Part shown: piece after piece, positions 1 through 64,000 of the stretch | How positions within the stretch are numbered: position 1 is the stretch's first letter | Layout: each line of letters begins with the position of its first letter | Position numbers and translations under genes: made by a program | Source: Pilimelia terevasa | GTDB lineage: Bacteria; Actinomycetota; Actinomycetes; Mycobacteriales; Micromonosporaceae | Length of the DNA stretch: 64,000 nucleotides | Direction of reading: 5' to 3' | NCBI RefSeq assembly: GCF_014647915.1 | Contig: NZ_BMQC01000002.1 | Coordinates: forward strand, 310,001 to 374,000 | Notes under the pieces: model-generated | Seen by the model: the letters and a program-made list of their open reading frames with translations, nothing else | Databases searched by the model: none | What the model was told of the DNA's origin: nothing

Positions 1-1260
1 CCGGACGACCGCCTCGCGGCCGGCGGCCGCCACGCCGACCTGTACCCGGGTGCCCTCCGGCGTGTGGGTGCGGGCGTTGGCCAGCAGGTTCGCCAGGACC
101 TGGTGCAGCCGCTGCGGGTCCCCGGTGACGAGCACCGGGGAGCCGGGCAGGTCGAGCTGCCAGTCGTGCCGCGGGCCGGCGGCGTGCGCGTCGCTGACCG
201 TGTCGACCGCCAGCACGCACAGGTCGACCGGCTCCCGCACCAGCGGCCGGCCCGCGTCGAGGCGAGCCAGCAGCAGCAGGTCCTCGACCAGGCTCGTCAT
301 CCGCTGCGTCTCCGCGTCGACCCGGCGCAGCATGTGGTCGATCCGCTCCGGGACCGGCCCCGGCTCCCGGCGGGCCAGTTCGGCGTACCCGCGGATGGCG
401 GCCAGCGGCGTGCGCAGCTCGTGGCTGGCGTCGGCGACGAACCGGCGCACCCGCGTCTCGCTGGCGTGCCTGGCCCGCAGCGCCTCGTCCACGTGGTCGA
501 GCAGCCGGTTCAGGGCCGACCCGACCTGGCCGACCTCGGTGTGCGGGTCGGTGTCGCGCGCCGCGACCCGTTCGGCGAGTGTCACCTCGCCGCGCTCCAG
601 CTCCAGCTCCGTCACCCGGGCGGCCGTCGTGGCGACCCGGGCCAGGGGCCGCAGCGCCCGCCGGATCACGTACACGGCGACCAGGCCGGCGGTGAGCACG
701 GCGGCCAGCGAGAACGCCCCCGCGGCGACCGCCACGGCCAGCAGCGTCGCCTGGGTGTCGGCGAGGCTCAGGCCGGTGACCAGCACCTCGCCGCGCGGGG
801 TGCGCTGGGCGACCAGCCGGAAGTCCCCGCGGTCGCCCAGCTCGTAGGTGCGCGGCCGGCCGTCGGCGGGCAGGTCGCCCAGCAGCGCGCGCCCCGACTC
901 GCCGACATCGCGCACGTCGCCGTCGGCGTCGACCACCTGCGCCTCCTCGACCTTGCCGTCGATCAGGCGGGCGGTGAGGGTGCCGGCTCCCTGGCCGCGG
1001 GGGATGTTGAACGGCGGCCGCGGCCGGCCGGGGCGCGGCCCGCTGAGCGCGCCGCTGGCCCGGTTGGCGGCGTTCACGAGCTGGGTGTCGACGCGCGCGT
1101 ACAGGACGCGGTGCAGGATCGCCTCCGTCACCCCGGCGACGGACAGGCAGGCGAGCGCCAGCAGCGCGGTGACCAGTGCGACCAGTCGGGTGCGCAGCGA
1201 ACGCCCCCGCCATCGGCGGGGCTGGCGCGGGCCGGCCTCAGTCGGCGGGCCTGAGGACAT
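1..1260 (-). CDS. Sensor histidine kinase, HAMP-type, 3' end cut by the window edge
   Basis: Membrane kinase expected to phosphorylate the regulator encoded just upstream. From the ATG at 1260, 420 codons are visible. The N-terminus is Arg-rich, followed by a first membrane helix at about residues 24-45, an extracytoplasmic loop, a second helix at about 172-198 and a HAMP linker. The phosphoacceptor box FVADASHELRTPLAAIRGY has its His near residue 280. The start of the ATPase domain (NLLANARTHTPEGT, N box) is visible before the edge. The start overlaps the 3' end of the regulator by 23 nt, so the two are co-transcribed and translationally coupled. The G boxes are beyond the window. The signal sensed cannot be inferred. 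Confidence 0.93.
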   Translation of the reverse strand, partial: MSSGPPTEAGPRQPRRWRGRSLRTRLVALVTALLALACLSVAGVTEAILHRVLYARVDTQLVNAANRASGALSGPRPGRPRPPFNIPRGQGAGTLTARLIDGKVEEAQVVDADGDVRDVGESGRALLGDLPADGRPRTYELGDRGDFRLVAQRTPRGEVLVTGLSLADTQATLLAVAVAAGAFSLAAVLTAGLVAVYVIRRALRPLARVATTAARVTELELERGEVTLAERVAARDTDPHTEVGQVGSALNRLLDHVDEALRARHASETRVRRFVADASHELRTPLAAIRGYAELARREPGPVPERIDHMLRRVDAETQRMTSLVEDLLLLARLDAGRPLVREPVDLCVLAVDTVSDAHAAGPRHDWQLDLPGSPVLVTGDPQRLHQVLANLLANARTHTPEGTRVQVGVAAAGREAVVR

Positions 1261-1968
1261 AGCCAGCCCCGCGCATCGTGTGGATCATCGGCGGCCGGCC
1301 GGCGTCGATCTTCTTGCGCAGGTAAGAGATGTACAGCTCGACCACGTTGGCCTGCCCGCCGAAGTCGTAGTTCCAGACCCGGTCCAGGATCTGCGCCTTG
1401 CTCAGCACCCGGCGCGGGTTGCGCATGAGGTACCGCAGCAGCTCGAACTCCGTGGCGGTCAGCGAGACCGGCACGCCGCCGCGGCGCACCTCCCGGCTGT
1501 CCTCGTCCAGGGTGAGGTCGCCGACCGTCAGCGGCAGGTCGGCGGGCGCCGCCGCGCGGCCGGCCCGGCGGATCAGGCCGCGCAGGCGGGCCACCACCTC
1601 CTCCAGGCTGAACGGCTTGGTCACGTAGTCGTCGCCGCCGGCCGTGATCCCGGCGATCCGGTCCTCGACGGAGTCCCTGGCGGTGAGGAACAGCACCGGC
1701 AGGTCGGGGTGCTCCCCGCGGAGCCGGCGCAGGACCTCCAGCCCGTCCATGTCGGGCAGCATGATGTCCAGGACGACGGCGTCCGGGCGGAACCGGCGTC
1801 CGGCGCGCACGGCGGCGGCGCCGTCCGCGGCCGTCTCCGCGTCCCAGCCCTCGTACCGCACGGCCATCGAGAGCAGCTCGGCGAGGGTGGGTTCGTCGTC
1901 GACGACGAGGACGCGCACCGGCGTGCCGTCCGGCCGGGACAGCGGTGGGCGGGCTGCGGGAGTCGTCA
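1238..1968 (-). CDS. OmpR/PhoB-family response regulator (PhoP/TcrX-like)
   Basis: DNA-binding response regulator paired with the overlapping kinase. The receiver domain carries the acidic pair in VLVVDDEP (about 24-25), the phosphoacceptor Asp in VVLDIMLPDMDG (about residue 68), and the conserved Thr/Lys region FLTARDS...GGDDYVTKPFSLEE. A winged-helix effector domain follows, with SLTATEFELLRYLM and VVELYISYLRKKID. The GGDDYVTKPFSLEEVVARL stretch resembles mycobacterial PhoP and TcrX regulators. The GTG at 1968 is preferred because homologues start close to it. An ATG at 2005 would add about 12 residues. Neither has a clear ribosome-binding site. A much longer open frame continuing upstream is antisense to other genes and is not coding. 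Confidence 0.93.
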
Positions 1969-2019
1969 CGGTGGTGATCCGATCTGCGTCGGTCGGTGCC
2001 CCCATGCTATTGACCCCGG

Positions 2020-2051
2020 CGGTGCGGCGCGGCGGTTGCCACGCCGCACCG
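2020..2051 (-). terminator. Hairpin between the Gly-rich membrane protein gene and the response regulator
   Basis: Perfect 10-bp inverted repeat CGGTGCGGCG / CGCCGCACCG with a 12-nt loop and no T tract. It lies downstream of the stop at 2094 and just upstream of the regulator start. It may terminate or attenuate read-through into the two-component operon. Confidence 0.5.
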
Positions 2052-2093
2052 CGGGATCGGCGCAGGCGGCAGCGGGCGCGGTACGGCCACTGG

Positions 2094-2648
2094 TCAGCGG
2101 GCCGCGGCCGAGGGGGCCGGCTGGCTCGGCGCCGCCGAGGGCCGGCCCGGCGGGAGGGCCGACGGCTGGCCGCCGCCCGGCCCGGGAGCCCCCTGCTGGT
2201 TGGTCCCGCCCTGCTGCCCGGGCGCGCCCTGCTGGCCCATGCCGCCCTGCTGGCCCATGCCGCCCTGCTGGGCGGGGCCGCCGTGCTGTCCGCTTCCGCC
2301 GCGGCCGGCCACCCCACCGCCGCCGGGCCGGCCCCAGCCGCGGCCGCCCGGTCCTTCGTGCCGGCTGATTCCCGGGCCGCCGTCGCGCCCGCCGTGGCCG
2401 AAGGCAAACCCCGCGGCGAGGCCCGCGCCGCCGCACAGCACGGCGGCGACGAGCAGGCCGGCGAGGAAGCTGAGCACGACCGGCCGGTTCGGGCGCCAGC
2501 CCGGGCGGGCGGGCCCGGCGGCCGGGACCGCGGCCGGAGCCGGGCCGGCGACGTCCCGGCCGGCAACCGGCCGCTCCGGGGCGGCCGCCGGCTCCGGGGC
2601 GGGGGAGGACACGGGCCCGGGGTGGGCCGGGGTCTGGTCGGTGGGCAT
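2094..2648 (-). CDS. Small membrane protein with Gly/Gln-rich repeat tail
   Basis: Function unknown. The 184-residue protein has a Pro/Ala-rich cytoplasmic N-terminus, one strong hydrophobic segment (VVLSFLAGLLVAAVLCGGAG, about residues 57-76) and a low-complexity tail. The tail contains repeated QQGG, GMGQ and NQQG units, probably disordered and outside the membrane. The ATG at 2648 is chosen because GAGGAGAT lies 5-6 nt upstream; the frame remains open further 5'. It lies upstream of the two-component pair on the same strand, separated by a hairpin, so it may belong to the same regulon. Similar Gly-rich single-pass proteins next to PhoP-like pairs are seen in actinomycetes, but no activity can be assigned. 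Confidence 0.75.
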   Translation of the reverse strand: MPTDQTPAHPGPVSSPAPEPAAAPERPVAGRDVAGPAPAAVPAAGPARPGWRPNRPVVLSFLAGLLVAAVLCGGAGLAAGFAFGHGGRDGGPGISRHEGPGGRGWGRPGGGGVAGRGGSGQHGGPAQQGGMGQQGGMGQQGAPGQQGGTNQQGAPGPGGGQPSALPPGRPSAAPSQPAPSAAAR

Positions 2649-3016
2649 CGGGATCTCCTCAGTCGTTGGGCGTACCACCGACTGTGCGGGCCGCGCCCGG
2701 CAGCGCCCTGTCCCGACCCTGTGCGTGCCCTGTGAACGTCCCGGGGCCGGGTGCCTGCCCCGCGCACGCCCCGGCCCCGGGAGTCCGTCGGCGGGCCTGC
2801 CCGCGGTACCCCGGCACCGCCGGATCCCGGGGCGAACCGGTATACCACGGGCGTCTCGCTGGCGCGCCGGGCAAAGTATTTACGAGAGTCGATGGTGCTG
2901 TCGAGAGTGGCGGGCGTCCCGTTCGTCCCGGGTCCGGTGTGGACGCGGCGGGACGGACGGGCGGCGGTGGATCTGCTTAGATTTGCCGGACACCGTGTCG
3001 ATCCTGGGGAGGATCC
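2649..3016. other. Divergent intergenic region, membrane protein / subtilase
   Basis: 368 bases without a convincing gene. It holds the 5' regions of two divergent genes. The left side has the Shine-Dalgarno sequence of the membrane protein. The part near 2836-2885 is less GC-rich, with the 8-bp palindrome GGTATACC and an AAAGTATTTACG stretch that could serve as a promoter. GGGGAGGA sits 4-5 nt before the subtilase GTG. Short open frames here overlap each other on both strands and lack homology that I recognise. Confidence 0.5.
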
Positions 3017-6000
3017 GTGCACTCTGGTTCCCGATTGACCGCCGCGTCGCTCGTGGCGGCACTGCTGAGTGCGGCGCTGGCGGCGCCGGCCGGTGCCGCG
3101 CCGCCGCCGCGGGCCCCGGTGCCTGTCCGCGCGTCGGGGGCGGACACCGCGGTCACCCTGGTCACCGGCGACCGCGTGGCGGTCGCCGCCGACGGCCGCG
3201 CCCGGGTCCGGCCCGGTCCGGGCCGCGCCGGCATCGCGTTCTTCACCCACCGCAGCGCCACCGGCACCGTGGTGGTGCCGCGCGACGCGGTACCGCTGCT
3301 GGCCGCCGGCCGGCTCGACCCGCGGCTGTTCGACGTCACCGCGCTGGGCGCGGCCAACCGGGCGCGGCGCGGCGACGCCGTCCGGCTGGTCCTGACCCCG
3401 GCCCGCGGCGGGGCGCTCGCCCCGCGCGCCGTGCCCCGCGCCGCCGGCCGGACGGTGACCCCCCTGTCGGCGATCGGCGGGCTCGCCGTGCGGACCGACG
3501 CCGCCCGGGCCGCCGCGCTGTGGCGCGACCTGACCGGCGCCCGCCCCGGCCGGACCCTGGCCGGCGGGGTGGACCGGGTCTGGTTCGACGGCCAGCGCCG
3601 GATCTCGCTCGACCGCAGCGTCCCGCAGACCGGCGCCCCGGCGGCGTGGCAGGCCGGGTACGAGGGGGCGGGCGTGAAGGTCGCCGTCCTCGACACCGGG
3701 GTCGACACGACCCACCCGGACCTGGCCGGCCGGGTCGTCGCCGCCCGCGGCTTCGGGGACGCGGGCGACCCCGCGGAGGACCACGTGGGCCACGGCACGC
3801 ACGTGGCCGCCACGGTCGGCGGCAGCGGCGCCGCCGCCGGCGGCACCCGCCGGGGGATGGCCCCGCGGGCCGGGCTGCTCAACGGCAAGGTGTGCTCCTC
3901 CGAGCAGTGCGACGAGAGCGCCATCCTGGAGGGGATGGCGTGGGCCGTCGCCGAGGGCGCCCGCGTCGTGAACATCAGCATCGGCGCCACCGACGCCCCC
4001 GGGATCGACCCGCTGGAGCAGGCCGTCGAGGATCTCAGCGCCCGCCACGGCACCCTGTTCGTCGTGTCCGCGGGCAACGACGGCGAGGCCCGCACCGTGA
4101 ACTCGCCGGCCACGGCCGACAGCGCGCTCGCCGTGGCCGCGGTGGACCGCGCGGGCGTCGTGACCGACTTCTCCTCCCGCGGCCTGCGCGACGACGGCGC
4201 GGTGAAGCCCGAGATCGCCGCGCCCGGCCTGGAGATCACGGCCGCCCGCAGCTCCCTGAGCCCGGACGGCGAGGGACCGTACCTGACCCTGTCCGGGACC
4301 TCGATGGCCTCGCCGCACGTCGCGGGCGCCGCCGCGCTGCTGGCCGGGCAGCACCCGGACTGGACCGGCGCGCAGCTCAAGGCCGCGCTCGTCGGCTACG
4401 CCGCGCCCGGTACCCGGGACCCGGTCGCCGCCCAGGGCGCCGGGCAGGTCGACGTCGCCGCCGCCACCGGCGCCGCGGTCCTGGCGACCACGGCGACGGT
4501 CAACTTCCCGGCGCAGGCGTGGCCGCACGGCGACGACCGGCCCGTCACCCGCGCCCTCACGTACCACAACGGCACGGCCGCGCCGGTCACGCTCGCGCTG
4601 CGCTGGGAGATGACCGGCCCGGACGGGCGCGCGGCGCCCAGGGGCATGTTCACCACTGCCGGCGGCGCGGTGACCGTGCCGGCGGGGGCGACCGCGGCGG
4701 TCCCGCTGACCGCCGACACCGCCGTCGCCGGACCCGACGGCGACTACGCCGGGGTGGTCACGGCGACGGCACCGGGGCTGCGGCTGCGCACGCCGGTCGG
4801 CATCCTGCGGGACGTCGAGCGGTACGCGGTGCGGCTGGAGGCCCGCGACCGGGCCGGCGCACCGGCGTACGGCGTCGCCGCGCTCACCGACAAGGCCGGC
4901 GAGACCGTCGTGGCCTACTCCAGCCCCGGCGACCGAGGGCCACACGTGCAGCTCCCCCGCGGGCAGTACGCCGTCACGGCCACCAGCGGCGGGGACCAGG
5001 AGCAGCGCGACGCCGCCTGGTTCGTGCACCCGAGCCTCGACCCCGCCCGGACCCCGGTGCTGCACCTGGACGCCCGCGCCGCGGCGCCGGTGCAGGTCAC
5101 CGTGCCCCGCCCCGAGGCCGAGGAGCTGGGCGTCGTCATGGCGCCGACCTTCACCGACCGGCCGGAGCAGGTGTACGCCGAGCTGACCCACCCGACCGCC
5201 GAGCTGGGCGGCCCGGCGTACGCGGCCCAGCTCGGCCCGAAGATCCGGTACCCGTTCCTGCGCACCCTCGTGCACACGGTCAGGAGCACGCCCGAGAACA
5301 CGGAGCGGCCGTTCGGCTACCAGCTCGCCTGGGGCGTCCGGGACAGCTTCCCGACCGGCTTCCGGCGGACCGTGCGGGAGGCGGACCTGGCGACGGTGAC
5401 CAGCGACGTCGCCCACACCGGCCCGGCGGGCGGGTACCAGTCCACCCAGGTCGCCTGGGGCCCGATCGAGGTGGCGGCCGGCTACGCCCGGCGGCGTCCC
5501 CGCCCGGTGGTCGAGACCGTGTACCACCTCAGCGGGCAGCCGGACCTGACCTGGCAGTCCGTCGTCGTCGACGGCTGGGCGCCCGACGAGCCGCAGTCCC
5601 TCACCGAGGGCGCGCCGACCCGGTACGAGGCCGGGCGCGCCTACGGCGAGCAGTGGGGGCGGGGGGTGTACGGGCCGGCCGTGACCGGCGAGTTCGGGCC
5701 CGTCCAGGTCCAGGACGGGTCGATGCTGGTCATGCCGTACCTGTTCTTCGACGGCGCCGGCCGGTCCGCCTACAGCACCCACTACGGCACCACGGCGGTG
5801 CGCCGCGACGGCGTGCTGCTCGGGGAGGCCGACGACACCTTCGCCGAGGTCCCGGTGCCGGCCGGCCCGGCGCGGTACCAGGTCGACGTGACGGCCCACC
5901 GGCCCGACTTCGAGGTGAGCACCGAGGAGCGGGTCCGCTGGACCTTCGCGCTCACCCCCGGCACCGGCCCCGACGCCAGGGTCGCGGGCCCGGCGTCGGC

Positions 6001-6301
6001 GGTGCGGTTCAGCCCGCCGCTGGACGCCCGCAACGCGACGCCGGCCGGGCGGACGATCGACGTGCCGGTCGTGGTGACCCACCAGGCGCCCGAGTCGCGG
6101 GTGCAGGCGGTGGCCGCGCAGATCTCGTACGACGACGGGGCGACGTGGACGGACCTGCGCCTGACCGGCAGCGGCGGCCGGTACGCCTACACGACCGCGA
6201 ACCCGGCCGCGGCGGGCTTCGCGTCGCTGCGGGCGACGGTCACCGACCGGGCGGGCAACACCACCGAGCAGACGATCCTGCGCGCGTACCGGATCGGCTG
6301 A
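3017..6301 (+). CDS. Secreted subtilisin-like serine protease (S8 family), multidomain
   Basis: Predicted extracellular endopeptidase of 1094 residues. A Sec signal peptide occupies about residues 1-28 (hydrophobic core LVAALLSAALAAPAGA). A propeptide-like region follows to about 205. The catalytic domain spans about 215-490 with Asp226 in VAVLDTGVD, His259 in GHGTHVAAT, the oxyanion Asn354 in VSAGND and Ser429 in GTSMASPHVAG, so the triad is complete. Roughly 600 C-terminal residues are beta-rich, probably Fn3/PKD-like modules ending in an Ig-like repair or adhesion domain. GTG at 3017 follows a GGGGAGGA site. It stands alone and is closed by a perfect palindromic terminator. Substrate unknown. 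Confidence 0.95.
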   Translation: MHSGSRLTAASLVAALLSAALAAPAGAAPPPRAPVPVRASGADTAVTLVTGDRVAVAADGRARVRPGPGRAGIAFFTHRSATGTVVVPRDAVPLLAAGRLDPRLFDVTALGAANRARRGDAVRLVLTPARGGALAPRAVPRAAGRTVTPLSAIGGLAVRTDAARAAALWRDLTGARPGRTLAGGVDRVWFDGQRRISLDRSVPQTGAPAAWQAGYEGAGVKVAVLDTGVDTTHPDLAGRVVAARGFGDAGDPAEDHVGHGTHVAATVGGSGAAAGGTRRGMAPRAGLLNGKVCSSEQCDESAILEGMAWAVAEGARVVNISIGATDAPGIDPLEQAVEDLSARHGTLFVVSAGNDGEARTVNSPATADSALAVAAVDRAGVVTDFSSRGLRDDGAVKPEIAAPGLEITAARSSLSPDGEGPYLTLSGTSMASPHVAGAAALLAGQHPDWTGAQLKAALVGYAAPGTRDPVAAQGAGQVDVAAATGAAVLATTATVNFPAQAWPHGDDRPVTRALTYHNGTAAPVTLALRWEMTGPDGRAAPRGMFTTAGGAVTVPAGATAAVPLTADTAVAGPDGDYAGVVTATAPGLRLRTPVGILRDVERYAVRLEARDRAGAPAYGVAALTDKAGETVVAYSSPGDRGPHVQLPRGQYAVTATSGGDQEQRDAAWFVHPSLDPARTPVLHLDARAAAPVQVTVPRPEAEELGVVMAPTFTDRPEQVYAELTHPTAELGGPAYAAQLGPKIRYPFLRTLVHTVRSTPENTERPFGYQLAWGVRDSFPTGFRRTVREADLATVTSDVAHTGPAGGYQSTQVAWGPIEVAAGYARRRPRPVVETVYHLSGQPDLTWQSVVVDGWAPDEPQSLTEGAPTRYEAGRAYGEQWGRGVYGPAVTGEFGPVQVQDGSMLVMPYLFFDGAGRSAYSTHYGTTAVRRDGVLLGEADDTFAEVPVPAGPARYQVDVTAHRPDFEVSTEERVRWTFALTPGTGPDARVAGPASAVRFSPPLDARNATPAGRTIDVPVVVTHQAPESRVQAVAAQISYDDGATWTDLRLTGSGGRYAYTTANPAAAGFASLRATVTDRAGNTTEQTILRAYRIG

Positions 6302-6308
6302 CGCCGGC

Positions 6309-6340
6309 CGCGGGGCGGGTGCCGCGGCACCCGCCCCGCG
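6309..6340 (+). terminator. Perfect 32-nt palindrome after the subtilase
   Basis: Fifteen-bp arms ending in a self-complementary GC centre, starting 8 nt after the subtilase stop. There is no T tract, as is common in very GC-rich actinomycetes. It separates the subtilase from the leaderless VOC gene that follows. Confidence 0.75.
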
Positions 6341-6357
6341 CTGTCGGTGGTCGGCGC

Positions 6358-6363
6358 TAGGGT
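6358..6363 (+). promoter_or_regulatory. -10 box TAGGGT of a leaderless promoter
   Basis: TAGGGT ends 7 nt before the ATG at 6371, the spacing at which transcription would start at or next to the start codon. No ribosome-binding site is present. Confidence 0.55.
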
Positions 6364-6370
6364 CCTGGGC

Positions 6371-6760
6371 ATGATCGATCACTTCGGGATCCAGGTCGCC
6401 GACGTCGAGTCCTCGCTGCGGTTCTACCTGCGGATGTTCGCGGCGTGCGGCGTCCGCGAGGCGATCCGCATCCCGCTGCCCGCGCAGTGCGTGGTGGGGC
6501 TGTCCGGCCCCGCCGGCCAGCCCCAGTTCTGGCTCAGCCCGGCCGGCGGCGCCGAGACCCGCGAGCTGCACGTGGCGTTCCAGGCGCCCGACCGGGCGGC
6601 GGTCGACGCCGTCCACGCCGCCGCGGTCGGGGCCGGGGCGCAGGTGCTGCACGCGCCCCGGGAGTGGCCGGAGTACCACCCCGGCTACTACGGGGTGTTC
6701 CTGCGCGACCCCGACGGCCACAACGTCGAGGCCGTCCACCACGGCGGCGCCGCGGCCTGA
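6371..6760 (+). CDS. VOC-superfamily (glyoxalase/bleomycin-resistance fold) protein
   Basis: A 129-residue metal-dependent-type VOC protein with the two beta-alpha-beta-beta-beta modules of the family. MIDHFGIQVADVESSLRFY carries the first-strand His, ELHVAFQAPDR the start of the second module, and GVFLRDPDGHNVEAVHH the C-terminal Glu typical of metal-binding members. The ATG at 6371 is chosen over an upstream in-frame GTG because it follows a TAGGGT -10 box by 7 nt and matches family N-termini. It may act as a lactoylglutathione lyase-like enzyme, a dioxygenase or a drug-binding protein; the sequence does not decide. It stands alone between a terminator and a convergent ATPase gene. Confidence 0.88.
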   Translation: MIDHFGIQVADVESSLRFYLRMFAACGVREAIRIPLPAQCVVGLSGPAGQPQFWLSPAGGAETRELHVAFQAPDRAAVDAVHAAAVGAGAQVLHAPREWPEYHPGYYGVFLRDPDGHNVEAVHHGGAAA

Positions 6761-6835
6761 GGGCGCCACCGACGTGCGACCGGCGCACCGCCCGCGGGCG
6801 GGGCGCGTCGGTCCCCGCCCGGCCGGGCCGGGGCG

Positions 6836-9244
<2,409 letters not shown>

Positions 9245-9606
9245 CGTGTCTCCGTCCGTGGGGGCGGGGCCGCCCGCTCCGGCGTCGCCCCCGCGCTGTC
9301 CGACCAGGTGCCACGCTAGCCCCGGCGCCGGGGTCCGCGCTTCTCGATTCCTGATCGCCGCGCCGACGGTCAGCCGGGGTGGACCTCGCCGCCGACGGGG
9401 CGGGACGTGGACGCCGGCACGGCGCCCTTGGCGTGGCGTGCGGGAGCAGGCGGCAGGCCGTGTGGGCGGTTGCGGCCGGGGCGTCCCGATCGGCGGTGCG
9501 GCGGGCGGGCCGAGGTGTCGGCGCGCGCCGACTGGGAACACTGGGATGAGCAGTTCCGCCTGACCTCCCGCGCGCCGCCGCGTCCTCCAGAGTCGAGGTG
9601 TCGATC
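9245..9606. other. Divergent intergenic region, UvrA-like / Rv2629-like genes
   Basis: 362 bases without a supported gene. It contains the start signals of both neighbours. A 16-nt perfect palindrome (GTCGGCGC/GCGCCGAC) lies at 9517-9532, about 75 nt before the Rv2629-like start, and could be an operator. The short direct repeat ACTGGGA occurs twice just after it. Confidence 0.4.
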
Positions 9607-10728
9607 ATGCAGCTCTCCTTCCTCCGCCCCCTCTACGCCCGCCCCGGTCCCTGGGCGTCGGTGTACCTCGACCTGACCAGCGCCCCGTCGAGCCTCGGCG
9701 CCGACCGCGACCTGCGCTGGCGCGAGGCCGCCGCGGCGCTGCTGGAGGCCGGCGCCGATCCCGGGGCGATCACGGCCGTGGCCGACGCGGTGGCGGCGCA
9801 CCGCGCCTCCCCAGAGCGGCGCGGCCTGGCGCTGTTCGCGGTCGACGGCGAGATCGCCTGGTCGGAGACGATGGCGACGCCGCCCCCGGCGACGGTCGCC
9901 ACGTGGGCGCCGCTGCCCGACGTCCTGCCCCTGCTGCGCCAGCGGGGTGAGGAGGTCGCCTGGGTGCGGATCGTCGCCGACCGCACCGGCGCCGCCCTGG
10001 ACGCGGGGTCGGTCGGCGGCGTGACCCGGCACACCGAGGTCACCGGAGGCGAGCAGTTCCCGATCCGCAAGGTCAAGCCGGGCGGCTGGTCGTCGCCGCG
10101 GTACCAGCGGGCGGCCGAGGTGACCTGGCACCGCAACGCGGGCGACGTGGCCGCGGCGGCGGCCGACCTGGCGCAGGCGGTCGGCGCCGAGGTGATGGTC
10201 GTGGGCGGGGACGTCCGGGCCGTCCAGCAGCTCGTCGAGCAACTGCCCGCCCGGTGGCAGGCGCGGGTGGTCCGCACCGAGGCCGGCTCGCGCGCGCCCG
10301 GCGCCGACCGGGCCGCCCTGGACGACGTGACCGCGCAGGCCATCGCGGAGGTGGCCGCCCGGCACACCCGCGCGGCGTGCGATGCCTTCGGCCACCAGCA
10401 CGGCGCCGCCGGTACGGCCGACACCGGCCTGGCCGCCGCCATCGCGGCGCTGCGCCGCGGCCAGGTCGACACGCTGCTGCTGGCCGGCGACTCCGCGAAC
10501 GGCACCCCGCTGTGGATCGGCCCGGCGCCGACCCAGCTCGCGGCGACCCGGGCCGAGATCGCGCAGCTCGGCGGGGAGGCGCCGCAGCAGGCCCGCGCCG
10601 ACGCGGCGATCATGCGCGCCCTGGCCTGTACCGATGCGGAGCTGGTGCTGATCGGGCCGGACGACGTGACCCCGGACGGCGACATCGGCGTCCTGCTGCG
10701 GTACGCCGACCTGGCCTCCACACGCTGA
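9607..10728 (+). CDS. Rv2629/baeRF-type eRF1-like protein
   Basis: A 373-residue protein of the actinobacterial Rv2629 family, which is related to archaeal/eukaryal release factor eRF1 and to the peptidyl-tRNA hydrolase Vms1. The central domain has VKPGGWSSPRYQR (about residues 157-168), in the place of the GGQ loop of eRF1 and Vms1 but with Trp replacing Gln. The C-terminal third has the L7Ae-like fold signature (VDTLLLAGDS, followed by DAELVLIGPDDV). Known Rv2629 is hypoxia/DosR-associated; a role in ribosome rescue or tRNA binding is inferred from the fold. ATG 9607 is preferred because GAGG lies 9 nt upstream; a GTG at 9598 is the alternative. It ends at a terminator shared with the convergent CNNM genes. 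Confidence 0.85.
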   Translation: MQLSFLRPLYARPGPWASVYLDLTSAPSSLGADRDLRWREAAAALLEAGADPGAITAVADAVAAHRASPERRGLALFAVDGEIAWSETMATPPPATVATWAPLPDVLPLLRQRGEEVAWVRIVADRTGAALDAGSVGGVTRHTEVTGGEQFPIRKVKPGGWSSPRYQRAAEVTWHRNAGDVAAAAADLAQAVGAEVMVVGGDVRAVQQLVEQLPARWQARVVRTEAGSRAPGADRAALDDVTAQAIAEVAARHTRAACDAFGHQHGAAGTADTGLAAAIAALRRGQVDTLLLAGDSANGTPLWIGPAPTQLAATRAEIAQLGGEAPQQARADAAIMRALACTDAELVLIGPDDVTPDGDIGVLLRYADLASTR

Positions 10729-10765
10729 AGCGACCCGGCCTCCGCGCGCCGGGGAGCGCCGTCGC

Positions 10766-10797
10766 GAGGGCGCCGCGGAGCATCCGCGGGCGCCCTC
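10766..10797. terminator. Bidirectional terminator between Rv2629-like and CNNM genes
   Basis: Inverted repeat with 14-15 bp arms and one bulged G, closed by a 3-nt loop (GCA), between convergent stop codons. The right arm touches the stop of the minus-strand gene. It can serve both strands. Confidence 0.75.
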
Positions 10798-11857
10798 AGC
10801 GGGCGCCCGCGCGGCGGGCCGCGTCGACGACGGGGTCCGTCTCGTCGTCGAACTCGCCGATGACCTCCTCCAGCAGGTCCTCCAGCGTGACCAGGCCCGT
10901 CGGTGCGTCGTCGGCCGTCACCAGGGCCAGGTGGGTGCGGCGGTCCCGCATGGTGGTGACCGCGTCGAGCACCCGCGTGCCGGCGGGCAGGAACAGGGCG
11001 GGCGTCATCAGGTCCGCCGCGGTCGCCTCCTGCCCGGCCGTGGTCGCCTTGGCCGCCTCGCGGACGTGGACCACCCCGACGATCCCGCCGGGGACGGTCA
11101 CCACCAGGCGGGACCGGCCGGTGCGGGTGCTCTGCCGCTCGACGTCGGTGGCGGCGGCATCCGCCGCCACGGTGGCCATGTCCGCGGCCGGCACCGCCAG
11201 CGCCCCGATGGTCCGGGACTGCACCGCGAGCATCGCCGTCAGCAGGTGGTGCTCCGCCTCGGCGATCGTCCCGTGCTCCCGCGAGGTCTCCAGCAGCATC
11301 CGGAGCTGCTCGGGGCTGTGCACCTGGGCGAGGGTGTCCTGCGGCTGTACCTTGACCGCCCGCAGGCAGGCGTTGGCCAGCGCGTTGAGCGCGGCCAGGA
11401 ACGGCCGGGCCAGCGCCGTGAACGCGGCGAAGGCCGGCGCCAGGAGCTGCGCCGCGGTCTCCGGGCGGGTGATCGCCCACGACTTCGGGGCCATCTCGCC
11501 GACCACGACGTGCAGGAACCCCACCAGGGCCACCGCGAGGACGAACGCCACCGCGTACGCCGCGTCGGCCGGCAGCCCGACCGCCTGGAAGGCGGGCTCC
11601 AGCAGGTGGGCGACCGTCGGCTTGGTCAGCGCGCCCAGGGCGAGGGTGCACAGGGTGATCCCGAGCTGCGCCCCCGCCAGCATGAGGGAGAGCTGCCGGG
11701 TACCGGCCAGCGCCGCCCGGGCGCCCCGGGAACCCGCGGCGGCGGCCCGCTCCAGCCGGTGCCGCTTGGCGGCGACGAGCGCGAACTCGGCCGCCACGAA
11801 GAACGCGTTCAGCGCCAGCAGCAGCACCGAGACCAGCAGCGCCCACGACGTGCTCAC
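10796..11857 (-). CDS. CNNM/HlyC-type membrane protein with CBS domains, no CorC domain
   Basis: A 353-residue integral membrane protein. The CNNM (DUF21) transmembrane domain spans about residues 1-190, with the typical FFVAAEFALVAAKRHR start and the GEMAPKSWAI motif. A cytoplasmic CBS pair occupies about 200-340, including the second CBS signature LVTLEDLLEEVIGEFDDE. It ends directly after the CBS pair, without the C-terminal transporter-associated CorC_HlyC domain of its upstream neighbour. Family members are linked to Mg2+/Co2+ transport or its control; older annotations call them hemolysins. The GTG at 11857 overlaps the upstream stop by 4 nt (GTGA), so it is translated coupled to that gene and the two probably form a heteromeric complex. 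Confidence 0.92.
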   Translation of the reverse strand: MSTSWALLVSVLLLALNAFFVAAEFALVAAKRHRLERAAAAGSRGARAALAGTRQLSLMLAGAQLGITLCTLALGALTKPTVAHLLEPAFQAVGLPADAAYAVAFVLAVALVGFLHVVVGEMAPKSWAITRPETAAQLLAPAFAAFTALARPFLAALNALANACLRAVKVQPQDTLAQVHSPEQLRMLLETSREHGTIAEAEHHLLTAMLAVQSRTIGALAVPAADMATVAADAAATDVERQSTRTGRSRLVVTVPGGIVGVVHVREAAKATTAGQEATAADLMTPALFLPAGTRVLDAVTTMRDRRTHLALVTADDAPTGLVTLEDLLEEVIGEFDDETDPVVDAARRAGAR

Positions 11858-13200
11858 GCCGGCCCCCCGTGCCGGTGCAGCCGGACCCGCTCGGCCACGT
11901 GCCGGTGTACCGACTCCACCCGCAGTCGGGCCGCGCCGGCCGGTACCGGGTCGCCGTCGTCGCCGGTGCCCGGGACCAGCGCGACCGTCAGCAGGTCGCC
12001 CGGCTCGGGTACCCGGCCGAGGGTCGCCAGGACCAGGCCCGACACCGTGTCGTACGCTCCGCCGCCGGGCAGCCGCACCCCCGTGGCGTCCGCGACCTCG
12101 TCCAGCCGCAGGCGGCCGGGCAGCAGCCAGGAGCCGTCCGGCGCCGCGAGCACCGCGGGCTCGGGCAGGTCGTCCTCGTCCCGGATCTCGCCGACCAGCT
12201 CTTCGGCGACGTCCTCCAGCGTGACCACCCCGGCGAAGCCGCCGTACTCGTCCACCACCACCGCGAGCTGCCGGCGGGCGGCCTTGAGCCGTTCGAGCAC
12301 GGCCGGCAGCGGCAGCGACTCCGGGACCAGCACCGGCGGTGCCGCCAGCGCGCCGACCGTCGTCGTCCGCCGCTGCTGCGGGGTGAGCCGGACCACGTCG
12401 GAGATCGACACCACCCCTACCACGTCGTCGACGCCGGTGCCCAGGACCGGGAACCGGGAGCGGCCCGTGGCCAGCAGCGCCACCACCCGGACCGCCGGCT
12501 CCGTCGCCCCCAGCGTGCTCACGTGCACCCGGGGGGTCATCACCGCGGCGGCGGTCCGGCCGCGGAAGTGCAGCCCGTGGGCGAGCAGCCGGGCGCTGGC
12601 GGCGTCGAGGGTCCCGTGGGTGTGCGCGGCGGCGATGATCCGGTCGAGGTCCTCGGGGGTGGCCCCCTGGGGCAGCTCCTCGACCGGTTCGATGCCGGCG
12701 CGGCGCAGCAGCCAGTTCGCGGCGGCGTCGAAGACCCGGATCACGGGGCCGGCCACGGCCAGGTAGGCCAGGGTCGACCGGGACAGGCGGCAGGCCAGCG
12801 CCTCCGGCCGGGCGATGGCCAGGTTCTTCGGCGCCAGCTCGCCCAGCACCATCTGCACCACCGTGGCGAACACCAGCGCCGCCACGACCGAGATCGACAG
12901 GCTCGCCGCCGGGCCGAGGCCGGCCGCTCCCAGCAGCTCCGCCGTGCCGCGGCCGAGGAACGGCTCGGCGACGTACCCGGCCAGCAGGGCGGTCACGGTG
13001 ATCCCGACCTGGGCCCCGGACAGGACGAAGGACAGGTGCCCGGTCACCCGCAGCGCCCGCGCGGCGGCCGGGTCGCCCCCGTCAGCCAGGGCGCGCAGGC
13101 GCCCGCGGTCGGCAGCCACGTAGGCGAACTCCTGGGCGACGAAGTACCCCGTCGCGGCGGTGAGCACGACGATGGCGAGCACGCCGACGGCGATCAGCAC
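11854..13200 (-). CDS. CNNM/CorC-type membrane protein with CBS and CorC_HlyC domains
   Basis: A 448-residue first gene of a two-gene operon. The CNNM transmembrane domain (about 1-190) includes the GYFVAQEFAYVAADRGR start and GELAPKNLAIARPE. A CBS pair lies at about 205-345 (VMTPRVHVS, VVTLEDVAEELVGEI). The C-terminal CorC_HlyC domain (about 355-440) has DGSWLLPGRLRLDEV and YDTVSGLVLATLGRVP. CNNM proteins move or sense Mg2+ and bind ATP-Mg at the CBS pair. GTG at 13200 is used. With the shorter paralogue downstream it forms the tandem arrangement common in actinobacteria. Confidence 0.93.
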   Translation of the reverse strand: MLIAVGVLAIVVLTAATGYFVAQEFAYVAADRGRLRALADGGDPAAARALRVTGHLSFVLSGAQVGITVTALLAGYVAEPFLGRGTAELLGAAGLGPAASLSISVVAALVFATVVQMVLGELAPKNLAIARPEALACRLSRSTLAYLAVAGPVIRVFDAAANWLLRRAGIEPVEELPQGATPEDLDRIIAAAHTHGTLDAASARLLAHGLHFRGRTAAAVMTPRVHVSTLGATEPAVRVVALLATGRSRFPVLGTGVDDVVGVVSISDVVRLTPQQRRTTTVGALAAPPVLVPESLPLPAVLERLKAARRQLAVVVDEYGGFAGVVTLEDVAEELVGEIRDEDDLPEPAVLAAPDGSWLLPGRLRLDEVADATGVRLPGGGAYDTVSGLVLATLGRVPEPGDLLTVALVPGTGDDGDPVPAGAARLRVESVHRHVAERVRLHRHGGPA

Positions 13201-13578
13201 GGCGGTTCACCGCCCCCGGGCGTGGGCGGCGGGCGGTGCGGCCCGCGGTCGGGGACCGCGCCGCGCCCGGTATGACAGCCGTCGGCCGTACCAGTGGACA
13301 CGACCGGCAGCCTAGGGCCGCCGGCTGAACGGATGCTGAGAGGGCCGGGCCGGCGGTGCCGCTGGGGCTGCCGGGGCGCCGGTGGCGTGCCGGGGCGACG
13401 CCGCGCCGCGCCGGGGCCGTCGACGGCGGCCGGAACCCCTCATCGGCAGCGGGCCGCGCCACCTGAGACCCGATGGCTACCGGGCGCACCGACTTGATAC
13501 CGGAAAAGGCGCGAGGTTCGTCAGGTCCGCCGCCCGGCCGCCGATCTGTTCAGCCGACGGAGTTGGACCGAGGCCAGG
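13201..13578. other. Intergenic region upstream of two divergent genes
   Basis: 378 bases between the CNNM operon and the TasA-like gene. Short frames on both strands overlap and show no recognised domain. I see no strong promoter box; both neighbours presumably start here. The stretch nearest the TasA-like gene (about 13490-13530) is somewhat richer in A and T. Confidence 0.4.
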
Positions 13579-14235
13579 ATGGCGAATGAGGTGGGTGGCA
13601 TGGCGGCAGGCACCAACGAGAGCGCACCCCGCGCACCCCGGCGGATCACCACCGACGGGACCCGCACCCTGGCCGTTGCGTTGGTCGGCCTGATGGCCGC
13701 CGCCACGCTGGTCTGGAACTCGACCGCGAGCGCCTTCAGCGCGACCACGACCAACCCGACCAACACCATGACCATCGGCACGGTCACGATCAGCGACAAC
13801 GACGCCGGTGTCGCGCTGTTCACCGCTCCCGCGCTGCTGCCGGGCAACACGGCCACGAGCTGCGTCGTCGTGACCTACAGCGGTACCGCCGCGTCGACCG
13901 TCAAGATGTACGTCGCCAACTACAACGCGACGGACGGCGCCGCCGACGGCGTGGTCATCGGCACCTGGCTGAACATGCAGGTCCAGATCGGTACCGGCAC
14001 CTGCGGCGCCCCCGTCGGCCTCACCAACGTCACGGCCGCCGCGCCGGGCGACACGATGACCACGGTCAGCGGCAAGACGAACTTCTCCAACGGGTACGGC
14101 ACCGGGTGGACGAGCGCCGCCGCGGGCAACACCCGCGTCTTCCGGTTCACCTACACCCTGAACGCCTCGACGCCGTCGACCGCCCAGGGCGACAGCATCA
14201 CCACCGACTTCGTGTGGGAAGCACAGAACAACTGA
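13579..14235 (+). CDS. Secreted TasA/camelysin-like protein
   Basis: A 218-residue exported protein. After an Arg-rich cytoplasmic segment, a hydrophobic helix (LAVALVGLMAAATLVW, about residues 31-46) is followed by NSTASAFSATTTNPTNTMTI and then GTVTISDNDAG. This order (helix, A-x-x-F-S/T, N-x-x-x-x-G-T) is the hallmark of SipW-processed TasA/camelysin (CalY) proteins, which form biofilm fibres in Bacillus. The remainder is Thr/Asn/Ala-rich beta sandwich with two Cys. No SipW-type signal peptidase gene is in the window. ATG 13579 (GAGG 5 nt upstream) and ATG 13600 (GAGG 8 nt upstream) are both possible. The assignment rests on pattern, not full homology. Confidence 0.7.
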   Translation: MANEVGGMAAGTNESAPRAPRRITTDGTRTLAVALVGLMAAATLVWNSTASAFSATTTNPTNTMTIGTVTISDNDAGVALFTAPALLPGNTATSCVVVTYSGTAASTVKMYVANYNATDGAADGVVIGTWLNMQVQIGTGTCGAPVGLTNVTAAAPGDTMTTVSGKTNFSNGYGTGWTSAAAGNTRVFRFTYTLNASTPSTAQGDSITTDFVWEAQNN

Positions 14236-14247
14236 TCGACCGGGGTC

Positions 14248-14284
14248 GGGCCGTAGGCCGCGCGAACTGCGCGGGCTGCGGCCC
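14248..14284. terminator. Bidirectional terminator after the TasA-like gene
   Basis: Hairpin with 14 paired positions and two mismatches (arms GGGCCG...CCGCGC and GCGCGG...CGGCCC) around a 5-nt loop, between convergent stop codons. Confidence 0.6.
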
Positions 14285-14311
14285 GCCGCCGTGTCCGCGG
14301 CCCGCGGCCGG

Positions 14312-14833
14312 CTACCAGCAGGTGCCGCAGCTCGTGACGAGGATCTGCAGGTCGCGGGGCTTGGCCAGGCGCAGCGGGCTGCGGCCGAACCGGTACCGGA
14401 GGTCGGCCGCCGGGCCGCGCCGGGACACCCACCAGCAGTCCAGCGCCTGGCCGCCGCCGCCGTAGACGCAGACGTGGTGCACCCCCACCCCGTGGTGCAG
14501 GGTCTGCACCCCGGCGAACCGCCGCACCCGCACCCGCGTCGGGTACTCGTACCCCGGGCTCACCGCGCGCGGCCGCCACTGCCCGTCCTGGACCGTCAGC
14601 GCGTGCGCGACCAGGAGCTGGCGGTGCCACAGGTCGCCGTACGGGCGGCAGTACCGGACCCAGCCGCTGGCGCGGCCGGCGGCGTCGACGGCGGTGATCC
14701 GGGCGCTGTTGCCCTCGCCGGCCCGGCACGGCCCGCCGGGCGGTGCGCCGCCCGCGTGCGCGGGCGAGGACGGGGCGGTCAGCAGGGTCAGCACGGTCAG
14801 CAGGACGCTCGTGCGACGGCGTAGATGCGACAT
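14312..14833 (-). CDS. Secreted cysteine-containing protein of unknown function
   Basis: I do not recognise the family. The 173-residue protein starts with MSHLRRRTSVLLTVLTLL and a signal peptidase I site near SSPAHA-GG (about residue 26). The mature part is about 145 residues with six Cys (PCRAG, RYCRPYG, VHHVCVYG, LDCWWV, SCGTCW), which could form three disulfides, and several Trp/Tyr. It ends in a CGTCW motif. The ATG at 14833 follows GGGAGG at 4 nt. It is convergent with the TasA-like gene across a terminator, so the two exported products are not an operon. Confidence 0.75.
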   Translation of the reverse strand: MSHLRRRTSVLLTVLTLLTAPSSPAHAGGAPPGGPCRAGEGNSARITAVDAAGRASGWVRYCRPYGDLWHRQLLVAHALTVQDGQWRPRAVSPGYEYPTRVRVRRFAGVQTLHHGVGVHHVCVYGGGGQALDCWWVSRRGPAADLRYRFGRSPLRLAKPRDLQILVTSCGTCW

Positions 14834-14990
14834 GCGGCCTCCCAGCGCGGCGGTCCCCGGATCCTACGGACGTCGCGGCGGCCCCGCCGCGGCGCACCGG
14901 GCCGTCGACCCCCGCCGCGGTGGCGCTGATCACCCGCGGTCTTGCGCGGTTCCGCGGTTCGGCGGGCCGCGGCCGGGGTAGGGGTGGCGC

Positions 14991-16649
14991 GTGCCCGAGA
15001 CCCCCGACACCGCCGACCTCGCCCGCCTGCGCCGGACCGCCCGCGAGGTGTTCGGCTGGGACGCGCTGCGCCCCGCCCAGGAGCGCGCCATGCGCGCCGT
15101 GCTCGCCGGCCGCGACGCCCTCGTGGTCATGCCCACCGGGGCCGGCAAGTCGGCGATCTACCAGGTGCCCGCGCTGCTGCGCGGCGGTGCCACCGTCGTG
15201 GTCTCCCCGCTGATCGCCCTGCAACGCGACCAGGTGGCCGGCCTCGCCGACAGCGCCGCGCCGGCCGCGGTCGCGGTCAACTCCGACCAGAGCGAGGCCG
15301 ACAACGCCGCCGCGGTCGACGCGCTGCGCCAGGGCGAGGCCGGGTACCTCTTCCTGTCGCCGGAGCAGCTCACCCGCGAGGACGTCGTGGCGGCCGTGGG
15401 CCGGGCGCGCCCGACGCTGGTGGTGGTGGACGAGGCGCACTGCGTGTCCACCTGGGGCCACGGCTTCCGGCCCGCGTACCGCCGCATCGGCGAGGCCGTC
15501 GCGCGCTGGGGCGGGCCGCCGGTCCTGGCGCTGACCGCCACCGCCTCCGCGCCGGTCCGGGAGGACATCGTCGCCGTCCTCGGACTGCGGGAGCCGGAGC
15601 AGGTCGTCAGCGGCTTCGACCGGCCGAACCTGCGGATCTGGGTGCGGCGGTACCAGAGCGACGCCGACAAGCGCGAGGGCGTGCACGAGTGGCTCGCCGC
15701 GCTCCCCGGCGCCGGCATCGTCTACGCGGCGACCCGCCGCGACACCGAGCAGTACGCCGCCGAGCTGGTCGCGCGCGGCCGGACCGCCGCCGCCTACCAC
15801 GCCGGCCTGCCGGCGGCCGACCGCCGCCGGGTGCACCACGCCTTCCTCGACGGCGAGATCGAGGTCGTCGTCGCCACCACCGCGTTCGGCATGGGCATCG
15901 ACAAGCCGGACGTCCGGTTCGTCGTGCACGCGCACGTGCCGGACTCGCCGGACTCCTACTACCAGGAGGTCGGCCGCGCCGGCCGCGACGGCGCCCCCGC
16001 CGACGTCGTGCTGTGCTACCGGCCCGAGGACCTCGGCCTGCGGCGGTTCTTCGCCGCCCGCGGCGTGGACACCGACGCCCTGCGCGCGCTGACCGCGCGC
16101 CTGCGCGGCGCCGGTGCCACCACCACCCGCGCGCTGCGCGAGCAGCTCGGCGTCGGCCCGACGAAGCTGAGCGGCCTGCTGAACCTGCTGGGCCAGGCCG
16201 GCGCGGTCACCCGGGCGGCGCGCGGGCGGGTCGCGTGGGCCGACGGCGCGGTCACGGTGGACGAGGCGGTCGGCTGGGCGGTCGAGGCCCACGAGCGGCG
16301 GCAGCGGCTGGACCGGTCGCGGGTGGAGATGATGCAGGCGTACGCGGAGACGACCTCGTGCCGCCGGCGGTTCCTGCTCGGCTACTTGGGCGAGGAGCTG
16401 CCCGCCCCGTGCGGCGCCTGCGACACCTGCGTCTCCGGACTCGCGGCCCAGGCGGCGCAGGAGCGCGACGACGTCGACCACCCCTACGCCGCCGAGTCCC
16501 GGGTCCGGCACGCGCAGTGGGGCGCGGGCACCGTGATGCACGCCGAGGAGGACCGCATCACCGTCCTGTTCGACGAGGTCGGGTACAAGACGCTGGCCCT
16601 GGACGCGGTGACCGACAATGCCCTGCTGCGCGCGGCGGCCTCCGGCTGA
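14991..16649 (+). CDS. recQ: RecQ-family ATP-dependent DNA helicase (short RecQ-like)
   Basis: A 552-residue superfamily 2 3'-5' DNA helicase for recombination and repair. Motif I is MPTGAGKSAIYQVP, motif II VVDEAHCVSTWGH, motif III LALTATAS, motif V VVVATTAFGMGIDKPDVRFV and motif VI YYQEVGRAGRDG. A zinc-binding cluster (CRRRFLLGYLGEE ... PCGACDTC) closes the RecQ core. There is no HRDC domain. Instead the last about 55 residues (VRHAQWGAGTVMHAEEDRIT, then a GYKTL motif) form a small beta domain common in actinobacterial RecQ-like proteins. GTG 14991 is preceded by a TAGGGG box 6 nt upstream, possibly leaderless. The stop lies only 7 nt from the convergent LuxR-type gene. Confidence 0.93.
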   Translation: MPETPDTADLARLRRTAREVFGWDALRPAQERAMRAVLAGRDALVVMPTGAGKSAIYQVPALLRGGATVVVSPLIALQRDQVAGLADSAAPAAVAVNSDQSEADNAAAVDALRQGEAGYLFLSPEQLTREDVVAAVGRARPTLVVVDEAHCVSTWGHGFRPAYRRIGEAVARWGGPPVLALTATASAPVREDIVAVLGLREPEQVVSGFDRPNLRIWVRRYQSDADKREGVHEWLAALPGAGIVYAATRRDTEQYAAELVARGRTAAAYHAGLPAADRRRVHHAFLDGEIEVVVATTAFGMGIDKPDVRFVVHAHVPDSPDSYYQEVGRAGRDGAPADVVLCYRPEDLGLRRFFAARGVDTDALRALTARLRGAGATTTRALREQLGVGPTKLSGLLNLLGQAGAVTRAARGRVAWADGAVTVDEAVGWAVEAHERRQRLDRSRVEMMQAYAETTSCRRRFLLGYLGEELPAPCGACDTCVSGLAAQAAQERDDVDHPYAAESRVRHAQWGAGTVMHAEEDRITVLFDEVGYKTLALDAVTDNALLRAAASG

Positions 16650-16656
16650 CCCGCGC

Positions 16657-19599
16657 TCAGGCGGGCGGCCGGTCCGCGGCCGGGCCGGGGGAGTGGGCCG
16701 CGACGACGGCGGCCACCGCCGTGCGGCTGGTGACGCCGAGCTTGGCGAAGACCCGGTGCAGGTGCGCCTCGACGGTCTTGCGGCTCAGGTAGAGCTGCTC
16801 GCCGATCTCGGGGTTGCTCAGCCCCGTGCGGACCAGGGCGGCGACCTCCCGCTCGCGGGCGGTCAGCCCGGCCAGCGGGCCGTCCCCGGGCAGGTCGGCG
16901 TCCCGCGACCGGCGGGGCCGGCCGCCGTCCATCCGGCGCTGCGCGCGGACGGCGTCGGCGTGCAGGCCCGCGGCGCCGCAGTCCCGGAACAGCGCCCGCG
17001 CCCGCGCGAAGTGCTCCCGCGCCGCCGCCACCCGCCCAGCCCCGCCGAGCGCGGTCGCCGCGCCCAGGTGCGCCAGCCCGGTGAACACCCGCGCCCCGGT
17101 CGTCTCCAGGGCCGCGACCGCGGCGAGCGCGATGTCGGCGGCCGCCGCCGGGTCGGCCCCGCCGGTGGCGTAGGCGCGGGCGAGCAGCGCGATCCCCGAG
17201 CGCACCGGCAGGTCGAGACCCGCCACCGCCGCCTCGGCCCGGTCCGCCCAGCGGTGCGCGGCGGCCGGGCTCCCGGCGAGCGCGGTCGCGGCGGCCATCA
17301 CGTGGTACCAGACGGGCCGGCTGAGCGCGTCGATCCGCGACAGGTGCGGCTCCACCCGGGACGTGAACAGGCTCACGCACGCCTGCGGGTCGCCGCGGTG
17401 CAGGTGGATCAGCGCCCAGTCGGCCTGCGCGACCGTACTGTGCCAGTCGTGCTCCGGCCCGGCGAGCGCCAGCGCGTCGGCGATGTACCCCCGCGCCGCC
17501 GCCATCTCCCCGCGCCAGATGGCGATCCAGCCCTGCTGCGACAGCGCCTGCGTCCGCATCTCGGCGCTGCCGGCCAGCAGCCCGGCCTCGTGGGCGTCCT
17601 CGAAGCACTCGGCGGCCTCGGCCAGCCGGCCGCGCATCCCGAAGTAGGCCCCCTGCGCCATCCGCAGGAAGTTGATCAGGTGGGCCTGGCCGGTGGCCCG
17701 CGCCACCCGCAGCCCGCGGGCCAGGTGCCGCTCGGCCGCGGACCACCGTTCGAGGAACAGCTCGGCCAGGCCGAGCCCGACCATCGTCTCCAGGTGCCGG
17801 CCCAGGTCCCCGTCGGACATCGCGTCCACCCCGGCGGCCGCGGCGGTCGCCTGCGCGCGCACGCCGGGGGAGAGGTCGCCCGCGCAGATGTGCACGAAGG
17901 CGTACGTGGCCTGGGTGGCGGCCAGCAGCGACGGGTCGCGCAGCCGGTGGGCGATCGCCAGCGCCTCGGCGGCCCGGTCCTCGCCCAGGTCGAACTCGCC
18001 GTGACTGAGCCGCGCCACCGCCAGTTCGAGGCGCAGGGTCACCGCCGTCACGCACTCGTGGTCGGGCAGCCCGGCCAGGGCGCGGGTCAGCAGGCTGCGC
18101 GCCTCGCTGTGGTGGCCGAGGAGCCGTTCGAGCATGGCGCAGAACCCGGTGAGCTGCGCCCGCCGCTCCCACTCCTGCGCGGGCACCTGGTCGAGCACCT
18201 CGTGCAGCAGGTCACGCGCGTCGCCGAGCCGCCCGCTGACCCCGACCGCCCGGACCCGGGTGGCGAGCAGCTCCAACCGGGTACCGGCGGTCTCCGCGGT
18301 CGCCGGGAGCAGGCGCAGGGCGGCGTCCAGCCAGTGCGCCGCCGCGGCCGGGTCCGTCGGCAGGGACGCCCGCGCCGCGTCGACCAGGACCGCCACCGCG
18401 TCGCGGTCGCCGCGGGTCGCGTACCGGCTCACGTGCCCGGCCAGCACCGCCAGGTCGGCGCCGCGCGCCCGCCACGCCGCGTACGCCCGCCGGTGGGCGC
18501 CGATCCGCCAGCCGGGGTCGGCCGCCTGGTACGCGACGCTGCGCAGCAGCGGGTGCCGGTACCGCAGACCGGCCGGTCCCGGGCGCAGCAGGTCCCGCCG
18601 GTACAGCGCGTCCAGCGCCGCGTCCACCACGTCGGCCGGCAGGCCGCTGACGGCGGTCAGCAGCGCCGGGTCGACGGCGTCCCCGGCGACCGCCGCCGCG
18701 GCGGCCACCGTCACGTGGTCGGGGTGCAGGCCGCCGAACTCGGCGAGCAGCGCCAGGTGCATCGCCGTGGCCCCGTCGCCGCCGTCGGCCGCCCCGCCCG
18801 CCGACGGCGGTGCCGCCCCGTGCCGCTCGGCGCGGGCCAGCGTCTCCAGGTACAGCGGGTTCCCGCCGCTGCTCGCGGACAGCGCGGCCCGACGCCCGGC
18901 GGGTACCCCCCACCGGGCCATCAGCCGTCCGGCGGCGTCGGTGTCGAGGGCGGGAAGTTCGATCAGGGTTGCCTCGCCGCGGCTCGCCGCCGCCGTGACC
19001 GAGGTCAGCAGCAGGGCGGGCGCCTGCCGCGGCCGGACCCCCACGGCGAGCGCCAACCCGGCCCGCGGCGGGTGCCGGACCAGGTGGTCGAGGAGTTCGA
19101 GCGTCGCCGCGTCCGCCCAGTGCAGGTCGTCCAGGACCAGCAGCAGGCCCGCCGGGTGCGCCGCCGCGACGGACTCGACCAGCACCCGCAGCGCCCGGTG
19201 CAGCCGGAACCGTTCGACGTCGAGCAGGTCCGAGGGCGGTCCGGCCGGTGCCAGCTCCGGGAACACGGCTCCCACCAGGGTCCGCTGCGCCGTGGTGAGC
19301 CGCCCGGCCGCCGCGGGCGGCACCGCGCCGTCGAGTGCGTCGCGCAGGACGCCGAACGGCACCCCGCGCTCGTACTCCGCGGCCCGCGCCGACAGGACCG
19401 CGACGCCCCGCGCGCGGGCGGCGGCCACCAGCTCCTCCAGCAGCCGGCTCTTGCCGATGCCCGGGTCGCCGCAGACCACCGACGTCCACATCCGACCGCG
19501 GGCGCGCTCCAGGCCGGCGAGCGCGGCGGCCAGTTCCCGGTCCCGCCCGACGTACGGCATCGGCGGGGTGTCCACGGCGGACAGGTCGCTCGCGGTCAT
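16657..19599 (-). CDS. Large ATP-binding LuxR-family (LAL) transcriptional regulator
   Basis: A 980-residue STAND-type regulator. An N-terminal P-loop ATPase domain begins with [19 protein letters not shown] and Walker A VCGDPGIGKSRLLEEL (about 45-60), with Walker B GLLLVLDDLHWADA. A central TPR-like helical region rich in Ala and Leu covers about 380-890. A C-terminal GerE/LuxR helix-turn-helix domain follows (LTAREREVAALVRTGLSNPE, then KTVEAHLHRVFAKLGV). Such proteins act as ATP-dependent activators, often of antibiotic, sugar-utilisation or secondary-metabolism genes, switched by an unknown ligand. The ATG at 19599 is preferred over the upstream extension, which has no family similarity. 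No obvious target gene lies next to it. Confidence 0.92.
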   Translation of the reverse strand: MTASDLSAVDTPPMPYVGRDRELAAALAGLERARGRMWTSVVCGDPGIGKSRLLEELVAAARARGVAVLSARAAEYERGVPFGVLRDALDGAVPPAAAGRLTTAQRTLVGAVFPELAPAGPPSDLLDVERFRLHRALRVLVESVAAAHPAGLLLVLDDLHWADAATLELLDHLVRHPPRAGLALAVGVRPRQAPALLLTSVTAAASRGEATLIELPALDTDAAGRLMARWGVPAGRRAALSASSGGNPLYLETLARAERHGAAPPSAGGAADGGDGATAMHLALLAEFGGLHPDHVTVAAAAAVAGDAVDPALLTAVSGLPADVVDAALDALYRRDLLRPGPAGLRYRHPLLRSVAYQAADPGWRIGAHRRAYAAWRARGADLAVLAGHVSRYATRGDRDAVAVLVDAARASLPTDPAAAAHWLDAALRLLPATAETAGTRLELLATRVRAVGVSGRLGDARDLLHEVLDQVPAQEWERRAQLTGFCAMLERLLGHHSEARSLLTRALAGLPDHECVTAVTLRLELAVARLSHGEFDLGEDRAAEALAIAHRLRDPSLLAATQATYAFVHICAGDLSPGVRAQATAAAAGVDAMSDGDLGRHLETMVGLGLAELFLERWSAAERHLARGLRVARATGQAHLINFLRMAQGAYFGMRGRLAEAAECFEDAHEAGLLAGSAEMRTQALSQQGWIAIWRGEMAAARGYIADALALAGPEHDWHSTVAQADWALIHLHRGDPQACVSLFTSRVEPHLSRIDALSRPVWYHVMAAATALAGSPAAAHRWADRAEAAVAGLDLPVRSGIALLARAYATGGADPAAAADIALAAVAALETTGARVFTGLAHLGAATALGGAGRVAAAREHFARARALFRDCGAAGLHADAVRAQRRMDGGRPRRSRDADLPGDGPLAGLTAREREVAALVRTGLSNPEIGEQLYLSRKTVEAHLHRVFAKLGVTSRTAVAAVVAAHSPGPAADRPPA

Positions 19600-19760
19600 C
19601 GGCCATCCCCGTCGTCGTGCAGGCCCGGTCGGCGCTGACGGCCCGATTCTGGGCGTGCCCGGCCGGCACCGCAAGGCCCCCGCCGAGGCTACCGGCTAGT
19701 CAGGAGCTTGGCCGGCGCCCCGGCCGCGCGGCCCTCGCCGCCCGGCCGGGGGCGGACGCC

Positions 19761-20324
19761 TCAGTCGCCCCGCGCCGCCCACTCCCCGGCCAGGACCGCG
19801 AGGACCAGTTCGTCGTACCACTGGCCCGCGAACCGCACGCACTCCCGCAGGTGCGCCTCCTGCCGCATCCCGAGCCGGCGCAGGACGGCGACACAGGCCG
19901 CGTTGCGGGAGTCGGTGCGGGCGCTCACCCGGTGCAGGCCGAGCTGGCCGAAGGCGAGGTCCAGCAGCGCGGTACCCGCCTCCGTGGCCAGGCCGCGCCC
20001 CTGCGCCCGCGGGTGCAGGATCACGCCGAACTCGCCGTGCCGGTGGGCGACGCTGGTCCAGCACAGGTCCACCTCGCCAACGAGGCGGCCGGTGTCGCGG
20101 CAGACCGCCGCGAGGACGAGGTAGTCGTTCTCCTCGACGAGCCGGTTCATCGTGCGCCGCCGGTCGACCACCTCGCGGACCTCGTCCAGGGTCGCCGGGG
20201 GCCAGTACAGGTAGCGCAGCACGTCCGGCTCGGTGCGGATGACGTGGAGGGCCTCCACGTCGGCGGGGACGAACGGTCGGAGCAGGAGGCGGCTGGTGAC
20301 GATCGGCTTCTCGACGGTGAGCAT
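19761..20324 (-). CDS. GNAT N-acetyltransferase, RimJ/RimL type
   Basis: A 187-residue acetyl-CoA-dependent acetyltransferase. The N-terminal strand TSRLLLRPFVPADVEALH is typical of RimJ/RimL enzymes that acetylate protein N-termini or small amines. The acetyl-CoA loop is in FGVILHPRAQGRGLATEAGTA (Q/R-x-x-G-x-G/A), and the C-terminal LGLHRVSARTDSRNAACVAV contains the conserved Asn/Arg pair. ATG 20324 is used. A CAGCAT box ends 6 nt upstream, so the transcript may be leaderless; the longer frame is Arg-rich and unlike the family. Substrate unknown. Confidence 0.88.
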   Translation of the reverse strand: MLTVEKPIVTSRLLLRPFVPADVEALHVIRTEPDVLRYLYWPPATLDEVREVVDRRRTMNRLVEENDYLVLAAVCRDTGRLVGEVDLCWTSVAHRHGEFGVILHPRAQGRGLATEAGTALLDLAFGQLGLHRVSARTDSRNAACVAVLRRLGMRQEAHLRECVRFAGQWYDELVLAVLAGEWAARGD

Positions 20325-20557
20325 CCGCCCATGCTGACGGATCCGGCGCGGCGGCGCCGCCGAGTTGCGGCTGCCGGTGCCGCCGTCGCGCCGGCGCCTA
20401 CGCCGGATGGACGTCTGGCAGTCGACCGGCCGTAACCGTACGGTCGTGCGTGTCGCGGCCTCGGTCGTGTCTGATGGCACCGCTCAGGCGCCCGCCGCGA
20501 CCGCGACGTGGACGGCGGGGCGGCGCACGTCAGGAAACGCCAAGGGAAGGAACGCCC

Positions 20558-20782
20558 ATGACCGTCACCGCCGACCTCGCCAAGATTCTCGACCGCCGGT
20601 ACGAGGCCCTGGACCTGCACGCCCTGTCCGACGCGCCCGTCGACGCGCTGGCCGGCGTCTCCTCCGCCGACGCCCAGGCCCTCCGCCAGGCTTTCGGCAT
20701 CGAGACCATCGGCGACCTGGGGCGCAACGAGTACGTCCGCGCCGCCGCCGCCATCACGGCCCTGGCCGACTCCAGCAGGTAG
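20558..20782 (+). CDS. Small protein, possible helix-hairpin-helix fold
   Basis: A 74-residue cytoplasmic protein of unknown role. GGAAGGAA lies 5-6 nt before ATG 20558, which excludes the longer upstream frame. The stretch LAGVSSADAQALRQAF, followed by GIETIGDLGRNEYVRAAAAI, resembles a helix-hairpin-helix motif of the type that contacts nucleic acid or acts as a dimer interface (Gly-x-x-Thr-x-x-Asp-Leu). No other domain. It is flanked by a divergent acetyltransferase and a VOC frame, with no evident operon partner. Its good ribosome-binding site and codon use like its neighbours support it as a real gene. Confidence 0.7.
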   Translation: MTVTADLAKILDRRYEALDLHALSDAPVDALAGVSSADAQALRQAFGIETIGDLGRNEYVRAAAAITALADSSR

Positions 20783-20897
20783 CGCCGCCGGTGGGCGCCG
20801 GGACGCCGTCCGGGTGCCCACCGCACGACGCACAGGCTCAGCGCGGGCGGGCGACGCGGCGGGACAGAACCCGCGTGCGACCCGAGGAGCAGCTCGA

Positions 20898-20903
20898 TAT
20901 GGT
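20898..20903 (+). promoter_or_regulatory. -10 box TATGGT of a leaderless promoter
   Basis: TATGGT ends 6 nt before the ATG at 20910, the same arrangement as argS, thrB and glyA in this window. No Shine-Dalgarno sequence. Confidence 0.5.
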
Positions 20904-20909
20904 GGGCCG

Positions 20910-21345
20910 ATGGGGACGGTCAGGCAGGTCCAGGTCACCTTCGACTGCGCGGAGCCGGAGCGCGTCGCGCGCTTCTGGTGCGAGGTGCTGGGCTACGTCG
21001 TACCGCCGCCCCCCCGCGGGATTCCCGACGTGGGACGACTTCGACCGCGCACTGCCCCCCGAGCGCCAGGGCGCGTCCTTTGCCTGCGTGGATCCGACGG
21101 GGGTGGGCCCGCGGCTGTTCTTCCAGCGTGTCCCCGAGGGCAGGGTCGTGAAGAACCGGCTGCACCTCGACGTGCGGGTCGGCACCGGACTCGTGGGCGG
21201 GGAACGCCTGGCGAGCCTGGAGGCCGAGTGCGCGCGGCTGGTCGCGCTCGGCGCGGTGCGCGTGCGCCTGCTGACCGCCGACGGCTACGACGAGTCGTGC
21301 CTGGTGATGCAGGACATCGAGGGCAACGAATTCTGTCTTGACTGA
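20910..21345 (+). pseudogene. VOC-family protein gene with an apparent +1-nt frameshift in a C7 run
   Basis: The N-terminal 35 codons from ATG 20910 (VRQVQVTFDCAEPERVARFW then CEVLGYVVPPPP) and the downstream part (GFPTWDDFDRALPPE onwards to GNEFCLD, stop at 21343-21345) are one continuous VOC domain. They lie in different frames. The switch falls in seven consecutive C at 21009-21015. Removing one C would give an uninterrupted protein of about 144 residues with the family sequence VVPPPPAGFPTWDDF. Either the gene is broken, the run is a sequencing error, or the run allows slippage. The upstream TATGGT box suggests it is or was transcribed without a leader. Members are small glyoxalase-fold proteins of unclear substrate. 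Confidence 0.8.
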
Positions 21346-21372
21346 GGTCGCGGTACGGTCGGGGTCGCCGTC

Positions 21373-21900
21373 GTGAGTGGCTCGGCAGCGCGGGGCGGCG
21401 CCGCGGACATTCGGATCACCCCGGACGGGAGCGCCCAAGGCCAGCGCACCGCGGCGGGCCTCTGGGCCGCGGCGGTGGCCAGGCGGGACCACCTCCCCGC
21501 GCCGGCCCCCGTCGAGGAGAAGCTCCCCGCCATCCGACGTCGTCTGTCGACCGGGGCCGGTTCTCTGCACATCGCCCGGGTGCGTCAGCGGGCCGTCGGC
21601 TTCGCGCTCCTGGTGACCCGCGAGCCGGTCCTCGAACTCGTCTACCTTGCCGTCGCCCCCGAGGCGTGGGGGACCGGGGTCGGTCGTGGCCTGCTCGCCT
21701 ATGTGGACGCCCGCGCGCGCGCCGTCGGCGTCGGCGAGCTGGAACTCTGGGTCATCGACGACAACGAGCGGGCCGTCCGGGCGTACCGGCGCTCGGGCTG
21801 GCGACGCACCGCGGACCTCCAGGTCCGCGGCTCCCCGGGGCGGCCTGAGCGGCGGCTCGTCAGGAAGCTGACCCTGGACCGCGGGCTGACCGGGCGCTGA
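21373..21900 (+). CDS. GNAT-family N-acetyltransferase
   Basis: A 175-residue single-domain acetyltransferase. The core shows VLELVYLAVAPEAWGTGVGR (strand 4 and the acetyl-CoA pyrophosphate loop G-x-G-x-G/A) and LELWVIDDNERAVRAYRRSG (strand 5 and helix 4 with the conserved Asn, Ala and Tyr). The last 25 residues are basic. GTG 21373 is taken as the start; no strong ribosome-binding site is visible. It lies 27 nt after the broken VOC gene on the same strand and may share its transcript. Substrate not inferable. Confidence 0.85.
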   Translation: MSGSAARGGAADIRITPDGSAQGQRTAAGLWAAAVARRDHLPAPAPVEEKLPAIRRRLSTGAGSLHIARVRQRAVGFALLVTREPVLELVYLAVAPEAWGTGVGRGLLAYVDARARAVGVGELELWVIDDNERAVRAYRRSGWRRTADLQVRGSPGRPERRLVRKLTLDRGLTGR

Positions 21901-21939
21901 CCGGTCCGCTCCGCCACCCGGCGGTGCGACACTGTCGGC

Positions 21940-22272
21940 GTGGCATACGACGAGGAGCTGGCCCACCGCATCCGGAGCATCGTGCGCGACGAACCGGGCC
22001 TGACGGAGAGGCGCATGTTCGGCGGCCTCGCCTTTCTGGTCCACGGCAACCTGGCGGTGAGCGCGAGCGGCCGGGGCGGACTGCTGCTGCGGGTCGACCC
22101 GGCCGACACCCCGGCGCTGGTCCAGCGGCCGGAGGCGACCCGGTTCCAGATGCGCGGGCGGGAGCTGCGCGGCTGGCTGCACATCGACGCCGACGGGCTG
22201 GCCACCACCCGCCAGCTCAGGTCGTGGGTCTCCCGGGGGATCGGGTACGCCCGCTCGCTGCCGGCGAAGTGA
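21940..22272 (+). CDS. TfoX/Sxy N-terminal-domain protein
   Basis: A 110-residue protein consisting only of the TfoX N-terminal domain (YDEELAHRIRSIVRDEPGLT, then RRMFGGLAFLVHGNLAVSAS, ending with the LRSWVSRGIGYARSLPAK helix). In gamma-proteobacteria TfoX regulates competence, but isolated TfoX-N proteins in actinomycetes have no defined role. GTG 21940 is used. Its last 56 nt overlap antisense with the convergent immunity-like gene, so transcription of the two may interfere. Confidence 0.85.
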   Translation: MAYDEELAHRIRSIVRDEPGLTERRMFGGLAFLVHGNLAVSASGRGGLLLRVDPADTPALVQRPEATRFQMRGRELRGWLHIDADGLATTRQLRSWVSRGIGYARSLPAK

Positions 22273-22813
22273 CACCGCCCCCACTCCGCAGCGCGGTGTC
22301 GAGGGCCTTCCAGAGCTGGTCGACCCGGCTTCTGCCCTCGGGGGCCGGCGGGTAGCGGCGGAGTACCTCGATGAGGGTCGGGGTGGCGCGGCGGCGGGCC
22401 TGCGCGATGACGTCCTGCCCGACCTCGGGTCTGCCGTCGGCGGCCAGTTCCGCGGCGCGGGCGGCGAACGCGGCGGCACGCAGGATGTGACCGCCCTGGG
22501 TCGCCCTGGCCAGGGGGTGCAGGTAGGCGGCCGCGGCGGCGTCGCCGGCCGCGCGGGCGGCGGCCCGGGCGGCCGGGGTGCCCGCGTCCCGGGCCGCGCG
22601 GTGGGCGGCGAGCGCGGCGTCGCGCTGGAGCTTCGCGCGGGGTGCGCCCCCGACGAACGTCCAGGCGGCGTCGATCGCGGTGCGCGGCCGGGGGTCGTCC
22701 GGGTGCACGGCCTCGAAGACCGGCAGCACGGGCTGGGCGCACTCGGCGGCGTACCGGGCGACCACGCGCAGTTCTTCCATGCTCAGCGCGAAGTCCCCCG
22801 GCGGGCTCGTCAC
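22217..22813 (-). CDS. Putative immunity-type protein (Imm5-like helical family)
   Basis: A 198-residue Ala-rich, all-helical cytoplasmic protein. LRVVARYAAECAQPVLPVFE, DDPRPRTAIDAAW, repeated AARAA segments, AAAYLHPLARATQGGHILRA and LRRYPPAPEG match the actinobacterial proteins annotated as putative immunity protein (Imm-5-like). Families of this type neutralise polymorphic toxins, but no toxin, WXG100 or secretion gene is nearby, so it is an orphan. GTG 22813 is used. It overlaps the 3' end of the TfoX-like gene by 56 nt on the other strand and lies 19 nt downstream of the serine hydrolase on the same strand, hence probably shares its transcript. The assignment comes from recalled family sequence; the function is inference. 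Confidence 0.75.
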   Translation of the reverse strand: MTSPPGDFALSMEELRVVARYAAECAQPVLPVFEAVHPDDPRPRTAIDAAWTFVGGAPRAKLQRDAALAAHRAARDAGTPAARAAARAAGDAAAAAYLHPLARATQGGHILRAAAFAARAAELAADGRPEVGQDVIAQARRRATPTLIEVLRRYPPAPEGRSRVDQLWKALDTALRSGGGVTSPAASGRTRSPGRPTT

Positions 22814-22832
22814 GGACTCCCTCGCTCGGGTG

Positions 22833-24209
22833 TCAGGGGACCCGCCAGCCGGCCTCCTCGACGCCGCCGGGGACGGACCGCGCAGGGTGGTAGGGCTGCC
22901 GGGTGAAGATGTGCGTGCCCAGATCCAGGTGGCTGACCGCGCCCGTGGGGTCGCGCTCGACCCGCAGCGGCTCGCCGGCGAAGTAGCCGTTGAGCCCGGT
23001 CCAACCGCCGTCGCCGGTGGGTCGCAGCCGGGTGCCGCGCTGGCCCTCGGACATGGGGGTCAGCTCAAGGAAGCCGTCGGCCAGCGGGCGGAGGACCCAG
23101 AGAACCGGCCCCCAGTACCACGGTCCGGCCAGCTCCAGCAGGTGCGGGTCGACCGTGGGCAGCGGGCGCCACGGGGCCGGGATCCGCGGCTCCCGCTCGG
23201 CGACCGCCGCCAGCAGGTCGGCCGCGAGCGCGCCGACGGGCAGGCCGGCGGTCGAGTTGCCCACCACCACCGCCCCGAGGTCGTCCTCGGCGCTGGTCCA
23301 CACGGTGGCCAGGAACCCCGGCATCGAGCCGGTGTGGCCGGCCAGCAGCCGACCGTCCCGGCGCAGGAGCTGGAGGCCCAGCCCGTACCCGCTGTCCCAC
23401 TGGGCCGCCTCCGGGGGGCACGCCGGAGCGCGCATCTCGGCGACGGCCTCCGCGTCCAGGACCCGCTCGTCGCCGTCGATCAGGAACGCGGCGAACCGGG
23501 CGAGGTCCGCCGCCGTCGACCAGAGCTGCCCGGCGGGCGCCATCCGGCCCGCGTCCACGGCGGGCTCCGGCAGCAGCACGTCGGCCCAGGGGTGCACGGC
23601 CCAGCCCGCGGCGTGCGGCGCGACCGGCAGCAGGGTGGTGCGGGTCATCCCGAGCGGTGCGAGCACCTCCCGCCGCAGCACCTCGTCCCACGCCTGGCCG
23701 CGGATCCGCTCCACCAGCGCGCCGAGCAGCGCGTAGCCGGGATTGGAGTAGTGGTGCCGCTCGCCGGGCCGGTGCACCTGCGCCGGTTCGCCGAGCAGGT
23801 CGGCCAGCGCGGGGCGCAGCGCGCCGGGCGTGCGCTCCCACCACGGGCCCGGCGTCTCGGCGGCGAGCCCGCTGGTGTGTGCCAGCAGGTCCGCGACCGT
23901 GGCCTGGTCCGCCGCCGTGCCGGGCAGGTGCTCGCCCAGCGGGTCGGCGAGGGAGAGCAGCCCCTCGGCGCGCAGGCGCAGCACCAGCACGGCGACGAAC
24001 GCTTTCGTGATCGAGCCGATCCGGTACTGCACGTCGCCGTCCGGTACGGCGCCGTCCACACTTCCCCGGCCCTCCACCCACACGGGACGGCCGCCGCGCA
24101 CGACGGCCGCCACGACCGAGGGCGCCCGCCCGTGCACCTGGCCGGTGGCCAACCGGTGCGTGAGCGCCCGCCGGGTACCGGGCAGCAGATCCGTCTCCGT
24201 CAGCGACAT
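22833..24209 (-). CDS. Serine hydrolase, class C beta-lactamase / esterase fold
   Basis: A 458-residue protein with the complete class C beta-lactamase/DD-peptidase active site: SITK (Ser66, Lys69), YSN (Tyr154, Asn156) and HTG (His292). The N-terminal about 340 residues form the catalytic domain. The last about 110 (LELAGPWYWGPVLWVLRPLA onward) form a small beta domain seen in stand-alone EstB/LACTB-like hydrolases. No signal peptide is visible, so it is probably a cytoplasmic esterase or peptidase rather than a secreted beta-lactamase. A TAGGTT box ends 6 nt before ATG 24209, indicating a leaderless transcript that would also carry the immunity-like gene downstream. Substrate unknown. Confidence 0.9.
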   Translation of the reverse strand: MSLTETDLLPGTRRALTHRLATGQVHGRAPSVVAAVVRGGRPVWVEGRGSVDGAVPDGDVQYRIGSITKAFVAVLVLRLRAEGLLSLADPLGEHLPGTAADQATVADLLAHTSGLAAETPGPWWERTPGALRPALADLLGEPAQVHRPGERHHYSNPGYALLGALVERIRGQAWDEVLRREVLAPLGMTRTTLLPVAPHAAGWAVHPWADVLLPEPAVDAGRMAPAGQLWSTAADLARFAAFLIDGDERVLDAEAVAEMRAPACPPEAAQWDSGYGLGLQLLRRDGRLLAGHTGSMPGFLATVWTSAEDDLGAVVVGNSTAGLPVGALAADLLAAVAEREPRIPAPWRPLPTVDPHLLELAGPWYWGPVLWVLRPLADGFLELTPMSEGQRGTRLRPTGDGGWTGLNGYFAGEPLRVERDPTGAVSHLDLGTHIFTRQPYHPARSVPGGVEEAGWRVP

Positions 24210-24215
24210 ACCGGC

Positions 24216-24221
24216 AACCTA
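24216..24221 (-). promoter_or_regulatory. -10 box TAGGTT of a leaderless promoter
   Basis: On the minus strand TAGGTT ends 6 nt before the ATG at 24209, with no ribosome-binding site between them. Confidence 0.55.
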
Positions 24222-24367
24222 CCGGGCCCCCGTACCGCCACCAACGGCCAATCTGGATCCTCTGGCGCGTGCCGCCGGCTGCCCGGACGGCGGACTGAGG
24301 TGCGGGGCGCTGGGTGTACGACGGCGGCCCGCGCCGGCCGTAGGTGGAGGACGCTGTGGTGGTCGGT

Positions 24368-24985
24368 TCAGAGGGCGGCGAGCATCTGCTTCATCCTGGT
24401 GATCTCGGCGGTCTGGGCGCTGATGATCTGACCGGCAAGCTGCCTGGCGTCGGGGTTGCTGCCCTTGGCCTGTTCGTCGGTGGCCATGGTGACGGCACCC
24501 TCGTGATGCCTGATCATCATGGTGAGGAACATCCGGTCGAAGACCGCGCCCTTGGCGGCCATCAGCTTGGCCAGGTCGGCATCGCTCATCATGCCGGGCA
24601 TGGTGCCCATGCCCGGCATACCGTGACCGGTCGAGGGGGCCGCGGAAGGGGCGGGCCTGCCCCATGCGGCGAGCCAGGCGGACATCTTCTGGATCTCGGG
24701 GCCCTGGGCGCCCTTGATGGCGGCGGCGAGCTGCTTGACCTGGGCGCTGCCGGCGCGGCCGGCGGCGTGGTCGGCCATCGTGACGGCCTGCCGGTGGTGC
24801 GGGATCATGTCGGTGGCGAAGTGCACGTCGGCGTCGTTGAACGTCGCCGCCGCGGCGGCGGCCGTCGCGCTGGTCGGCGCCGCCGACGGCGTGGCCGTGG
24901 TGGCCTTGTCGCCGCAGGCGGTGAGCCCGACAGTGGCGGCCAGAGCCGCGGCGGTCAGGGCGGAGCGAAGCACCATGCTGTTCAC
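24368..24985 (-). CDS. DUF305 lipoprotein
   Basis: A 205-residue exported lipoprotein. The signal peptide ends in the lipobox VGLTAC (Cys at about residue 22). The mature part is a Thr/Ala linker followed by two helical halves with Met/His-rich motifs: MIPHHRQAVTMADHA and MIRHHEGAVTMA, plus a GHGMPGMGTMPGMM linker. DUF305 proteins form ferritin-like bundles, and some bind copper through these His/Met clusters; copper handling is an inference. AAAGGA lies 8 nt before GTG 24985, which excludes the longer upstream frame. It has a second, TM-anchored homologue at 32551. Confidence 0.9.
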   Translation of the reverse strand: MNSMVLRSALTAAALAATVGLTACGDKATTATPSAAPTSATAAAAAATFNDADVHFATDMIPHHRQAVTMADHAAGRAGSAQVKQLAAAIKGAQGPEIQKMSAWLAAWGRPAPSAAPSTGHGMPGMGTMPGMMSDADLAKLMAAKGAVFDRMFLTMMIRHHEGAVTMATDEQAKGSNPDARQLAGQIISAQTAEITRMKQMLAAL

Positions 24986-25187
24986 GGTGTGGTCCTTTCG
25001 GGACGTGAGTCCGTTCCTGGTCCCTGGCCGGGAACAGGACGGGCCTACCGCCGGAGGATCGACAAAGCGGTGATGGCGGGCATTCTCTGGCGGCGGCGCC
25101 GTGCATCCGGCGTCCCCACCTCTTGAACTCGACCAGACAACCGCGTCGGGAGTCAGAGAATCGACGGGACCGGTCATGTGCGTCGAC

Positions 25188-25225
25188 CCGTTCGTGGCAA
25201 GCCGTTCGTGGTAACCCGTCCGTGT
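25188..25225. repeat. Three direct repeats, CCGTTCGTGG type, 14-bp period
   Basis: CCGTTCGTGG at 25188-25197 and 25202-25211 are identical. A third copy CCGTCCGTGT lies at 25216-25225. Period is exactly 14 bp with 4-nt spacers (CAAG, TAAC). The position, about 90 nt upstream of the RAE and 200 nt from the DUF305 start, suggests an operator array. The binding protein is unknown. Confidence 0.6.
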
Positions 25226-25316
25226 CGGCAGCCGGGAAAGCGAAATGGGGAAGCGGCGGCCGGGAAATGCGATCGCGGATCTAGATCCTCGCCACCTTTA
25301 ACGTATAGGGCACCGG

Positions 25317-25335
25317 GGGGCTTGCCGCAAGGCCC
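25317..25335 (+). promoter_or_regulatory. Rifamycin-associated element (RAE) upstream of rph
   Basis: GGGGCTTGCCGCAAGGCCC, an imperfect 19-bp inverted repeat. It matches the published RAE consensus found upstream of rifamycin-resistance genes (rph, helR and others) as I remember it, differing at one central position. RAEs mediate induction by rifamycins. It lies 60 nt before the short ORF and 161 nt before rph. Its TTGCCG (25322-25327) could act as a -35 with CAGAAT (25347-25352) as -10, spacing 19 nt. Confidence 0.8.
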
Positions 25336-25394
25336 GGGTCGTGCCGCAGAATCGTCGGCCGGACCGGGAACAACCGAAGACATGGGGGCAGGAC

Positions 25395-25499
25395 ATGCGA
25401 GTGCTGTTGTCGACCCGCGCGCTGTTGGCGACCCGCGGGGGCGCGGGTGAGGGCGGCCCGGGGCGCCGGGACACGGCCGCCGCGGCGGTGCCGCGATGA
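25395..25499 (+). CDS. Short upstream ORF overlapping the rph start (putative leader peptide)
   Basis: A 34-codon frame from ATG 25395 (MRVLLSTRALLATRGGAGEG...) whose TGA stop overlaps the rph start codon as ATGA. rph itself has no visible Shine-Dalgarno sequence, so ribosomes finishing this frame could reinitiate on rph. Third codon positions are nearly all G or C, as in coding DNA here. A GGGGG run lies about 8 nt upstream. The first residues resemble the N-terminus of GT1 glycosyltransferases (MRVLLST), so it might alternatively be a remnant. A second overlapping short frame begins at 25382. Expression is inference. Confidence 0.5.
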   Translation: MRVLLSTRALLATRGGAGEGGPGRRDTAAAAVPR

Positions 25500-28093
25500 C
25501 GGAGCGGGACGTGCGGGACCTTCGGGAGACCGACGAGACGCAGGGCGCGGTCGTCGGCGGCAAGGGCGCCCACCTGGGCGGCCTGTCGCGGGTCGACGGC
25601 GTCCGCGTACCGGCCGGCTTCTGCGTGACGACGGACGCCTTCCGGCGGGTCCTCGCGGGGGCACCGGCGGTCGGCGGCCAGCTCGACCGGCTGTCGCACC
25701 TGAAGCCGGACGACCGGGACGGGGTCCGCGCGCTCAGCGCGGACATCCGGCGGACCGTCGAAGCGGCCGCCGTCCCGGTCGACCTGGCGGCGGCGGTCAG
25801 CCGCGCGCTCGCCCGGCTCGGCGACCGGGTCGCCTGCGCCGTCCGGTCCAGCGCGACGGCGGAGGACCTGCCGACCGCGTCCTTCGCCGGCCAGCAGGAC
25901 ACCTACCTGAACGTCGTGGGCCCGGAGGCGGTCCTGCGGCACGTCAGCCGGTGCTGGGCGTCGCTGTTCACCGAGCGGGCCGTGACCTACCGCCAGCGCC
26001 GGGGCATCGACCACCGCGCGGTCCACATGGCCGTCGTCGTGCAGCGGATGGTCTTCGCGGACGCGGCCGGCGTCCTGTTCACCGCCGACCCCGTCACCTC
26101 CCACCGGCGGATCGCCTCCGTGGAGGCCAGCTTCGGCCTCGGCGAGGCGCTGGTCTCCGGCCGGGTGGACACGGACGTCTACCGGGTGCGCGACGACGCG
26201 GTCATCGCCAGGACGATCGCCACCAAGCGGGTCGCGGTGTACGCCGCGCCGGCCGGCGGTACGCGGGAGCAGGAGATCGACCCCCAGCAGCAGGACCGGC
26301 CGGCGCTGACCGATGCGCAGGTCGTGCGCCTCGTGCGGCTCGGTCGGCGGATCGAGGCGCACTTCGGCCGCCCCCAGGACATCGAATGGTGCCTGGTCGG
26401 CGACGACTTCCAGATCGTCCAGAGCCGGCCGATCACCACGCTGTTCCCGGTCCCCGACTCCGGCGACCGGGAGAACCGCGTCTACCTCTCCGTCGGCCAC
26501 CAGCAGATGATGACCGATCCCCTTAAGCCCCTGGGGCTGTCCTTCTGGCAGATGACGACGCCTGTACCCATGGCCGAGGCCGGCGGCCGCCTGTTCGTCG
26601 ACGTCACCCGGCGGCTGGCCACGCCGTCCGGCCGTGCCGGGCTCCTGGAACTGATCGGGCGGTCCGATCCGCTGACCGGGGACGCGCTGCGGACCATTCT
26701 GGCGCGCGACGACTTCATCCGACCGCTCCCGGACGAGGGTCCGCCCGGGCCGCTGGTCGCCGGCCCGCCGGCCCCGATCGAGACCGATCCGGGCGTGGTC
26801 ACCGAGCTGGTCCGGTCCAGCGAGGCCTCCGTGGCCGCCGCCGCGCGCGACATCGGGGCCGCGTCGGGAGAGGCGCTGCTCGACCTCATCCGGGCCGACA
26901 TCCAGGAGCTGCGCCGAATCTTGTTCGATCCGCGCAGCCACCAGGTGTTCCTGTCCGCGATGGAGGCCACGTGGTGGCTCAACGAGCGGCTGGAGGCGTG
27001 GCTGGGCGAGCGGAACGCGGCCGACACGCTCACCCGGTCCGTCCCGCACAACGTCACCTCGGAGATGGGGTTGGCGCTGCTGGATGTGGCCGACGCGATC
27101 CGCCCGCACCCGGACGTGGTGGCGTTCCTGGAGCGCGTCCGGGACGACGACTTCCTGGACGAACTGCCCCGGCTGGCGGGCGGGCCGCAGGCGCGGGACG
27201 CCATCGCGGCCTGGCTCGACCGGTACGGTATGCGCTGCGTGGGCGAGATCGACATCTCGCGGCCGCGGTGGAGCGAACGCCCCTCCACGCTGGTGCCCAC
27301 GATCCTCGGCAACGTCCGGAACTTCGCGGCCGGCGAGGGTGCGCGGCGGTTCGCGCAGGGGCAGCGGGAGGCGGCGGAGAAGGAGCGGGAGCTTCTGGGG
27401 CGCCTGCGGGCCCTGCCGGACGGGGAGCACAAGGCCGGCGAGGCCAAGCAGCGGATCGACCGGGTGCGGACCTTCATGGGGTACCGGGAGTACCCGAAGT
27501 ACGGCATGGTCTGCCGCTACTACGTGTACAAGCAGGCGCTGCGGAGAGAAGCCGAGCGCCTCGTGCGGGCCGGTGCCCTCCGCGCGGTGGAGGACATCTA
27601 CTACCTGACGTTCCAGGAGCTTCACGACGCCGTGCGCACGAGCCGCGCCGACCACCGGCTCATCGACCGGCGCCGGGCCGAGTTCAGGTCGTACCGGGCA
27701 CTCACGCCGCCCCGGGTGCTCACCTCGGACGGCGAGGCCGTCGCCGGGGCGTACCGGCGCGACGACGTGCCGGCCGGCGCGCTGACCGGCCTGGCGGTCT
27801 CCGCCGGGACCGTGCAGGGGCGGGCCCGCGTCGTCTCGGACATGGGGCGGGCCGACCTGGAACCCGGCGACATCCTCGTCACGGCGCACACGGACCCCAG
27901 TTGGACGCCCCTGTTCGTCGCCGCCGCGGGGTTGGTGACGGAGGTCGGGGGAGCGATGACCCACGGCGCGGTGATCGCCCGGGAGTACGGCCTGCCCGCC
28001 GTCGTCGGGGTGGCGGACGCCACCCGGCAGATCCGCGACGGGCAGCGGATCCGCGTCCACGGAACCGACGGCTACATCGAGATCCTGCCCTGA
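25496..28093 (+). CDS. rph: Rifamycin-inactivating phosphotransferase
   Basis: An 865-residue dikinase that transfers the beta-phosphate of ATP to the C21 hydroxyl of rifamycins, giving resistance. The N-terminal ATP-grasp domain has VVGGKGAHLGGLSR, CAVRSSATAEDLPTASFAGQ and FQIVQSRPITTLFP. A rifampin-binding helical domain spans about 325-755. The C-terminal swivelling His domain has GGAMTHGAVIAREYGLPAVV with the phospho-carrier His near residue 823. The length and order match Rph from Listeria and actinomycetes and differ from PEP synthase, which has a PEP-binding domain after the His domain. A RAE motif upstream supports rifamycin-dependent control. ATG 25496 overlaps the stop of a short leader frame by 4 nt. 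Confidence 0.95.
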   Translation: MTERDVRDLRETDETQGAVVGGKGAHLGGLSRVDGVRVPAGFCVTTDAFRRVLAGAPAVGGQLDRLSHLKPDDRDGVRALSADIRRTVEAAAVPVDLAAAVSRALARLGDRVACAVRSSATAEDLPTASFAGQQDTYLNVVGPEAVLRHVSRCWASLFTERAVTYRQRRGIDHRAVHMAVVVQRMVFADAAGVLFTADPVTSHRRIASVEASFGLGEALVSGRVDTDVYRVRDDAVIARTIATKRVAVYAAPAGGTREQEIDPQQQDRPALTDAQVVRLVRLGRRIEAHFGRPQDIEWCLVGDDFQIVQSRPITTLFPVPDSGDRENRVYLSVGHQQMMTDPLKPLGLSFWQMTTPVPMAEAGGRLFVDVTRRLATPSGRAGLLELIGRSDPLTGDALRTILARDDFIRPLPDEGPPGPLVAGPPAPIETDPGVVTELVRSSEASVAAAARDIGAASGEALLDLIRADIQELRRILFDPRSHQVFLSAMEATWWLNERLEAWLGERNAADTLTRSVPHNVTSEMGLALLDVADAIRPHPDVVAFLERVRDDDFLDELPRLAGGPQARDAIAAWLDRYGMRCVGEIDISRPRWSERPSTLVPTILGNVRNFAAGEGARRFAQGQREAAEKERELLGRLRALPDGEHKAGEAKQRIDRVRTFMGYREYPKYGMVCRYYVYKQALRREAERLVRAGALRAVEDIYYLTFQELHDAVRTSRADHRLIDRRRAEFRSYRALTPPRVLTSDGEAVAGAYRRDDVPAGALTGLAVSAGTVQGRARVVSDMGRADLEPGDILVTAHTDPSWTPLFVAAAGLVTEVGGAMTHGAVIAREYGLPAVVGVADATRQIRDGQRIRVHGTDGYIEILP

Positions 28094-28117
28094 CCGCCGT
28101 AGCGGGAAGGCGGCCTG

Positions 28118-28321
28118 CTAGTCGGGTTTGTCGGTCCGCTCGGCGGCGAATGTGTACGTCCGTTTTTGTTGCCGTCCCCGGTCCGCCTTCAGCGGATCAG
28201 GGTCTGCGTAGTGGCACAGCGCGGCGGCCAACGCGGCCGCCTGACGTGCGGGAGACCAGGCGAGGTGCAGGACCGCCTGGGACGGCTCGGCATCCGTGGC
28301 GGGTCGGTCCTGGTCAGTCAT
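28118..28321 (-). CDS. Small hypothetical protein
   Basis: A 67-residue frame starting MTDQDRPATDAEPSQAVLHL with a Trp- and Ala-rich middle and a basic C-terminus. No domain recognised. It begins just after the tRNA-Arg terminator on the same strand and ends 25 nt from the convergent rph stop. No ribosome-binding site is seen. The longer frame from 28357 is excluded because it is encoded by the terminator hairpin. GC at third positions is fairly high, which keeps it as a weak candidate. Confidence 0.35.
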   Translation of the reverse strand: MTDQDRPATDAEPSQAVLHLAWSPARQAAALAAALCHYADPDPLKADRGRQQKRTYTFAAERTDKPD

Positions 28322-28329
28322 TACGACAA

Positions 28330-28363
28330 AAGCCCGTGACCTGGTTTGCCTGGTCACGGGCTT
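28330..28363 (-). terminator. Intrinsic terminator of tRNA-Arg
   Basis: Perfect 12-bp stem AAGCCCGTGACC / GGTCACGGGCTT with a 10-nt loop, followed on the minus strand by TTTGTCGT. It begins 18 nt after the tRNA 3' end. This is the most classical terminator in the window. Confidence 0.85.
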
Positions 28364-28381
28364 GTCTTAGCTGGTCATCGG

Positions 28382-28456
28382 TGGTGCCCCCGGCAGGATT
28401 CGAACCTGCGCCCCCGCCTCCGGAGGGCGGTGCTCTATCCCCTGAGCTACGGGGGC
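28382..28456 (-). tRNA. tRNA-Arg (anticodon CCG)
   Basis: A 75-nt tRNA with encoded CCA. The acceptor stem GCCCCCG pairs with CGGGGGC, discriminator A. The D arm contains TAGCTCAGGGGATAGAGC. The anticodon loop CTCCGGA gives CCG, which reads CGG codons. The T arm holds the invariant GGTTCGAATCC. It has its own -10 box upstream (28471-28476) and an intrinsic terminator downstream, so it is a monocistronic unit. CGG is among the most used Arg codons in this genome. Confidence 0.97.
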
Positions 28457-28470
28457 TCAGCGACTCGGAC

Positions 28471-28476
28471 AGCCTA
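28471..28476 (-). promoter_or_regulatory. -10 box TAGGCT of the tRNA-Arg promoter
   Basis: TAGGCT on the minus strand, 14 nt before the first tRNA base. The same hexamer serves lysA and glyA in this window. No convincing -35. Confidence 0.55.
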
Positions 28477-28552
28477 GCAAAGCGGCGCCGATCCACTCGA
28501 ACCGGCACCCGCCCGCCGCGTCGCGGAGGCCGTCGCGGACCTCCGCCGCCGC

Positions 28553-28828
28553 TCACTCCGCCCCGGCCTGCTCCTCGGCCCGTTCGTCGTCGGTCTCGAC
28601 GCGTGCGTCGGTCCGTGTCCCGGCGACCGGTACCGCGGCGGTCTCCCGCCCGCGACGCAGTGCCGCCATCAGCCCGAGCAGTCCGAACAGGGCCACGCCG
28701 CCCGCGACGAACCAGCCCGCCGCCGGCAGCCGCACGTCGAGCTGGCGCCCGAGCGTCCACCAGGCGGCGCCGGCCAGGAAGAAGAGTGCGAAGACCAGGG
28801 ACAGGGCGTCGGTGCGGTGGGACCTCAT
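28553..28828 (-). CDS. Small two-helix membrane protein of the PspC module
   Basis: A 91-residue protein with two membrane helices (LSLVFALFFLAGAAWWTLG, about 9-27, and AAGWFVAGGVALFGLLGLMA, about 36-55) and a charged cytoplasmic tail rich in Glu, Asp and Arg. No named domain. The ATG at 28828 overlaps the upstream PspC gene stop by 4 nt (ATGA), so the two are translated coupled and the protein probably joins the same membrane complex. Its tail could contact a cytoplasmic partner. Function unknown. Confidence 0.85.
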   Translation of the reverse strand: MRSHRTDALSLVFALFFLAGAAWWTLGRQLDVRLPAAGWFVAGGVALFGLLGLMAALRRGRETAAVPVAGTRTDARVETDDERAEEQAGAE

Positions 28829-30276
28829 CGGACTACCTCCAGGTTGCCGGCGCGGGCGGTGAGCGTCAGGTGCAGGGTGCCGGTACCCGGACCCGTCGTG
28901 GCCGGGTACGTCTGGTCGGCGGGCGCCGAGTCCCAGTCGCCCTGCTGGACGTCGCCCAGGATCGAGATCCGGCCGGCCTGGACCTGGCTCGTCGTGCGCA
29001 GGATCACCGTCGTGGGTACCAGGATGCGCATCACCCCGAACTTGACGGTCGCCTCGACGGGGGTCTGGCGGCCGGCAAAGTTGATCTGACGCAGGTCCAG
29101 GGTCGCGTCGCCGAAGCGGTGTTCGTAGCGGGGGGACAGGGTGGCGACGCTCTGCGGCGTCCACGTGACCGGCTCCGGCTCGACGTGGCTGGCGCCCGCG
29201 ATGCCGCCGAGGGCGACGCTCAGGAGCAGGCCGAGCGGGATGAGCAACCGGGCCCGCCCGAACCAGGTACCGACGAGCAGGCCGAGTCCGACCACGCCGA
29301 GCGCGGTGGCCACGTAGGTGCCGCCGGTGATCCGGCCGGCGCCGGTCAGGTCGGCGACGCCGACGCCCGCGAGGGCCAGCAGCATGAGCGAGAAGGTGAT
29401 CAGCCCGAGTGCGGACCGCTCGCGGCGCGGCTTCGGCGGGGCGGGCGGCGCGGGGGCCGGCGGCGCCGGGGGGCCACCCCAGGGGCCGTGCGGCGCGAAC
29501 GGCGGTCCGTACGGCGGGGCCGGCGGCGACGGGTACCCCGCCGCGGGGGCGGGCGGCGCGTAGGCGGGGGGTGCCGCGCTCCACACCGGACCGGCCGGGG
29601 CCGGCGCGGCGGCGGCCGCGCGGACGGGGCCGAAGAAGGACGGCGCCGTACCGGGGGCGAAGCCGAGGCGACTCAGCCCGGTCCGGCCGGTGCCGCGGTT
29701 GGCCAGCAGGGCGATGCCCAGGACCACGGCGACGCCGAGGACGAGGGCGCCGCCGCCGTTGCCCATGGTGACGCCGACGGCGATGAAGGCGCCGACGGCC
29801 ACCGCCACGGTCACGCCCGCGGGGGTACTGGACTCGCCGCGGTCGATCAGGGCGTCGACCGGCGAGCCGGTGTCGCCCTCGGCGGGCGAGACGAGCCACA
29901 GGACGAGGTACACGGCGATGCCGACGCCGAACAGTCCGAGGACCGCCAGCAGGACCCGCCAGAGCACCGGGTCCGTCCGGGTGGTCCGGGCGATCCCCGC
30001 GCACACCCCGGCCAGGTACCGGCCCTGGACCGGCCGGACGAGTCCGTGCCGGAACAGCGGCCCCGGCCGGGTCGGCCCGCCGTACGCCGCGCCGGGCGGC
30101 GGCACCTGCGACCCCTCGGGCGGTACCTGCGACCCGTCGGGCGGCATCTGCGACCCGTCGGGCGGTACCTGCGACCCGTCGGGCGGCGCCGGCGAGTCGT
30201 CGGCCGGCGGCGGGGCGGTCCGCGGTGTGCCGGGCGGTGGGGGCGGGCTGGGCCGGTCGGCCGGGTTCTCATCCAT
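28825..30276 (-). CDS. PspC-domain membrane protein with LiaF-like C-terminal domain
   Basis: A 483-residue envelope-stress protein. A Pro-rich N-terminus contains seven-residue repeats (PPDGSQV type). A PspC domain follows (YLAGVCAGIARTTRTDPVLW, then LLAVLGLFGVGIAVYLVLW). Several further membrane helices are separated by a Pro/Ala/Tyr linker. The C-terminal beta-helical part (ATLSPRYEHRFGDATLDLRQ; FGVMRILVPTTVILRT) resembles the cell-wall-active-antibiotic response domain of LiaF/YvqF, which inhibits the cognate kinase. ATG 30276 is used. It is divergent from a kinase that carries its own PspC domain, so the likely role is to set that kinase's activity; this is inference from LiaFSR systems. 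Confidence 0.9.
   Translation of the reverse strand: MDENPADRPSPPPPPGTPRTAPPPADDSPAPPDGSQVPPDGSQMPPDGSQVPPEGSQVPPPGAAYGGPTRPGPLFRHGLVRPVQGRYLAGVCAGIARTTRTDPVLWRVLLAVLGLFGVGIAVYLVLWLVSPAEGDTGSPVDALIDRGESSTPAGVTVAVAVGAFIAVGVTMGNGGGALVLGVAVVLGIALLANRGTGRTGLSRLGFAPGTAPSFFGPVRAAAAAPAPAGPVWSAAPPAYAPPAPAAGYPSPPAPPYGPPFAPHGPWGGPPAPPAPAPPAPPKPRRERSALGLITFSLMLLALAGVGVADLTGAGRITGGTYVATALGVVGLGLLVGTWFGRARLLIPLGLLLSVALGGIAGASHVEPEPVTWTPQSVATLSPRYEHRFGDATLDLRQINFAGRQTPVEATVKFGVMRILVPTTVILRTTSQVQAGRISILGDVQQGDWDSAPADQTYPATTGPGTGTLHLTLTARAGNLEVVR
30098..30181. repeat. Four tandem 21-bp repeats inside the PspC gene
   Basis: Four contiguous 21-bp units (30098-30118, 30119-30139, 30140-30160, 30161-30181) that differ at only a few bases. 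They encode four copies of a PPDGSQV-type heptapeptide in the N-terminal tail. The period is a multiple of three, so copy-number change keeps the frame. Confidence 0.85.
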
Positions 30277-30322
30277 GACCACGATCCTCGCGGCCGGCGG
30301 CCCCGCGCACCTCCGGTACCGA

Positions 30323-30340
30323 CCCTGAGTAAACCCTGAG
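30323..30340. promoter_or_regulatory. Direct repeat CCCTGAG x2, one helical turn apart, in a divergent promoter
   Basis: ACCCTGAG occurs at 30322-30329 and 30333-30340, an 11-bp period, placing both on one face of DNA. It lies about 50 nt from the PspC start and about 110 nt from the kinase start. A likely binding site for the LuxR-type regulator of this locus; no footprint evidence. Confidence 0.55.
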
Positions 30341-30448
30341 GTCCGGCGGCCGGGGAGGTCAGGGTCGTCCCGGAGGGCGCGCGCCGCCGCGCGTGCGACG
30401 ATCGGTGGACGACACCGGCGACCGCGGGGAGGGGGCGTCATCGACACC

Positions 30449-31849
30449 GTGTGGGAAGCGCCGGCTCCGCTGGTCCGGCGGCGGCAGGGGCGGCTGGTCG
30501 CGGGGGTGGCCGACGGGATCGCCGCGCACCTGGGGCTGTCGCGGACGGCGGTCCGGGCGGCCTTCGCGGTGCTGCTGGTCTTCGGCGGCGTGGGCCTGAT
30601 CCTGTACGCCGCGTTCTGGGCCGTCCTGCCGCAGCGGGCCGACGACGGCGCGGTCGGGGACCCGCCGTCGCTGCTGCGGCTCGTCCCCTTCCTGGTGATC
30701 GGGGCGCTGGTCGTCGGCGCGCAGCTCGCCACCGACTCACCGGGGCTGAACTTCGTCGTGGCCGTCCTGGTCGCGGGCGTGGCGGGCGGCGCCGGGGTCA
30801 TCTGGCACCAGTCCGACCGGGAGCAGCGGCGGCGCTGGCGGGAGACCGTCCCGGGGATGCCGTGGCTGGGCGTCGTGGTGCAGGACGCCGACCGCCGGCT
30901 CGTCGTGCTGCGGTTCGTCGGCGGGGCGGTGCTGGTCGCCGCCGGGCTGATCGGCGTGGTGGCGGTGTACGCGCCGGTCGGGCGCTTCGACGTGCTGACC
31001 GTGCTCGGCGGGGTGGTGTTCGCCCTCGTCGGCGTGGCCGGGGTGGCGCTCGTGGCCGCGCCGGTGCTGTGGCGGGTCTTCGCCGAGTTGCGTACCGAGC
31101 AGGCCGCCCGGATCCGGGAGCAGGAGCGCGCGGAGTTCGCGGCCGTCGTCCACGACCAGGTGCTGCACACGCTCGCGCTGATCCTGCGCAACGCCGACGA
31201 CCCGGCGACGGTCCGCCGGCTGGCCAGGGGCCAGGAGCGGACGCTGCGCGGCTGGCTGTACCGGCCGGCCGGCGCGCCGGGGGAGCGGTTCGCGGCGGCG
31301 GTGGAGGCGCTGGCCGCCGAGGTGGAGGACACGTACGGTATTGCCGTGGAGCCGGTGGTGGTCGGCGACGCCGCCGTCGACGAGCAGGTCGGCGCGCTGG
31401 TGGCCGCGGCCCGGGAGGCGCTGGTCAACGCGGCCCGGCACGCCGGGGTGCCCACCGTGTCGCTGTACGCGGAGGTGGAGCCGGACCAGGTGAGCGTGTT
31501 CGTCCGGGACCGGGGGGCCGGGTTCGACCCGGCGGCGGTGCCGGCGGACCGGCACGGCGTGCAGGGTTCGATCGTCGGCCGGATGCGCCGGCACGGCGGT
31601 ACCGCGCAGATCCGCACCGCGCCGGGCGAGGGCACGGAGGTCCGCCTCCACCTACCGCGCCGGCCCGGCCGGCCCGAGGCGCGGTCCGACGAGCAGCCAG
31701 AGGCGCGGTCCGACGAGCGGCCTGACCCGAGGCCCGGCGAGCGGTCCGGCAAGCAGACCGACGAGCGGCCTGGCGCGCGGACCGACGAGCGGACCCGCGG
31801 GCGGACCGGGCAGCCGGCCGGGCGGGCGGACGAAGGGGAGGGGCCGTGA
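30449..31849 (+). CDS. PspC-fused sensor histidine kinase (LiaS/DesK-like)
   Basis: A 466-residue membrane kinase. The N-terminal PspC domain (VRRRQGRLVAGVADGIAAHL, then the VLLVFGGVGLILYAAFWAVL helix) is followed by about five further membrane helices to about 210. The HisKA_3 dimerisation domain has EFAAVVHDQVLHTLALIL with His235. A short ATPase domain has REALVNAARHAGV (N box), FVRDRGAGFDP and GSIVGRMRRHGGTAQI. The last about 65 residues are repetitive, charged and probably disordered. GTG 30449 follows a GGGGAGGGGG run. The stop overlaps the regulator start by 4 nt. It likely senses membrane or cell-wall stress together with the divergent PspC/LiaF-like protein. Confidence 0.93.
   Translation: MWEAPAPLVRRRQGRLVAGVADGIAAHLGLSRTAVRAAFAVLLVFGGVGLILYAAFWAVLPQRADDGAVGDPPSLLRLVPFLVIGALVVGAQLATDSPGLNFVVAVLVAGVAGGAGVIWHQSDREQRRRWRETVPGMPWLGVVVQDADRRLVVLRFVGGAVLVAAGLIGVVAVYAPVGRFDVLTVLGGVVFALVGVAGVALVAAPVLWRVFAELRTEQAARIREQERAEFAAVVHDQVLHTLALILRNADDPATVRRLARGQERTLRGWLYRPAGAPGERFAAAVEALAAEVEDTYGIAVEPVVVGDAAVDEQVGALVAAAREALVNAARHAGVPTVSLYAEVEPDQVSVFVRDRGAGFDPAAVPADRHGVQGSIVGRMRRHGGTAQIRTAPGEGTEVRLHLPRRPGRPEARSDEQPEARSDERPDPRPGERSGKQTDERPGARTDERTRGRTGQPAGRADEGEGP
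31673..31720. repeat. Two tandem 24-bp repeats in the kinase tail
   Basis: Two adjacent 24-bp units (31673-31696 and 31697-31720) encode PEARSDEQ and PEARSDER. Degenerate copies (Asp/Glu/Arg/Pro/Gly) continue to about 31840. The result is a hydrophilic tail with no structured motif. Confidence 0.75.
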
Positions 31850-32508
31850 CGACGACGCGACCCGCGGGCCTGCTGCGGGTGTTCCTGGTCGACGACCATG
31901 CGATGTTCCGGGCCGGCGTCTGCGCCGAGCTGGCCGGCCGCGTCGAGGTCGTCGGGCAGGCCGGGACCGTGGCCGAGGCGGTCGCCCGGATCGGGCAGCT
32001 CGCGCCGGACGTGGTCCTGCTGGACGTGCACCTGCCCGACGGCGGCGGCCGGGCGGTCCTCCAGGCGCTGCACGCCGGGCTGCCGGCGGTGCGCTTCCTC
32101 GCGCTGTCGGTGTCGGACGCCGCCGAGGACGTGATCGGGGTGATCCGGGCCGGCGCCCGCGGGTACGTCACGAAGTCGATCTCCGGCGACGAACTGGTCG
32201 AGGCGATCGGCCGGGTCGCCGACGGCGACGCCGTGTTCAGCCCGCGGCTGGCCGGGTTCGTCCTCGACGCGTTCGCCGGCAACCCCGACCCGGCCACGAC
32301 GACCGACCCGGAGCTGGACCGGCTCACCAACCGCGAACGCGAGGTGCTGCGCCTGCTGGCCCGCGGGTACGCCTACAAGGAGATCGCCCGGGAGTTGTAC
32401 ATCTCGGTCAAGACGGTCGAGACGCACGTGTCCAGCGTGCTGCGCAAACTCCAGGTCTCCAACCGGCACGAGCTGACCCGGTGGGCGGCCGACCGCCGCC
32501 TGATCTGA
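31846..32508 (+). CDS. NarL/LuxR-family response regulator of the PspC module
   Basis: A 220-residue regulator. Its receiver domain has FLVDDHAMFRAGVCAEL with the acidic residues, the phosphoacceptor Asp60 in VVLLDVHLPDGGG, and Lys in ARGYVTKSISGDEL. The LuxR-type helix-turn-helix has LTNREREVLRLLARGYAYKE and SVKTVETHVSSVLRKLQVSN. GTG 31846 overlaps the kinase stop by 4 nt. It is of the LiaR/VraR type and probably binds the direct repeat in the divergent promoter at 30323-30340, thereby controlling both its own operon and the PspC gene. It ends 42 nt from a convergent DUF305 gene. Confidence 0.93.
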   Translation: MTTTRPAGLLRVFLVDDHAMFRAGVCAELAGRVEVVGQAGTVAEAVARIGQLAPDVVLLDVHLPDGGGRAVLQALHAGLPAVRFLALSVSDAAEDVIGVIRAGARGYVTKSISGDELVEAIGRVADGDAVFSPRLAGFVLDAFAGNPDPATTTDPELDRLTNREREVLRLLARGYAYKEIARELYISVKTVETHVSSVLRKLQVSNRHELTRWAADRRLI

Positions 32509-32550
32509 GTGCCCCCCCGCACCGGCCGGCGCGGGGCGACGCCCGGGCGG

Positions 32551-33210
32551 TCAGCTCGCGGGCAGCGGGGCGCCGCCGAGGCGGGTCAGCACCCGGGTGA
32601 GGTTGCCGACCTCGGCGTCCTGGACCGTGCGCATGGTGCCGGCGGCCTTGCGGACCTCCGCGTTCGAGGTCCGCGCCAGCACCCCGTCGATCATGTGGAT
32701 GCCGCCCAGGTGGTGGCGGATCATGAGCTGGAGGAACAGGACGTCCAGGTCGCGGCCCTGGGCGGCGCGCAGCCGGGCGAGTTCCTGCCTGCTCGCCATC
32801 CCCGGCATCTGGCCGTCGCCGGTGAGGTGCCGCTCGGCCGCCGGCAGCCAGGACATCGGCGCGTCGGTCGACGTCGGCGACAGCCCCCACTGGCGCAGCC
32901 ACGTCTGCATCGTCCCGACCTCGGTGAGCTGCGCCATCGCCATGTCGACCGCGTGCGACCGGACCTCGGCGTCCCGGGTCTCGCGGAACGCGATCAGCGC
33001 CATCTCGATCGCCTGGGCGTGGTGGTTGTCCATGTCGCGGGCGAAGCCGGCCTCCGCCGAGTTCTCCCCGGGGAGGGCGAGCCGGGGCGCCAGCCAGCCG
33101 CCCGCGGCGCCCACGAGCAGGCCGAGGACGAGCATCAGCGCGAGCGCGGGCGTACCGCGCCAGCCGCCCCACCCGGCCCGGCGGCTGGTGTCCGCGGGGT
33201 CGGCCGTCAT
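32551..33210 (-). CDS. DUF305 protein, membrane-anchored
   Basis: A 219-residue protein with an N-terminal membrane anchor (ALALMLVLGLLVGAAGGWLA, about 22-41) and an extracytoplasmic DUF305 domain. The two signature His pairs are FARDMDNHHAQAIEMALI and LQLMIRHHLGGIHMIDGVLA. It lacks the Met-rich linker of the lipoprotein homologue at 24368. ATG 33210 overlaps the DUF3105 stop by 4 nt (ATGA), so the two are co-translated. The DUF3105-DUF305 pair is common in actinomycetes and is suspected to handle copper or envelope redox stress; this is inference. Confidence 0.9.
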   Translation of the reverse strand: MTADPADTSRRAGWGGWRGTPALALMLVLGLLVGAAGGWLAPRLALPGENSAEAGFARDMDNHHAQAIEMALIAFRETRDAEVRSHAVDMAMAQLTEVGTMQTWLRQWGLSPTSTDAPMSWLPAAERHLTGDGQMPGMASRQELARLRAAQGRDLDVLFLQLMIRHHLGGIHMIDGVLARTSNAEVRKAAGTMRTVQDAEVGNLTRVLTRLGGAPLPAS

Positions 33211-33983
33211 CCGGCGGGCGCGCCCGCGGGCAGGTCGACCGGTACCGTCCCGGTCGTGGTGACGCCCTCGGAGCAGGGCACGTTCTCCACCGCGGCCGTC
33301 TTGCGGAAGGCCTTGATGAAGTCGTTGATCCGCCCGTCGCCGGCCGAGTCCACCTTGAGCTGGTAGCCCCAGGCCTGGAGCGAGATCGGCGCGTCGAGGT
33401 TCGGGTACGGCGACAGGATCATCCGGTCCCGGTTGCGCACCTTGCCGGCGAGCTGGTCGACCTGGTCCCTGGGCAGGTTCGGCCGGTAGGTGATCCACAC
33501 GGCCCCGTGCTCCAGGCTGTGCACGACGTGCTCGTTGGAGATCGGCGCGTCGAAGACCTCGCCGACGCAGTTCTGCCAGCGCGCGTTGTGCGGGCCGGCG
33601 ACCGGCGGGATGATGTCGTACTTGATCGGGCCGATCCGGTGGTCGCCGCTCTGTACCAGTTTCGGCTGGCTCTCCCGGTAGTTGCTCAGGCCCTTGATGT
33701 CCGCGGCCTCGGGCGCCTTGTCCCGCACCGCCGCGAAGACGCCGAACCCGACGATGCCGGCGGCGAGCAGGCCGACGGCCGAGAACAGGGCGATCGGGCC
33801 CCAGTTGCGGTCGCTGCCGATCTTGACCGGTTTGATCGGTTTCTTCGGCCCCCTGCCCGACCGGCCGCCTCCCGGCCGCCCGGCACCGGCCTTGCCGCCG
33901 GGCCGCCCGGCGCCCGCCTTGGCGCCGCCGGTGCGGACGACGGACGGGTCGCGCTGGCCGTCGCCTGTGCTGCTGATGCTCAT
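33207..33983 (-). CDS. DUF3105 membrane protein
   Basis: A 258-residue protein. The N-terminal about 55 residues are basic with AGAGRPGG repeats, followed by one membrane helix (ALFSAVGLLAAGIVGFGVFA, about 64-83) and an extracytoplasmic DUF3105 domain. The domain contains HNARWQNCVGEVFDAPI, NEHVVHSLEHGAVWITYRP, RMILSPYPNLDAPISLQAWG and a second Cys (NVPCSEG). Conserved His in HxxHSLEHG may bind metal. ATG 33983 has GAGG upstream. It forms an operon with DUF305. Function of the family is unknown. Confidence 0.9.
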   Translation of the reverse strand: MSISSTGDGQRDPSVVRTGGAKAGAGRPGGKAGAGRPGGGRSGRGPKKPIKPVKIGSDRNWGPIALFSAVGLLAAGIVGFGVFAAVRDKAPEAADIKGLSNYRESQPKLVQSGDHRIGPIKYDIIPPVAGPHNARWQNCVGEVFDAPISNEHVVHSLEHGAVWITYRPNLPRDQVDQLAGKVRNRDRMILSPYPNLDAPISLQAWGYQLKVDSAGDGRINDFIKAFRKTAAVENVPCSEGVTTTGTVPVDLPAGAPAG

Positions 33984-34184
33984 GGTGCCTCGTCATCGGT
34001 CGGGGGCCGGCCGTGGGCGGCGCTGGGCGGTCGGACGGGCGGGCCGGCGGGGCGCCTGCCTGCCGCGCGCCTGCCTGCCGCCGCGACGGCCGCTGCGGGC
34101 CGCCGACCAGCGATACTACCCCGGTCACCTGGGAGCCCGGCCGCTTCCGCGCGCCGGTGGCGGAAGCCCGCCGGCGGGGCTCGG

Positions 34185-34190
34185 TAGCAT
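34185..34190 (+). promoter_or_regulatory. -10 box TAGCAT of the argS leaderless promoter
   Basis: TAGCAT ends 6 nt before the GTG at 34197. There is no ribosome-binding site, so transcription likely begins at or beside the start codon. Confidence 0.6.
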
Positions 34191-34196
34191 ACGTGG

Positions 34197-35861
34197 GTGA
34201 CTCCCGCCCAGCTCTCCGCGACCGTCCTCGCCGCCGTCCGCGACGTCTTCCTGGCGCGCGGCCTAGACCCCGCGGCGCTGCCGGCGACCACGACGGTCGA
34301 GCGCCCCCGCAACCCCGAGCACGGCGACTACGCGTCCACGCTCGCCCTGCAGTTGGCGAAGAGGACCGGGGTGCCGCCGCGGGAGCTGGCGGCCGCGCTG
34401 GCCGAGCGCCTCGGCCAGGAGCCGGGCGTCAAGTCGGTGGAGATCGCCGGGCCGGGCTTCCTGAACATCCGGCTCGACGCCGCGGCGGCCGGCGAGCTGG
34501 CCCGGGTGGTCGTCGAGGCGGGCACGGCGTACGGGCGCAGCGACCGGCTGGCCGGCGAGCGGATCAACCTGGAGTTCGTCTCCGCCAACCCCACCGGCCC
34601 CGTACACCTCGGGCACACCCGCTGGGCGGCCGTCGGCGACGCGCTGCGCCGGATCCTCACCGCGGCCGGCGCCCGGGTGGACAGCGAGCACTACACCAAC
34701 GACGCCGGCCTCCAGGTGGAGCGGTTCGGCGAGTCGCTGTACGCCGCGGCCACCGGCGCCCCGACCCCGGCCGACGGCTACGGCGGGGCGTACGTCGCCG
34801 ACGTCGCCGCGACCGTGGCCGCCGCGCACCCCGGGCTGCTGGAGCGCCCGGCCGCGGAGGCGCTGGCGGTGTTCCGCGACGAGGGGTACGCGGTGATGCT
34901 CGCCGAGATGCGGGCCAGCCTGGAGCGGTTCGGGGTGCACTTCGACGTCTGGTTCTCCGAGCGCACGCTGCACGCGGGCGGCGCCGTGGAGCAGGCGCTG
35001 GAGACCCTGCGGGCCCAGGGGCACGTGTACGACGCCGACGGGGCCGTGTGGCTGCGGACCACCGACTTCGGCGACGACAAGGACCGGGTGCTGGTCCGGT
35101 CCAACGGCGAGAAGACGTACTTCGCCGCCGACGCCGCCTACTACCTCAGCAAGCGCGGGCGCGGGTACGACCGCTGCATCTACCTGCTCGGCGCCGACCA
35201 CCACGGGTACATCGGCCGGCTGCGCGCGATCGCCGCCTGCGCCGGGGACGACCCGCAGGCGCACATCGAGATCCTCATCGGGCAGCTCGTGAGCCTGCTG
35301 CGCGGCGGCGAGCCGGTCCGGCTGTCCAAGCGGGCCGGCACGCTGATCACCCTGGACGAGATCGTCGAGGCGGTGGGCGTGGACGCCGCCCGCTACTCGC
35401 TAGCCCGGTCCTCCACCGACTCCCCGCTCACGCTGGACATCGAGGCGATCACCCGGGCGGCCAACGACAACCCGGTGCACTACGTCCGGTACGCGCACGC
35501 CCGGATCTGCTCGGTGCTGCGCAACGCGGGCGAGCTGGGCCTGTACCGCGGCACCGACTTCCGCCCCGGCCTGCTCGCGCACGAGCGGGAGAACGTCCTG
35601 CTCAAGAGCATCGGCGAGTTCCCGGCCGTCGTGGCGACGGCCGGCGAGCTGCGCGAGCCGCACCGGGTGGCCCGGTACCTGGAGGAGTTGGCCGGCGAGT
35701 ACCACCGGTTCCAGTCCACCGACGAGTGCCGCATCCTCCCGCGCGGCGACGAGGCCCCCACGGACCTGCACCGGGCGCGGCTGTGGCTGATCGAGGCGAC
35801 CCGGACGGTGCTCGCCAACGGCCTGGACCTGCTGGGCGTCTCGGCGCCCGAGCGGATGTGA
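34197..35861 (+). CDS. argS: Arginyl-tRNA synthetase
   Basis: A 554-residue class I synthetase that charges tRNA-Arg with arginine. The N-terminal Arg-tRNA-synth domain leads into the HIGH-type motif [20 protein letters not shown]. The KMSKS-type region is [15 protein letters not shown]. The C-terminal DALR anticodon-binding domain includes [17 protein letters not shown] and ends [16 protein letters not shown]. Full length. The GTG start is supported by the leaderless TAGCAT box. It leads into lysA after a separate promoter, the usual actinobacterial order argS-lysA-hom-thrC. Confidence 0.97.
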
Positions 35862-35896
35862 CGGGCGCGTGGCGGCCCGACCCGGGCACCGGCCGA

Positions 35897-35902
35897 TAGG
35901 CT
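35897..35902 (+). promoter_or_regulatory. -10 box TAGGCT of the lysA-hom-thrC operon
   Basis: TAGGCT lies 36 nt after the argS stop and 58 nt before the lysA start, giving a leader of about 50 nt. The leader holds a six-codon mini-frame (ATG 35944) whose stop overlaps the lysA GTG as GTGA. Confidence 0.5.
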
Positions 35903-35960
35903 GCGCAGCGCGGCGGAGAGCGGACGAGAAGGTGGGCATCGCGATGGACGGAGCCAGCAG

Positions 35961-37352
35961 GTGAGCGGCCGCGCGCACGAGGCGGGGGCGCTGCACCAGG
36001 ACATGGGCCACCGCGGCCCGGAGTGGCTGCGGGCGCCCGCGGACGTCAACGCGCTGCTGCCGGCGCTGTGGTCCCGGTCGGTGGCCCGCGAGGACGACGG
36101 CGAGCTGGCGGTGGCCGGCCACCGGGTGGGGGCGCTGGCCGCGCAGTTCGGCACCCCGCTGTTCGTGCTAGACGTGGCCGACTTCAAGGCCCGCTGCCGG
36201 GACTTCGTCACGGCGTTCGCCGGTGCCGACGTCTTCTACGCCGGCAAGGCGTTCCTGTCCAAGGCGGTCGTCCGCTGGGTCGCCGAGTGCGGCCTGCACC
36301 TGGACGTGTGCACCGGCGGCGAGCTGGCCGTCGCGCTCGCGGCCGACTTCCCGCCCGAGCGGCTGGGCCTGCACGGCAACAACAAGTCCGTCGCCGAGCT
36401 GGGTCGCGCGCTGGACGTGGGCGTCGGGCGGATCGTGGTGGACTCGTTCGACGAGATCGACCGGCTGACGGCGCTGGCCCGCGAGCGCGGCGTCCGGCCG
36501 CGGGTGCTGGTCCGCACGACCTGCGGGGTCGAGGCGCACACGCACGAGTTCATCGCCACCGCGCACGAGGACCAGAAGTTCGGCCTGTCGCTGTCCGGCG
36601 GGGCGGCGCTCGCCGCGGCCCTGCGGATCATCGACGACGGGGTGCTGGACCTGGTCGGCCTGCACTCGCACATCGGGTCGCAGATCTTCGACACGGCCGG
36701 CTTCGAGGTGGCGGCGCGGCGGATCCTGGGCCTGGCGGCGCAGGTCCGCGACGCCCGCGGCGTCGACCTGCCGGAGCTGGACCTGGGCGGCGGCTTCGGC
36801 ATCGCCTACACCAGCCAGGACGACCCGGCCTCGCCGAAGGAGCTGGCCGACCGGATGCGCGCCATCGTCGCCGACGAGTGCCGGGCCCGCGCGCTGCCCG
36901 AGCCGCGGCTGTCGATCGAGCCGGGCCGGGCGCTGATCGGGCCGGCGATGCTCACGCTGTACGAGGTGGGGACGGTCAAGGACGTCGACGGCATCCGCAC
37001 GTACGTGTCGGTGGACGGCGGGATGAGCGACAACATCCGCACCGCGCTGTACGGCGCCACGTACTCGGCGACGCTGGCCTCGCGCCGCTCGGCCGCCGGG
37101 CCGCTGCTGGCCCGGATCGTCGGCAAGCACTGCGAGAGCGGCGACATCGTCGTCTCCGACGAGTTTCTGCCCTCGGACGTGCGGCCCGGCGACCTGGTGG
37201 CCGTCCCGGGCACGGGCGCGTACGGCCGCAGCATGGCCAGCAACTACAACCACGTGCCGCGCGCCGCGGTCGTGGCCGTCGAGGGGGACGAGGCCCGGGT
37301 GATCGTGCGCCGCGAGACCGAGGACGACCTGCTGCGGCTGGACGTCGGGTGA
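35961..37352 (+). CDS. lysA: Diaminopimelate decarboxylase
   Basis: A 463-residue PLP enzyme of the alanine-racemase fold that decarboxylates meso-diaminopimelate to lysine, the last step of the pathway. The PLP Lys is Lys96 in [30 protein letters not shown] and [12 protein letters not shown] bind the cofactor phosphate, and CESGDIV near the C-terminus supplies the catalytic Cys. GTG 35961 has GGAG 7 nt upstream. The gene overlaps hom by 4 nt (GTGA), so lysA, hom and thrC form one coupled operon that splits aspartate semialdehyde carbon between lysine and threonine/methionine. Confidence 0.97.
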
Positions 37353-38650
37353 GTGCGTCCACGGGGGACCGGCCACTGCGGGTGGCCCTGCTGGGCTGCG
37401 GGACGGTGGGCGCGGAGGTGGTCCGCCTCCTGCACGACCAGGCCGGCGACCTGACGGCCCGGATCGGGGTGCCGGTCTCGCTGGCCGGGATCGCCGTGCG
37501 CCGCACCGGCCGGGACCGCGGCGGCCTGCCGGTCGACCCGGCGCTGTTCACGACCGACCCGGCGGCGCTGGTCGCGCGCCCGGACGTCGATGTGGTGGTC
37601 GAGGTCATCGGCGGCATCGACCCGGTGCGCGGCTGGCTGACCGCGGCGCTGCGGGCGGGCAAGAGCGTGGTGACGGCGAACAAGGCGCTGCTGGCCGAGG
37701 ACGGCGCCGCGCTGCACGAGGCGGCGGCCGCGGGGGACGCCGACCTGTACTACGAGGCGGCGGTGGCCGGGGCGATCCCGCTGCTGCGCCCGCTGCGCGA
37801 GTCGCTGCACGGCGACACGATCACCCGGGTGACCGGCATCGTCAACGGCACCACCAACTACGTCCTGTCCGCGATGGACTCCACCGGCGCCGGCTTCGCG
37901 GAGGCGCTGGAGCGGGCCACCGAGCTGGGCTACGCCGAGGCCGACCCGACGGCGGACGTCGAGGGCTTCGACGCCGCGGCGAAGGCGGCGATCCTGGCGT
38001 CGCTGGCCTTCCACACCCGGGTCACCGCGGCCGACGTCCACCGGGAGGGCATCACCGAGGTGACCGCCGCGGACGTGGCCAGCGCCGCCGAGCTGGGCTG
38101 CACGATCAAGCTGCTGTGCCTGGCCGAGCGGGTCGAGGACGCGGTGTCGGTGCGGGTGTACCCGGCGATGATCCCGCGCAGCCACCCGCTGGCCGGGGTG
38201 GGCGGGGCGTTCAACGCGGTGTTCGTGGAGGCGGCCGCGGCCGGCGAGCTGATGCTGTACGGCCAGGGGGCGGGCGGCGCGCCGACGGCCAGCGCCGTGC
38301 TCGGCGACCTGGTGGCGGTGTGCCGGAACCGGCGGGCCGGCGTGCGGGCGCCGAGCGAGTCCGCGTACGCCGACCTGTCGGTCCGGCCGATCGGCGAGAC
38401 GCTGACCCGGTACCACGTGCGGCTCGACGTCGCCGACCGGCCGGGCGTCCTGGCCACGGTCGCCTCCGTCTTCGCCGCGCACGAGGTGTCCATCGCCACC
38501 GTCAAGCAGGCCGGCCGCGGCGACGACGCCTCGCTGGTCATCGTCACGCACCGGGCGCCGGACGCGGCCCTGTCGGCGACGACGGACGCCCTGCGGGCCC
38601 TGCCGATCGTCCGCTCGGTGGTCAGCGTGCTACGGGTGGAGGCGCTGTGA
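37349..38650 (+). CDS. hom: Homoserine dehydrogenase with ACT domain
   Basis: A 433-residue NAD(P)-dependent enzyme that reduces aspartate semialdehyde to homoserine. The Rossmann fold begins [17 protein letters not shown]. The substrate region has [40 protein letters not shown] and [22 protein letters not shown]-terminal ACT domain ([20 protein letters not shown]) confers feedback inhibition by threonine in this family. The start GTG overlaps the lysA stop and the stop overlaps the thrC start, each by 4 nt. Confidence 0.97.
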
Positions 38651-39702
38651 GCGCCTGGCGCGGCCTGATCGAGGAGTACCGGGACCGCCTGCCGCTGGAC
38701 GCCGGCACCCCGGTGGTCACCCTGCTGGAGGGGAACACCCCGCTGCTGCCGGCGCCGGTCCTGTCGGCGCGCACGGGCGCGGAGGTGTTCCTCAAGGTCG
38801 AGGGCGCCAACCCGACCGGCTCCTTCAAGGACCGCGGGATGACGCTGGCCGTGGCCAAGGCCGTCGGCGCGGGCGCGCGCGCGGTGATCTGCGCGTCGAC
38901 CGGCAACACGAGCGCCTCGGCGGCGGCCTACGCGGCCCGCGCGGGCATCACCTGCGCCGTCCTGGTGCCGCACGGCAAGATCGCCATGGGCAAGCTGGCG
39001 CAGGCGCTGGTGCACGGCGCCCGGCTGGTGGAGGTCGACGGCAACTTCGACGACTGCCTGACGCTGGCGGCCAAGCTCGCCGCCGACTACCCGGTGACGC
39101 TGGTCAACTCCGTGAACCCGGACCGGCTGCACGGGCAGAAGACCGCGGCGTTCGAGATCGTCGCGGCGCTCGGCGACGCCCCGGACGTGCACTGCGTCCC
39201 GGTCGGCAACGCGGGCAACATCAGCGCGTACTGGATGGGCTACCGCGAGGAGCACGCCGCCGGCAACGCGGCCACCCGCCCGCGGATGTACGGCTTCCAG
39301 GCCGCGGGCGCGGCGCCGATCGTGCGCGGCGAGGTCGTCCGCGACCCGGAGACCGTCGCCACGGCCATCCGCATCGGCAACCCGGCGAGCTGGGGGCTGG
39401 CGGTGGCCGCCCGGGACGAGTCCGGCGGCCTGATCGACGCGGTGACCGACGACGAGATCCGCGCGGCGTACGCGCTCGTCGCCCGGGAGGTCGGCGCGTT
39501 CGTCGAACTCGGCAGCGCGGCGAGCGTCGCCGGCCTGCTGCGGACCGCCGCCGACGGCCGGCTGCCGGCGGGCGCCCGGGTGGTCTGCACGGTGACCGGC
39601 AACGGCCTCAAGGATCCGCAGGCCGCGCTGGACTCGGCGCCGCCGCCGGTCCGGGTCCGCAACGACGCCGCCGCGGTGGCCGGGCGCCTGGACCTGGGCT
39701 GA
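38647..39702 (+). CDS. thrC: Threonine synthase
   Basis: A 351-residue PLP-dependent lyase that converts O-phosphohomoserine to threonine. PLP-binding Lys is in [18 protein letters not shown]; the phosphate loop is [31 protein letters not shown] and [15 protein letters not shown] complete the fold-type II site. GTG 38647 overlaps the hom stop by 4 nt. It is the last gene of the lysA operon. Its substrate maker, thrB, is displaced by two genes and has its own promoter. Confidence 0.97.
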
Positions 39703-39725
39703 GTCGGATATCCGATAGGCACCTA

Positions 39726-39743
39726 CGGCCGACCGGTCGGCCG
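39726..39743. promoter_or_regulatory. 18-nt perfect palindrome before a -10-like box
   Basis: CGGCCGACC/GGTCGGCCG, loopless, directly followed by TTAACAT (39745-39751). The position between thrC and the deacetylase gene, overlapping the expected -35/-10 spacer, suits a repressor operator more than a terminator. Confidence 0.45.
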
Positions 39744-39784
39744 GTTAACATCACCCTCGGTCGATATCCACCGTGGAGGGACCG

Positions 39785-40627
39785 ATGGACGGGTCAGGTG
39801 GTGTGCCGCCGCGGCGGCACACGATGCCGCGCGGCGTGGACCGGCGCGCGCTGCTGCGCGGTGCGGGGCTGCTCGGCTGCGGCGTCGGCCTCGGCGCGGT
39901 CGGCGCGGCCAGCGGCGCGGGACTGCTGGAGCGGCGGCTGCCGATCCTGGGCGGGCCGGCCTCGGCGACGGTCGCCGACCGCGGCCGGCACCCCGGCCAG
40001 GGGCGCCTGGACGTGATGTGGTCGGTGCGGACCCCGGACAGGCTGGTGGCGCTGACCTTCGACGACGGCCCGCGCCCGGACTGGACGACGTTCACGCTGG
40101 ACACCCTCGCCGCCCACGACGTCCCGGCGACCTTCTTCTTCGTCGGCGAGCGGGTGCGCCGGCACGCGGCGGTGGTCCGCGGGCGGATGGGCCGGCACGA
40201 GGTCGGCAGCCACTCCTGGCGGCACGCGGACCTGGCCACCCTCGACGCCGACGCCGTCCACACCGACCTGGCCCGGGCGCACGCGGCCATCGCCGAGGTC
40301 ACCGGACAGCAGCCGCGGCTGTTCCGGCCGCCGTACGGGCACCTCGGCGGGGCGACCCTGCTGGCGGCGAGCCGCTTCGACTACCAGGTCGTGCTGTGGA
40401 GCCTCCAGATGCTGGAGTCCCAGTACCCGGGCGACCCCGCCGGCCACGCCCGCGACCTGGCCGCGCGGGTCGAGCCGGGCGCCGTGCTGCTGGCCCACGA
40501 CGTCGGCCCGGCCGACCGGCTGGTGGCGCTGCGGGGCCTGCCGCAGTTCATCGCGGGTGTGCGGGCGCGGGGCTTCCGGTTCGTCACCGTCACGCAACTG
40601 CTGCGCGCCGGTCACCCCATAGGCTGA
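39785..40627 (+). CDS. Polysaccharide deacetylase (CE4/NodB fold), Tat-type signal
   Basis: A 280-residue exported deacetylase. The N-terminus has a twin-Arg motif (DRRALLRGAGLLGCGVG) and hydrophobic stretch, suggesting Tat export. The NodB domain shows motif 1 ALTFDDGPRPDW (catalytic Asp), motif 2 HSWRHADL (metal His pair), motif 3 RLFRPPYGHL, motif 4 around VLWSLQMLE and motif 5 VLLAHDVG. Such enzymes remove acetyl groups from peptidoglycan or chitin-like polymers. The ATG at 39785 has GGAGGG at 5 nt; a GTG at 39773 overlaps that site. It is flanked by threonine genes but functionally unrelated to them. Confidence 0.92.
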   Translation: MDGSGGVPPRRHTMPRGVDRRALLRGAGLLGCGVGLGAVGAASGAGLLERRLPILGGPASATVADRGRHPGQGRLDVMWSVRTPDRLVALTFDDGPRPDWTTFTLDTLAAHDVPATFFFVGERVRRHAAVVRGRMGRHEVGSHSWRHADLATLDADAVHTDLARAHAAIAEVTGQQPRLFRPPYGHLGGATLLAASRFDYQVVLWSLQMLESQYPGDPAGHARDLAARVEPGAVLLAHDVGPADRLVALRGLPQFIAGVRARGFRFVTVTQLLRAGHPIG

Positions 40628-40642
40628 ACCCGCGGCCGCGGG

Positions 40643-40648
40643 TAAGGT
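40643..40648 (+). promoter_or_regulatory. -10 box TAAGGT of a leaderless promoter
   Basis: TAAGGT ends 7 nt before the GTG at 40656, which supports that start over the GTG at 40647 lying inside the box. Confidence 0.5.
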
Positions 40649-40655
40649 GCGTCAG

Positions 40656-41909
40656 GTGTCCTCGCCACTTTCCCCCGCGGCGCCCTCGCCGCTGGCCCTG
40701 CTGCGCCGCAACCGGGACTTCCGGCGGCTGTTCGCCGCCGAACTGGTGCTGTTCGGGGCGGACTGGTTCGTCCTGGTGCCGCTGCTGGTCCTGCTGCCCC
40801 GGCTGACCGGCGGCGGCCTGCTCGGGGCGCTGGTGCTCGCCACGTCGACCGGCGCGGGGGCGCTGCTGCTGCCGGTGGGCGGGACCTTCGCCGACCGGTA
40901 CGACCGGCGGACCATCATGCGGGCCGCGAACATCGCCGCCGTCGTCGGGGTGGCGGCGCTGCTGACCGTGCGGACGCCGGCCACGGCCTGGTTCGCGCTG
41001 CCGGCGATCGCCGTCGTCGCGGTCGGCAAGGCGTTCTACTCGCCGGCCGCCGGGGCGGCGCTGCCCAACGTCGTCGACCCGGCCGACCTGCCGCTGGCCA
41101 ACACGGTCGCCGGGTCCGCCTGGGGGACGATGGCCGTCGTCGGGGCGTCGCTGGGCGGCATCCTGGCGAGCACCGTCGGGCCGTACTACAGCTTCGCCAT
41201 CGCGCTCGTCTGCCTGGTGCTGGCCGCGGTGCTGCTGTGGGGGATCCGCCGGCCGCTGCAGGCACCGCGCGAGCCCGGCGCGGTGCCGGCGCGGACGTTC
41301 GCGGCGGTGCGCGAGTCGCTGCGGTACATCGGTGCCCGCCCGCGGGTCCGGGCGCTGGTCACCGTGAAGTCGGCCGTCGGCCTGGGCAACGGGGTACTGG
41401 CGGCGTTCCCGCTGCTCGCCCTGTCGTTCGGCACCGGCGGGTGGGGGACCGGCCTGCTGTTCGCCGTCCGGGGCGCGGGCGCGCTGATCGGTCCGCTGCT
41501 GATGCGGCCCGTGCTGACCCACCGCCGGTGGCTGCTGCCGGTGCTGGGGCTGTCGATGGCCACGTACGGCCTGGCCTACCTCGGGGTCGCCGCCGCCGCC
41601 TGGTTCCCGCTCGTGCTGGCGCTGGTGTTCGTGGCGCACCTGGCCGGCGGCGCGAATTGGGTGACCTCCAACTTCGCGCTCCAGTTCGAGGTGCCCGACG
41701 GGCTGCGCGGCCGGGTGATCGCCACGGACATGATGCTCGCCACGCTGGCGATCTCGGTCAGCCAGACGGTCGTCGGGGCGCTGCTGGACGTGGTCACGCC
41801 AGCCGTGCTGATCGCCGGCTGCGGCACGGTGACGCTGGTGTACGCGGTGCTCTGGCGGCTGGGCACGCGCCGCCTCCCGGCGCCCGCCCCGCAGCCGTCC
41901 GCGGCGTGA
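40656..41909 (+). CDS. MFS transporter (EntS-like, 12 helices)
   Basis: A 417-residue major facilitator with about 12 membrane helices. The first begins FRRLFAAELVLFGADWFVLV. The loop between helices 2 and 3 holds the motif A version GGTFADRYDRRTIMRAANI. Central loop EPGAVPARTFAAVRESLRYI separates the halves. The sequence type is that of the enterobactin exporter/macrolide efflux group, so it probably exports a small molecule; substrate unknown. The GTG at 40656 is favoured by the leaderless TAAGGT box. The 3' end abuts a 21-bp tandem repeat and thrB. Confidence 0.9.
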   Translation: MSSPLSPAAPSPLALLRRNRDFRRLFAAELVLFGADWFVLVPLLVLLPRLTGGGLLGALVLATSTGAGALLLPVGGTFADRYDRRTIMRAANIAAVVGVAALLTVRTPATAWFALPAIAVVAVGKAFYSPAAGAALPNVVDPADLPLANTVAGSAWGTMAVVGASLGGILASTVGPYYSFAIALVCLVLAAVLLWGIRRPLQAPREPGAVPARTFAAVRESLRYIGARPRVRALVTVKSAVGLGNGVLAAFPLLALSFGTGGWGTGLLFAVRGAGALIGPLLMRPVLTHRRWLLPVLGLSMATYGLAYLGVAAAAWFPLVLALVFVAHLAGGANWVTSNFALQFEVPDGLRGRVIATDMMLATLAISVSQTVVGALLDVVTPAVLIAGCGTVTLVYAVLWRLGTRRLPAPAPQPSAA

Positions 41910-41910
41910 C

Positions 41911-41952
41911 CGCTCCCGTCCGCGGCATGATCGCTCCCGTCCGCGGCATGAT
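41911..41952. repeat. Two perfect 21-bp tandem repeats between the MFS gene and thrB
   Basis: Units 41911-41931 and 41932-41952 are identical. The 3' end of the MFS gene (41891-41910) is a degenerate third copy. The array ends 11 nt before the thrB -10 box, so it occupies the -35 region. Confidence 0.85.
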
Positions 41953-41963
41953 CGCCCGGGGGT

Positions 41964-41969
41964 TAGCCT
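41964..41969 (+). promoter_or_regulatory. -10 box TAGCCT of the thrB leaderless promoter
   Basis: TAGCCT ends 6 nt before ATG 41976. No ribosome-binding site. Confidence 0.6.
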
Positions 41970-41975
41970 GAGCCC

Positions 41976-42866
41976 ATGCCGGACCCGCTGCCCCACGCCG
42001 TGACCGTCCGCGCGCCCGCGAGCAGCGCGAACCTCGGGCCCGGCTTCGACGCGTGCGGCCTGGCGCTCGACCTCCACGACGAGGTGACCGCGCGGGTCGC
42101 CGGCGACGTCCGGGTCACCGTGGAGGGCGAGGGGGCCGGCCTGCTGCCCGCCGACGCGTCACACCTGGTGGTCCGGTCGATGTACGCCGGCTTCGACGCC
42201 CTCGGGGTGCGCCCGGCCGGGGTGGCGGTGCACTGCCGCAACAGCATTCCGCAGGCCCGGGGGATGGGCTCGTCCTCGGCGGCGATCGTCGCCGGGCTGC
42301 TGCTGGCGCGGGCGCTGGTGGCCGACGGCCCGGCGCACTGGCCGGACGCGGCGGTGCTGCGGCTGGCGGGCGAGATCGAGGGCCACCCCGACAACGTGGC
42401 GGCGTGCCTGCTCGGCGGGCTGACCGTCGCGTGGACCGCACGCGAGGGGGCGCGGGCGGTCCGGCTCACGCCGCACCCCGACCTGGAGCCGGTGCTGTAC
42501 GTCCCCACGGACCACGGGCTGACGTGCCAGGCCCGGGCGGCGCTGCCCGGGTCCGTGCCGCACCGGGACGCCGCGTTCGCCGTCGGCCGGGCCGCCCTGC
42601 TCGTGCACGCGCTCACCGAGCGGCCGGAGCTGGTTTTCCCCGCCACCGAGGACCGGCTCCACCAGCCGTACCGGGCGGCCGCCATGCCCGCGACCGCGGC
42701 GCTGGTCGCGCGGCTGCGCGGGCACGGGGTGGCGGCGGTGGTCAGCGGCGCCGGGCCGACGGTGCTCGCGCTCTCGCCGGTCCCGTCCGAGGCGGAGCCG
42801 GGCGCGGGCTGGAAGCGGGTGGAGTGCGCGGTGGCGGGCGGGGCCGCGGTGCGGCCGGCCGGCTGA
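41976..42866 (+). CDS. thrB: Homoserine kinase
   Basis: A 296-residue GHMP kinase that phosphorylates homoserine for ThrC. VRAPASSANLGPGFDACGLA is the N-terminal homoserine kinase signature, SIPQARGMGSSSAAIVAG the ATP-binding GHMP loop, and GVAAVVSGAGPTVLALSP the C-terminal Gly-rich motif. Full length. It has a leaderless promoter with a tandem 21-bp repeat just upstream, so it can be expressed apart from hom-thrC. Confidence 0.97.
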   Translation: MPDPLPHAVTVRAPASSANLGPGFDACGLALDLHDEVTARVAGDVRVTVEGEGAGLLPADASHLVVRSMYAGFDALGVRPAGVAVHCRNSIPQARGMGSSSAAIVAGLLLARALVADGPAHWPDAAVLRLAGEIEGHPDNVAACLLGGLTVAWTAREGARAVRLTPHPDLEPVLYVPTDHGLTCQARAALPGSVPHRDAAFAVGRAALLVHALTERPELVFPATEDRLHQPYRAAAMPATAALVARLRGHGVAAVVSGAGPTVLALSPVPSEAEPGAGWKRVECAVAGGAAVRPAG

Positions 42867-43443
42867 CCCGGACAGCCGGCGCGCCGCCGCCGGGGGTGTG
42901 TCCGGGCCGGGCGGGGCAACGACCGGTCACGGAGAAAGTTGTGGCCCACGGTGTCCGGGGCGTCGCGGCGGGGTATGCTGGGACACGCCGCGCGGCTTAT
43001 CGCCGCAGGTAGCTTGCCGTAGCCGGCGGAGTTTTACTACGCTTCCCGGCAAGCACAGTTCGCGCAGTTGGCGATCTTCAGTGGGTTGACCCGTGCGAAG
43101 GGCACCTGGCCCGATCTCGACGGCCAACCCGTCACCTCGTCAGGCAGAGCAAGTTCCACCTGTCCTGGCGGATCGTTGACCTGCAGTGCTCGTCCCCGGC
43201 CCGAGTTTCTCGATCTGGCCGTTGACGGGATGTCTGTTCCGGCCGCTGGAGGCGAAGCGGCACGGTACGTCAGCACGCGGGCTCCCTTTCCTCCCTCTCT
43301 GTCGGGGAGAGCGGGTACCCGCGCGACTGTGCCCCACCCCCGTGACCGCGTCCGTCGCGAAGCGGGGTCTACCGAGGTCACCCCATCAAAGCGCGGACGC
43401 TGAGTCAGCGGGGGTTGCCCGGCCTACCGAGGGAAGGAATCCA
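42867..43443 (+). other. Long structured leader region of rho
   Basis: 577 bases between thrB and rho with lower GC than its surroundings and no convincing gene. A -10-like TATGCT lies at 42974-42979, which would give a leader of about 460 nt. Dyads include GCGGC-TTATC-GCCGC (42993-43007) and GCTTGCCG (43012-43019) with CGGCAAGC (43047-43054). GGAAGGAAT precedes the rho TTG. A 111-codon frame at 43068-43403 has atypical codon use and is probably not translated. A regulatory 5' UTR for autogenous Rho control is plausible. Confidence 0.55.
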
Positions 43444-45363
43444 TTGAGCGACACCACCGACGTCACGTCGGATGTCACCCAGGCTGCGGGCGAGGCCGCC
43501 GGCACCACGCGGCGGCGGCGATCCGGCACCGGCCTGTCCGCCATGCTCCTGCCCGAGTTGCAGAGCATGGCCACGTCGCTCGGCATCTCCGGCACTGCCC
43601 GGATGCGCAAGAGCGAGCTGATCGCCGCCATCTCCGAGCGCCAGAACGGCGGCGCGCCGCGCCAGCGGGCCGAGGTGCCCGCGGCGGCGCCCGTCAGCCG
43701 GGAGGCCGTCCGGGCCGAGGTCACCGCGGTCGACCCGGCGCCCACCGCCGAGCCGGCCGGCGACGCGCCGGTCCGCGAGGGCGGGCGCCGTCGGCGCGGC
43801 GCGGAGACCCGCGACGGCGAGCACGCGGAGGTCGAGAGCGGCCGCCGCACCCGCGAGCGCGGGGAGCGGGGCGAGCGCGACCGGTCCGAGCGCGGCGAGC
43901 GGCCCGAGCGCACGGACCGGCCCGAGCGCAGCGAGCGCACGGACCGGCCCGAGCGGGCCGAGCGCGGCGACCGGGACCGCAACGACCGGGACCGCAGTGA
44001 CCGCGACCGCAACGACCGGGACCGCAACGACCGGGACCGCGGCGAGCGCGCCGAGCGCGACCGCAACGACCGTTCCCGGGACCGCGGTGAGCGGCCCGAC
44101 GACGACGACGAGGCCGGCGGCCGCCGCAACCGGCGCAGCCGGTTCCGGGAGCGCCGCGGCCGGGGCCGCGACCGCGTCGAGGGCGGCAGCGGCAGCGGCA
44201 GCGAGCCGCAGGTCAGCGACGAGGACGTCCTCGTCCCCGTCGCCGGCATCATCGACGTGCTGGACAACTACGCGTTCGTCCGCACCACCGGCTACCTGGC
44301 CGGGCAGAACGACGTCTACGTCGCGATGTCCCAGGTCAAGAAGCACGGCCTGCGCCGCGGCGACGCGGTCACCGGCGCCGTGCGGGCCACCCGGGACACC
44401 GGCGAGGCCGGCAACCGGCGGGACAAGTACAACCCGCTGGTCCGGCTCGACACCATCAACGGGATGGAGCCGGAGGAGGCGCGGCGGCGGCCGGAGTTCT
44501 ACAAGCTCACGCCGCTGTACCCGCAGGAGCGGCTGCGGCTGGAGACCGAGCCGGGCGTCCTGACGACCCGGGTCATCGACCTGACCATGCCGATCGGCAA
44601 GGGGCAGCGGGCACTGATCGTCTCGCCGCCGAAGGCCGGCAAGACCATGGTGCTCCAGGCGATCTCCAACGCCATCACCACGAACAACCCCGAGTGCCAC
44701 CTGATGGTGGTGCTGGTGGACGAGCGGCCCGAAGAGGTCACCGACATGCAGCGGTCGGTCAAGGGTGAGGTCATCGCCTCCACCTTCGACCGCCCGCCGG
44801 CGGACCACACGACGGTCGCGGAGCTGGCCATCGAGCGGGCCAAGCGCCTGGTCGAGCTGGGTCACGACGTCGTGGTGCTGCTGGACTCGATCACCCGGCT
44901 GGGGCGGGCGTACAACCTGGCCGCGCCGGCCAGCGGGCGGATCCTGTCCGGTGGTATCGACTCCACCGCGCTGTACCCGCCCAAGCGCTTCCTCGGCGCC
45001 GCCCGCAACATCGAGAACGGCGGCTCGCTGACCATCCTGGCGACCGCGCTGGTGGAGACCGGCTCGGCGATGGACACGGTCATCTTCGAGGAGTTCAAGG
45101 GCACGGGCAACGCCGAGCTGAAGCTCGACCGCAAGATCGCGGACAAGCGGATCTTCCCGGCGATCGACATCCACCCGTCGGGTACCCGCAAGGAGGAGAT
45201 CCTGCTCGCCTCCGACGAGCTGGCGATCATCCACAAGCTCCGCAAGGTCCTGACGTCGCTGGACTCGCAGGCGGCGCTGGAGCTGCTGCTGGACAAGCTG
45301 CGGCAGAACAAGACCAACGTGGAGTTCCTCATGCAGATCGCCAAGACCACGCCGGGCGAGTGA
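43444..45363 (+). CDS. rho: Transcription termination factor Rho with a long charged insertion
   Basis: A 639-residue hexameric RNA-dependent ATPase that ends transcription. The N-terminal Rho-N helix bundle (LSAMLLPELQSMATSLGISG) is followed by a large insertion at about 111-250, made almost only of Arg, Glu, Asp, Asn and Gly (repeats such as RERGERGERDRSERGE and DRDRNDRDR). The RNA-binding domain starts VAGIIDVLDNYAFVRTTGYL. The ATPase has Walker A SPPKAGKTMVLQ (Lys near 400), Walker B VVVLLDSITRLGRAYN and the Q/R-loop region GGIDSTALYPPKRFLG. TTG 43444 is chosen because GGAAGGAAT lies 3-4 nt upstream and homologues start there. Insertions of this kind are typical of high-GC actinobacterial Rho. 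Confidence 0.96.
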   Translation: MSDTTDVTSDVTQAAGEAAGTTRRRRSGTGLSAMLLPELQSMATSLGISGTARMRKSELIAAISERQNGGAPRQRAEVPAAAPVSREAVRAEVTAVDPAPTAEPAGDAPVREGGRRRRGAETRDGEHAEVESGRRTRERGERGERDRSERGERPERTDRPERSERTDRPERAERGDRDRNDRDRSDRDRNDRDRNDRDRGERAERDRNDRSRDRGERPDDDDEAGGRRNRRSRFRERRGRGRDRVEGGSGSGSEPQVSDEDVLVPVAGIIDVLDNYAFVRTTGYLAGQNDVYVAMSQVKKHGLRRGDAVTGAVRATRDTGEAGNRRDKYNPLVRLDTINGMEPEEARRRPEFYKLTPLYPQERLRLETEPGVLTTRVIDLTMPIGKGQRALIVSPPKAGKTMVLQAISNAITTNNPECHLMVVLVDERPEEVTDMQRSVKGEVIASTFDRPPADHTTVAELAIERAKRLVELGHDVVVLLDSITRLGRAYNLAAPASGRILSGGIDSTALYPPKRFLGAARNIENGGSLTILATALVETGSAMDTVIFEEFKGTGNAELKLDRKIADKRIFPAIDIHPSGTRKEEILLASDELAIIHKLRKVLTSLDSQAALELLLDKLRQNKTNVEFLMQIAKTTPGE

Positions 45364-45411
45364 CGGGCCGCCGGGCGTACCGTGCCCGGTGATCCAGCAT
45401 GGTCGATAAAT

Positions 45412-45445
45412 CGGGCGACGGATCGCACACGCGGTCCGTCGCCCG
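45412..45445 (+). terminator. Terminator after rho
   Basis: Perfect 11-bp stem CGGGCGACGGA / TCCGTCGCCCG with a 12-nt loop. A smaller hairpin (CCGGGC-GTACCGT-GCCCGG, 45371-45389) precedes it. It separates rho from the AT-richer nos promoter region. Confidence 0.75.
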
Positions 45446-45559
45446 GCCTCGTAGAGCCGTTCATTTTTGGTAAGTCGCTATTAATCCTCTTTGTGACCTG
45501 GCCGGGCGGGTTGCTGTGTGTCAGATTTTGGTCGCACACAGTCTTAGCAGGAGGCGGAC

Positions 45560-46981
45560 ATGAGGGTTCCCGGCTACCGTGACACCCCGCCGCGGCCGTG
45601 GGACACGACGGCGGACGTCGACCCGGGCGAGGCCGCGGACTTCCTCCGCCGGTGCTACGCGGAGAATCCGAAGTTCGGGCCGGTCGGCCCGCGGCTGGCC
45701 GTGGTGGCGGCGCAGCTCGCCGCGACCGGCACGTACACCCACACGCCCGACGAACTGGCGTACGGGGCGAAGCTGGCCTGGCGCAACGCCAGCCGCTGCA
45801 TCGGGCGGCTGTACTGGCGCAGCCTCGTCGTCCTGGACCGGCGCCGCGCGCACACCGCCGACGACATCTTCTCGCTGCTGGTGACCCACCTGCGCATCGC
45901 CGGCGGGCACCGGCCGATCGGCGACGGCCGGATCGGCGAGGCCACCCGCCCCGGCCACATCCGGCCGGTGATCTCCATCTTCGCCCCCGCGGTGCCGGGG
46001 CGGCCGTATGCGCGGGTGCACAACGAGCAGTTGATCCGGTACGCCGGCCACGACTCGGCCGGCGGGGTCGTCGGCGACCCCCGGTACGTGGAGTTCACGG
46101 CGCGGATGCGCGCGTACGGGTGGCAGTCCACCGGCGCGCCGTACGAGGTGCTGCCGCTGGCGATCGAGACGCCCGCCGAGGGGGTGCGGCTGTACCGGCT
46201 GCCGGCCGACGCGGTGCTGGAGGTGCCGATCCGGCACCCGGAGTACGACTGGTTCGCGGAGCTGGAGCTGCGCTGGCACGCGGTGCCGGCCATCGCCAAC
46301 ATGCGGCTGACCGTCGGCGGGGTGCACTACCCGCTGGCGCCGTTCAGCGGGTGGTACATGGGCACCGAGATCGGCGCCCGCAACCTCGCCGACGCCGACC
46401 GGTACAACCTGCTGCCGGAGGTGGCCCGCCGGCTGGACCTGGACACCACCCGCGAGTCGACGCTGTGGCGGGACCGGGCCCTGGTGGAGCTGAACCGCGC
46501 GGTGCTGTGGTCGTTCGAGTCGGCCGGGGTGCGGATCGCCGACCACCACACCGAGTCCGACCGCTTCCTGCGACACCTGGCCAACGAGGAGCGGGTGGGC
46601 CGGCCGACGCCCGCCGACTGGACCTGGATCGTCCCCCCGATGTCCGGCGGCCTGACCGGCGTCTTCCACCGGTACTACGACGAGGCCGACCAGCGGCCCA
46701 ACTTCTACCTCGACGAGGAGGCGCGGCACCTGGGGCGGTACGGCACGCCCCCGCCCGGCTGCCCGGCCCACCGGCCGGCGGGCGGCGCGGAGCCGGCGGC
46801 GGCACCGGCCGCCGCGCCCGCGGAGACGTCCGCGCCCGCGTCGCGGCGGGCCGGGACCGCTCCGGCGGCGCGGCCGGGGGTGCCGGCGGCCGAGGGCGCA
46901 CCCGCCCTGTCGGCGCGGATCGCCCCGCCCGTGCGCCGCCGGCCCACGTACGCGGGCGACGCGCGCGAGCCGGGGCCGTAG
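45560..46981 (+). CDS. nos: Nitric oxide synthase oxygenase (bacterial NOS)
   Basis: A 473-residue heme enzyme that oxidises arginine to citrulline and nitric oxide. The heme thiolate Cys80 is in KLAWRNASRCIGRLYW. The substrate Glu270 is in PFSGWYMGTEIGARNL. DWFAELELRWHAVPAI and PPMSGGLTGVFHRYY form the heme and pterin sites. No reductase domain is fused, as in other bacterial NOS, so electrons come from general reductases. The catalytic part ends near residue 385. A Pro/Ala-rich tail of about 80 residues follows, longer than usual and probably disordered. AGGAGG lies 5 nt before ATG 45560. It stands alone behind an AT-rich upstream region with a possible -10 TATTAAT (45479-45485). Confidence 0.96.
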   Translation: MRVPGYRDTPPRPWDTTADVDPGEAADFLRRCYAENPKFGPVGPRLAVVAAQLAATGTYTHTPDELAYGAKLAWRNASRCIGRLYWRSLVVLDRRRAHTADDIFSLLVTHLRIAGGHRPIGDGRIGEATRPGHIRPVISIFAPAVPGRPYARVHNEQLIRYAGHDSAGGVVGDPRYVEFTARMRAYGWQSTGAPYEVLPLAIETPAEGVRLYRLPADAVLEVPIRHPEYDWFAELELRWHAVPAIANMRLTVGGVHYPLAPFSGWYMGTEIGARNLADADRYNLLPEVARRLDLDTTRESTLWRDRALVELNRAVLWSFESAGVRIADHHTESDRFLRHLANEERVGRPTPADWTWIVPPMSGGLTGVFHRYYDEADQRPNFYLDEEARHLGRYGTPPPGCPAHRPAGGAEPAAAPAAAPAETSAPASRRAGTAPAARPGVPAAEGAPALSARIAPPVRRRPTYAGDAREPGP

Positions 46982-47077
46982 GAGACACGCGGCGGCCACC
47001 CGCGCGCGGAGCGGGCGAACTACGAGCCGCGAAGCTGCCGGTGAGGCCGCGCGCCGCGGCGGACTTGTGCCGCGGGG

Positions 47078-47632
47078 CTACAGGACCGAGTACCCGTGCG
47101 GCCCGCTGATCTGCTCGCCGGCGAAGTAGCGCCCGGCGGCCTCGGTCTGGACCTGGAACGCGAAGACGTCGGCCAGCCCGTCCGGCCCGAAGACCGCGCC
47201 GCGCTCGCTGGTCTCGGCGTCGCCGACGTACGGCGGCAGGTCGGTCGCGTCGACCGCGGGCGCGACGGAGAACAGCATCACCCGGTGCGGTACCGGCCGC
47301 GAGGAGGCGAACCAGAACGGCGCGAGCCGGTCCGGGTCCACCACGACGTCGGCCTCCTCGCGGACCTCCCGCGCCGCCCCCGCCTGCCAGCTCTCGTGCT
47401 CCTCGACGAAGCCGCCGACCAGGCCGAGCAGGCCCAGCCCCGGCGGTACCGCCCGGCGGACGACGAGCAGGCCGGTCCGGTCGTGCTGCCGGACGGGGAG
47501 CAGGACGACGGCGACGGGCAGCGGGTTGGCCCACACGGCCGTGCCGCACCGCGCGCAGGTGCGCGGGTAGCCGTCCACCGGGCCGTAGGAGTGCCCGCAG
47601 TACGAGCAGAACGTGTCCCGTGCCAGGGCCAT
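47078..47632 (-). CDS. NUDIX hydrolase with N-terminal zinc ribbon
   Basis: A 184-residue pyrophosphatase. A zinc ribbon ([10 protein letters not shown] ... CARCG, about 8-29) precedes the Nudix domain. The Nudix box is [20 protein letters not shown] followed by EAD, with the REVREE core intact. The zinc-ribbon form resembles NADH/ADP-ribose-type Nudix enzymes, but the NADH pyrophosphatase SQPWPFPxS motif is absent, so the substrate is open. AGGAGG lies 6 nt before ATG 47632. It is convergent with nos. Confidence 0.9.
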
Positions 47633-47924
47633 CGGTGTCCTCCTAGCGCGGCGGGAGCGCGGACGCCGAGGCTACCGCGGCGGACCGGGCAGACGGGCCG
47701 GCGGGTCCGAAACCGGCGCCCGCCCGCGCGGGAATCAGGGGGCGGTGCCGGTGGTTGGACGCGGTGGCCCCCACGGCCGGCCCGGTGGCCGGTCATGGCA
47801 GACTGGGAGGCCGACCCGGTACCGGTTCACGCCGCTTCCCTGCCCCGGCAGGGGAGGCGCCGCGCCCCGCGACACGCGGGGACCGGCGGGCGACCCGGCG
47901 ACCACGACGAGAGGAAGCGCCGAG

Positions 47925-48149
47925 ATGCGCAAGGGAATCCACCCCCAGTACCAGGCGACGCAGGTCACCTGCTCCTGCGGCGCCGCCTTCACGACCGGCA
48001 GCACCGCGCCGAGCGGGGCGATCCACGTCGAGACGTGCAGCGCCTGCCACCCGTTCTACACGGGCAAGCAGCGGGTGCTCGACACCGCGGGCCGCGTGGC
48101 GAAGTTCCAGCAGAAGTACGCCAAGATCCAGGCCAAGAAGGCCAAGTAG
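47925..48149 (+). CDS. rpmE: 50S ribosomal protein L31 (zinc-binding form)
   Basis: A 74-residue ribosomal protein of the large subunit. It begins [20 protein letters not shown] and has the zinc-binding Cys set Cys16, Cys18, Cys38 and Cys41 ([19 protein letters not shown]). This is the C+ form, used when zinc is plentiful; a C- paralogue is often Zur-controlled elsewhere. GAGAGGAAG precedes ATG 47925. It lies upstream of prfA, the standard order, and is followed by a hairpin. Confidence 0.96.
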
Positions 48150-48156
48150 CGCGTCC

Positions 48157-48202
48157 CGGCGCCCGCCCCCCGACGGTTCCGACCGCCGGCCGGCGGGCGC
48201 CG
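48157..48202 (+). terminator. Hairpin between rpmE and prfA
   Basis: Perfect 11-bp inverted repeat CGGCGCCCGCC / GGCGGGCGCCG with a 24-nt loop, starting 8 nt after the rpmE stop. No T tract. Probably a terminator or processing site that reduces read-through from L31 to RF1. Confidence 0.55.
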
Positions 48203-48261
48203 ACGTCTATCCCGGGCCGGCCGGCGGCCGTCCCGCCCCCCACAGCGGTGCGGAGGTAGCC

Positions 48262-49353
48262 ATGAGCGGCACCCAACGGCTGGAGACCCTGCTGGCCGAG
48301 TACGCCGACCTGGAGGGGCAGCTCGCCGACCCGGCGCTGCACGCCGACCAGGCCAACGCGCGCCGGGTGGGCCGCCGCTTCGCCGCGCTGGCGCCGATCC
48401 ACAAGGCGGCGGCCGAGCTGGCCAACCTGCGGGCCGACCTGACGGCCGCGCGCGAGCTGGCCGACGAGGACCCGGCGTTCGGGGCGGAGGTCGAGGCGCT
48501 GGCCGCGCAGGTACCCGGCCGGGAGGGGCGGCTCGCCGAGCTGCTGATCCCGCGCGACCCCGACGACGCCAAGGACGTGATCATCGAGGTCAAGGCGGGC
48601 GAGGGCGGCGAGGAGTCGGCGCTGTTCGCCGGGGACCTGCTGCGCATGTACACCCGGTACGCCGAGCGCCGCGGCTGGCTCACCGAGATCATCGACAGCC
48701 AGAGCTCCGACCTCGGCGGCGTCAAGGACGTCCAGCTCGCGGTGAAGACCAAGGGCGTGCCTGAGGGCGGCAACGGCGTCTGGTCGCGGCTGAAGTGGGA
48801 GGGCGGCGTGCACCGGGTGCAGCGGGTGCCGGCGACCGAGTCGCAGGGCCGCATCCACACCTCCGCCGCCGGGGTGCTCGTGCTGCCCGAGGCCGAGGAG
48901 GTCGACATCACCGTCGACCCGAACGAGCTGCGCATCGACGTCTTCCGCTCCTCCGGCCCCGGCGGCCAGTCCGTCAACACCACCGACTCGGCGGTGCGGA
49001 TCACCCACCTGCCGACCGGCGTCGTGGTGTCCTGCCAGAACGAGAAGAGCCAGTTGCAGAACCGCGAGCAGGCCATGCGGATCCTGCGCGCCCGGCTGCT
49101 GGCGGTCGCCCAGGAGCAGGCCGACGCGGCGGCCTCGGACGTGCGCCGCGCGCAGGTGCGCACCGTGGACCGCTCGGAGCGGATCCGCACCTACAACTAC
49201 CCGCAGAACCGGATCACCGACCACCGGATCGGCTACACGGCGTACAACCTGGACCTGGCGCTCGACGGCGACCTCGACAGCGTCCTGGACGCCCTGGCCG
49301 AGGCGGACCGCGCGGCGCGCCTGGCCGGCGAGGACACCCTCAGCCGCCGGTGA
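48262..49353 (+). CDS. prfA: Peptide chain release factor 1
   Basis: A 363-residue class I release factor that ends translation at UAA and UAG. The GGQ loop is [19 protein letters not shown], whose Gln is the PrmC methylation target. The codon-recognition region lies in the [15 protein letters not shown] segment (PxT-type motif). The N-terminal coiled coil spans about 1-100. ATG 48262 has GGAGG 6-7 nt upstream. Its methyltransferase prmC is normally adjacent but here is separated by a GGDEF gene on the other strand. Confidence 0.97.
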
Positions 49354-49354
49354 C

Positions 49355-49374
49355 CCGGCCGCCGGACCGGCCGG
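49355..49374. terminator. Short hairpin between prfA and the GGDEF gene
   Basis: 7-bp stem CCGGCCG / CGGCCGG with a 6-nt loop, in the 30-nt gap between convergent stop codons. The sequence is all G/C except one A and could end transcription on both strands. Confidence 0.45.
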
Positions 49375-49383
49375 CCGGCCCGG

Positions 49384-50982
49384 CTAGCTGTCGCCCGCGG
49401 CGCGGCTCAGCGGCAGGGCGCCGCGGTGCAGGGTCCGCACCGGCGCACGGGGGCGGGGCTGGCGCTTGGCGTGCAGCATCGCCCGGTCGGCCGTCTCGAA
49501 CGCGGCGATGATCGCCGCCGGCAGCGCGTCCGGGTCGGTGGCGGTGACCTCCGCCCAGCCCACGGTCACCCCGACCGGCGTACCGGGCACCAGCGCCTCC
49601 CAGTCCTCGGCCGCCACCGCGGCGACGATCCGCCGGTGCAGCGCGACCGTGTCGGCGGTGCCGCCGGCCGGCAGCATGACCACGAACTCGTCGCCGCCGT
49701 ACCGCGCCACGAAGTCCCCGGCCCGCATCACCCGGGCCAGCACCCCGGCGATGCGTTGCAGGACCAGGTCCCCGGCCAGGTGGCCGTGCACCGTGTTGAC
49801 GGCCTTGAAGCCGTCCAGGTCGCACACGCCGATCACCGGCTGCGCGCCGCGGGCCATGGTCGAGGCCACGTACCGCTCCAGGTGCCGGCGGTTCGGCAGG
49901 CCGGTCAGCGGGTCGGTGAGGGCCTCGTCGGCGTACCGGGCCACCGTGTGCCGCAGCTCCTCGTGCGCCAGCCGCGCCGCCAGCCCCTCGACGTACCCCT
50001 CCTGCTGCGCGGCGATCTGCGCGGCGACCATGCGGAACGCGGCGCGGTCGGCCTCGTGCGCCCCGGCGTGGTCGCCCGCGCGCTGGCAGGCCAGGCTGCG
50101 CAGCCGCAGCGGCTCGGGCCCGCCCAGCGAGGTCTGCGGGGACAGGCCGTCCAGCCGGGTCAGCGCCTCGATCGGGAAGCCGGAGTTGACGGCGAGGCAG
50201 ACCTCGCCGAGCTGGCGGATCTCCCGCGCCATCGGGCTGGTGCCCCCCGAGGCGAGCAGCGCACCGGCGTCGGGCGCCGGCGGCCCGCCCAGCGCGGCCA
50301 GCCGGGCCAGCGCGTAGCCGTACCCCGTGCGGCCCGTCGGCCGCAGCCGGGCCACCCCGCCGCGGTGGCGCAGCACGCCCAGCTCGACGGCCAGGTCGGA
50401 CAGGATGCGCACGCAGCCGTCGGTGTCGCCGCGGTGGTCCAGGGCCAGCGCGCCGCGCAGCCGGATGGCCGGCGCCGCCAGCGTCTCCGGGGGCATCCCG
50501 GCGGCCTCGCCGACCTCCCGGGCCTTGGCCAGCGCGCTGAGGGCGTGCCGGTGGAAGCCGTGGTGGGAGTACGCCGCCGCCAGGTCGTGCCACGCGGCGG
50601 CGGCGTCGCCGTCGGCGTCGGTCATCCGGTTCAGGAAGCGCGCGCCGTGCACCAGGTGGGTGACGGCCCGCTCGAACAGGCCGGACGGCTGCACCGTCAG
50701 CGACGCCAGCGCGTGCAGGTGGCCGTGCAGGTACGGGTCGTCGATCTGCTCGGCGGCGGCCAGCGCGGCCTCGGTGGCCTCGCGGTAGGCGGCGGTCCGG
50801 CCGAGGTTGTGCAGGATGCCCAGGCGCTGGACGAGCGCGTCGGCGCGCGCATGCGGGTCGTGGGTACCGGCCAGGACCCGGTCGACGACGAGGCAGGCGT
50901 CCGCCGAGCGCCCGTCGACCTGGAGCTGACGCGCCCGGGTGAGCGCGTCGACCTGGTCCGCCACCCGGTCGAGCCAGCCCAC
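49384..50982 (-). CDS. Diguanylate cyclase (GGDEF) with TPR-like helical sensor region
   Basis: A 532-residue soluble protein. The first about 350 residues are helical, TPR-like and Ala/Leu-rich with no membrane segment. The C-terminal GGDEF domain (about 355-515) begins DEALTDPLTGLPNRRHLERY. It has the substrate Asp in VCDLDGFKAVNTVHGHLAGD and the intact catalytic motif RYGGDEFVVML, so it should make cyclic di-GMP from GTP. I see no RxxD inhibitory site directly before it. AAGGAGG lies 6 nt before GTG 50982. It sits reversed between prfA and prmC. Cytoplasmic TPR-GGDEF proteins of this type occur in actinomycetes, where c-di-GMP controls development. Confidence 0.94.
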   Translation of the reverse strand: MGWLDRVADQVDALTRARQLQVDGRSADACLVVDRVLAGTHDPHARADALVQRLGILHNLGRTAAYREATEAALAAAEQIDDPYLHGHLHALASLTVQPSGLFERAVTHLVHGARFLNRMTDADGDAAAAWHDLAAAYSHHGFHRHALSALAKAREVGEAAGMPPETLAAPAIRLRGALALDHRGDTDGCVRILSDLAVELGVLRHRGGVARLRPTGRTGYGYALARLAALGGPPAPDAGALLASGGTSPMAREIRQLGEVCLAVNSGFPIEALTRLDGLSPQTSLGGPEPLRLRSLACQRAGDHAGAHEADRAAFRMVAAQIAAQQEGYVEGLAARLAHEELRHTVARYADEALTDPLTGLPNRRHLERYVASTMARGAQPVIGVCDLDGFKAVNTVHGHLAGDLVLQRIAGVLARVMRAGDFVARYGGDEFVVMLPAGGTADTVALHRRIVAAVAAEDWEALVPGTPVGVTVGWAEVTATDPDALPAAIIAAFETADRAMLHAKRQPRPRAPVRTLHRGALPLSRAAGDS

Positions 50983-51111
50983 TCCGCCTCCTTAGCCACG
51001 CCGTCCGGCTGTCCGCTGGTGAGCGTGGGCACGGCCGGGTCGCGTACGGCCTGGCGGGTGCCGACGTACCACCCCGGCCCGGGGCCGACACCCGACAGGC
51101 ATGATTATGGC

Positions 51112-52074
51112 GTGCCCGGCTTCACTGAACAGCCCACTGAAAGTACAGAACCACTCAGCGTGGTGATCGCACAAGCGGTGCGGGTCCTCGCGGCCGCCGC
51201 GCTGCCATCGCCCAGAGTGGACGCCGAGCTACTGGCAGCTTACGTGCTGCGGGTGGCCCGTGGGCGACTGTTGTCGGTGGACTCCGTGACCGGTTCGGCC
51301 GCGGACCGGATCCGGGCGCTGGCCGCCGCCCGCGCGGGCGGGGCGCCGTTGCAGCACCTCACGGGGCGGGCCGCGTTCCGGTACCTGGAACTGTCCGTCG
51401 GGCCGGGCGTCTTCGTCCCACGGCCGGAGACGGAGCTGCTGGTCGACTGGGGGCTCGCCGCGCTGCGGGACGTCGCCGCCCCGGTGGTCGTGGACTGCTG
51501 CGCCGGCTCCGGCGCGATCGCGCTGGCGGTCGCCCACGAGCTGCCGCGGGCCCGGGTGTACGCCGTCGAGCGGGAACCCGCCGCGCTGGACTGGCTGCGC
51601 CGCAACGCCGCCGCGCGGGCCGCCGCGGGGGACCGGCCGGTGACCGTCGTCGCCGGCGACGTGGCCGACCCGGGGCTCGCCGCCGCTCTGCCGGCGCCGG
51701 TGGACCTGCTGCTGGCCAACCCGCCGTACGTGCCGGCGGCGGTCGCCGTGCCGGCGGACGTCCGGCGCGACCCGGCCGCCGCGGTGTTCGGCGGTGCCGA
51801 CGGGCTCGACGTGATCCGCCCCCTGGTGGCGCTGGCCGCGGCGGTCCTGCGGCCCGGCGGGGGGCTGGCCGTCGAGCACGACGACACCCACGCCGCCGCC
51901 GTGGCCGCGCTGCTGCGGCCGGCGTTCGCCGACGTCGCCGGGCACGAGGACCTGGCCGGCCGGCCGCGGTACACGACCGGGTGGCGCGGCGATGGTGGGG
52001 CGGCCGCCGACGTGGGAGGGTGGGGGCGCCCCGCGGAGGCCGGGGACACGGAGCGTGGAAAGGTGGAGGGGTGA
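51112..52074 (+). CDS. prmC: Release factor glutamine methyltransferase
   Basis: A 320-residue SAM-dependent enzyme that methylates the GGQ Gln of RF1 and RF2. The N-terminal helical domain covers about 12-95. The Rossmann domain has VVVDCCAGSGAIALAVAHEL (motif I), the substrate-binding NPPY in DLLLANPPYVP and GGADGLDVIRPLVALAA. The last about 35 residues (after RYTTGWRGD) are Gly-rich and extend past the usual end. GTG 51112 is used; it may be leaderless with a CATGAT box 6 nt upstream. The stop overlaps the TsaC-type gene by 4 nt. Confidence 0.94.
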   Translation: MPGFTEQPTESTEPLSVVIAQAVRVLAAAALPSPRVDAELLAAYVLRVARGRLLSVDSVTGSAADRIRALAAARAGGAPLQHLTGRAAFRYLELSVGPGVFVPRPETELLVDWGLAALRDVAAPVVVDCCAGSGAIALAVAHELPRARVYAVEREPAALDWLRRNAAARAAAGDRPVTVVAGDVADPGLAAALPAPVDLLLANPPYVPAAVAVPADVRRDPAAAVFGGADGLDVIRPLVALAAAVLRPGGGLAVEHDDTHAAAVAALLRPAFADVAGHEDLAGRPRYTTGWRGDGGAAADVGGWGRPAEAGDTERGKVEG

Positions 52075-52727
52075 CGTTCTACGACTGCCGGACCGCCGCC
52101 GAGCGGGACCGGGCCATCGCCGCCGCGGTGGAGGCCGTCCGCACCGGCGAGCTCGTGGTCCTGCCCACCGACACGGTGTACGGCGTCGGCGTGGACGCGT
52201 TCTCCGCCGACGCGGTGACCCGCCTGCTCGCGGCCAAGGGCCGGGACCGGCAGATGCCGCCGCCGGTGCTCGTCGGCACCCGGCAGACCCTCGACGGGCT
52301 CGTCTACAGCCTCCCCGTCGCCGCCCGCGACCTGGTCGACGCGTTCTGGCCCGGCGCGCTGACGCTGGTGGTGACCCACGCCCCGTCGCTGAAGTGGGAC
52401 CTGGGCGAGACCGACCAGACCGTGGCCGTGCGGATGCCGATGCACCCGGTGGCCCTGGAGCTGCTCCAGCGCACCGGCCCGATGGCCGTCTCCTCGGCCA
52501 ACCGCACCGGCGCGCCCGCGGCCAACACCGCCGAGGAGGCCCACGAGCAGCTCGGCGCGCGCGTGCGCGTCTACCTGGAGGCGGGGCCGGCCGCGGCGGA
52601 GCCGGCGCTGGCGAGCACGATCGTGGACTGCACCGGCGACGTCCCGCGCGTCCTGCGCGCCGGGGCGGTCCCGCTGGCCGAGCTCCGCGAGGTCGTCCCC
52701 GAGCTGGCCGACGTCGGGGAGCAGTGA
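52071..52727 (+). CDS. L-threonylcarbamoyladenylate synthase (TsaC/Sua5/YrdC)
   Basis: A 218-residue YrdC-domain enzyme that makes threonylcarbamoyl-AMP from threonine, bicarbonate and ATP for t6A37 tRNA modification. Signature segments are GELVVLPTDTVYGVGVDAFS, LLAAKGRDRQMPPPVLVG, FWPGALTLVV and GPMAVSSANRTGAPAANTAE. It has only the YrdC domain, without the C-terminal Sua5 domain. GTG 52071 overlaps prmC by 4 nt and has GGAGGG upstream. The stop is joined to the phosphatase start as TGATG. Confidence 0.95.
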   Translation: MTFYDCRTAAERDRAIAAAVEAVRTGELVVLPTDTVYGVGVDAFSADAVTRLLAAKGRDRQMPPPVLVGTRQTLDGLVYSLPVAARDLVDAFWPGALTLVVTHAPSLKWDLGETDQTVAVRMPMHPVALELLQRTGPMAVSSANRTGAPAANTAEEAHEQLGARVRVYLEAGPAAAEPALASTIVDCTGDVPRVLRAGAVPLAELREVVPELADVGEQ

Positions 52728-53356
52728 TGCCGCCCTTCGTCGTCCTGCACGTCTGCATGGGCAACATCTGCCGCTCCCCGATGGCCGAGCGGCTGCTGGC
52801 GCACTCCCTGCGCCGCCGGGTCGCCGCCGCCGGGTGGCCGGTCAGCGCGGCCGACCTGGTGCACAGCCACGGCGCCGGTACCGACGGCTGGCACGTCGGC
52901 CAGGCGATGAACGAGCCGGCCGCCCGCCAGCTCCGCGACCGCGGCGCCGACCCGGCGGGGTTCGCCGCGCGCCGGCTGCGCGGCGACCAGCTCGACGCCT
53001 CCGACCTCGTCCTCACCGCGACCGGCGCGCAGGCCGGGCAGGTCCGCGCGCTGCGCCCCGACGCCGCCGACCGCACCTTCGTCCTGGGCGAGCTGGGCCG
53101 CCTCCTGCCGCGCGTGGACACCTCGCTGCTGCCGGTGTCGGGGCCGGACGCCAAGCTGGTGTACCTGCGCGGGGTCGCGCTGGTGGCGGCCGTGCACGCC
53201 CTGCGCGCCGACGCCCCGCCGCAGCCGGGCGACGACCTCGACGACCCCTACGGCCTGGCCGACGACGTCTTCGCCGGGATCGCCGACCGGATCGCGGCCA
53301 TCGTCACCCCGCTGGCCGCCCTGCTGGTCCCCGCCGCCGACCGCGCCGCGGCCTGA
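52727..53356 (+). CDS. Low-molecular-weight protein tyrosine phosphatase-like protein
   Basis: A 209-residue LMW-PTP fold protein. The P-loop is VCMGNICRSPMAE with the nucleophile Cys10 and Arg16 (Cx5RS). The general-acid Asp is in DDLDDPYG near residue 170. The middle carries an insertion (GRLLPRVDTSLLPVSGPDAK) compared with minimal LMW-PTPs of about 155 residues. Members dephosphorylate protein tyrosine or act on arginine phosphate. ATG 52727 overlaps the TsaC stop by one base, so it is co-translated in the prmC operon. Substrate unknown. Confidence 0.92.
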   Translation: MPPFVVLHVCMGNICRSPMAERLLAHSLRRRVAAAGWPVSAADLVHSHGAGTDGWHVGQAMNEPAARQLRDRGADPAGFAARRLRGDQLDASDLVLTATGAQAGQVRALRPDAADRTFVLGELGRLLPRVDTSLLPVSGPDAKLVYLRGVALVAAVHALRADAPPQPGDDLDDPYGLADDVFAGIADRIAAIVTPLAALLVPAADRAAA

Positions 53357-53446
53357 GCCCGCCGCCGCTGCCCGTCCGCCGTCGCCCGTCCGCGTGTCCG
53401 CGGGCCGGCGGGCGGCCGAGTGGGCGCGTGCGGGTCGGCGGGGCCG

Positions 53447-53452
53447 TAGGCT
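53447..53452 (+). promoter_or_regulatory. -10 box TAGGCT of the glyA leaderless promoter
   Basis: TAGGCT ends 6 nt before GTG 53459, with no ribosome-binding site. Confidence 0.6.
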
Positions 53453-53458
53453 GCGGGA

Positions 53459-54736
53459 GTGGATCAGACGTACTGGGGACCGGACTTCGGGCAGCTCGCG
53501 GCCACCGACCCGGAGATCGCCGAGGTCGTACTCGGAGAGCTGGCGCGGCTGCGCGGGGGCCTCCAGCTCATCGCCAGCGAGAACCTGACCTCGCCGGCCG
53601 TCCTGGCCGCGCTCGGGTCGACGCTGACCAACAAGTACGCCGAGGGCTACCCCGACCGGCGGTACTACGGCGGCTGCGAACAGGTCGACGTCGCCGAGCG
53701 GCTGGCCGTCGCCCGGGCCAAGGCGCTGTTCGGCGCCGCGCACGCCAACCTCCAGCCGCACAGCGGCGCCAGCGCCAACCTCGCCGCGTACGCCGCGCTC
53801 CTGCAGCCCGGCGACGCCGTCCTGGCGATGGGCCTGCCCCACGGCGGCCACCTGACCCACGGCAGCAAGGTCAACTTCTCCGGGCGCTGGTTCGCCACCG
53901 TCGGCTACTCCGTCCGCGGGGACACCGAGCTGATCGACTACGACGAGGTCCGCGACCTGGCCCGCGCCCACCGCCCGAAGATGATCATCTGTGGCGCGAC
54001 CGCCTACCCCCGCCTCATCGACTTCGCCGCGTTCCGGGAGGTCGCCGACGAGGTCGGCGCGTACCTGATGGTCGACGCCGCCCACTTCATCGGCCTCGTC
54101 GCGGGCGGCGCCGTCCCCTCCCCGGTGCCGTACGCCGACGTCGTCTGCGCCACCACCCACAAGGTCCTGCGCGGCCCGCGCGGCGGCATGATCCTCTGCC
54201 GGGAGGAGGTCGCCGGCCGGATCGACAAGGCCGTCTTCCCGTTCACCCAGGGCGGGCCGCTGATGCACGCCGTCGCCGCGAAGGCCGTCGCGCTGCGCGA
54301 GGCGGCCACGCCGGAGTACGCCGCGTACGCCCGGCAGGTCGTCGCCAACGCCCGCGCGCTCGCCGCGGCGCTCGCCAGCCACGGGATGCGGCCGGTCTCC
54401 GGCGGCACCGACACCCACCTGGCCCTGCTCGACCTGCGCGAACTGGGCGTCACCGGCGCCGCCGCCGAGGCGCGCGCCGACGCGGCGCGGATCACGCTGA
54501 ACAAGAACGCCATCCCGTACGACCCGCAGCCGCCGATGACGGCCAGCGGCATCCGGGTCGGGACGCCGAGCGTGACGACCCAGGGCATGGGTCCCGAGAC
54601 GATGGCGGCGGTGGCCCGGCTCATCGCCACCGCGGTCCGCGCCGACCCGGCCGCCCCGGGGGGTGCCGCCGCCCTGCGCGACGTCGCCGCCGAGGTCACC
54701 GACCTGGCCGGCAAGTTCCCGGCCTACCCTCACTGA
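53459..54736 (+). CDS. glyA: Serine hydroxymethyltransferase
   Basis: A 425-residue PLP enzyme that interconverts serine and glycine and loads tetrahydrofolate with one-carbon units. The N-terminal motif [59 protein letters not shown] and the PLP Lys235 in [17 protein letters not shown] are all present. Full length. The leaderless GTG start is supported by the TAGGCT box. It lies between the prmC operon and the ATP synthase cluster, as in related actinomycetes. Confidence 0.97.
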
Positions 54737-54902
54737 CGAGACGTACGCCCGCGGGCGCGGCGGAGCAGACGTCGACGCGTGGGGCCGGGCGCGCCGCTCC
54801 TCCCGCCACCCCCGGCCGCCGCCGCGTGCCGTGGTCGTGGACGATGGGCAGCGGCCGGCGCGGCCCGACGCGTGCCGGCGACCGACGAGGGGTGGTAGGG
54901 CG

Positions 54903-55337
54903 ATGGGCGGCTCCGACGGCGACGCCGAGGACGCGCGGTGGCGCCTGCGGCACCTGCCGGTCCTCCTGGGCGGCAGCGCGGCGACCGCCGCCGTCGCCGT
55001 CCTCGTGACCGCGGCGGTCGCGGGGTGGACGGCGGCGTGGGGGACGGGCGTCGGGGTGGCCGTCGCGGTGGCCAGCTTCGCGTCCACGACGGCGGTGCTG
55101 GCGTGGCTGGACCGCGTCGCGCGGCCGCTGATCCTGCCATTCGGGCTTGCGCTCTACGTCACCAAGTTCACGGCGCTCGGCGTGCTGATGTTCGCGGTCG
55201 CGCGCAGCGGCTGGGCCGGACTGCCGGCCCTGGCGATCGGCATCGTGATCGGCGCGCTGGCGTGGGTCGGTATGCATATCGCATGGCTGCACACGCGCCG
55301 CGGACGGCCCCGCCTGCACTACACACCGCCGGCCTAG
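54903..55337 (+). CDS. AtpI-like membrane protein (ATP synthase protein I)
   Basis: A 144-residue protein with four membrane helices (about 20-42, 45-68, 75-98 and 105-125) and short charged ends. The position, two genes before atpB, and the four-helix layout match ATP synthase protein I, which helps assemble the c-ring or supply Mg2+. The sequence itself is variable. ATG 54903 follows GAGGGGTGGTAGGG. It is separated from the AtpZ-like gene by 81 nt containing GATATCGTT, a possible promoter. Confidence 0.8.
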   Translation: MGGSDGDAEDARWRLRHLPVLLGGSAATAAVAVLVTAAVAGWTAAWGTGVGVAVAVASFASTTAVLAWLDRVARPLILPFGLALYVTKFTALGVLMFAVARSGWAGLPALAIGIVIGALAWVGMHIAWLHTRRGRPRLHYTPPA

Positions 55338-55418
55338 CGGATCGGCGAACGCCGCTCCGGTGGACGGCAGGGGGGTGTGCGGCCAGCTCTCCGGTGGACT
55401 GATATCGTTCGCCGCGTC

Positions 55419-55652
55419 ATGGCAGGTGACCCCACTTCTGAGCAGGACAAGGACCCGGGCGACGTTCCAGCGCCCGAGTCGGGCCAAGGCTGGGCGGTGA
55501 TCGGTTACCTGGTCGCCGGGATGGCGGTGTGGGGCTTCGCGGGCTGGTTGGTGGACCGCTGGCTGGATTCCGGCGGCATCGCCACCGGAATCGGCCTCGT
55601 CCTCGGCGCCTTCGGCGGTGTGTTCATCGTCGTCCGCCGGATGACCCAGTAG
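55419..55652 (+). CDS. AtpZ/AtpI-family small membrane protein
   Basis: A 77-residue protein. A charged N-terminus (TSEQDKDPGDVPAPES) is followed by two helices, WAVIGYLVAGMAVWGFAGWL and GIATGIGLVLGAFGGVFIVV, joined by DRWLDSGG. This matches the AtpZ (ATPase gene 1) family, which with AtpI forms a Ca2+/Mg2+ channel serving the ATP synthase. ATG 55419 lies 10 nt after TATCGT. It is 16 nt from atpB and is the likely first gene of the main atp transcript. Confidence 0.85.
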   Translation: MAGDPTSEQDKDPGDVPAPESGQGWAVIGYLVAGMAVWGFAGWLVDRWLDSGGIATGIGLVLGAFGGVFIVVRRMTQ

Positions 55653-55668
55653 CGACGGAAGGAAAACG

Positions 55669-56460
55669 GTGTTCGCACAGCTGACGACCGACCCGGGCGA
55701 GAGCGGTTTCCACGCGCCGAAGGTAGGCGACTTCTTTCCCGGCCCGATCGTCGAGGGTGCGCCGGGCTGGCTGACGAAGTACACCATCCTCGTCGCGATC
55801 GCCGTGGTGGCGATTCTCGCTTTCTTCCTGCTGGCGTACCGCGACCCGAAGCTGGTCCCGACGAAGAAGCAGTGGTTCGCCGAGTCGATCTACGGCTTCG
55901 CCCGTAACAGCATCTCGCAGGGCATGATCGGCCCGGAGGGCGTGCGGTTCGCGCCGTACATCACGACACTGTTCGTCTTCATCGCCGCGATGAACTTCTT
56001 CGCCATTCTGCCGGGCGTGCAGACCTCCCCCAACTCGCACATCGCGTACCCGCTGGTACTCGGCCTGCTGAGTTACTTCATCTTCATCGCGGTGGGGATC
56101 AAGAAGCACGGCGCGGGCCGGTTCTTCAAGAACCACCTGATGCCCCCGGCGCCCTGGTTCATGCAGCCGCTGCTGATCCCCATCGAGTTCATCTCGAACT
56201 TCATTGCCCGCCCGCTGACCCTGGCGCTGCGACTCTTCGCCAACATGTTCGCCGGCCACATGATTCTGGTCGTGTTCACCATGGGTGGGTTCGCGCTGCT
56301 GGGCGCGCAGAACATCCTGCTGAAGCCGATCGGCATCCTCTCGTTCCTCATGGCGATCGCGCTCACCTTCCTGGAGATGCTGGTAGTGATCCTCCAGGCG
56401 TACATCTTCAGTGTGTTGTCGGCGAGCTACATCGGCGGCGCGCTGGCCGACGAACACTGA
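55669..56460 (+). CDS. atpB: ATP synthase Fo subunit a
   Basis: A 263-residue membrane subunit forming the proton half-channels. About five to six helices are visible. The essential Arg lies in IARPLTLALRLFANMFAGHM, with the conserved C-terminal helix EMLVVILQAYIFSVLSASYI. GTG 55669 has GGAAGGAA 4 nt upstream. Confidence 0.97.
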   Translation: MFAQLTTDPGESGFHAPKVGDFFPGPIVEGAPGWLTKYTILVAIAVVAILAFFLLAYRDPKLVPTKKQWFAESIYGFARNSISQGMIGPEGVRFAPYITTLFVFIAAMNFFAILPGVQTSPNSHIAYPLVLGLLSYFIFIAVGIKKHGAGRFFKNHLMPPAPWFMQPLLIPIEFISNFIARPLTLALRLFANMFAGHMILVVFTMGGFALLGAQNILLKPIGILSFLMAIALTFLEMLVVILQAYIFSVLSASYIGGALADEH

Positions 56461-56530
56461 TCAGCGTCAATTCCGCACATTGGAACTCGGTGCGTGAAGG
56501 TCACGCCCGGCTCTCAGGAGGAAACACATC

Positions 56531-56764
56531 ATGGCACTTGCCGAGGTCTTCGGTAACCTGTCCGCTGTCGGTTACGGCCTCGCGGCCATCGGCCCCGGCA
56601 TCGGTGTGGGCCTGGTCTTCGCGTCCTACATCCAGTCGACCGCACGTCAGCCGGAGTCGGCCCGCATCACCCAGCCGTTCGTCTGGATCGGCTTCGCCGT
56701 CATCGAGCTCCTGGCGCTGCTGGGCATCGCCTTCGGTTTCGTCTTCGCCGGCGACCTGGCCTAG
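56531..56764 (+). CDS. atpE: ATP synthase Fo subunit c
   Basis: A 77-residue hairpin proteolipid. Helix 1 has the Gly motif AAIGPGIGVGLVFASYI, the polar loop is STARQPESA, and helix 2 carries the proton-binding Glu59 in WIGFAVIELLALLGI. There is no sodium-binding Q/S set, so the ring is proton type. AGGAGG lies 10 nt before ATG 56531, consistent with high translation of this multicopy subunit. Confidence 0.97.
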   Translation: MALAEVFGNLSAVGYGLAAIGPGIGVGLVFASYIQSTARQPESARITQPFVWIGFAVIELLALLGIAFGFVFAGDLA

Positions 56765-56793
56765 GGTTCGCACCGTTCTGCTAGGAGGCCGCA

Positions 56794-57330
56794 ATGAGGT
56801 ATGCGTACCTTGCCGCTGAGGGCAAGGATGTCCCGATCTTCCCCATCTGGGAAGAGCTGCTGATCGGCGCCGTCGCTTTCGGCATTCTGCTCTACGTGCT
56901 CGGCAAGTACGTCTACCCGAAGATGGAGGAGACGTTCCGGGCGCGGGTCGACGCCATCGAGGGTGGCATCCAGCGGGCCGAGGCCGCGCAGGCCGAGGCC
57001 GCCGCGACACTGGAGCAGTACCGCACGCAGCTCGCCGAGGCGCAGACCGAGGCCGCCCGTATCCGCGACGAGGCCCGGGCCGACGCCGAGGGCATCCGCC
57101 GCGACGTGCTGGCCAAGGCCGCCGAGGAGCGGGACCGCATCCTGGCGGCCGGCACCGAGCAGCTCGCCGCCGAGCGGCAGACGATCGTCCGGGAGCTGCG
57201 GGCCGAGCTGGGCACGCTCGCGGTCGACCTGGCCGGCAGGATCGTGGGCGAGTCGCTCGCCGACGAGGCGCGCCAGCGGGGCACCGTCGACCGCTTCCTG
57301 TCCGACCTCGAAACCGCCGGGCGGCGCTGA
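56794..57330 (+). CDS. atpF: ATP synthase Fo subunit b
   Basis: A 178-residue peripheral-stalk subunit. One N-terminal helix (ELLIGAVAFGILLYVLGKYV) anchors a long Ala/Glu/Arg coiled coil to the C-terminus. AGGAGG is 5 nt before ATG 56794. The stop overlaps the atpH start by one base (TGATG). Confidence 0.96.
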   Translation: MRYAYLAAEGKDVPIFPIWEELLIGAVAFGILLYVLGKYVYPKMEETFRARVDAIEGGIQRAEAAQAEAAATLEQYRTQLAEAQTEAARIRDEARADAEGIRRDVLAKAAEERDRILAAGTEQLAAERQTIVRELRAELGTLAVDLAGRIVGESLADEARQRGTVDRFLSDLETAGRR

Positions 57331-58151
57331 TGCACACCGCCAGTCGGGAGTCGTACGCCGCCGCGGCCGCGCGCCTGGCGGCGTACGCCGAGGGCGCGAC
57401 GCCGGGCGCGGTGGCCGCGACGGCCGACGAGATCGGCGGCGTGGCCCAGCTCCTCGGCCGGGAGCCGCGGCTGCGCCGCGCGCTCGCCGACCCGGCGCGC
57501 GCCGGGCAGGAGCGGGCGGGGCTGCTGCGGTCGACGCTGACCGGCAAGGTGGGCGAGCCGGCGCTCGACGTGCTCGACGCGCTGGCGGGCGGCCGCTGGT
57601 CGTCCGCGGCCGAGCTGGTCACGGCCGCCGAGACGCTGGTGGTCGACGGCCTGCTGGCCGCGGCGGACGCCGCGGGCGAGCTGGCCGAGGTCGAGGACGA
57701 GCTGTTCCGCTTCGGACAGGTCGTCTCGGGCACCTCGCGGCTGTCGGCCACCCTGGGCGACGCGACCGTGGACCCGGCCCGCCGGATCGCGCTGGTCGCG
57801 GACCTGCTGGGCGGCAGGGCCCGGCCGGTGACCGTCCAGCTCGTCGCGCTCGCCGTCCGGGGGTTCGGGGGGCGCGGCTTCGAGTCGGGGCTGCACCGCC
57901 TCGTCGAGCTGGCCGCCGAGAAGCGGGAGCGGCAGGTCGCGTACGTGACCGTCGCCGCCCCGATGGACGCCGACGCGCAGGGCCGCCTCGCGGCGGCCCT
58001 GGCCGACCAGTACGGCCGCGAGGTCTCCATGCGGTTCGAGGTCGACCCGTCGGTCGTCGGGGGGATGAGCGTGCAGGTGGGCGCTGATCTGTACGACGGG
58101 ACGATCGCCCGCCGCCTGGCCGAGACCCGCAAGGCACTCACCGCGCGCTAG
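57330..58151 (+). CDS. atpH: ATP synthase F1 subunit delta
   Basis: A 273-residue stalk subunit, longer than the about 180 residues of E. coli as is usual in actinobacteria. It starts MHTASRESYAAAAARLAAYA. The C-terminal half has the family motif VTVAAPMDADAQGRLAAALA and ends GGMSVQVGADLYDGTIARRL. It links subunits b to alpha. ATG 57330 overlaps the atpF stop; 119 nt separate it from atpA. Confidence 0.95.
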   Translation: MHTASRESYAAAAARLAAYAEGATPGAVAATADEIGGVAQLLGREPRLRRALADPARAGQERAGLLRSTLTGKVGEPALDVLDALAGGRWSSAAELVTAAETLVVDGLLAAADAAGELAEVEDELFRFGQVVSGTSRLSATLGDATVDPARRIALVADLLGGRARPVTVQLVALAVRGFGGRGFESGLHRLVELAAEKRERQVAYVTVAAPMDADAQGRLAAALADQYGREVSMRFEVDPSVVGGMSVQVGADLYDGTIARRLAETRKALTAR

Positions 58152-58270
58152 CGCGCACCAGACCGGCCCGCGCCGGTCGCCGACAACGCGCCTGATCGGG
58201 CGCCGGACCAAGCCGCTCGCTCACGGCGCCCCTGGCGGGGAGCCCGGGCACTACGCAGAGGAAGCAGAGG

Positions 58271-59914
58271 ATGGCCGAGCTGACCATCTCGTCGGAGGAG
58301 ATCCGCGGCGCGCTGGAGCGCTACGTCTCCTCCTACAACCCCGAGATCTCCCGTGAGGAGGTCGGTGTCGTCTCCGACGCCGGGGACGGTATCGCCCACG
58401 TCGAGGGCCTGCCCTCGACCATGGCCAACGAGCTGCTGGAGTTCGAGGACGGCTCGCTCGGCGTGGCGCTGAACCTCGACGTCCGCGAGATCGGCGTCGT
58501 CGTCCTGGGCGACTTCGCCGGCATCGAGGAAGGCCAGAAGGTCAAGCGGACCGGCCGGGTGCTCTCCGTGCCGGTCGGCGACGCCTTCCTGGGCCGCGTC
58601 GTGGACCCGCTGGGCAAGCCCATCGACGGCCTCGGCGAGATCCGCAACGAGGGCTTCCGCGAGCTGGAGCTCCAGGCGCCCAACGTCATGGCCCGCCAGT
58701 CGGTGTTCGAGTCGCTGGAGACCGGCATCAAGGCGATCGACGCGATGACGGCGATCGGCCGCGGCCAGCGCCAGCTCATCATCGGCGACCGCAAGACCGG
58801 CAAGACGACGGTCGCCCTGGACGCCATCCTCAACCAGCGCGCGAACTGGGAGAGCGGCGACCCGAAGAAGCAGGTCCGCTGCATCTACGTGGCGATCGGC
58901 CAGAAGGCGTCCACCGTCGCGTCCGTCAAGGGCACGCTGGAGGAGCACGGCGCGATGGCCTACACGACCATCGTCGCCTCGCCGGCCAGCGATCCGGCCG
59001 GCTTCAAGTACCTGGCCCCGTACGCCGGCTCGGCGATCGGCCAGCACTGGATGTACGGCGGCAAGCACGTCCTGATCGTCTTCGACGACCTGACCAAGCA
59101 GGCCGAGGCGTACCGCGCCGTGTCGCTGCTGCTGCGCCGCCCGCCGGGCCGCGAGGCGTACCCGGGCGACGTGTTCTACCTGCACTCGCGGCTGCTGGAG
59201 CGCTGCGCCAAGCTCAGCGACGAGCTGGGCGGCGGCTCGATGACCGGCCTGCCGATCATTGAGACGAAGGCCGGCGACATCTCGGCGTTCATCCCGACGA
59301 ACGTCATCTCCATCACCGACGGGCAGGTCTTCCTGGAGGCCGACCTGTTCAACCAGGGCGTCCGCCCGGCGATCAACGTCGGTACCTCGGTCTCCCGGGT
59401 CGGCGGCGCCGCGCAGCCCAAGCCCATGCGCAAGGTCGCCGGCCGGCTGCGGCTGGACCTGGCCCAGTACCGCGAGCTGGAGGCGTTCGCCGCCTTCGCC
59501 TCCGACCTGGACAAGGCCTCGCGCGCCCAGTTGGAGAAGGGCTCGCGGTTGGTGGAGCTGCTCAAGCAGCCGAACTACTCGCCGTTCCCGGCGTCCGAGC
59601 AGACCGTCTCGATCTGGGCCGGTACCTCGAACAAGCTCGACGACATCCCGATCGCCGACGTGCGCCGCTTCGAGAGCGAGTTCCTGGAGTACCTGCGCCA
59701 CTCGCACCGCGGCACCCTGGACTCGATCGCCGCCAACAACTGGGGCGACGAGATCATCAACACCCTGGACGAGGCGATCGCGCACTTCAAGCAGATGTTC
59801 CTCGCCAAGGACCGGCCGGTGCGGGTGAACGAGGCTCCGGCCTCGCCGCTGGAGGCCGCCGAGGGCCAGGAGTCGGTCACCCGGTACACGCGCACCAGCG
59901 ACGACCAGAAGTAG
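58271..59914 (+). CDS. atpA: ATP synthase F1 subunit alpha
   Basis: A 547-residue regulatory and structural nucleotide-binding subunit. P-loop [16 protein letters not shown] (about 174-189), the alpha/beta signature [14 protein letters not shown], and the conserved [19 protein letters not shown] tail are present. The C-terminus has an extra about 25-residue acidic/Ala tail typical of actinobacteria. GAGG lies 1-10 nt before ATG 58271. Confidence 0.98.
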
Positions 59915-59921
59915 GCCGGTC

Positions 59922-62281
<2,360 letters not shown>

Positions 62282-62313
62282 CCCCTCCGGCCGGGCCGGC
62301 AGCGGACCCGACC

Positions 62314-62359
62314 AGACGCCGACGGCCGCCGTGCACGTGCACGGCGGCCGTCGGCGTCT
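62314..62359 (+). terminator. Perfect 46-nt palindrome after atpD
   Basis: Two 23-bp arms with no mismatch (centre GTGCAC/GTGCAC, outer ends AGACGCC and GGCGTCT), beginning 33 nt after the atpD stop. It would form an exceptionally stable hairpin and marks the end of the atp operon. Confidence 0.85.
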
Positions 62360-62539
62360 CCGCGTACCGGCCGGCGGCGGTCCCGCCCCGGCGGCCGACG
62401 ACTCCGACGGGACGGACCGGGTGTGCGTCGGGTGCCGCGGAATCCGGGCCATGCTGGACTGCGGGGCGCCGGATTCCGTTGCCCCCAACGGAATCCGGCT
62501 GTCGCGCGGGGCCTCGATCTATGGCCGCGCGCTGCTACA

Positions 62540-62569
62540 TTGACCCCGATCGACCGCAGGTTCTAATGT
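62540..62569 (+). promoter_or_regulatory. SigA-like promoter TTGACC-18-TAATGT
   Basis: TTGACC (62540-62545) and TAATGT (62564-62569) with an 18-nt spacer, the best two-box promoter in the window. It would start transcription near 62576, downstream of the ATG at 62566, which argues for a later start of the secreted protein. Confidence 0.6.
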
Positions 62570-63903
62570 GGAGGGTTTGGGTCGCCTTGAGACTTTTCGC
62601 ATCACCGCCGCCGGGAGCCGTCCGCCGCCGGGCGGCCCGGGCGGTGCTGGCCGGCGGCGCTGCCGCGCTGCTCGCCGCCGGCGTCGGCACGCCCGCCGAC
62701 GCCGTCAATCCGGCCCATACCCGGATCGTCACCGCCAACCCCGCCGACTGGACGCCCGACGTCCTCGACGGCGCCGTCGAGACCATCGTCCAGGTCGGCG
62801 ACCGGGTGTACCTCGGCGGCTCCTTCACCCGGCTGCGCAACCCGCGCAATGGCGCGACCGTCGCCCGGCCGTACCTCGCCGCCGTCAACGCCCGCACCGG
62901 CGTGGTCGACACGACGTTCGACGCGCGCCTGGACCGGGCGGTCCGGGCGCTCGCGCCCGCCGCCGACGGCAGGTCGCTGTACGTCGGCGGCGACTTCCGC
63001 AACGCCGGCCGGGGCAAGGCGCGCTCGCTGGCCCGCGTCGCCGCGACGACCGGCGCCGCCGTCGCGGGCTTCCGGCCGCCCGCGCTGGACGGCAACGTGC
63101 ACGACCTGCGGGTCGCCGGGGCACGGCTGATCGTCGGCGGCGCGTTCGGCCGGATCGCGGGCCGGGACCGGCCCGCGCTGGCCGCGGTGGACCCGCGGAC
63201 CGGCGCGCCGGACGACACCGTCGACCTGCGGTTCGCCAAGCCGCGGGTCACCTCCGCCGGGCACCGCGCGCCGCTGCGGGTCAGCGCGCTCGACGTCACC
63301 CCGGACGGCCGCCGGATGGTGGTCACCGGCGCGTTCGGCGAGGTGGCGGGCGCCAGCCGGCCGCAGGTGGCCGTCGTCGACCTCGGCGCCCGGGCCACCC
63401 TCTCGCCCTGGTCCACGGCCCAGTACGGCCCCTACTGCGCCCCCACGATCCCGTCGTACGTGCGCGACGTCGACATCTCGCCCGACGGGCGGTACTTCGT
63501 CGTCGTCACCAGCGGCGGCCCGGTCGCCCGGACCCTCTGCGACACCGCGGCGCGCTGGGAGCTGGGGCAGGCGGCGGACGCCCGGCCGACCTGGGTCAAC
63601 TACACCGGCGGGGACACCCTGCTCTCCGCGGCGGTCACCGGCGTCGCCGTGTACGTCGGCGGCCACCAGCGCTGGCTGAACAACCCGTTCGGCTCCAACC
63701 ACCCCGGCCCGGGTGCGGTCACCCGGGAGGGCATCGGCGCGATCCACCCCACCACCGGGCGCGCGCTGACCTGGAATCCCGGCAAGCAGCGCGGCATCGG
63801 CACCGGGGCCCTGCACGCCACGAACGCCGGCCTGTGGATCGGCTCGGACACCGAACTGGTGGCCGGCGAGCGCCGCCGCCGGGTGGCGTTCTTCCCGCTG
63901 TAG
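62566..63903 (+). CDS. Secreted beta-propeller (delta-60/WD40-like repeat) protein
   Basis: A 445-residue exported protein of unknown role. After a basic n-region (VRRRAARA) the signal core AVLAGGAAALLAAGVGTPAD ends near ADA-VN. The mature part has repeated blade units ending in GG-x-F or GG-x-[FR]: VYLGGSFTRL, LYVGGDFRNAG, LIVGGAFGRIAG, MVVTGAFGEVAG and VYVGGHQRW. These are typical of delta-60/quinoprotein-like propellers that bind ligands or partners on the cell surface. Two Cys pairs are possible (YCAPTIPS, LCDTAA). The ATG at 62566 lies inside the -10 box, so a TTG at 62587 (LRLFASPPPG) is a likely true start. Confidence 0.82.
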   Translation: MWRVWVALRLFASPPPGAVRRRAARAVLAGGAAALLAAGVGTPADAVNPAHTRIVTANPADWTPDVLDGAVETIVQVGDRVYLGGSFTRLRNPRNGATVARPYLAAVNARTGVVDTTFDARLDRAVRALAPAADGRSLYVGGDFRNAGRGKARSLARVAATTGAAVAGFRPPALDGNVHDLRVAGARLIVGGAFGRIAGRDRPALAAVDPRTGAPDDTVDLRFAKPRVTSAGHRAPLRVSALDVTPDGRRMVVTGAFGEVAGASRPQVAVVDLGARATLSPWSTAQYGPYCAPTIPSYVRDVDISPDGRYFVVVTSGGPVARTLCDTAARWELGQAADARPTWVNYTGGDTLLSAAVTGVAVYVGGHQRWLNNPFGSNHPGPGAVTREGIGAIHPTTGRALTWNPGKQRGIGTGALHATNAGLWIGSDTELVAGERRRRVAFFPL

Positions 63904-63906
63904 GGC

Positions 63907-63936
63907 CGGCCGGTCCCGGATGTCGTGGACCGGCCG
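63907..63936 (+). terminator. Terminator after the propeller gene
   Basis: Perfect 10-bp stem CGGCCGGTCC / GGACCGGCCG with a 10-nt loop, 3 nt after the stop. A TAGGCT -10-like box follows at 63957-63962 for a gene beyond the window. Confidence 0.7.
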
Positions 63937-64000
63937 ACGCGGCGGCACCGGCGCCGTAGGCTGGGTCGGCGCGCGCCCGCACACCGCGGGCGGGCGCCGA

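Follow-up and report, generated by a model that had tools for sequence, protein, structure and literature searches.

A small two-helix membrane protein and a larger operator at an EsrISR-type PspC divergon of Pilimelia terevasa

The 64,000-nucleotide stretch of Pilimelia terevasa DNA analysed here (the window) contains a divergently arranged locus that probably encodes a cell-envelope stress system of the EsrISR type, extended by a fourth member and running as a homeostatic inhibitor loop. Judged by its genes, the core of this locus is an EsrISR-type system, already known and not new. What goes beyond the known EsrISR descriptions, in those parts of them that were compared, is a conserved small fourth protein, a larger operator and the fixed place of this operator before the PspC start. 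Most likely, the regulator activates its own inhibitor together with the small partner, which would constitute a negative feedback loop.

The divergon and its four proteins

The open reading frames and their coordinates agree with the preliminary description, in which a small protein and a PspC membrane protein diverge from a PspC-fused kinase and its regulator. On the minus strand, the ORF of the small two-helix membrane protein (28553..28828; 91 aa), the putative fourth component with a LiaI/LiaF-type hairpin, begins within the last 4 nt of the gene for an EsrI-like inhibitor candidate, the PspC membrane protein (28825..30276; identified by Pfam PspC, an AlphaFold model and a match to 4QRK). 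The same 4-nt overlap joins the pair on the plus strand, where the gene for an EsrR-like NarL/LuxR response regulator (31846..32508; Pfam Response_reg 64.4 bits, GerE 73 bits) starts inside the end of that for an EsrS-like histidine kinase (30449..31849). In the latter, Pfam and the structural model place PspC, four membrane helices, His235, HATPase_c (42.3 bits) and a repetitive tail. Both the kinase and the divergent membrane protein were said to contain PspC domains, and they indeed scored 61.2 bits (at the N-terminus of the kinase) and 59.7 bits, respectively, where the Pfam cut-off is 25. H235 and D236 were invariant in 32 aligned kinases, and the kinase was 38-41% identical to four named Corynebacterium kinases, the C. 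glutamicum kinase falling outside the best 80 of 332 relatives that were kept. Membership in MacRS was rejected, as kinase residues 101-403, a match that leaves out PspC, reached 88.8 bits against NCBIfam NF047322 with its cut-off of 300; the MadR score was likewise under the NCBIfam cut-off.

The inhibitor candidate is composed, in order, of a Pro-rich N-terminus, PspC, membrane helices, a Pro-rich linker, LiaF-type helices and a Toastrack (LiaF C-terminal) domain. The LiaF-like sensor domain previously claimed for its C-terminus stayed below the Pfam cut-off when the single sequence was searched (25.1 versus 29 bits), but was recovered with a profile of 39 sequences, which matched 4QRK at E 1.3e-7, and by the fold of the predicted structure (Foldseek E 3.6e-5 and probability 1.00, with a TM-score of only 0.31 by target length); 4QRK has been named as a Toastrack example (PMC11237479). 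The transmembrane part gave no direct match to the LiaF-TM model in the Pfam scan, and it is solely the likeness to the small-protein family, itself a weak match to LiaF-TM models, that points to a LiaF-type identity. With hhalign, the probability of a match between the LiaF-type hairpin of the PspC protein and the kinase's second hairpin was 90.9% (reversed controls 3.0 and 2.4%), and that between the first helix pairs of the two proteins was 66.8, below their control of 76.5. By such profile comparisons, the inhibitor candidate and the kinase have in common PspC plus a LiaF-type hairpin.

The structural models, with mean pLDDT of 71.7 for the kinase (low in its first membrane half) and 75.4 for the PspC protein, present PspC as short helices followed by long ones, of which the kinase has four and the PspC protein five. 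PspC has been spoken of as two helices (PMC11237479). The kinase domain is necessarily inside the cell, and helix parity suggests that the Toastrack domain of the PspC protein would lie outside, if the number of PspC crossings is even. A cysteine pair in the Toastrack domain of 65 out of 110 homologues would fit this placement, though the pair was found in none of 27 from the window's family group. By contrast, Toastrack has been argued to be inside the cell (PMC11237479).

Locus sample and co-conservation

We compared 165 fetched loci plus the window, 166 in all, of which L201 and L224 repeat L174 and L177, leaving 164 distinct loci. One source listing contributed its first five loci, and a scan with Corynebacterium-type kinases supplied 80 loci, with the consequence that Mycobacteriales are over-represented. 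For the operator counts, the loci were divided into 29 of the f1 group (28 of the window's family f1, which we take to be Micromonosporaceae, plus L057 of f5), 30 Corynebacterium-type loci (23 named Corynebacterium plus L160-L166 of genus g256, which we take for Corynebacterium) and 105 others. A PspC ORF was present in 29 of the 30 Corynebacterium-type loci, and the contig ends near or in the PspC gene in L186 and L195.

The genes proved to be widely conserved together. The regulator was encoded on the kinase strand in 161 of the 165 fetched loci (within 600 nt in 160), with no match in L162, L163, L180 and L193, and a divergent PspC ORF was found in 162 of the 166 loci, the exceptions being L066, L144, L204 and L226. 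The kinase matched in all 61 of 61 genomes (its own and 60 relatives) at E 0.001, many of the matches covering the kinase half only, while in 47 of them, counted by eye, a near full-length match began at residue 9 or earlier and therefore included the PspC part. Matches were also obtained in 70 of 296 genomes of the phylum at 1e-25 (own genome included, some matches partial) and in 133 of 151 genomes of a single family, f8, at 1e-30.

The small two-helix protein

The small protein consists of two hydrophobic helices, the first of which is preceded in many homologues by a motif like M-K/R-x-H-x-x-D-x-x-S-L. NCBIfam gave nothing for it up to E 1, and its Pfam matches all stayed below the cut-off; a holin identity was rejected, the best of these Pfam matches having an E of 0.042. 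A profile built from 30 seeds matched 113 of the 166 loci, and in 109 of these, or 107 of the 164 distinct loci, the match began -20 to 160 nt from the stop of the PspC gene. Four profile-positive loci were excluded from the 109: L144, with the match on the other strand and no divergent PspC found; L202, with the match inside the PspC gene; and L037 and L148, with matches 656 and 1270 nt past the chosen ORF. All 113 positives were used for the hhalign profiles, and L202, L037 and L148 still counted as positive in the tally of hairpins and small ORFs. At the place of the small gene, 13 further loci carried an unmatched two-helix ORF, among them three of the four f18 loci, presumably Streptomyces. 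Its recurrence directly downstream of the PspC gene agrees with the earlier proposal of a fourth component coupled to the PspC protein. None of the 29 Corynebacterium-type loci with a PspC ORF carried the small protein, and in 27 of these the sequence continues for 300 nt or more past the PspC ORF.

In hhalign comparisons, the small family aligned to the LiaF-type hairpin of the PspC protein at a probability of 93.6%, as opposed to 44.6% for the reversed small profile, and to the whole PspC protein at 88.3% (reversed controls 19.6 and 22.5). The small protein is thereby characterised, at the level of profiles, as a conserved fourth component resembling the inhibitor's own LiaF-type hairpin. 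Outside the Corynebacterium-type loci, a small ORF accompanied 116 of the 118 inhibitors with a hairpin, and also 9 of the 15 with none detected. The hairpin was detected in 0 of 29 Corynebacterium-type inhibitors by a profile trained on loci that carry the small protein, whereas the Toastrack domain was detected in 26. The joint absence of hairpin and small protein in Corynebacterium may represent one evolutionary event, and is thus weak evidence for a working pair.

The operator and its place

Between the divergent genes, an operator at 30310..30340 of the plus strand, delimited from the sequence and from pattern counts, comprises the inverted half TCCGG and two copies of ACCCTGAG. The tandem part, ACCCTGAG-TAA-ACCCTGAG, occupies 30322-30340 (copies at 30322-30329 and 30333-30340); TCCGG at 30312-30316 faces CCTGA at 30324-30328, and a second CCTGA follows 11 nt further on. 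The pattern ACCCTGAGNNNACCCTGAG had a single exact match in the window and one more with 3 mismatches. All operator and hexamer patterns were chosen after inspection of the sequences. The 11-nt CCTGA repeat was present in 25 of the 29 f1-group loci, in which no other spacing from 8 to 13 occurred and a spacing of 14 occurred once. Relaxed to CCTGR, the 11-nt repeat was found in 26/29 loci of the f1 group, 22/105 of the others and 0/30 of the Corynebacterium type, and a 12-nt spacing was also seen in 13 of the 105 others.

On the strand of the kinase gene, 134 of the 164 distinct loci carried the inverted site TC[ACG]GG-N5-7-CCTG[AG] (26/29 of the f1 group, 85/105 of the others and 23/30 of the Corynebacterium type); shuffling gave on average 0.6, 1.6 and 0.5 loci in the respective groups, or about 3 altogether. 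Counting either strand, it was present in 26/29, 91/105 and 27/30 loci, and 20 of the 164 had it on neither strand. Because the inverted site is the more widespread of the two, the direct repeat looks like an elaboration of it, strongest in the window's family. The CCCTGAG repeat to which attention had been drawn is real, and part of a larger operator. Across the 61 genomes of the motif search in actinomycete relatives, the exact tandem pattern ACCCTGANNNNACCCTGA had 39 matches in 33 genomes, 31 of them in orthologous divergent regions and 8 elsewhere, compared with 2 matches for its reversed control. A chance repeat is ruled out by these counts, by its rarity in the window and by the shuffles. 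Two outcomes would have counted against the preliminary description, a repeat missing from orthologues and genes that are not conserved together, and neither check refutes it.

The operator stands at a nearly constant distance from the PspC gene. An in-frame ATG or GTG of this gene lay 35-39 nt from the operator in 123 of the 134 loci (26/26 of the f1 group, 74/85 of the others and 23/23 of the Corynebacterium type), and at 36 or 37 nt in 115. All 123 had the hexamer xAxxxT 5-9 nt before the PspC start, 122 of them at 6 or 7 nt, whereas 200 shufflings of these 20-nt stretches gave 18.7 on average and 29 at most. In the window, the corresponding -10-like hexamer of the PspC/small-protein operon, GAGGAT, is at 30284..30289 on the minus strand, 7 nt before the start codon. 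From this arrangement we infer a leaderless promoter layout for the PspC/small operon, with an activator site in place of the -35 element.

The mirrored arrangement, in which the site stands 35-38 nt upstream of an in-frame start of the kinase gene, was present in 25/30 Corynebacterium-type loci and 41/105 others, but in just 2/29 of the f1 group, and a symmetric divergent operator was rejected for the window's family. The operator here consequently seems to serve the PspC/small operon. The regulatory character of the repeat originally described in the divergent promoter stands, but in this family the repeat appears to belong to the promoter of the PspC/small operon and is not a symmetric divergent element. 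A possible -10 of the kinase gene (GACGAT, 30397..30402, plus strand) was assigned by likeness to relatives.

Proposed regulation and rival readings

Under the regulation that we propose, the PspC/Toastrack protein and the small hairpin protein would hold the PspC kinase off through matching membrane parts as long as there is no stress, and envelope damage would release the kinase. Hetero-oligomerisation through PspC, as suggested in the preliminary description, could be the switch. The phosphorylated regulator would then bind the inverted CCTGA site at the -35 place, 36 nt upstream of the PspC start codon, and turn on the leaderless PspC/small operon; the additional inhibitor and small protein would shut the kinase down again, completing a homeostatic loop.

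The small protein might instead act as an effector, resembling LiaI, that the cell produces in its membrane under stress and that has no more than a transcript in common with the inhibitor. In Bacillus subtilis, the lia operon encodes LiaI as a small membrane protein (PMC11237479), and among 12 small homologues compared with Pfam, LiaI-LiaF-like_TM1 matched in four (best E 0.035) and LiaF-TM in two (best E 0.0022), all weakly, the window's own copy matching neither. We nevertheless regard an effector as rather unlikely, since the best profile match of the small protein is the inhibitor's hairpin and both are absent from Corynebacterium-type loci, a pattern that suggests a role as the inhibitor's partner; moreover, no PspA family, LiaH-type effectors included, was matched by Pfam in the four proteins or in the two neighbouring genes scanned. 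A detached copy of the hairpin could also oppose the inhibitor, competing for the kinase and letting the system switch on. The resemblance of the inhibitor's hairpin both to a kinase hairpin and to the small protein (90.9% and 93.6%, as above) would favor such competition, as would the alignment of the small family with the first kinase hairpin (61.5, reversed 13.4). However, the same family gave 5.8 with the second kinase hairpin, below its reversed control of 43.9, and 11.9 with the whole kinase, where the controls were 12.4 and 10.7. The small protein also comes from the inhibitor's own operon, a setting that suits a co-inhibitor better, and we hold an opposing role to be improbable. That the repeat belongs to another regulator and is present at the locus only incidentally is very improbable indeed, given the concentration of exact sites at the divergon (31 of 39 in 61 genomes) and an operator that keeps its place at loci picked by the kinase alone.

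Returning to the small protein as part of the inhibitory switch, a broader proposal, to which we give somewhat less than an even chance, is that the ancestral actinobacterial EsrISR was a four-part switch. In such a system, a small free-standing copy of the inhibitor's LiaF-type hairpin would determine how strong the inhibition is, pairing either with the inhibitor or with the kinase's matching hairpin. The genus that served to work out the system would have lost the small protein, and the distance of 36-37 nt between the regulator site and a leaderless start codon would have been maintained in much of the phylum. To our knowledge, Corynebacterium provides the sole worked example of a PspC kinase. 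If the fourth protein belongs to the switch, the Corynebacterium model would be incomplete for most of the relatives examined. The operator, with its fixed spacing, lends itself to use as a reporter site and offers access to PspC signalling that does without PspA.

Relation to known systems

The EsrISR system of C. glutamicum was reportedly described by Kleine et al. in 2017, who are said to have noted similar loci in many actinobacteria, and esrI is divergent in that species. The system corresponds to cg0706-cg0708, encoding a PspC kinase (also called CgtS7), a regulator and a PspC membrane protein (PMC9239133, PMC6975037, PMC3353115, PMC10963414), and this type of arrangement has been described across Actinobacteria (PMC9239133, PMC11237479, PMC6975037, PMC9960051), where more than half of the PspC proteins longer than 300 aa have a kinase domain (PMC9239133). 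EsrISR is further characterised by inhibition of the kinase by the divergent protein and by induction with lipid II cycle antibiotics. The locus analysed here agrees with EsrISR in the N-terminal PspC of its kinase, the adjoining NarL/LuxR regulator and the divergent PspC membrane protein. The Corynebacterium-type loci of our sample, other than C. glutamicum, have the same operator words, the same start-codon spacing and mostly a Toastrack domain (26/29), but differ from this locus in having no small protein (0/27 with the stretch covered), no detected inhibitor hairpin (0/29) and, in 25/30 versus 2/29 of the window's group, the mirrored operator at 35-38 nt from the start of the kinase gene.

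Compared with LiaFSR and LiaI of Bacillus subtilis, the locus has a Toastrack domain, a transmembrane part that may be LiaF-like, a two-component pair and a small LiaI-like membrane protein, yet its genes are divergent, and kinase and inhibitor carry PspC; liaF, liaS and liaR run in one direction. The likeness to LiaFSR with a shared PspC module, emphasised in the preliminary description, thus holds for the parts, whereas the arrangement itself was already known as EsrISR, which had been overlooked. A Lia-like PspA-free system of Actinobacteria (AIJ13865/AIJ13866) similarly combines a kinase bearing PspC and LiaF-LiaI-TM with a REC-HTH regulator and a divergent gene for PspC with transmembrane helices and sometimes Toastrack, under a common promoter region; the passages of that account considered here mention neither a small partner nor an operator, and they locate Toastrack in the cell interior, rather than outside as suggested above (PMC11237479). 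No report of either the small partner or the operator was found in the parts compared of the literature on the EsrR motif, on PspC, LiaI and Toastrack, and on actinobacterial PspC kinases, the original EsrISR description lying outside this comparison; a published operator may exist for C. glutamicum. In two papers on antibiotic responses in Streptomyces, a search of the main text for the term alone did not meet 'PspC'.

Sites beyond the locus

The genome carrying the window is about 4.5 Mb in size. The C. glutamicum Esr regulon includes several genes outside the locus (PMC6975037, PMC9960051), whereas in the window's genome ACCCTGANNNNACCCTGA matched exactly once, at the divergon, and no other exact tandem site was found. 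At the third PspC gene of this genome, the 300 nt preceding the domain contained no such site, and inspection by eye revealed no target shared by the 8 exact off-locus sites among the 61 genomes. Three f1 relatives have, about 7 kb away, a free-standing PspC gene preceded by TCAGGG words, none of which fits the inverted-site pattern; these words make a regulon beyond the locus possible. Further targets of the regulator may also exist in the window's genome, where up to 2 mismatches gave 23 matching places, compared with 4 for the reversed pattern; a crude ORF caller divided the 22 inexact sites into 14 inside ORFs and 8 not.

Sequence features of the PspC proteins

The proline-rich linker between the helices of the relatives' PspC proteins carries a short recurrent motif, W-D-P-L...A-P-F-A-W-D-L-P, which may serve as a docking site. 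The WDPL element was present in the linker of 21 of the 29 Corynebacterium-type proteins and in 55 of 104 others, and in none of the 29 proteins of the f1 group, to which the window's protein belongs; some f1-group linkers, including that of the window, contain PPFAPHGP, as judged by eye. In the C-terminal Toastrack domain, a cysteine pair was kept in 65 of 110 homologues and in none of the 27 aligned f1-group proteins, the window's among them. Within the PspC gene of the window, a 21-nt tandem repeat of 5.3 copies (30098-30208) codes for the Pro-rich N-terminus; tandem repeats with units of 12, 24 and 48 nt (31670-31831) also occur in the kinase gene, where they code for the tail.

Additional PspC genes and genomic setting

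In three f1 relatives (loci L260, L261 and L262), about 7 kb separate the divergon from a further, free-standing PspC gene. TCAGGG words lie upstream of it, two of them 11 nt apart in L262, and no match to the inverted-site pattern TC[ACG]GG-N5-7-CCTG[AG] was found upstream of these three genes. This free-standing gene is a possible member of the regulon. The window's own genome yielded three PspC matches, two within the divergon and one on a different contig.

The kinase was matched at E 1e-30 in 133 of 151 genomes of family f8, and in none of the nine sampled genomes, each of 5-6 Mb, of genus g44, perhaps Mycobacterium, within that family. The divergon of the window neighbors a rifamycin-inactivating phosphotransferase gene (25496-28093, + strand; NCBIfam NF041857, 1528 bits vs a cut-off of 999), and a tRNA-Arg (CCG) gene (28382-28456, - strand) lies immediately downstream of the small gene.
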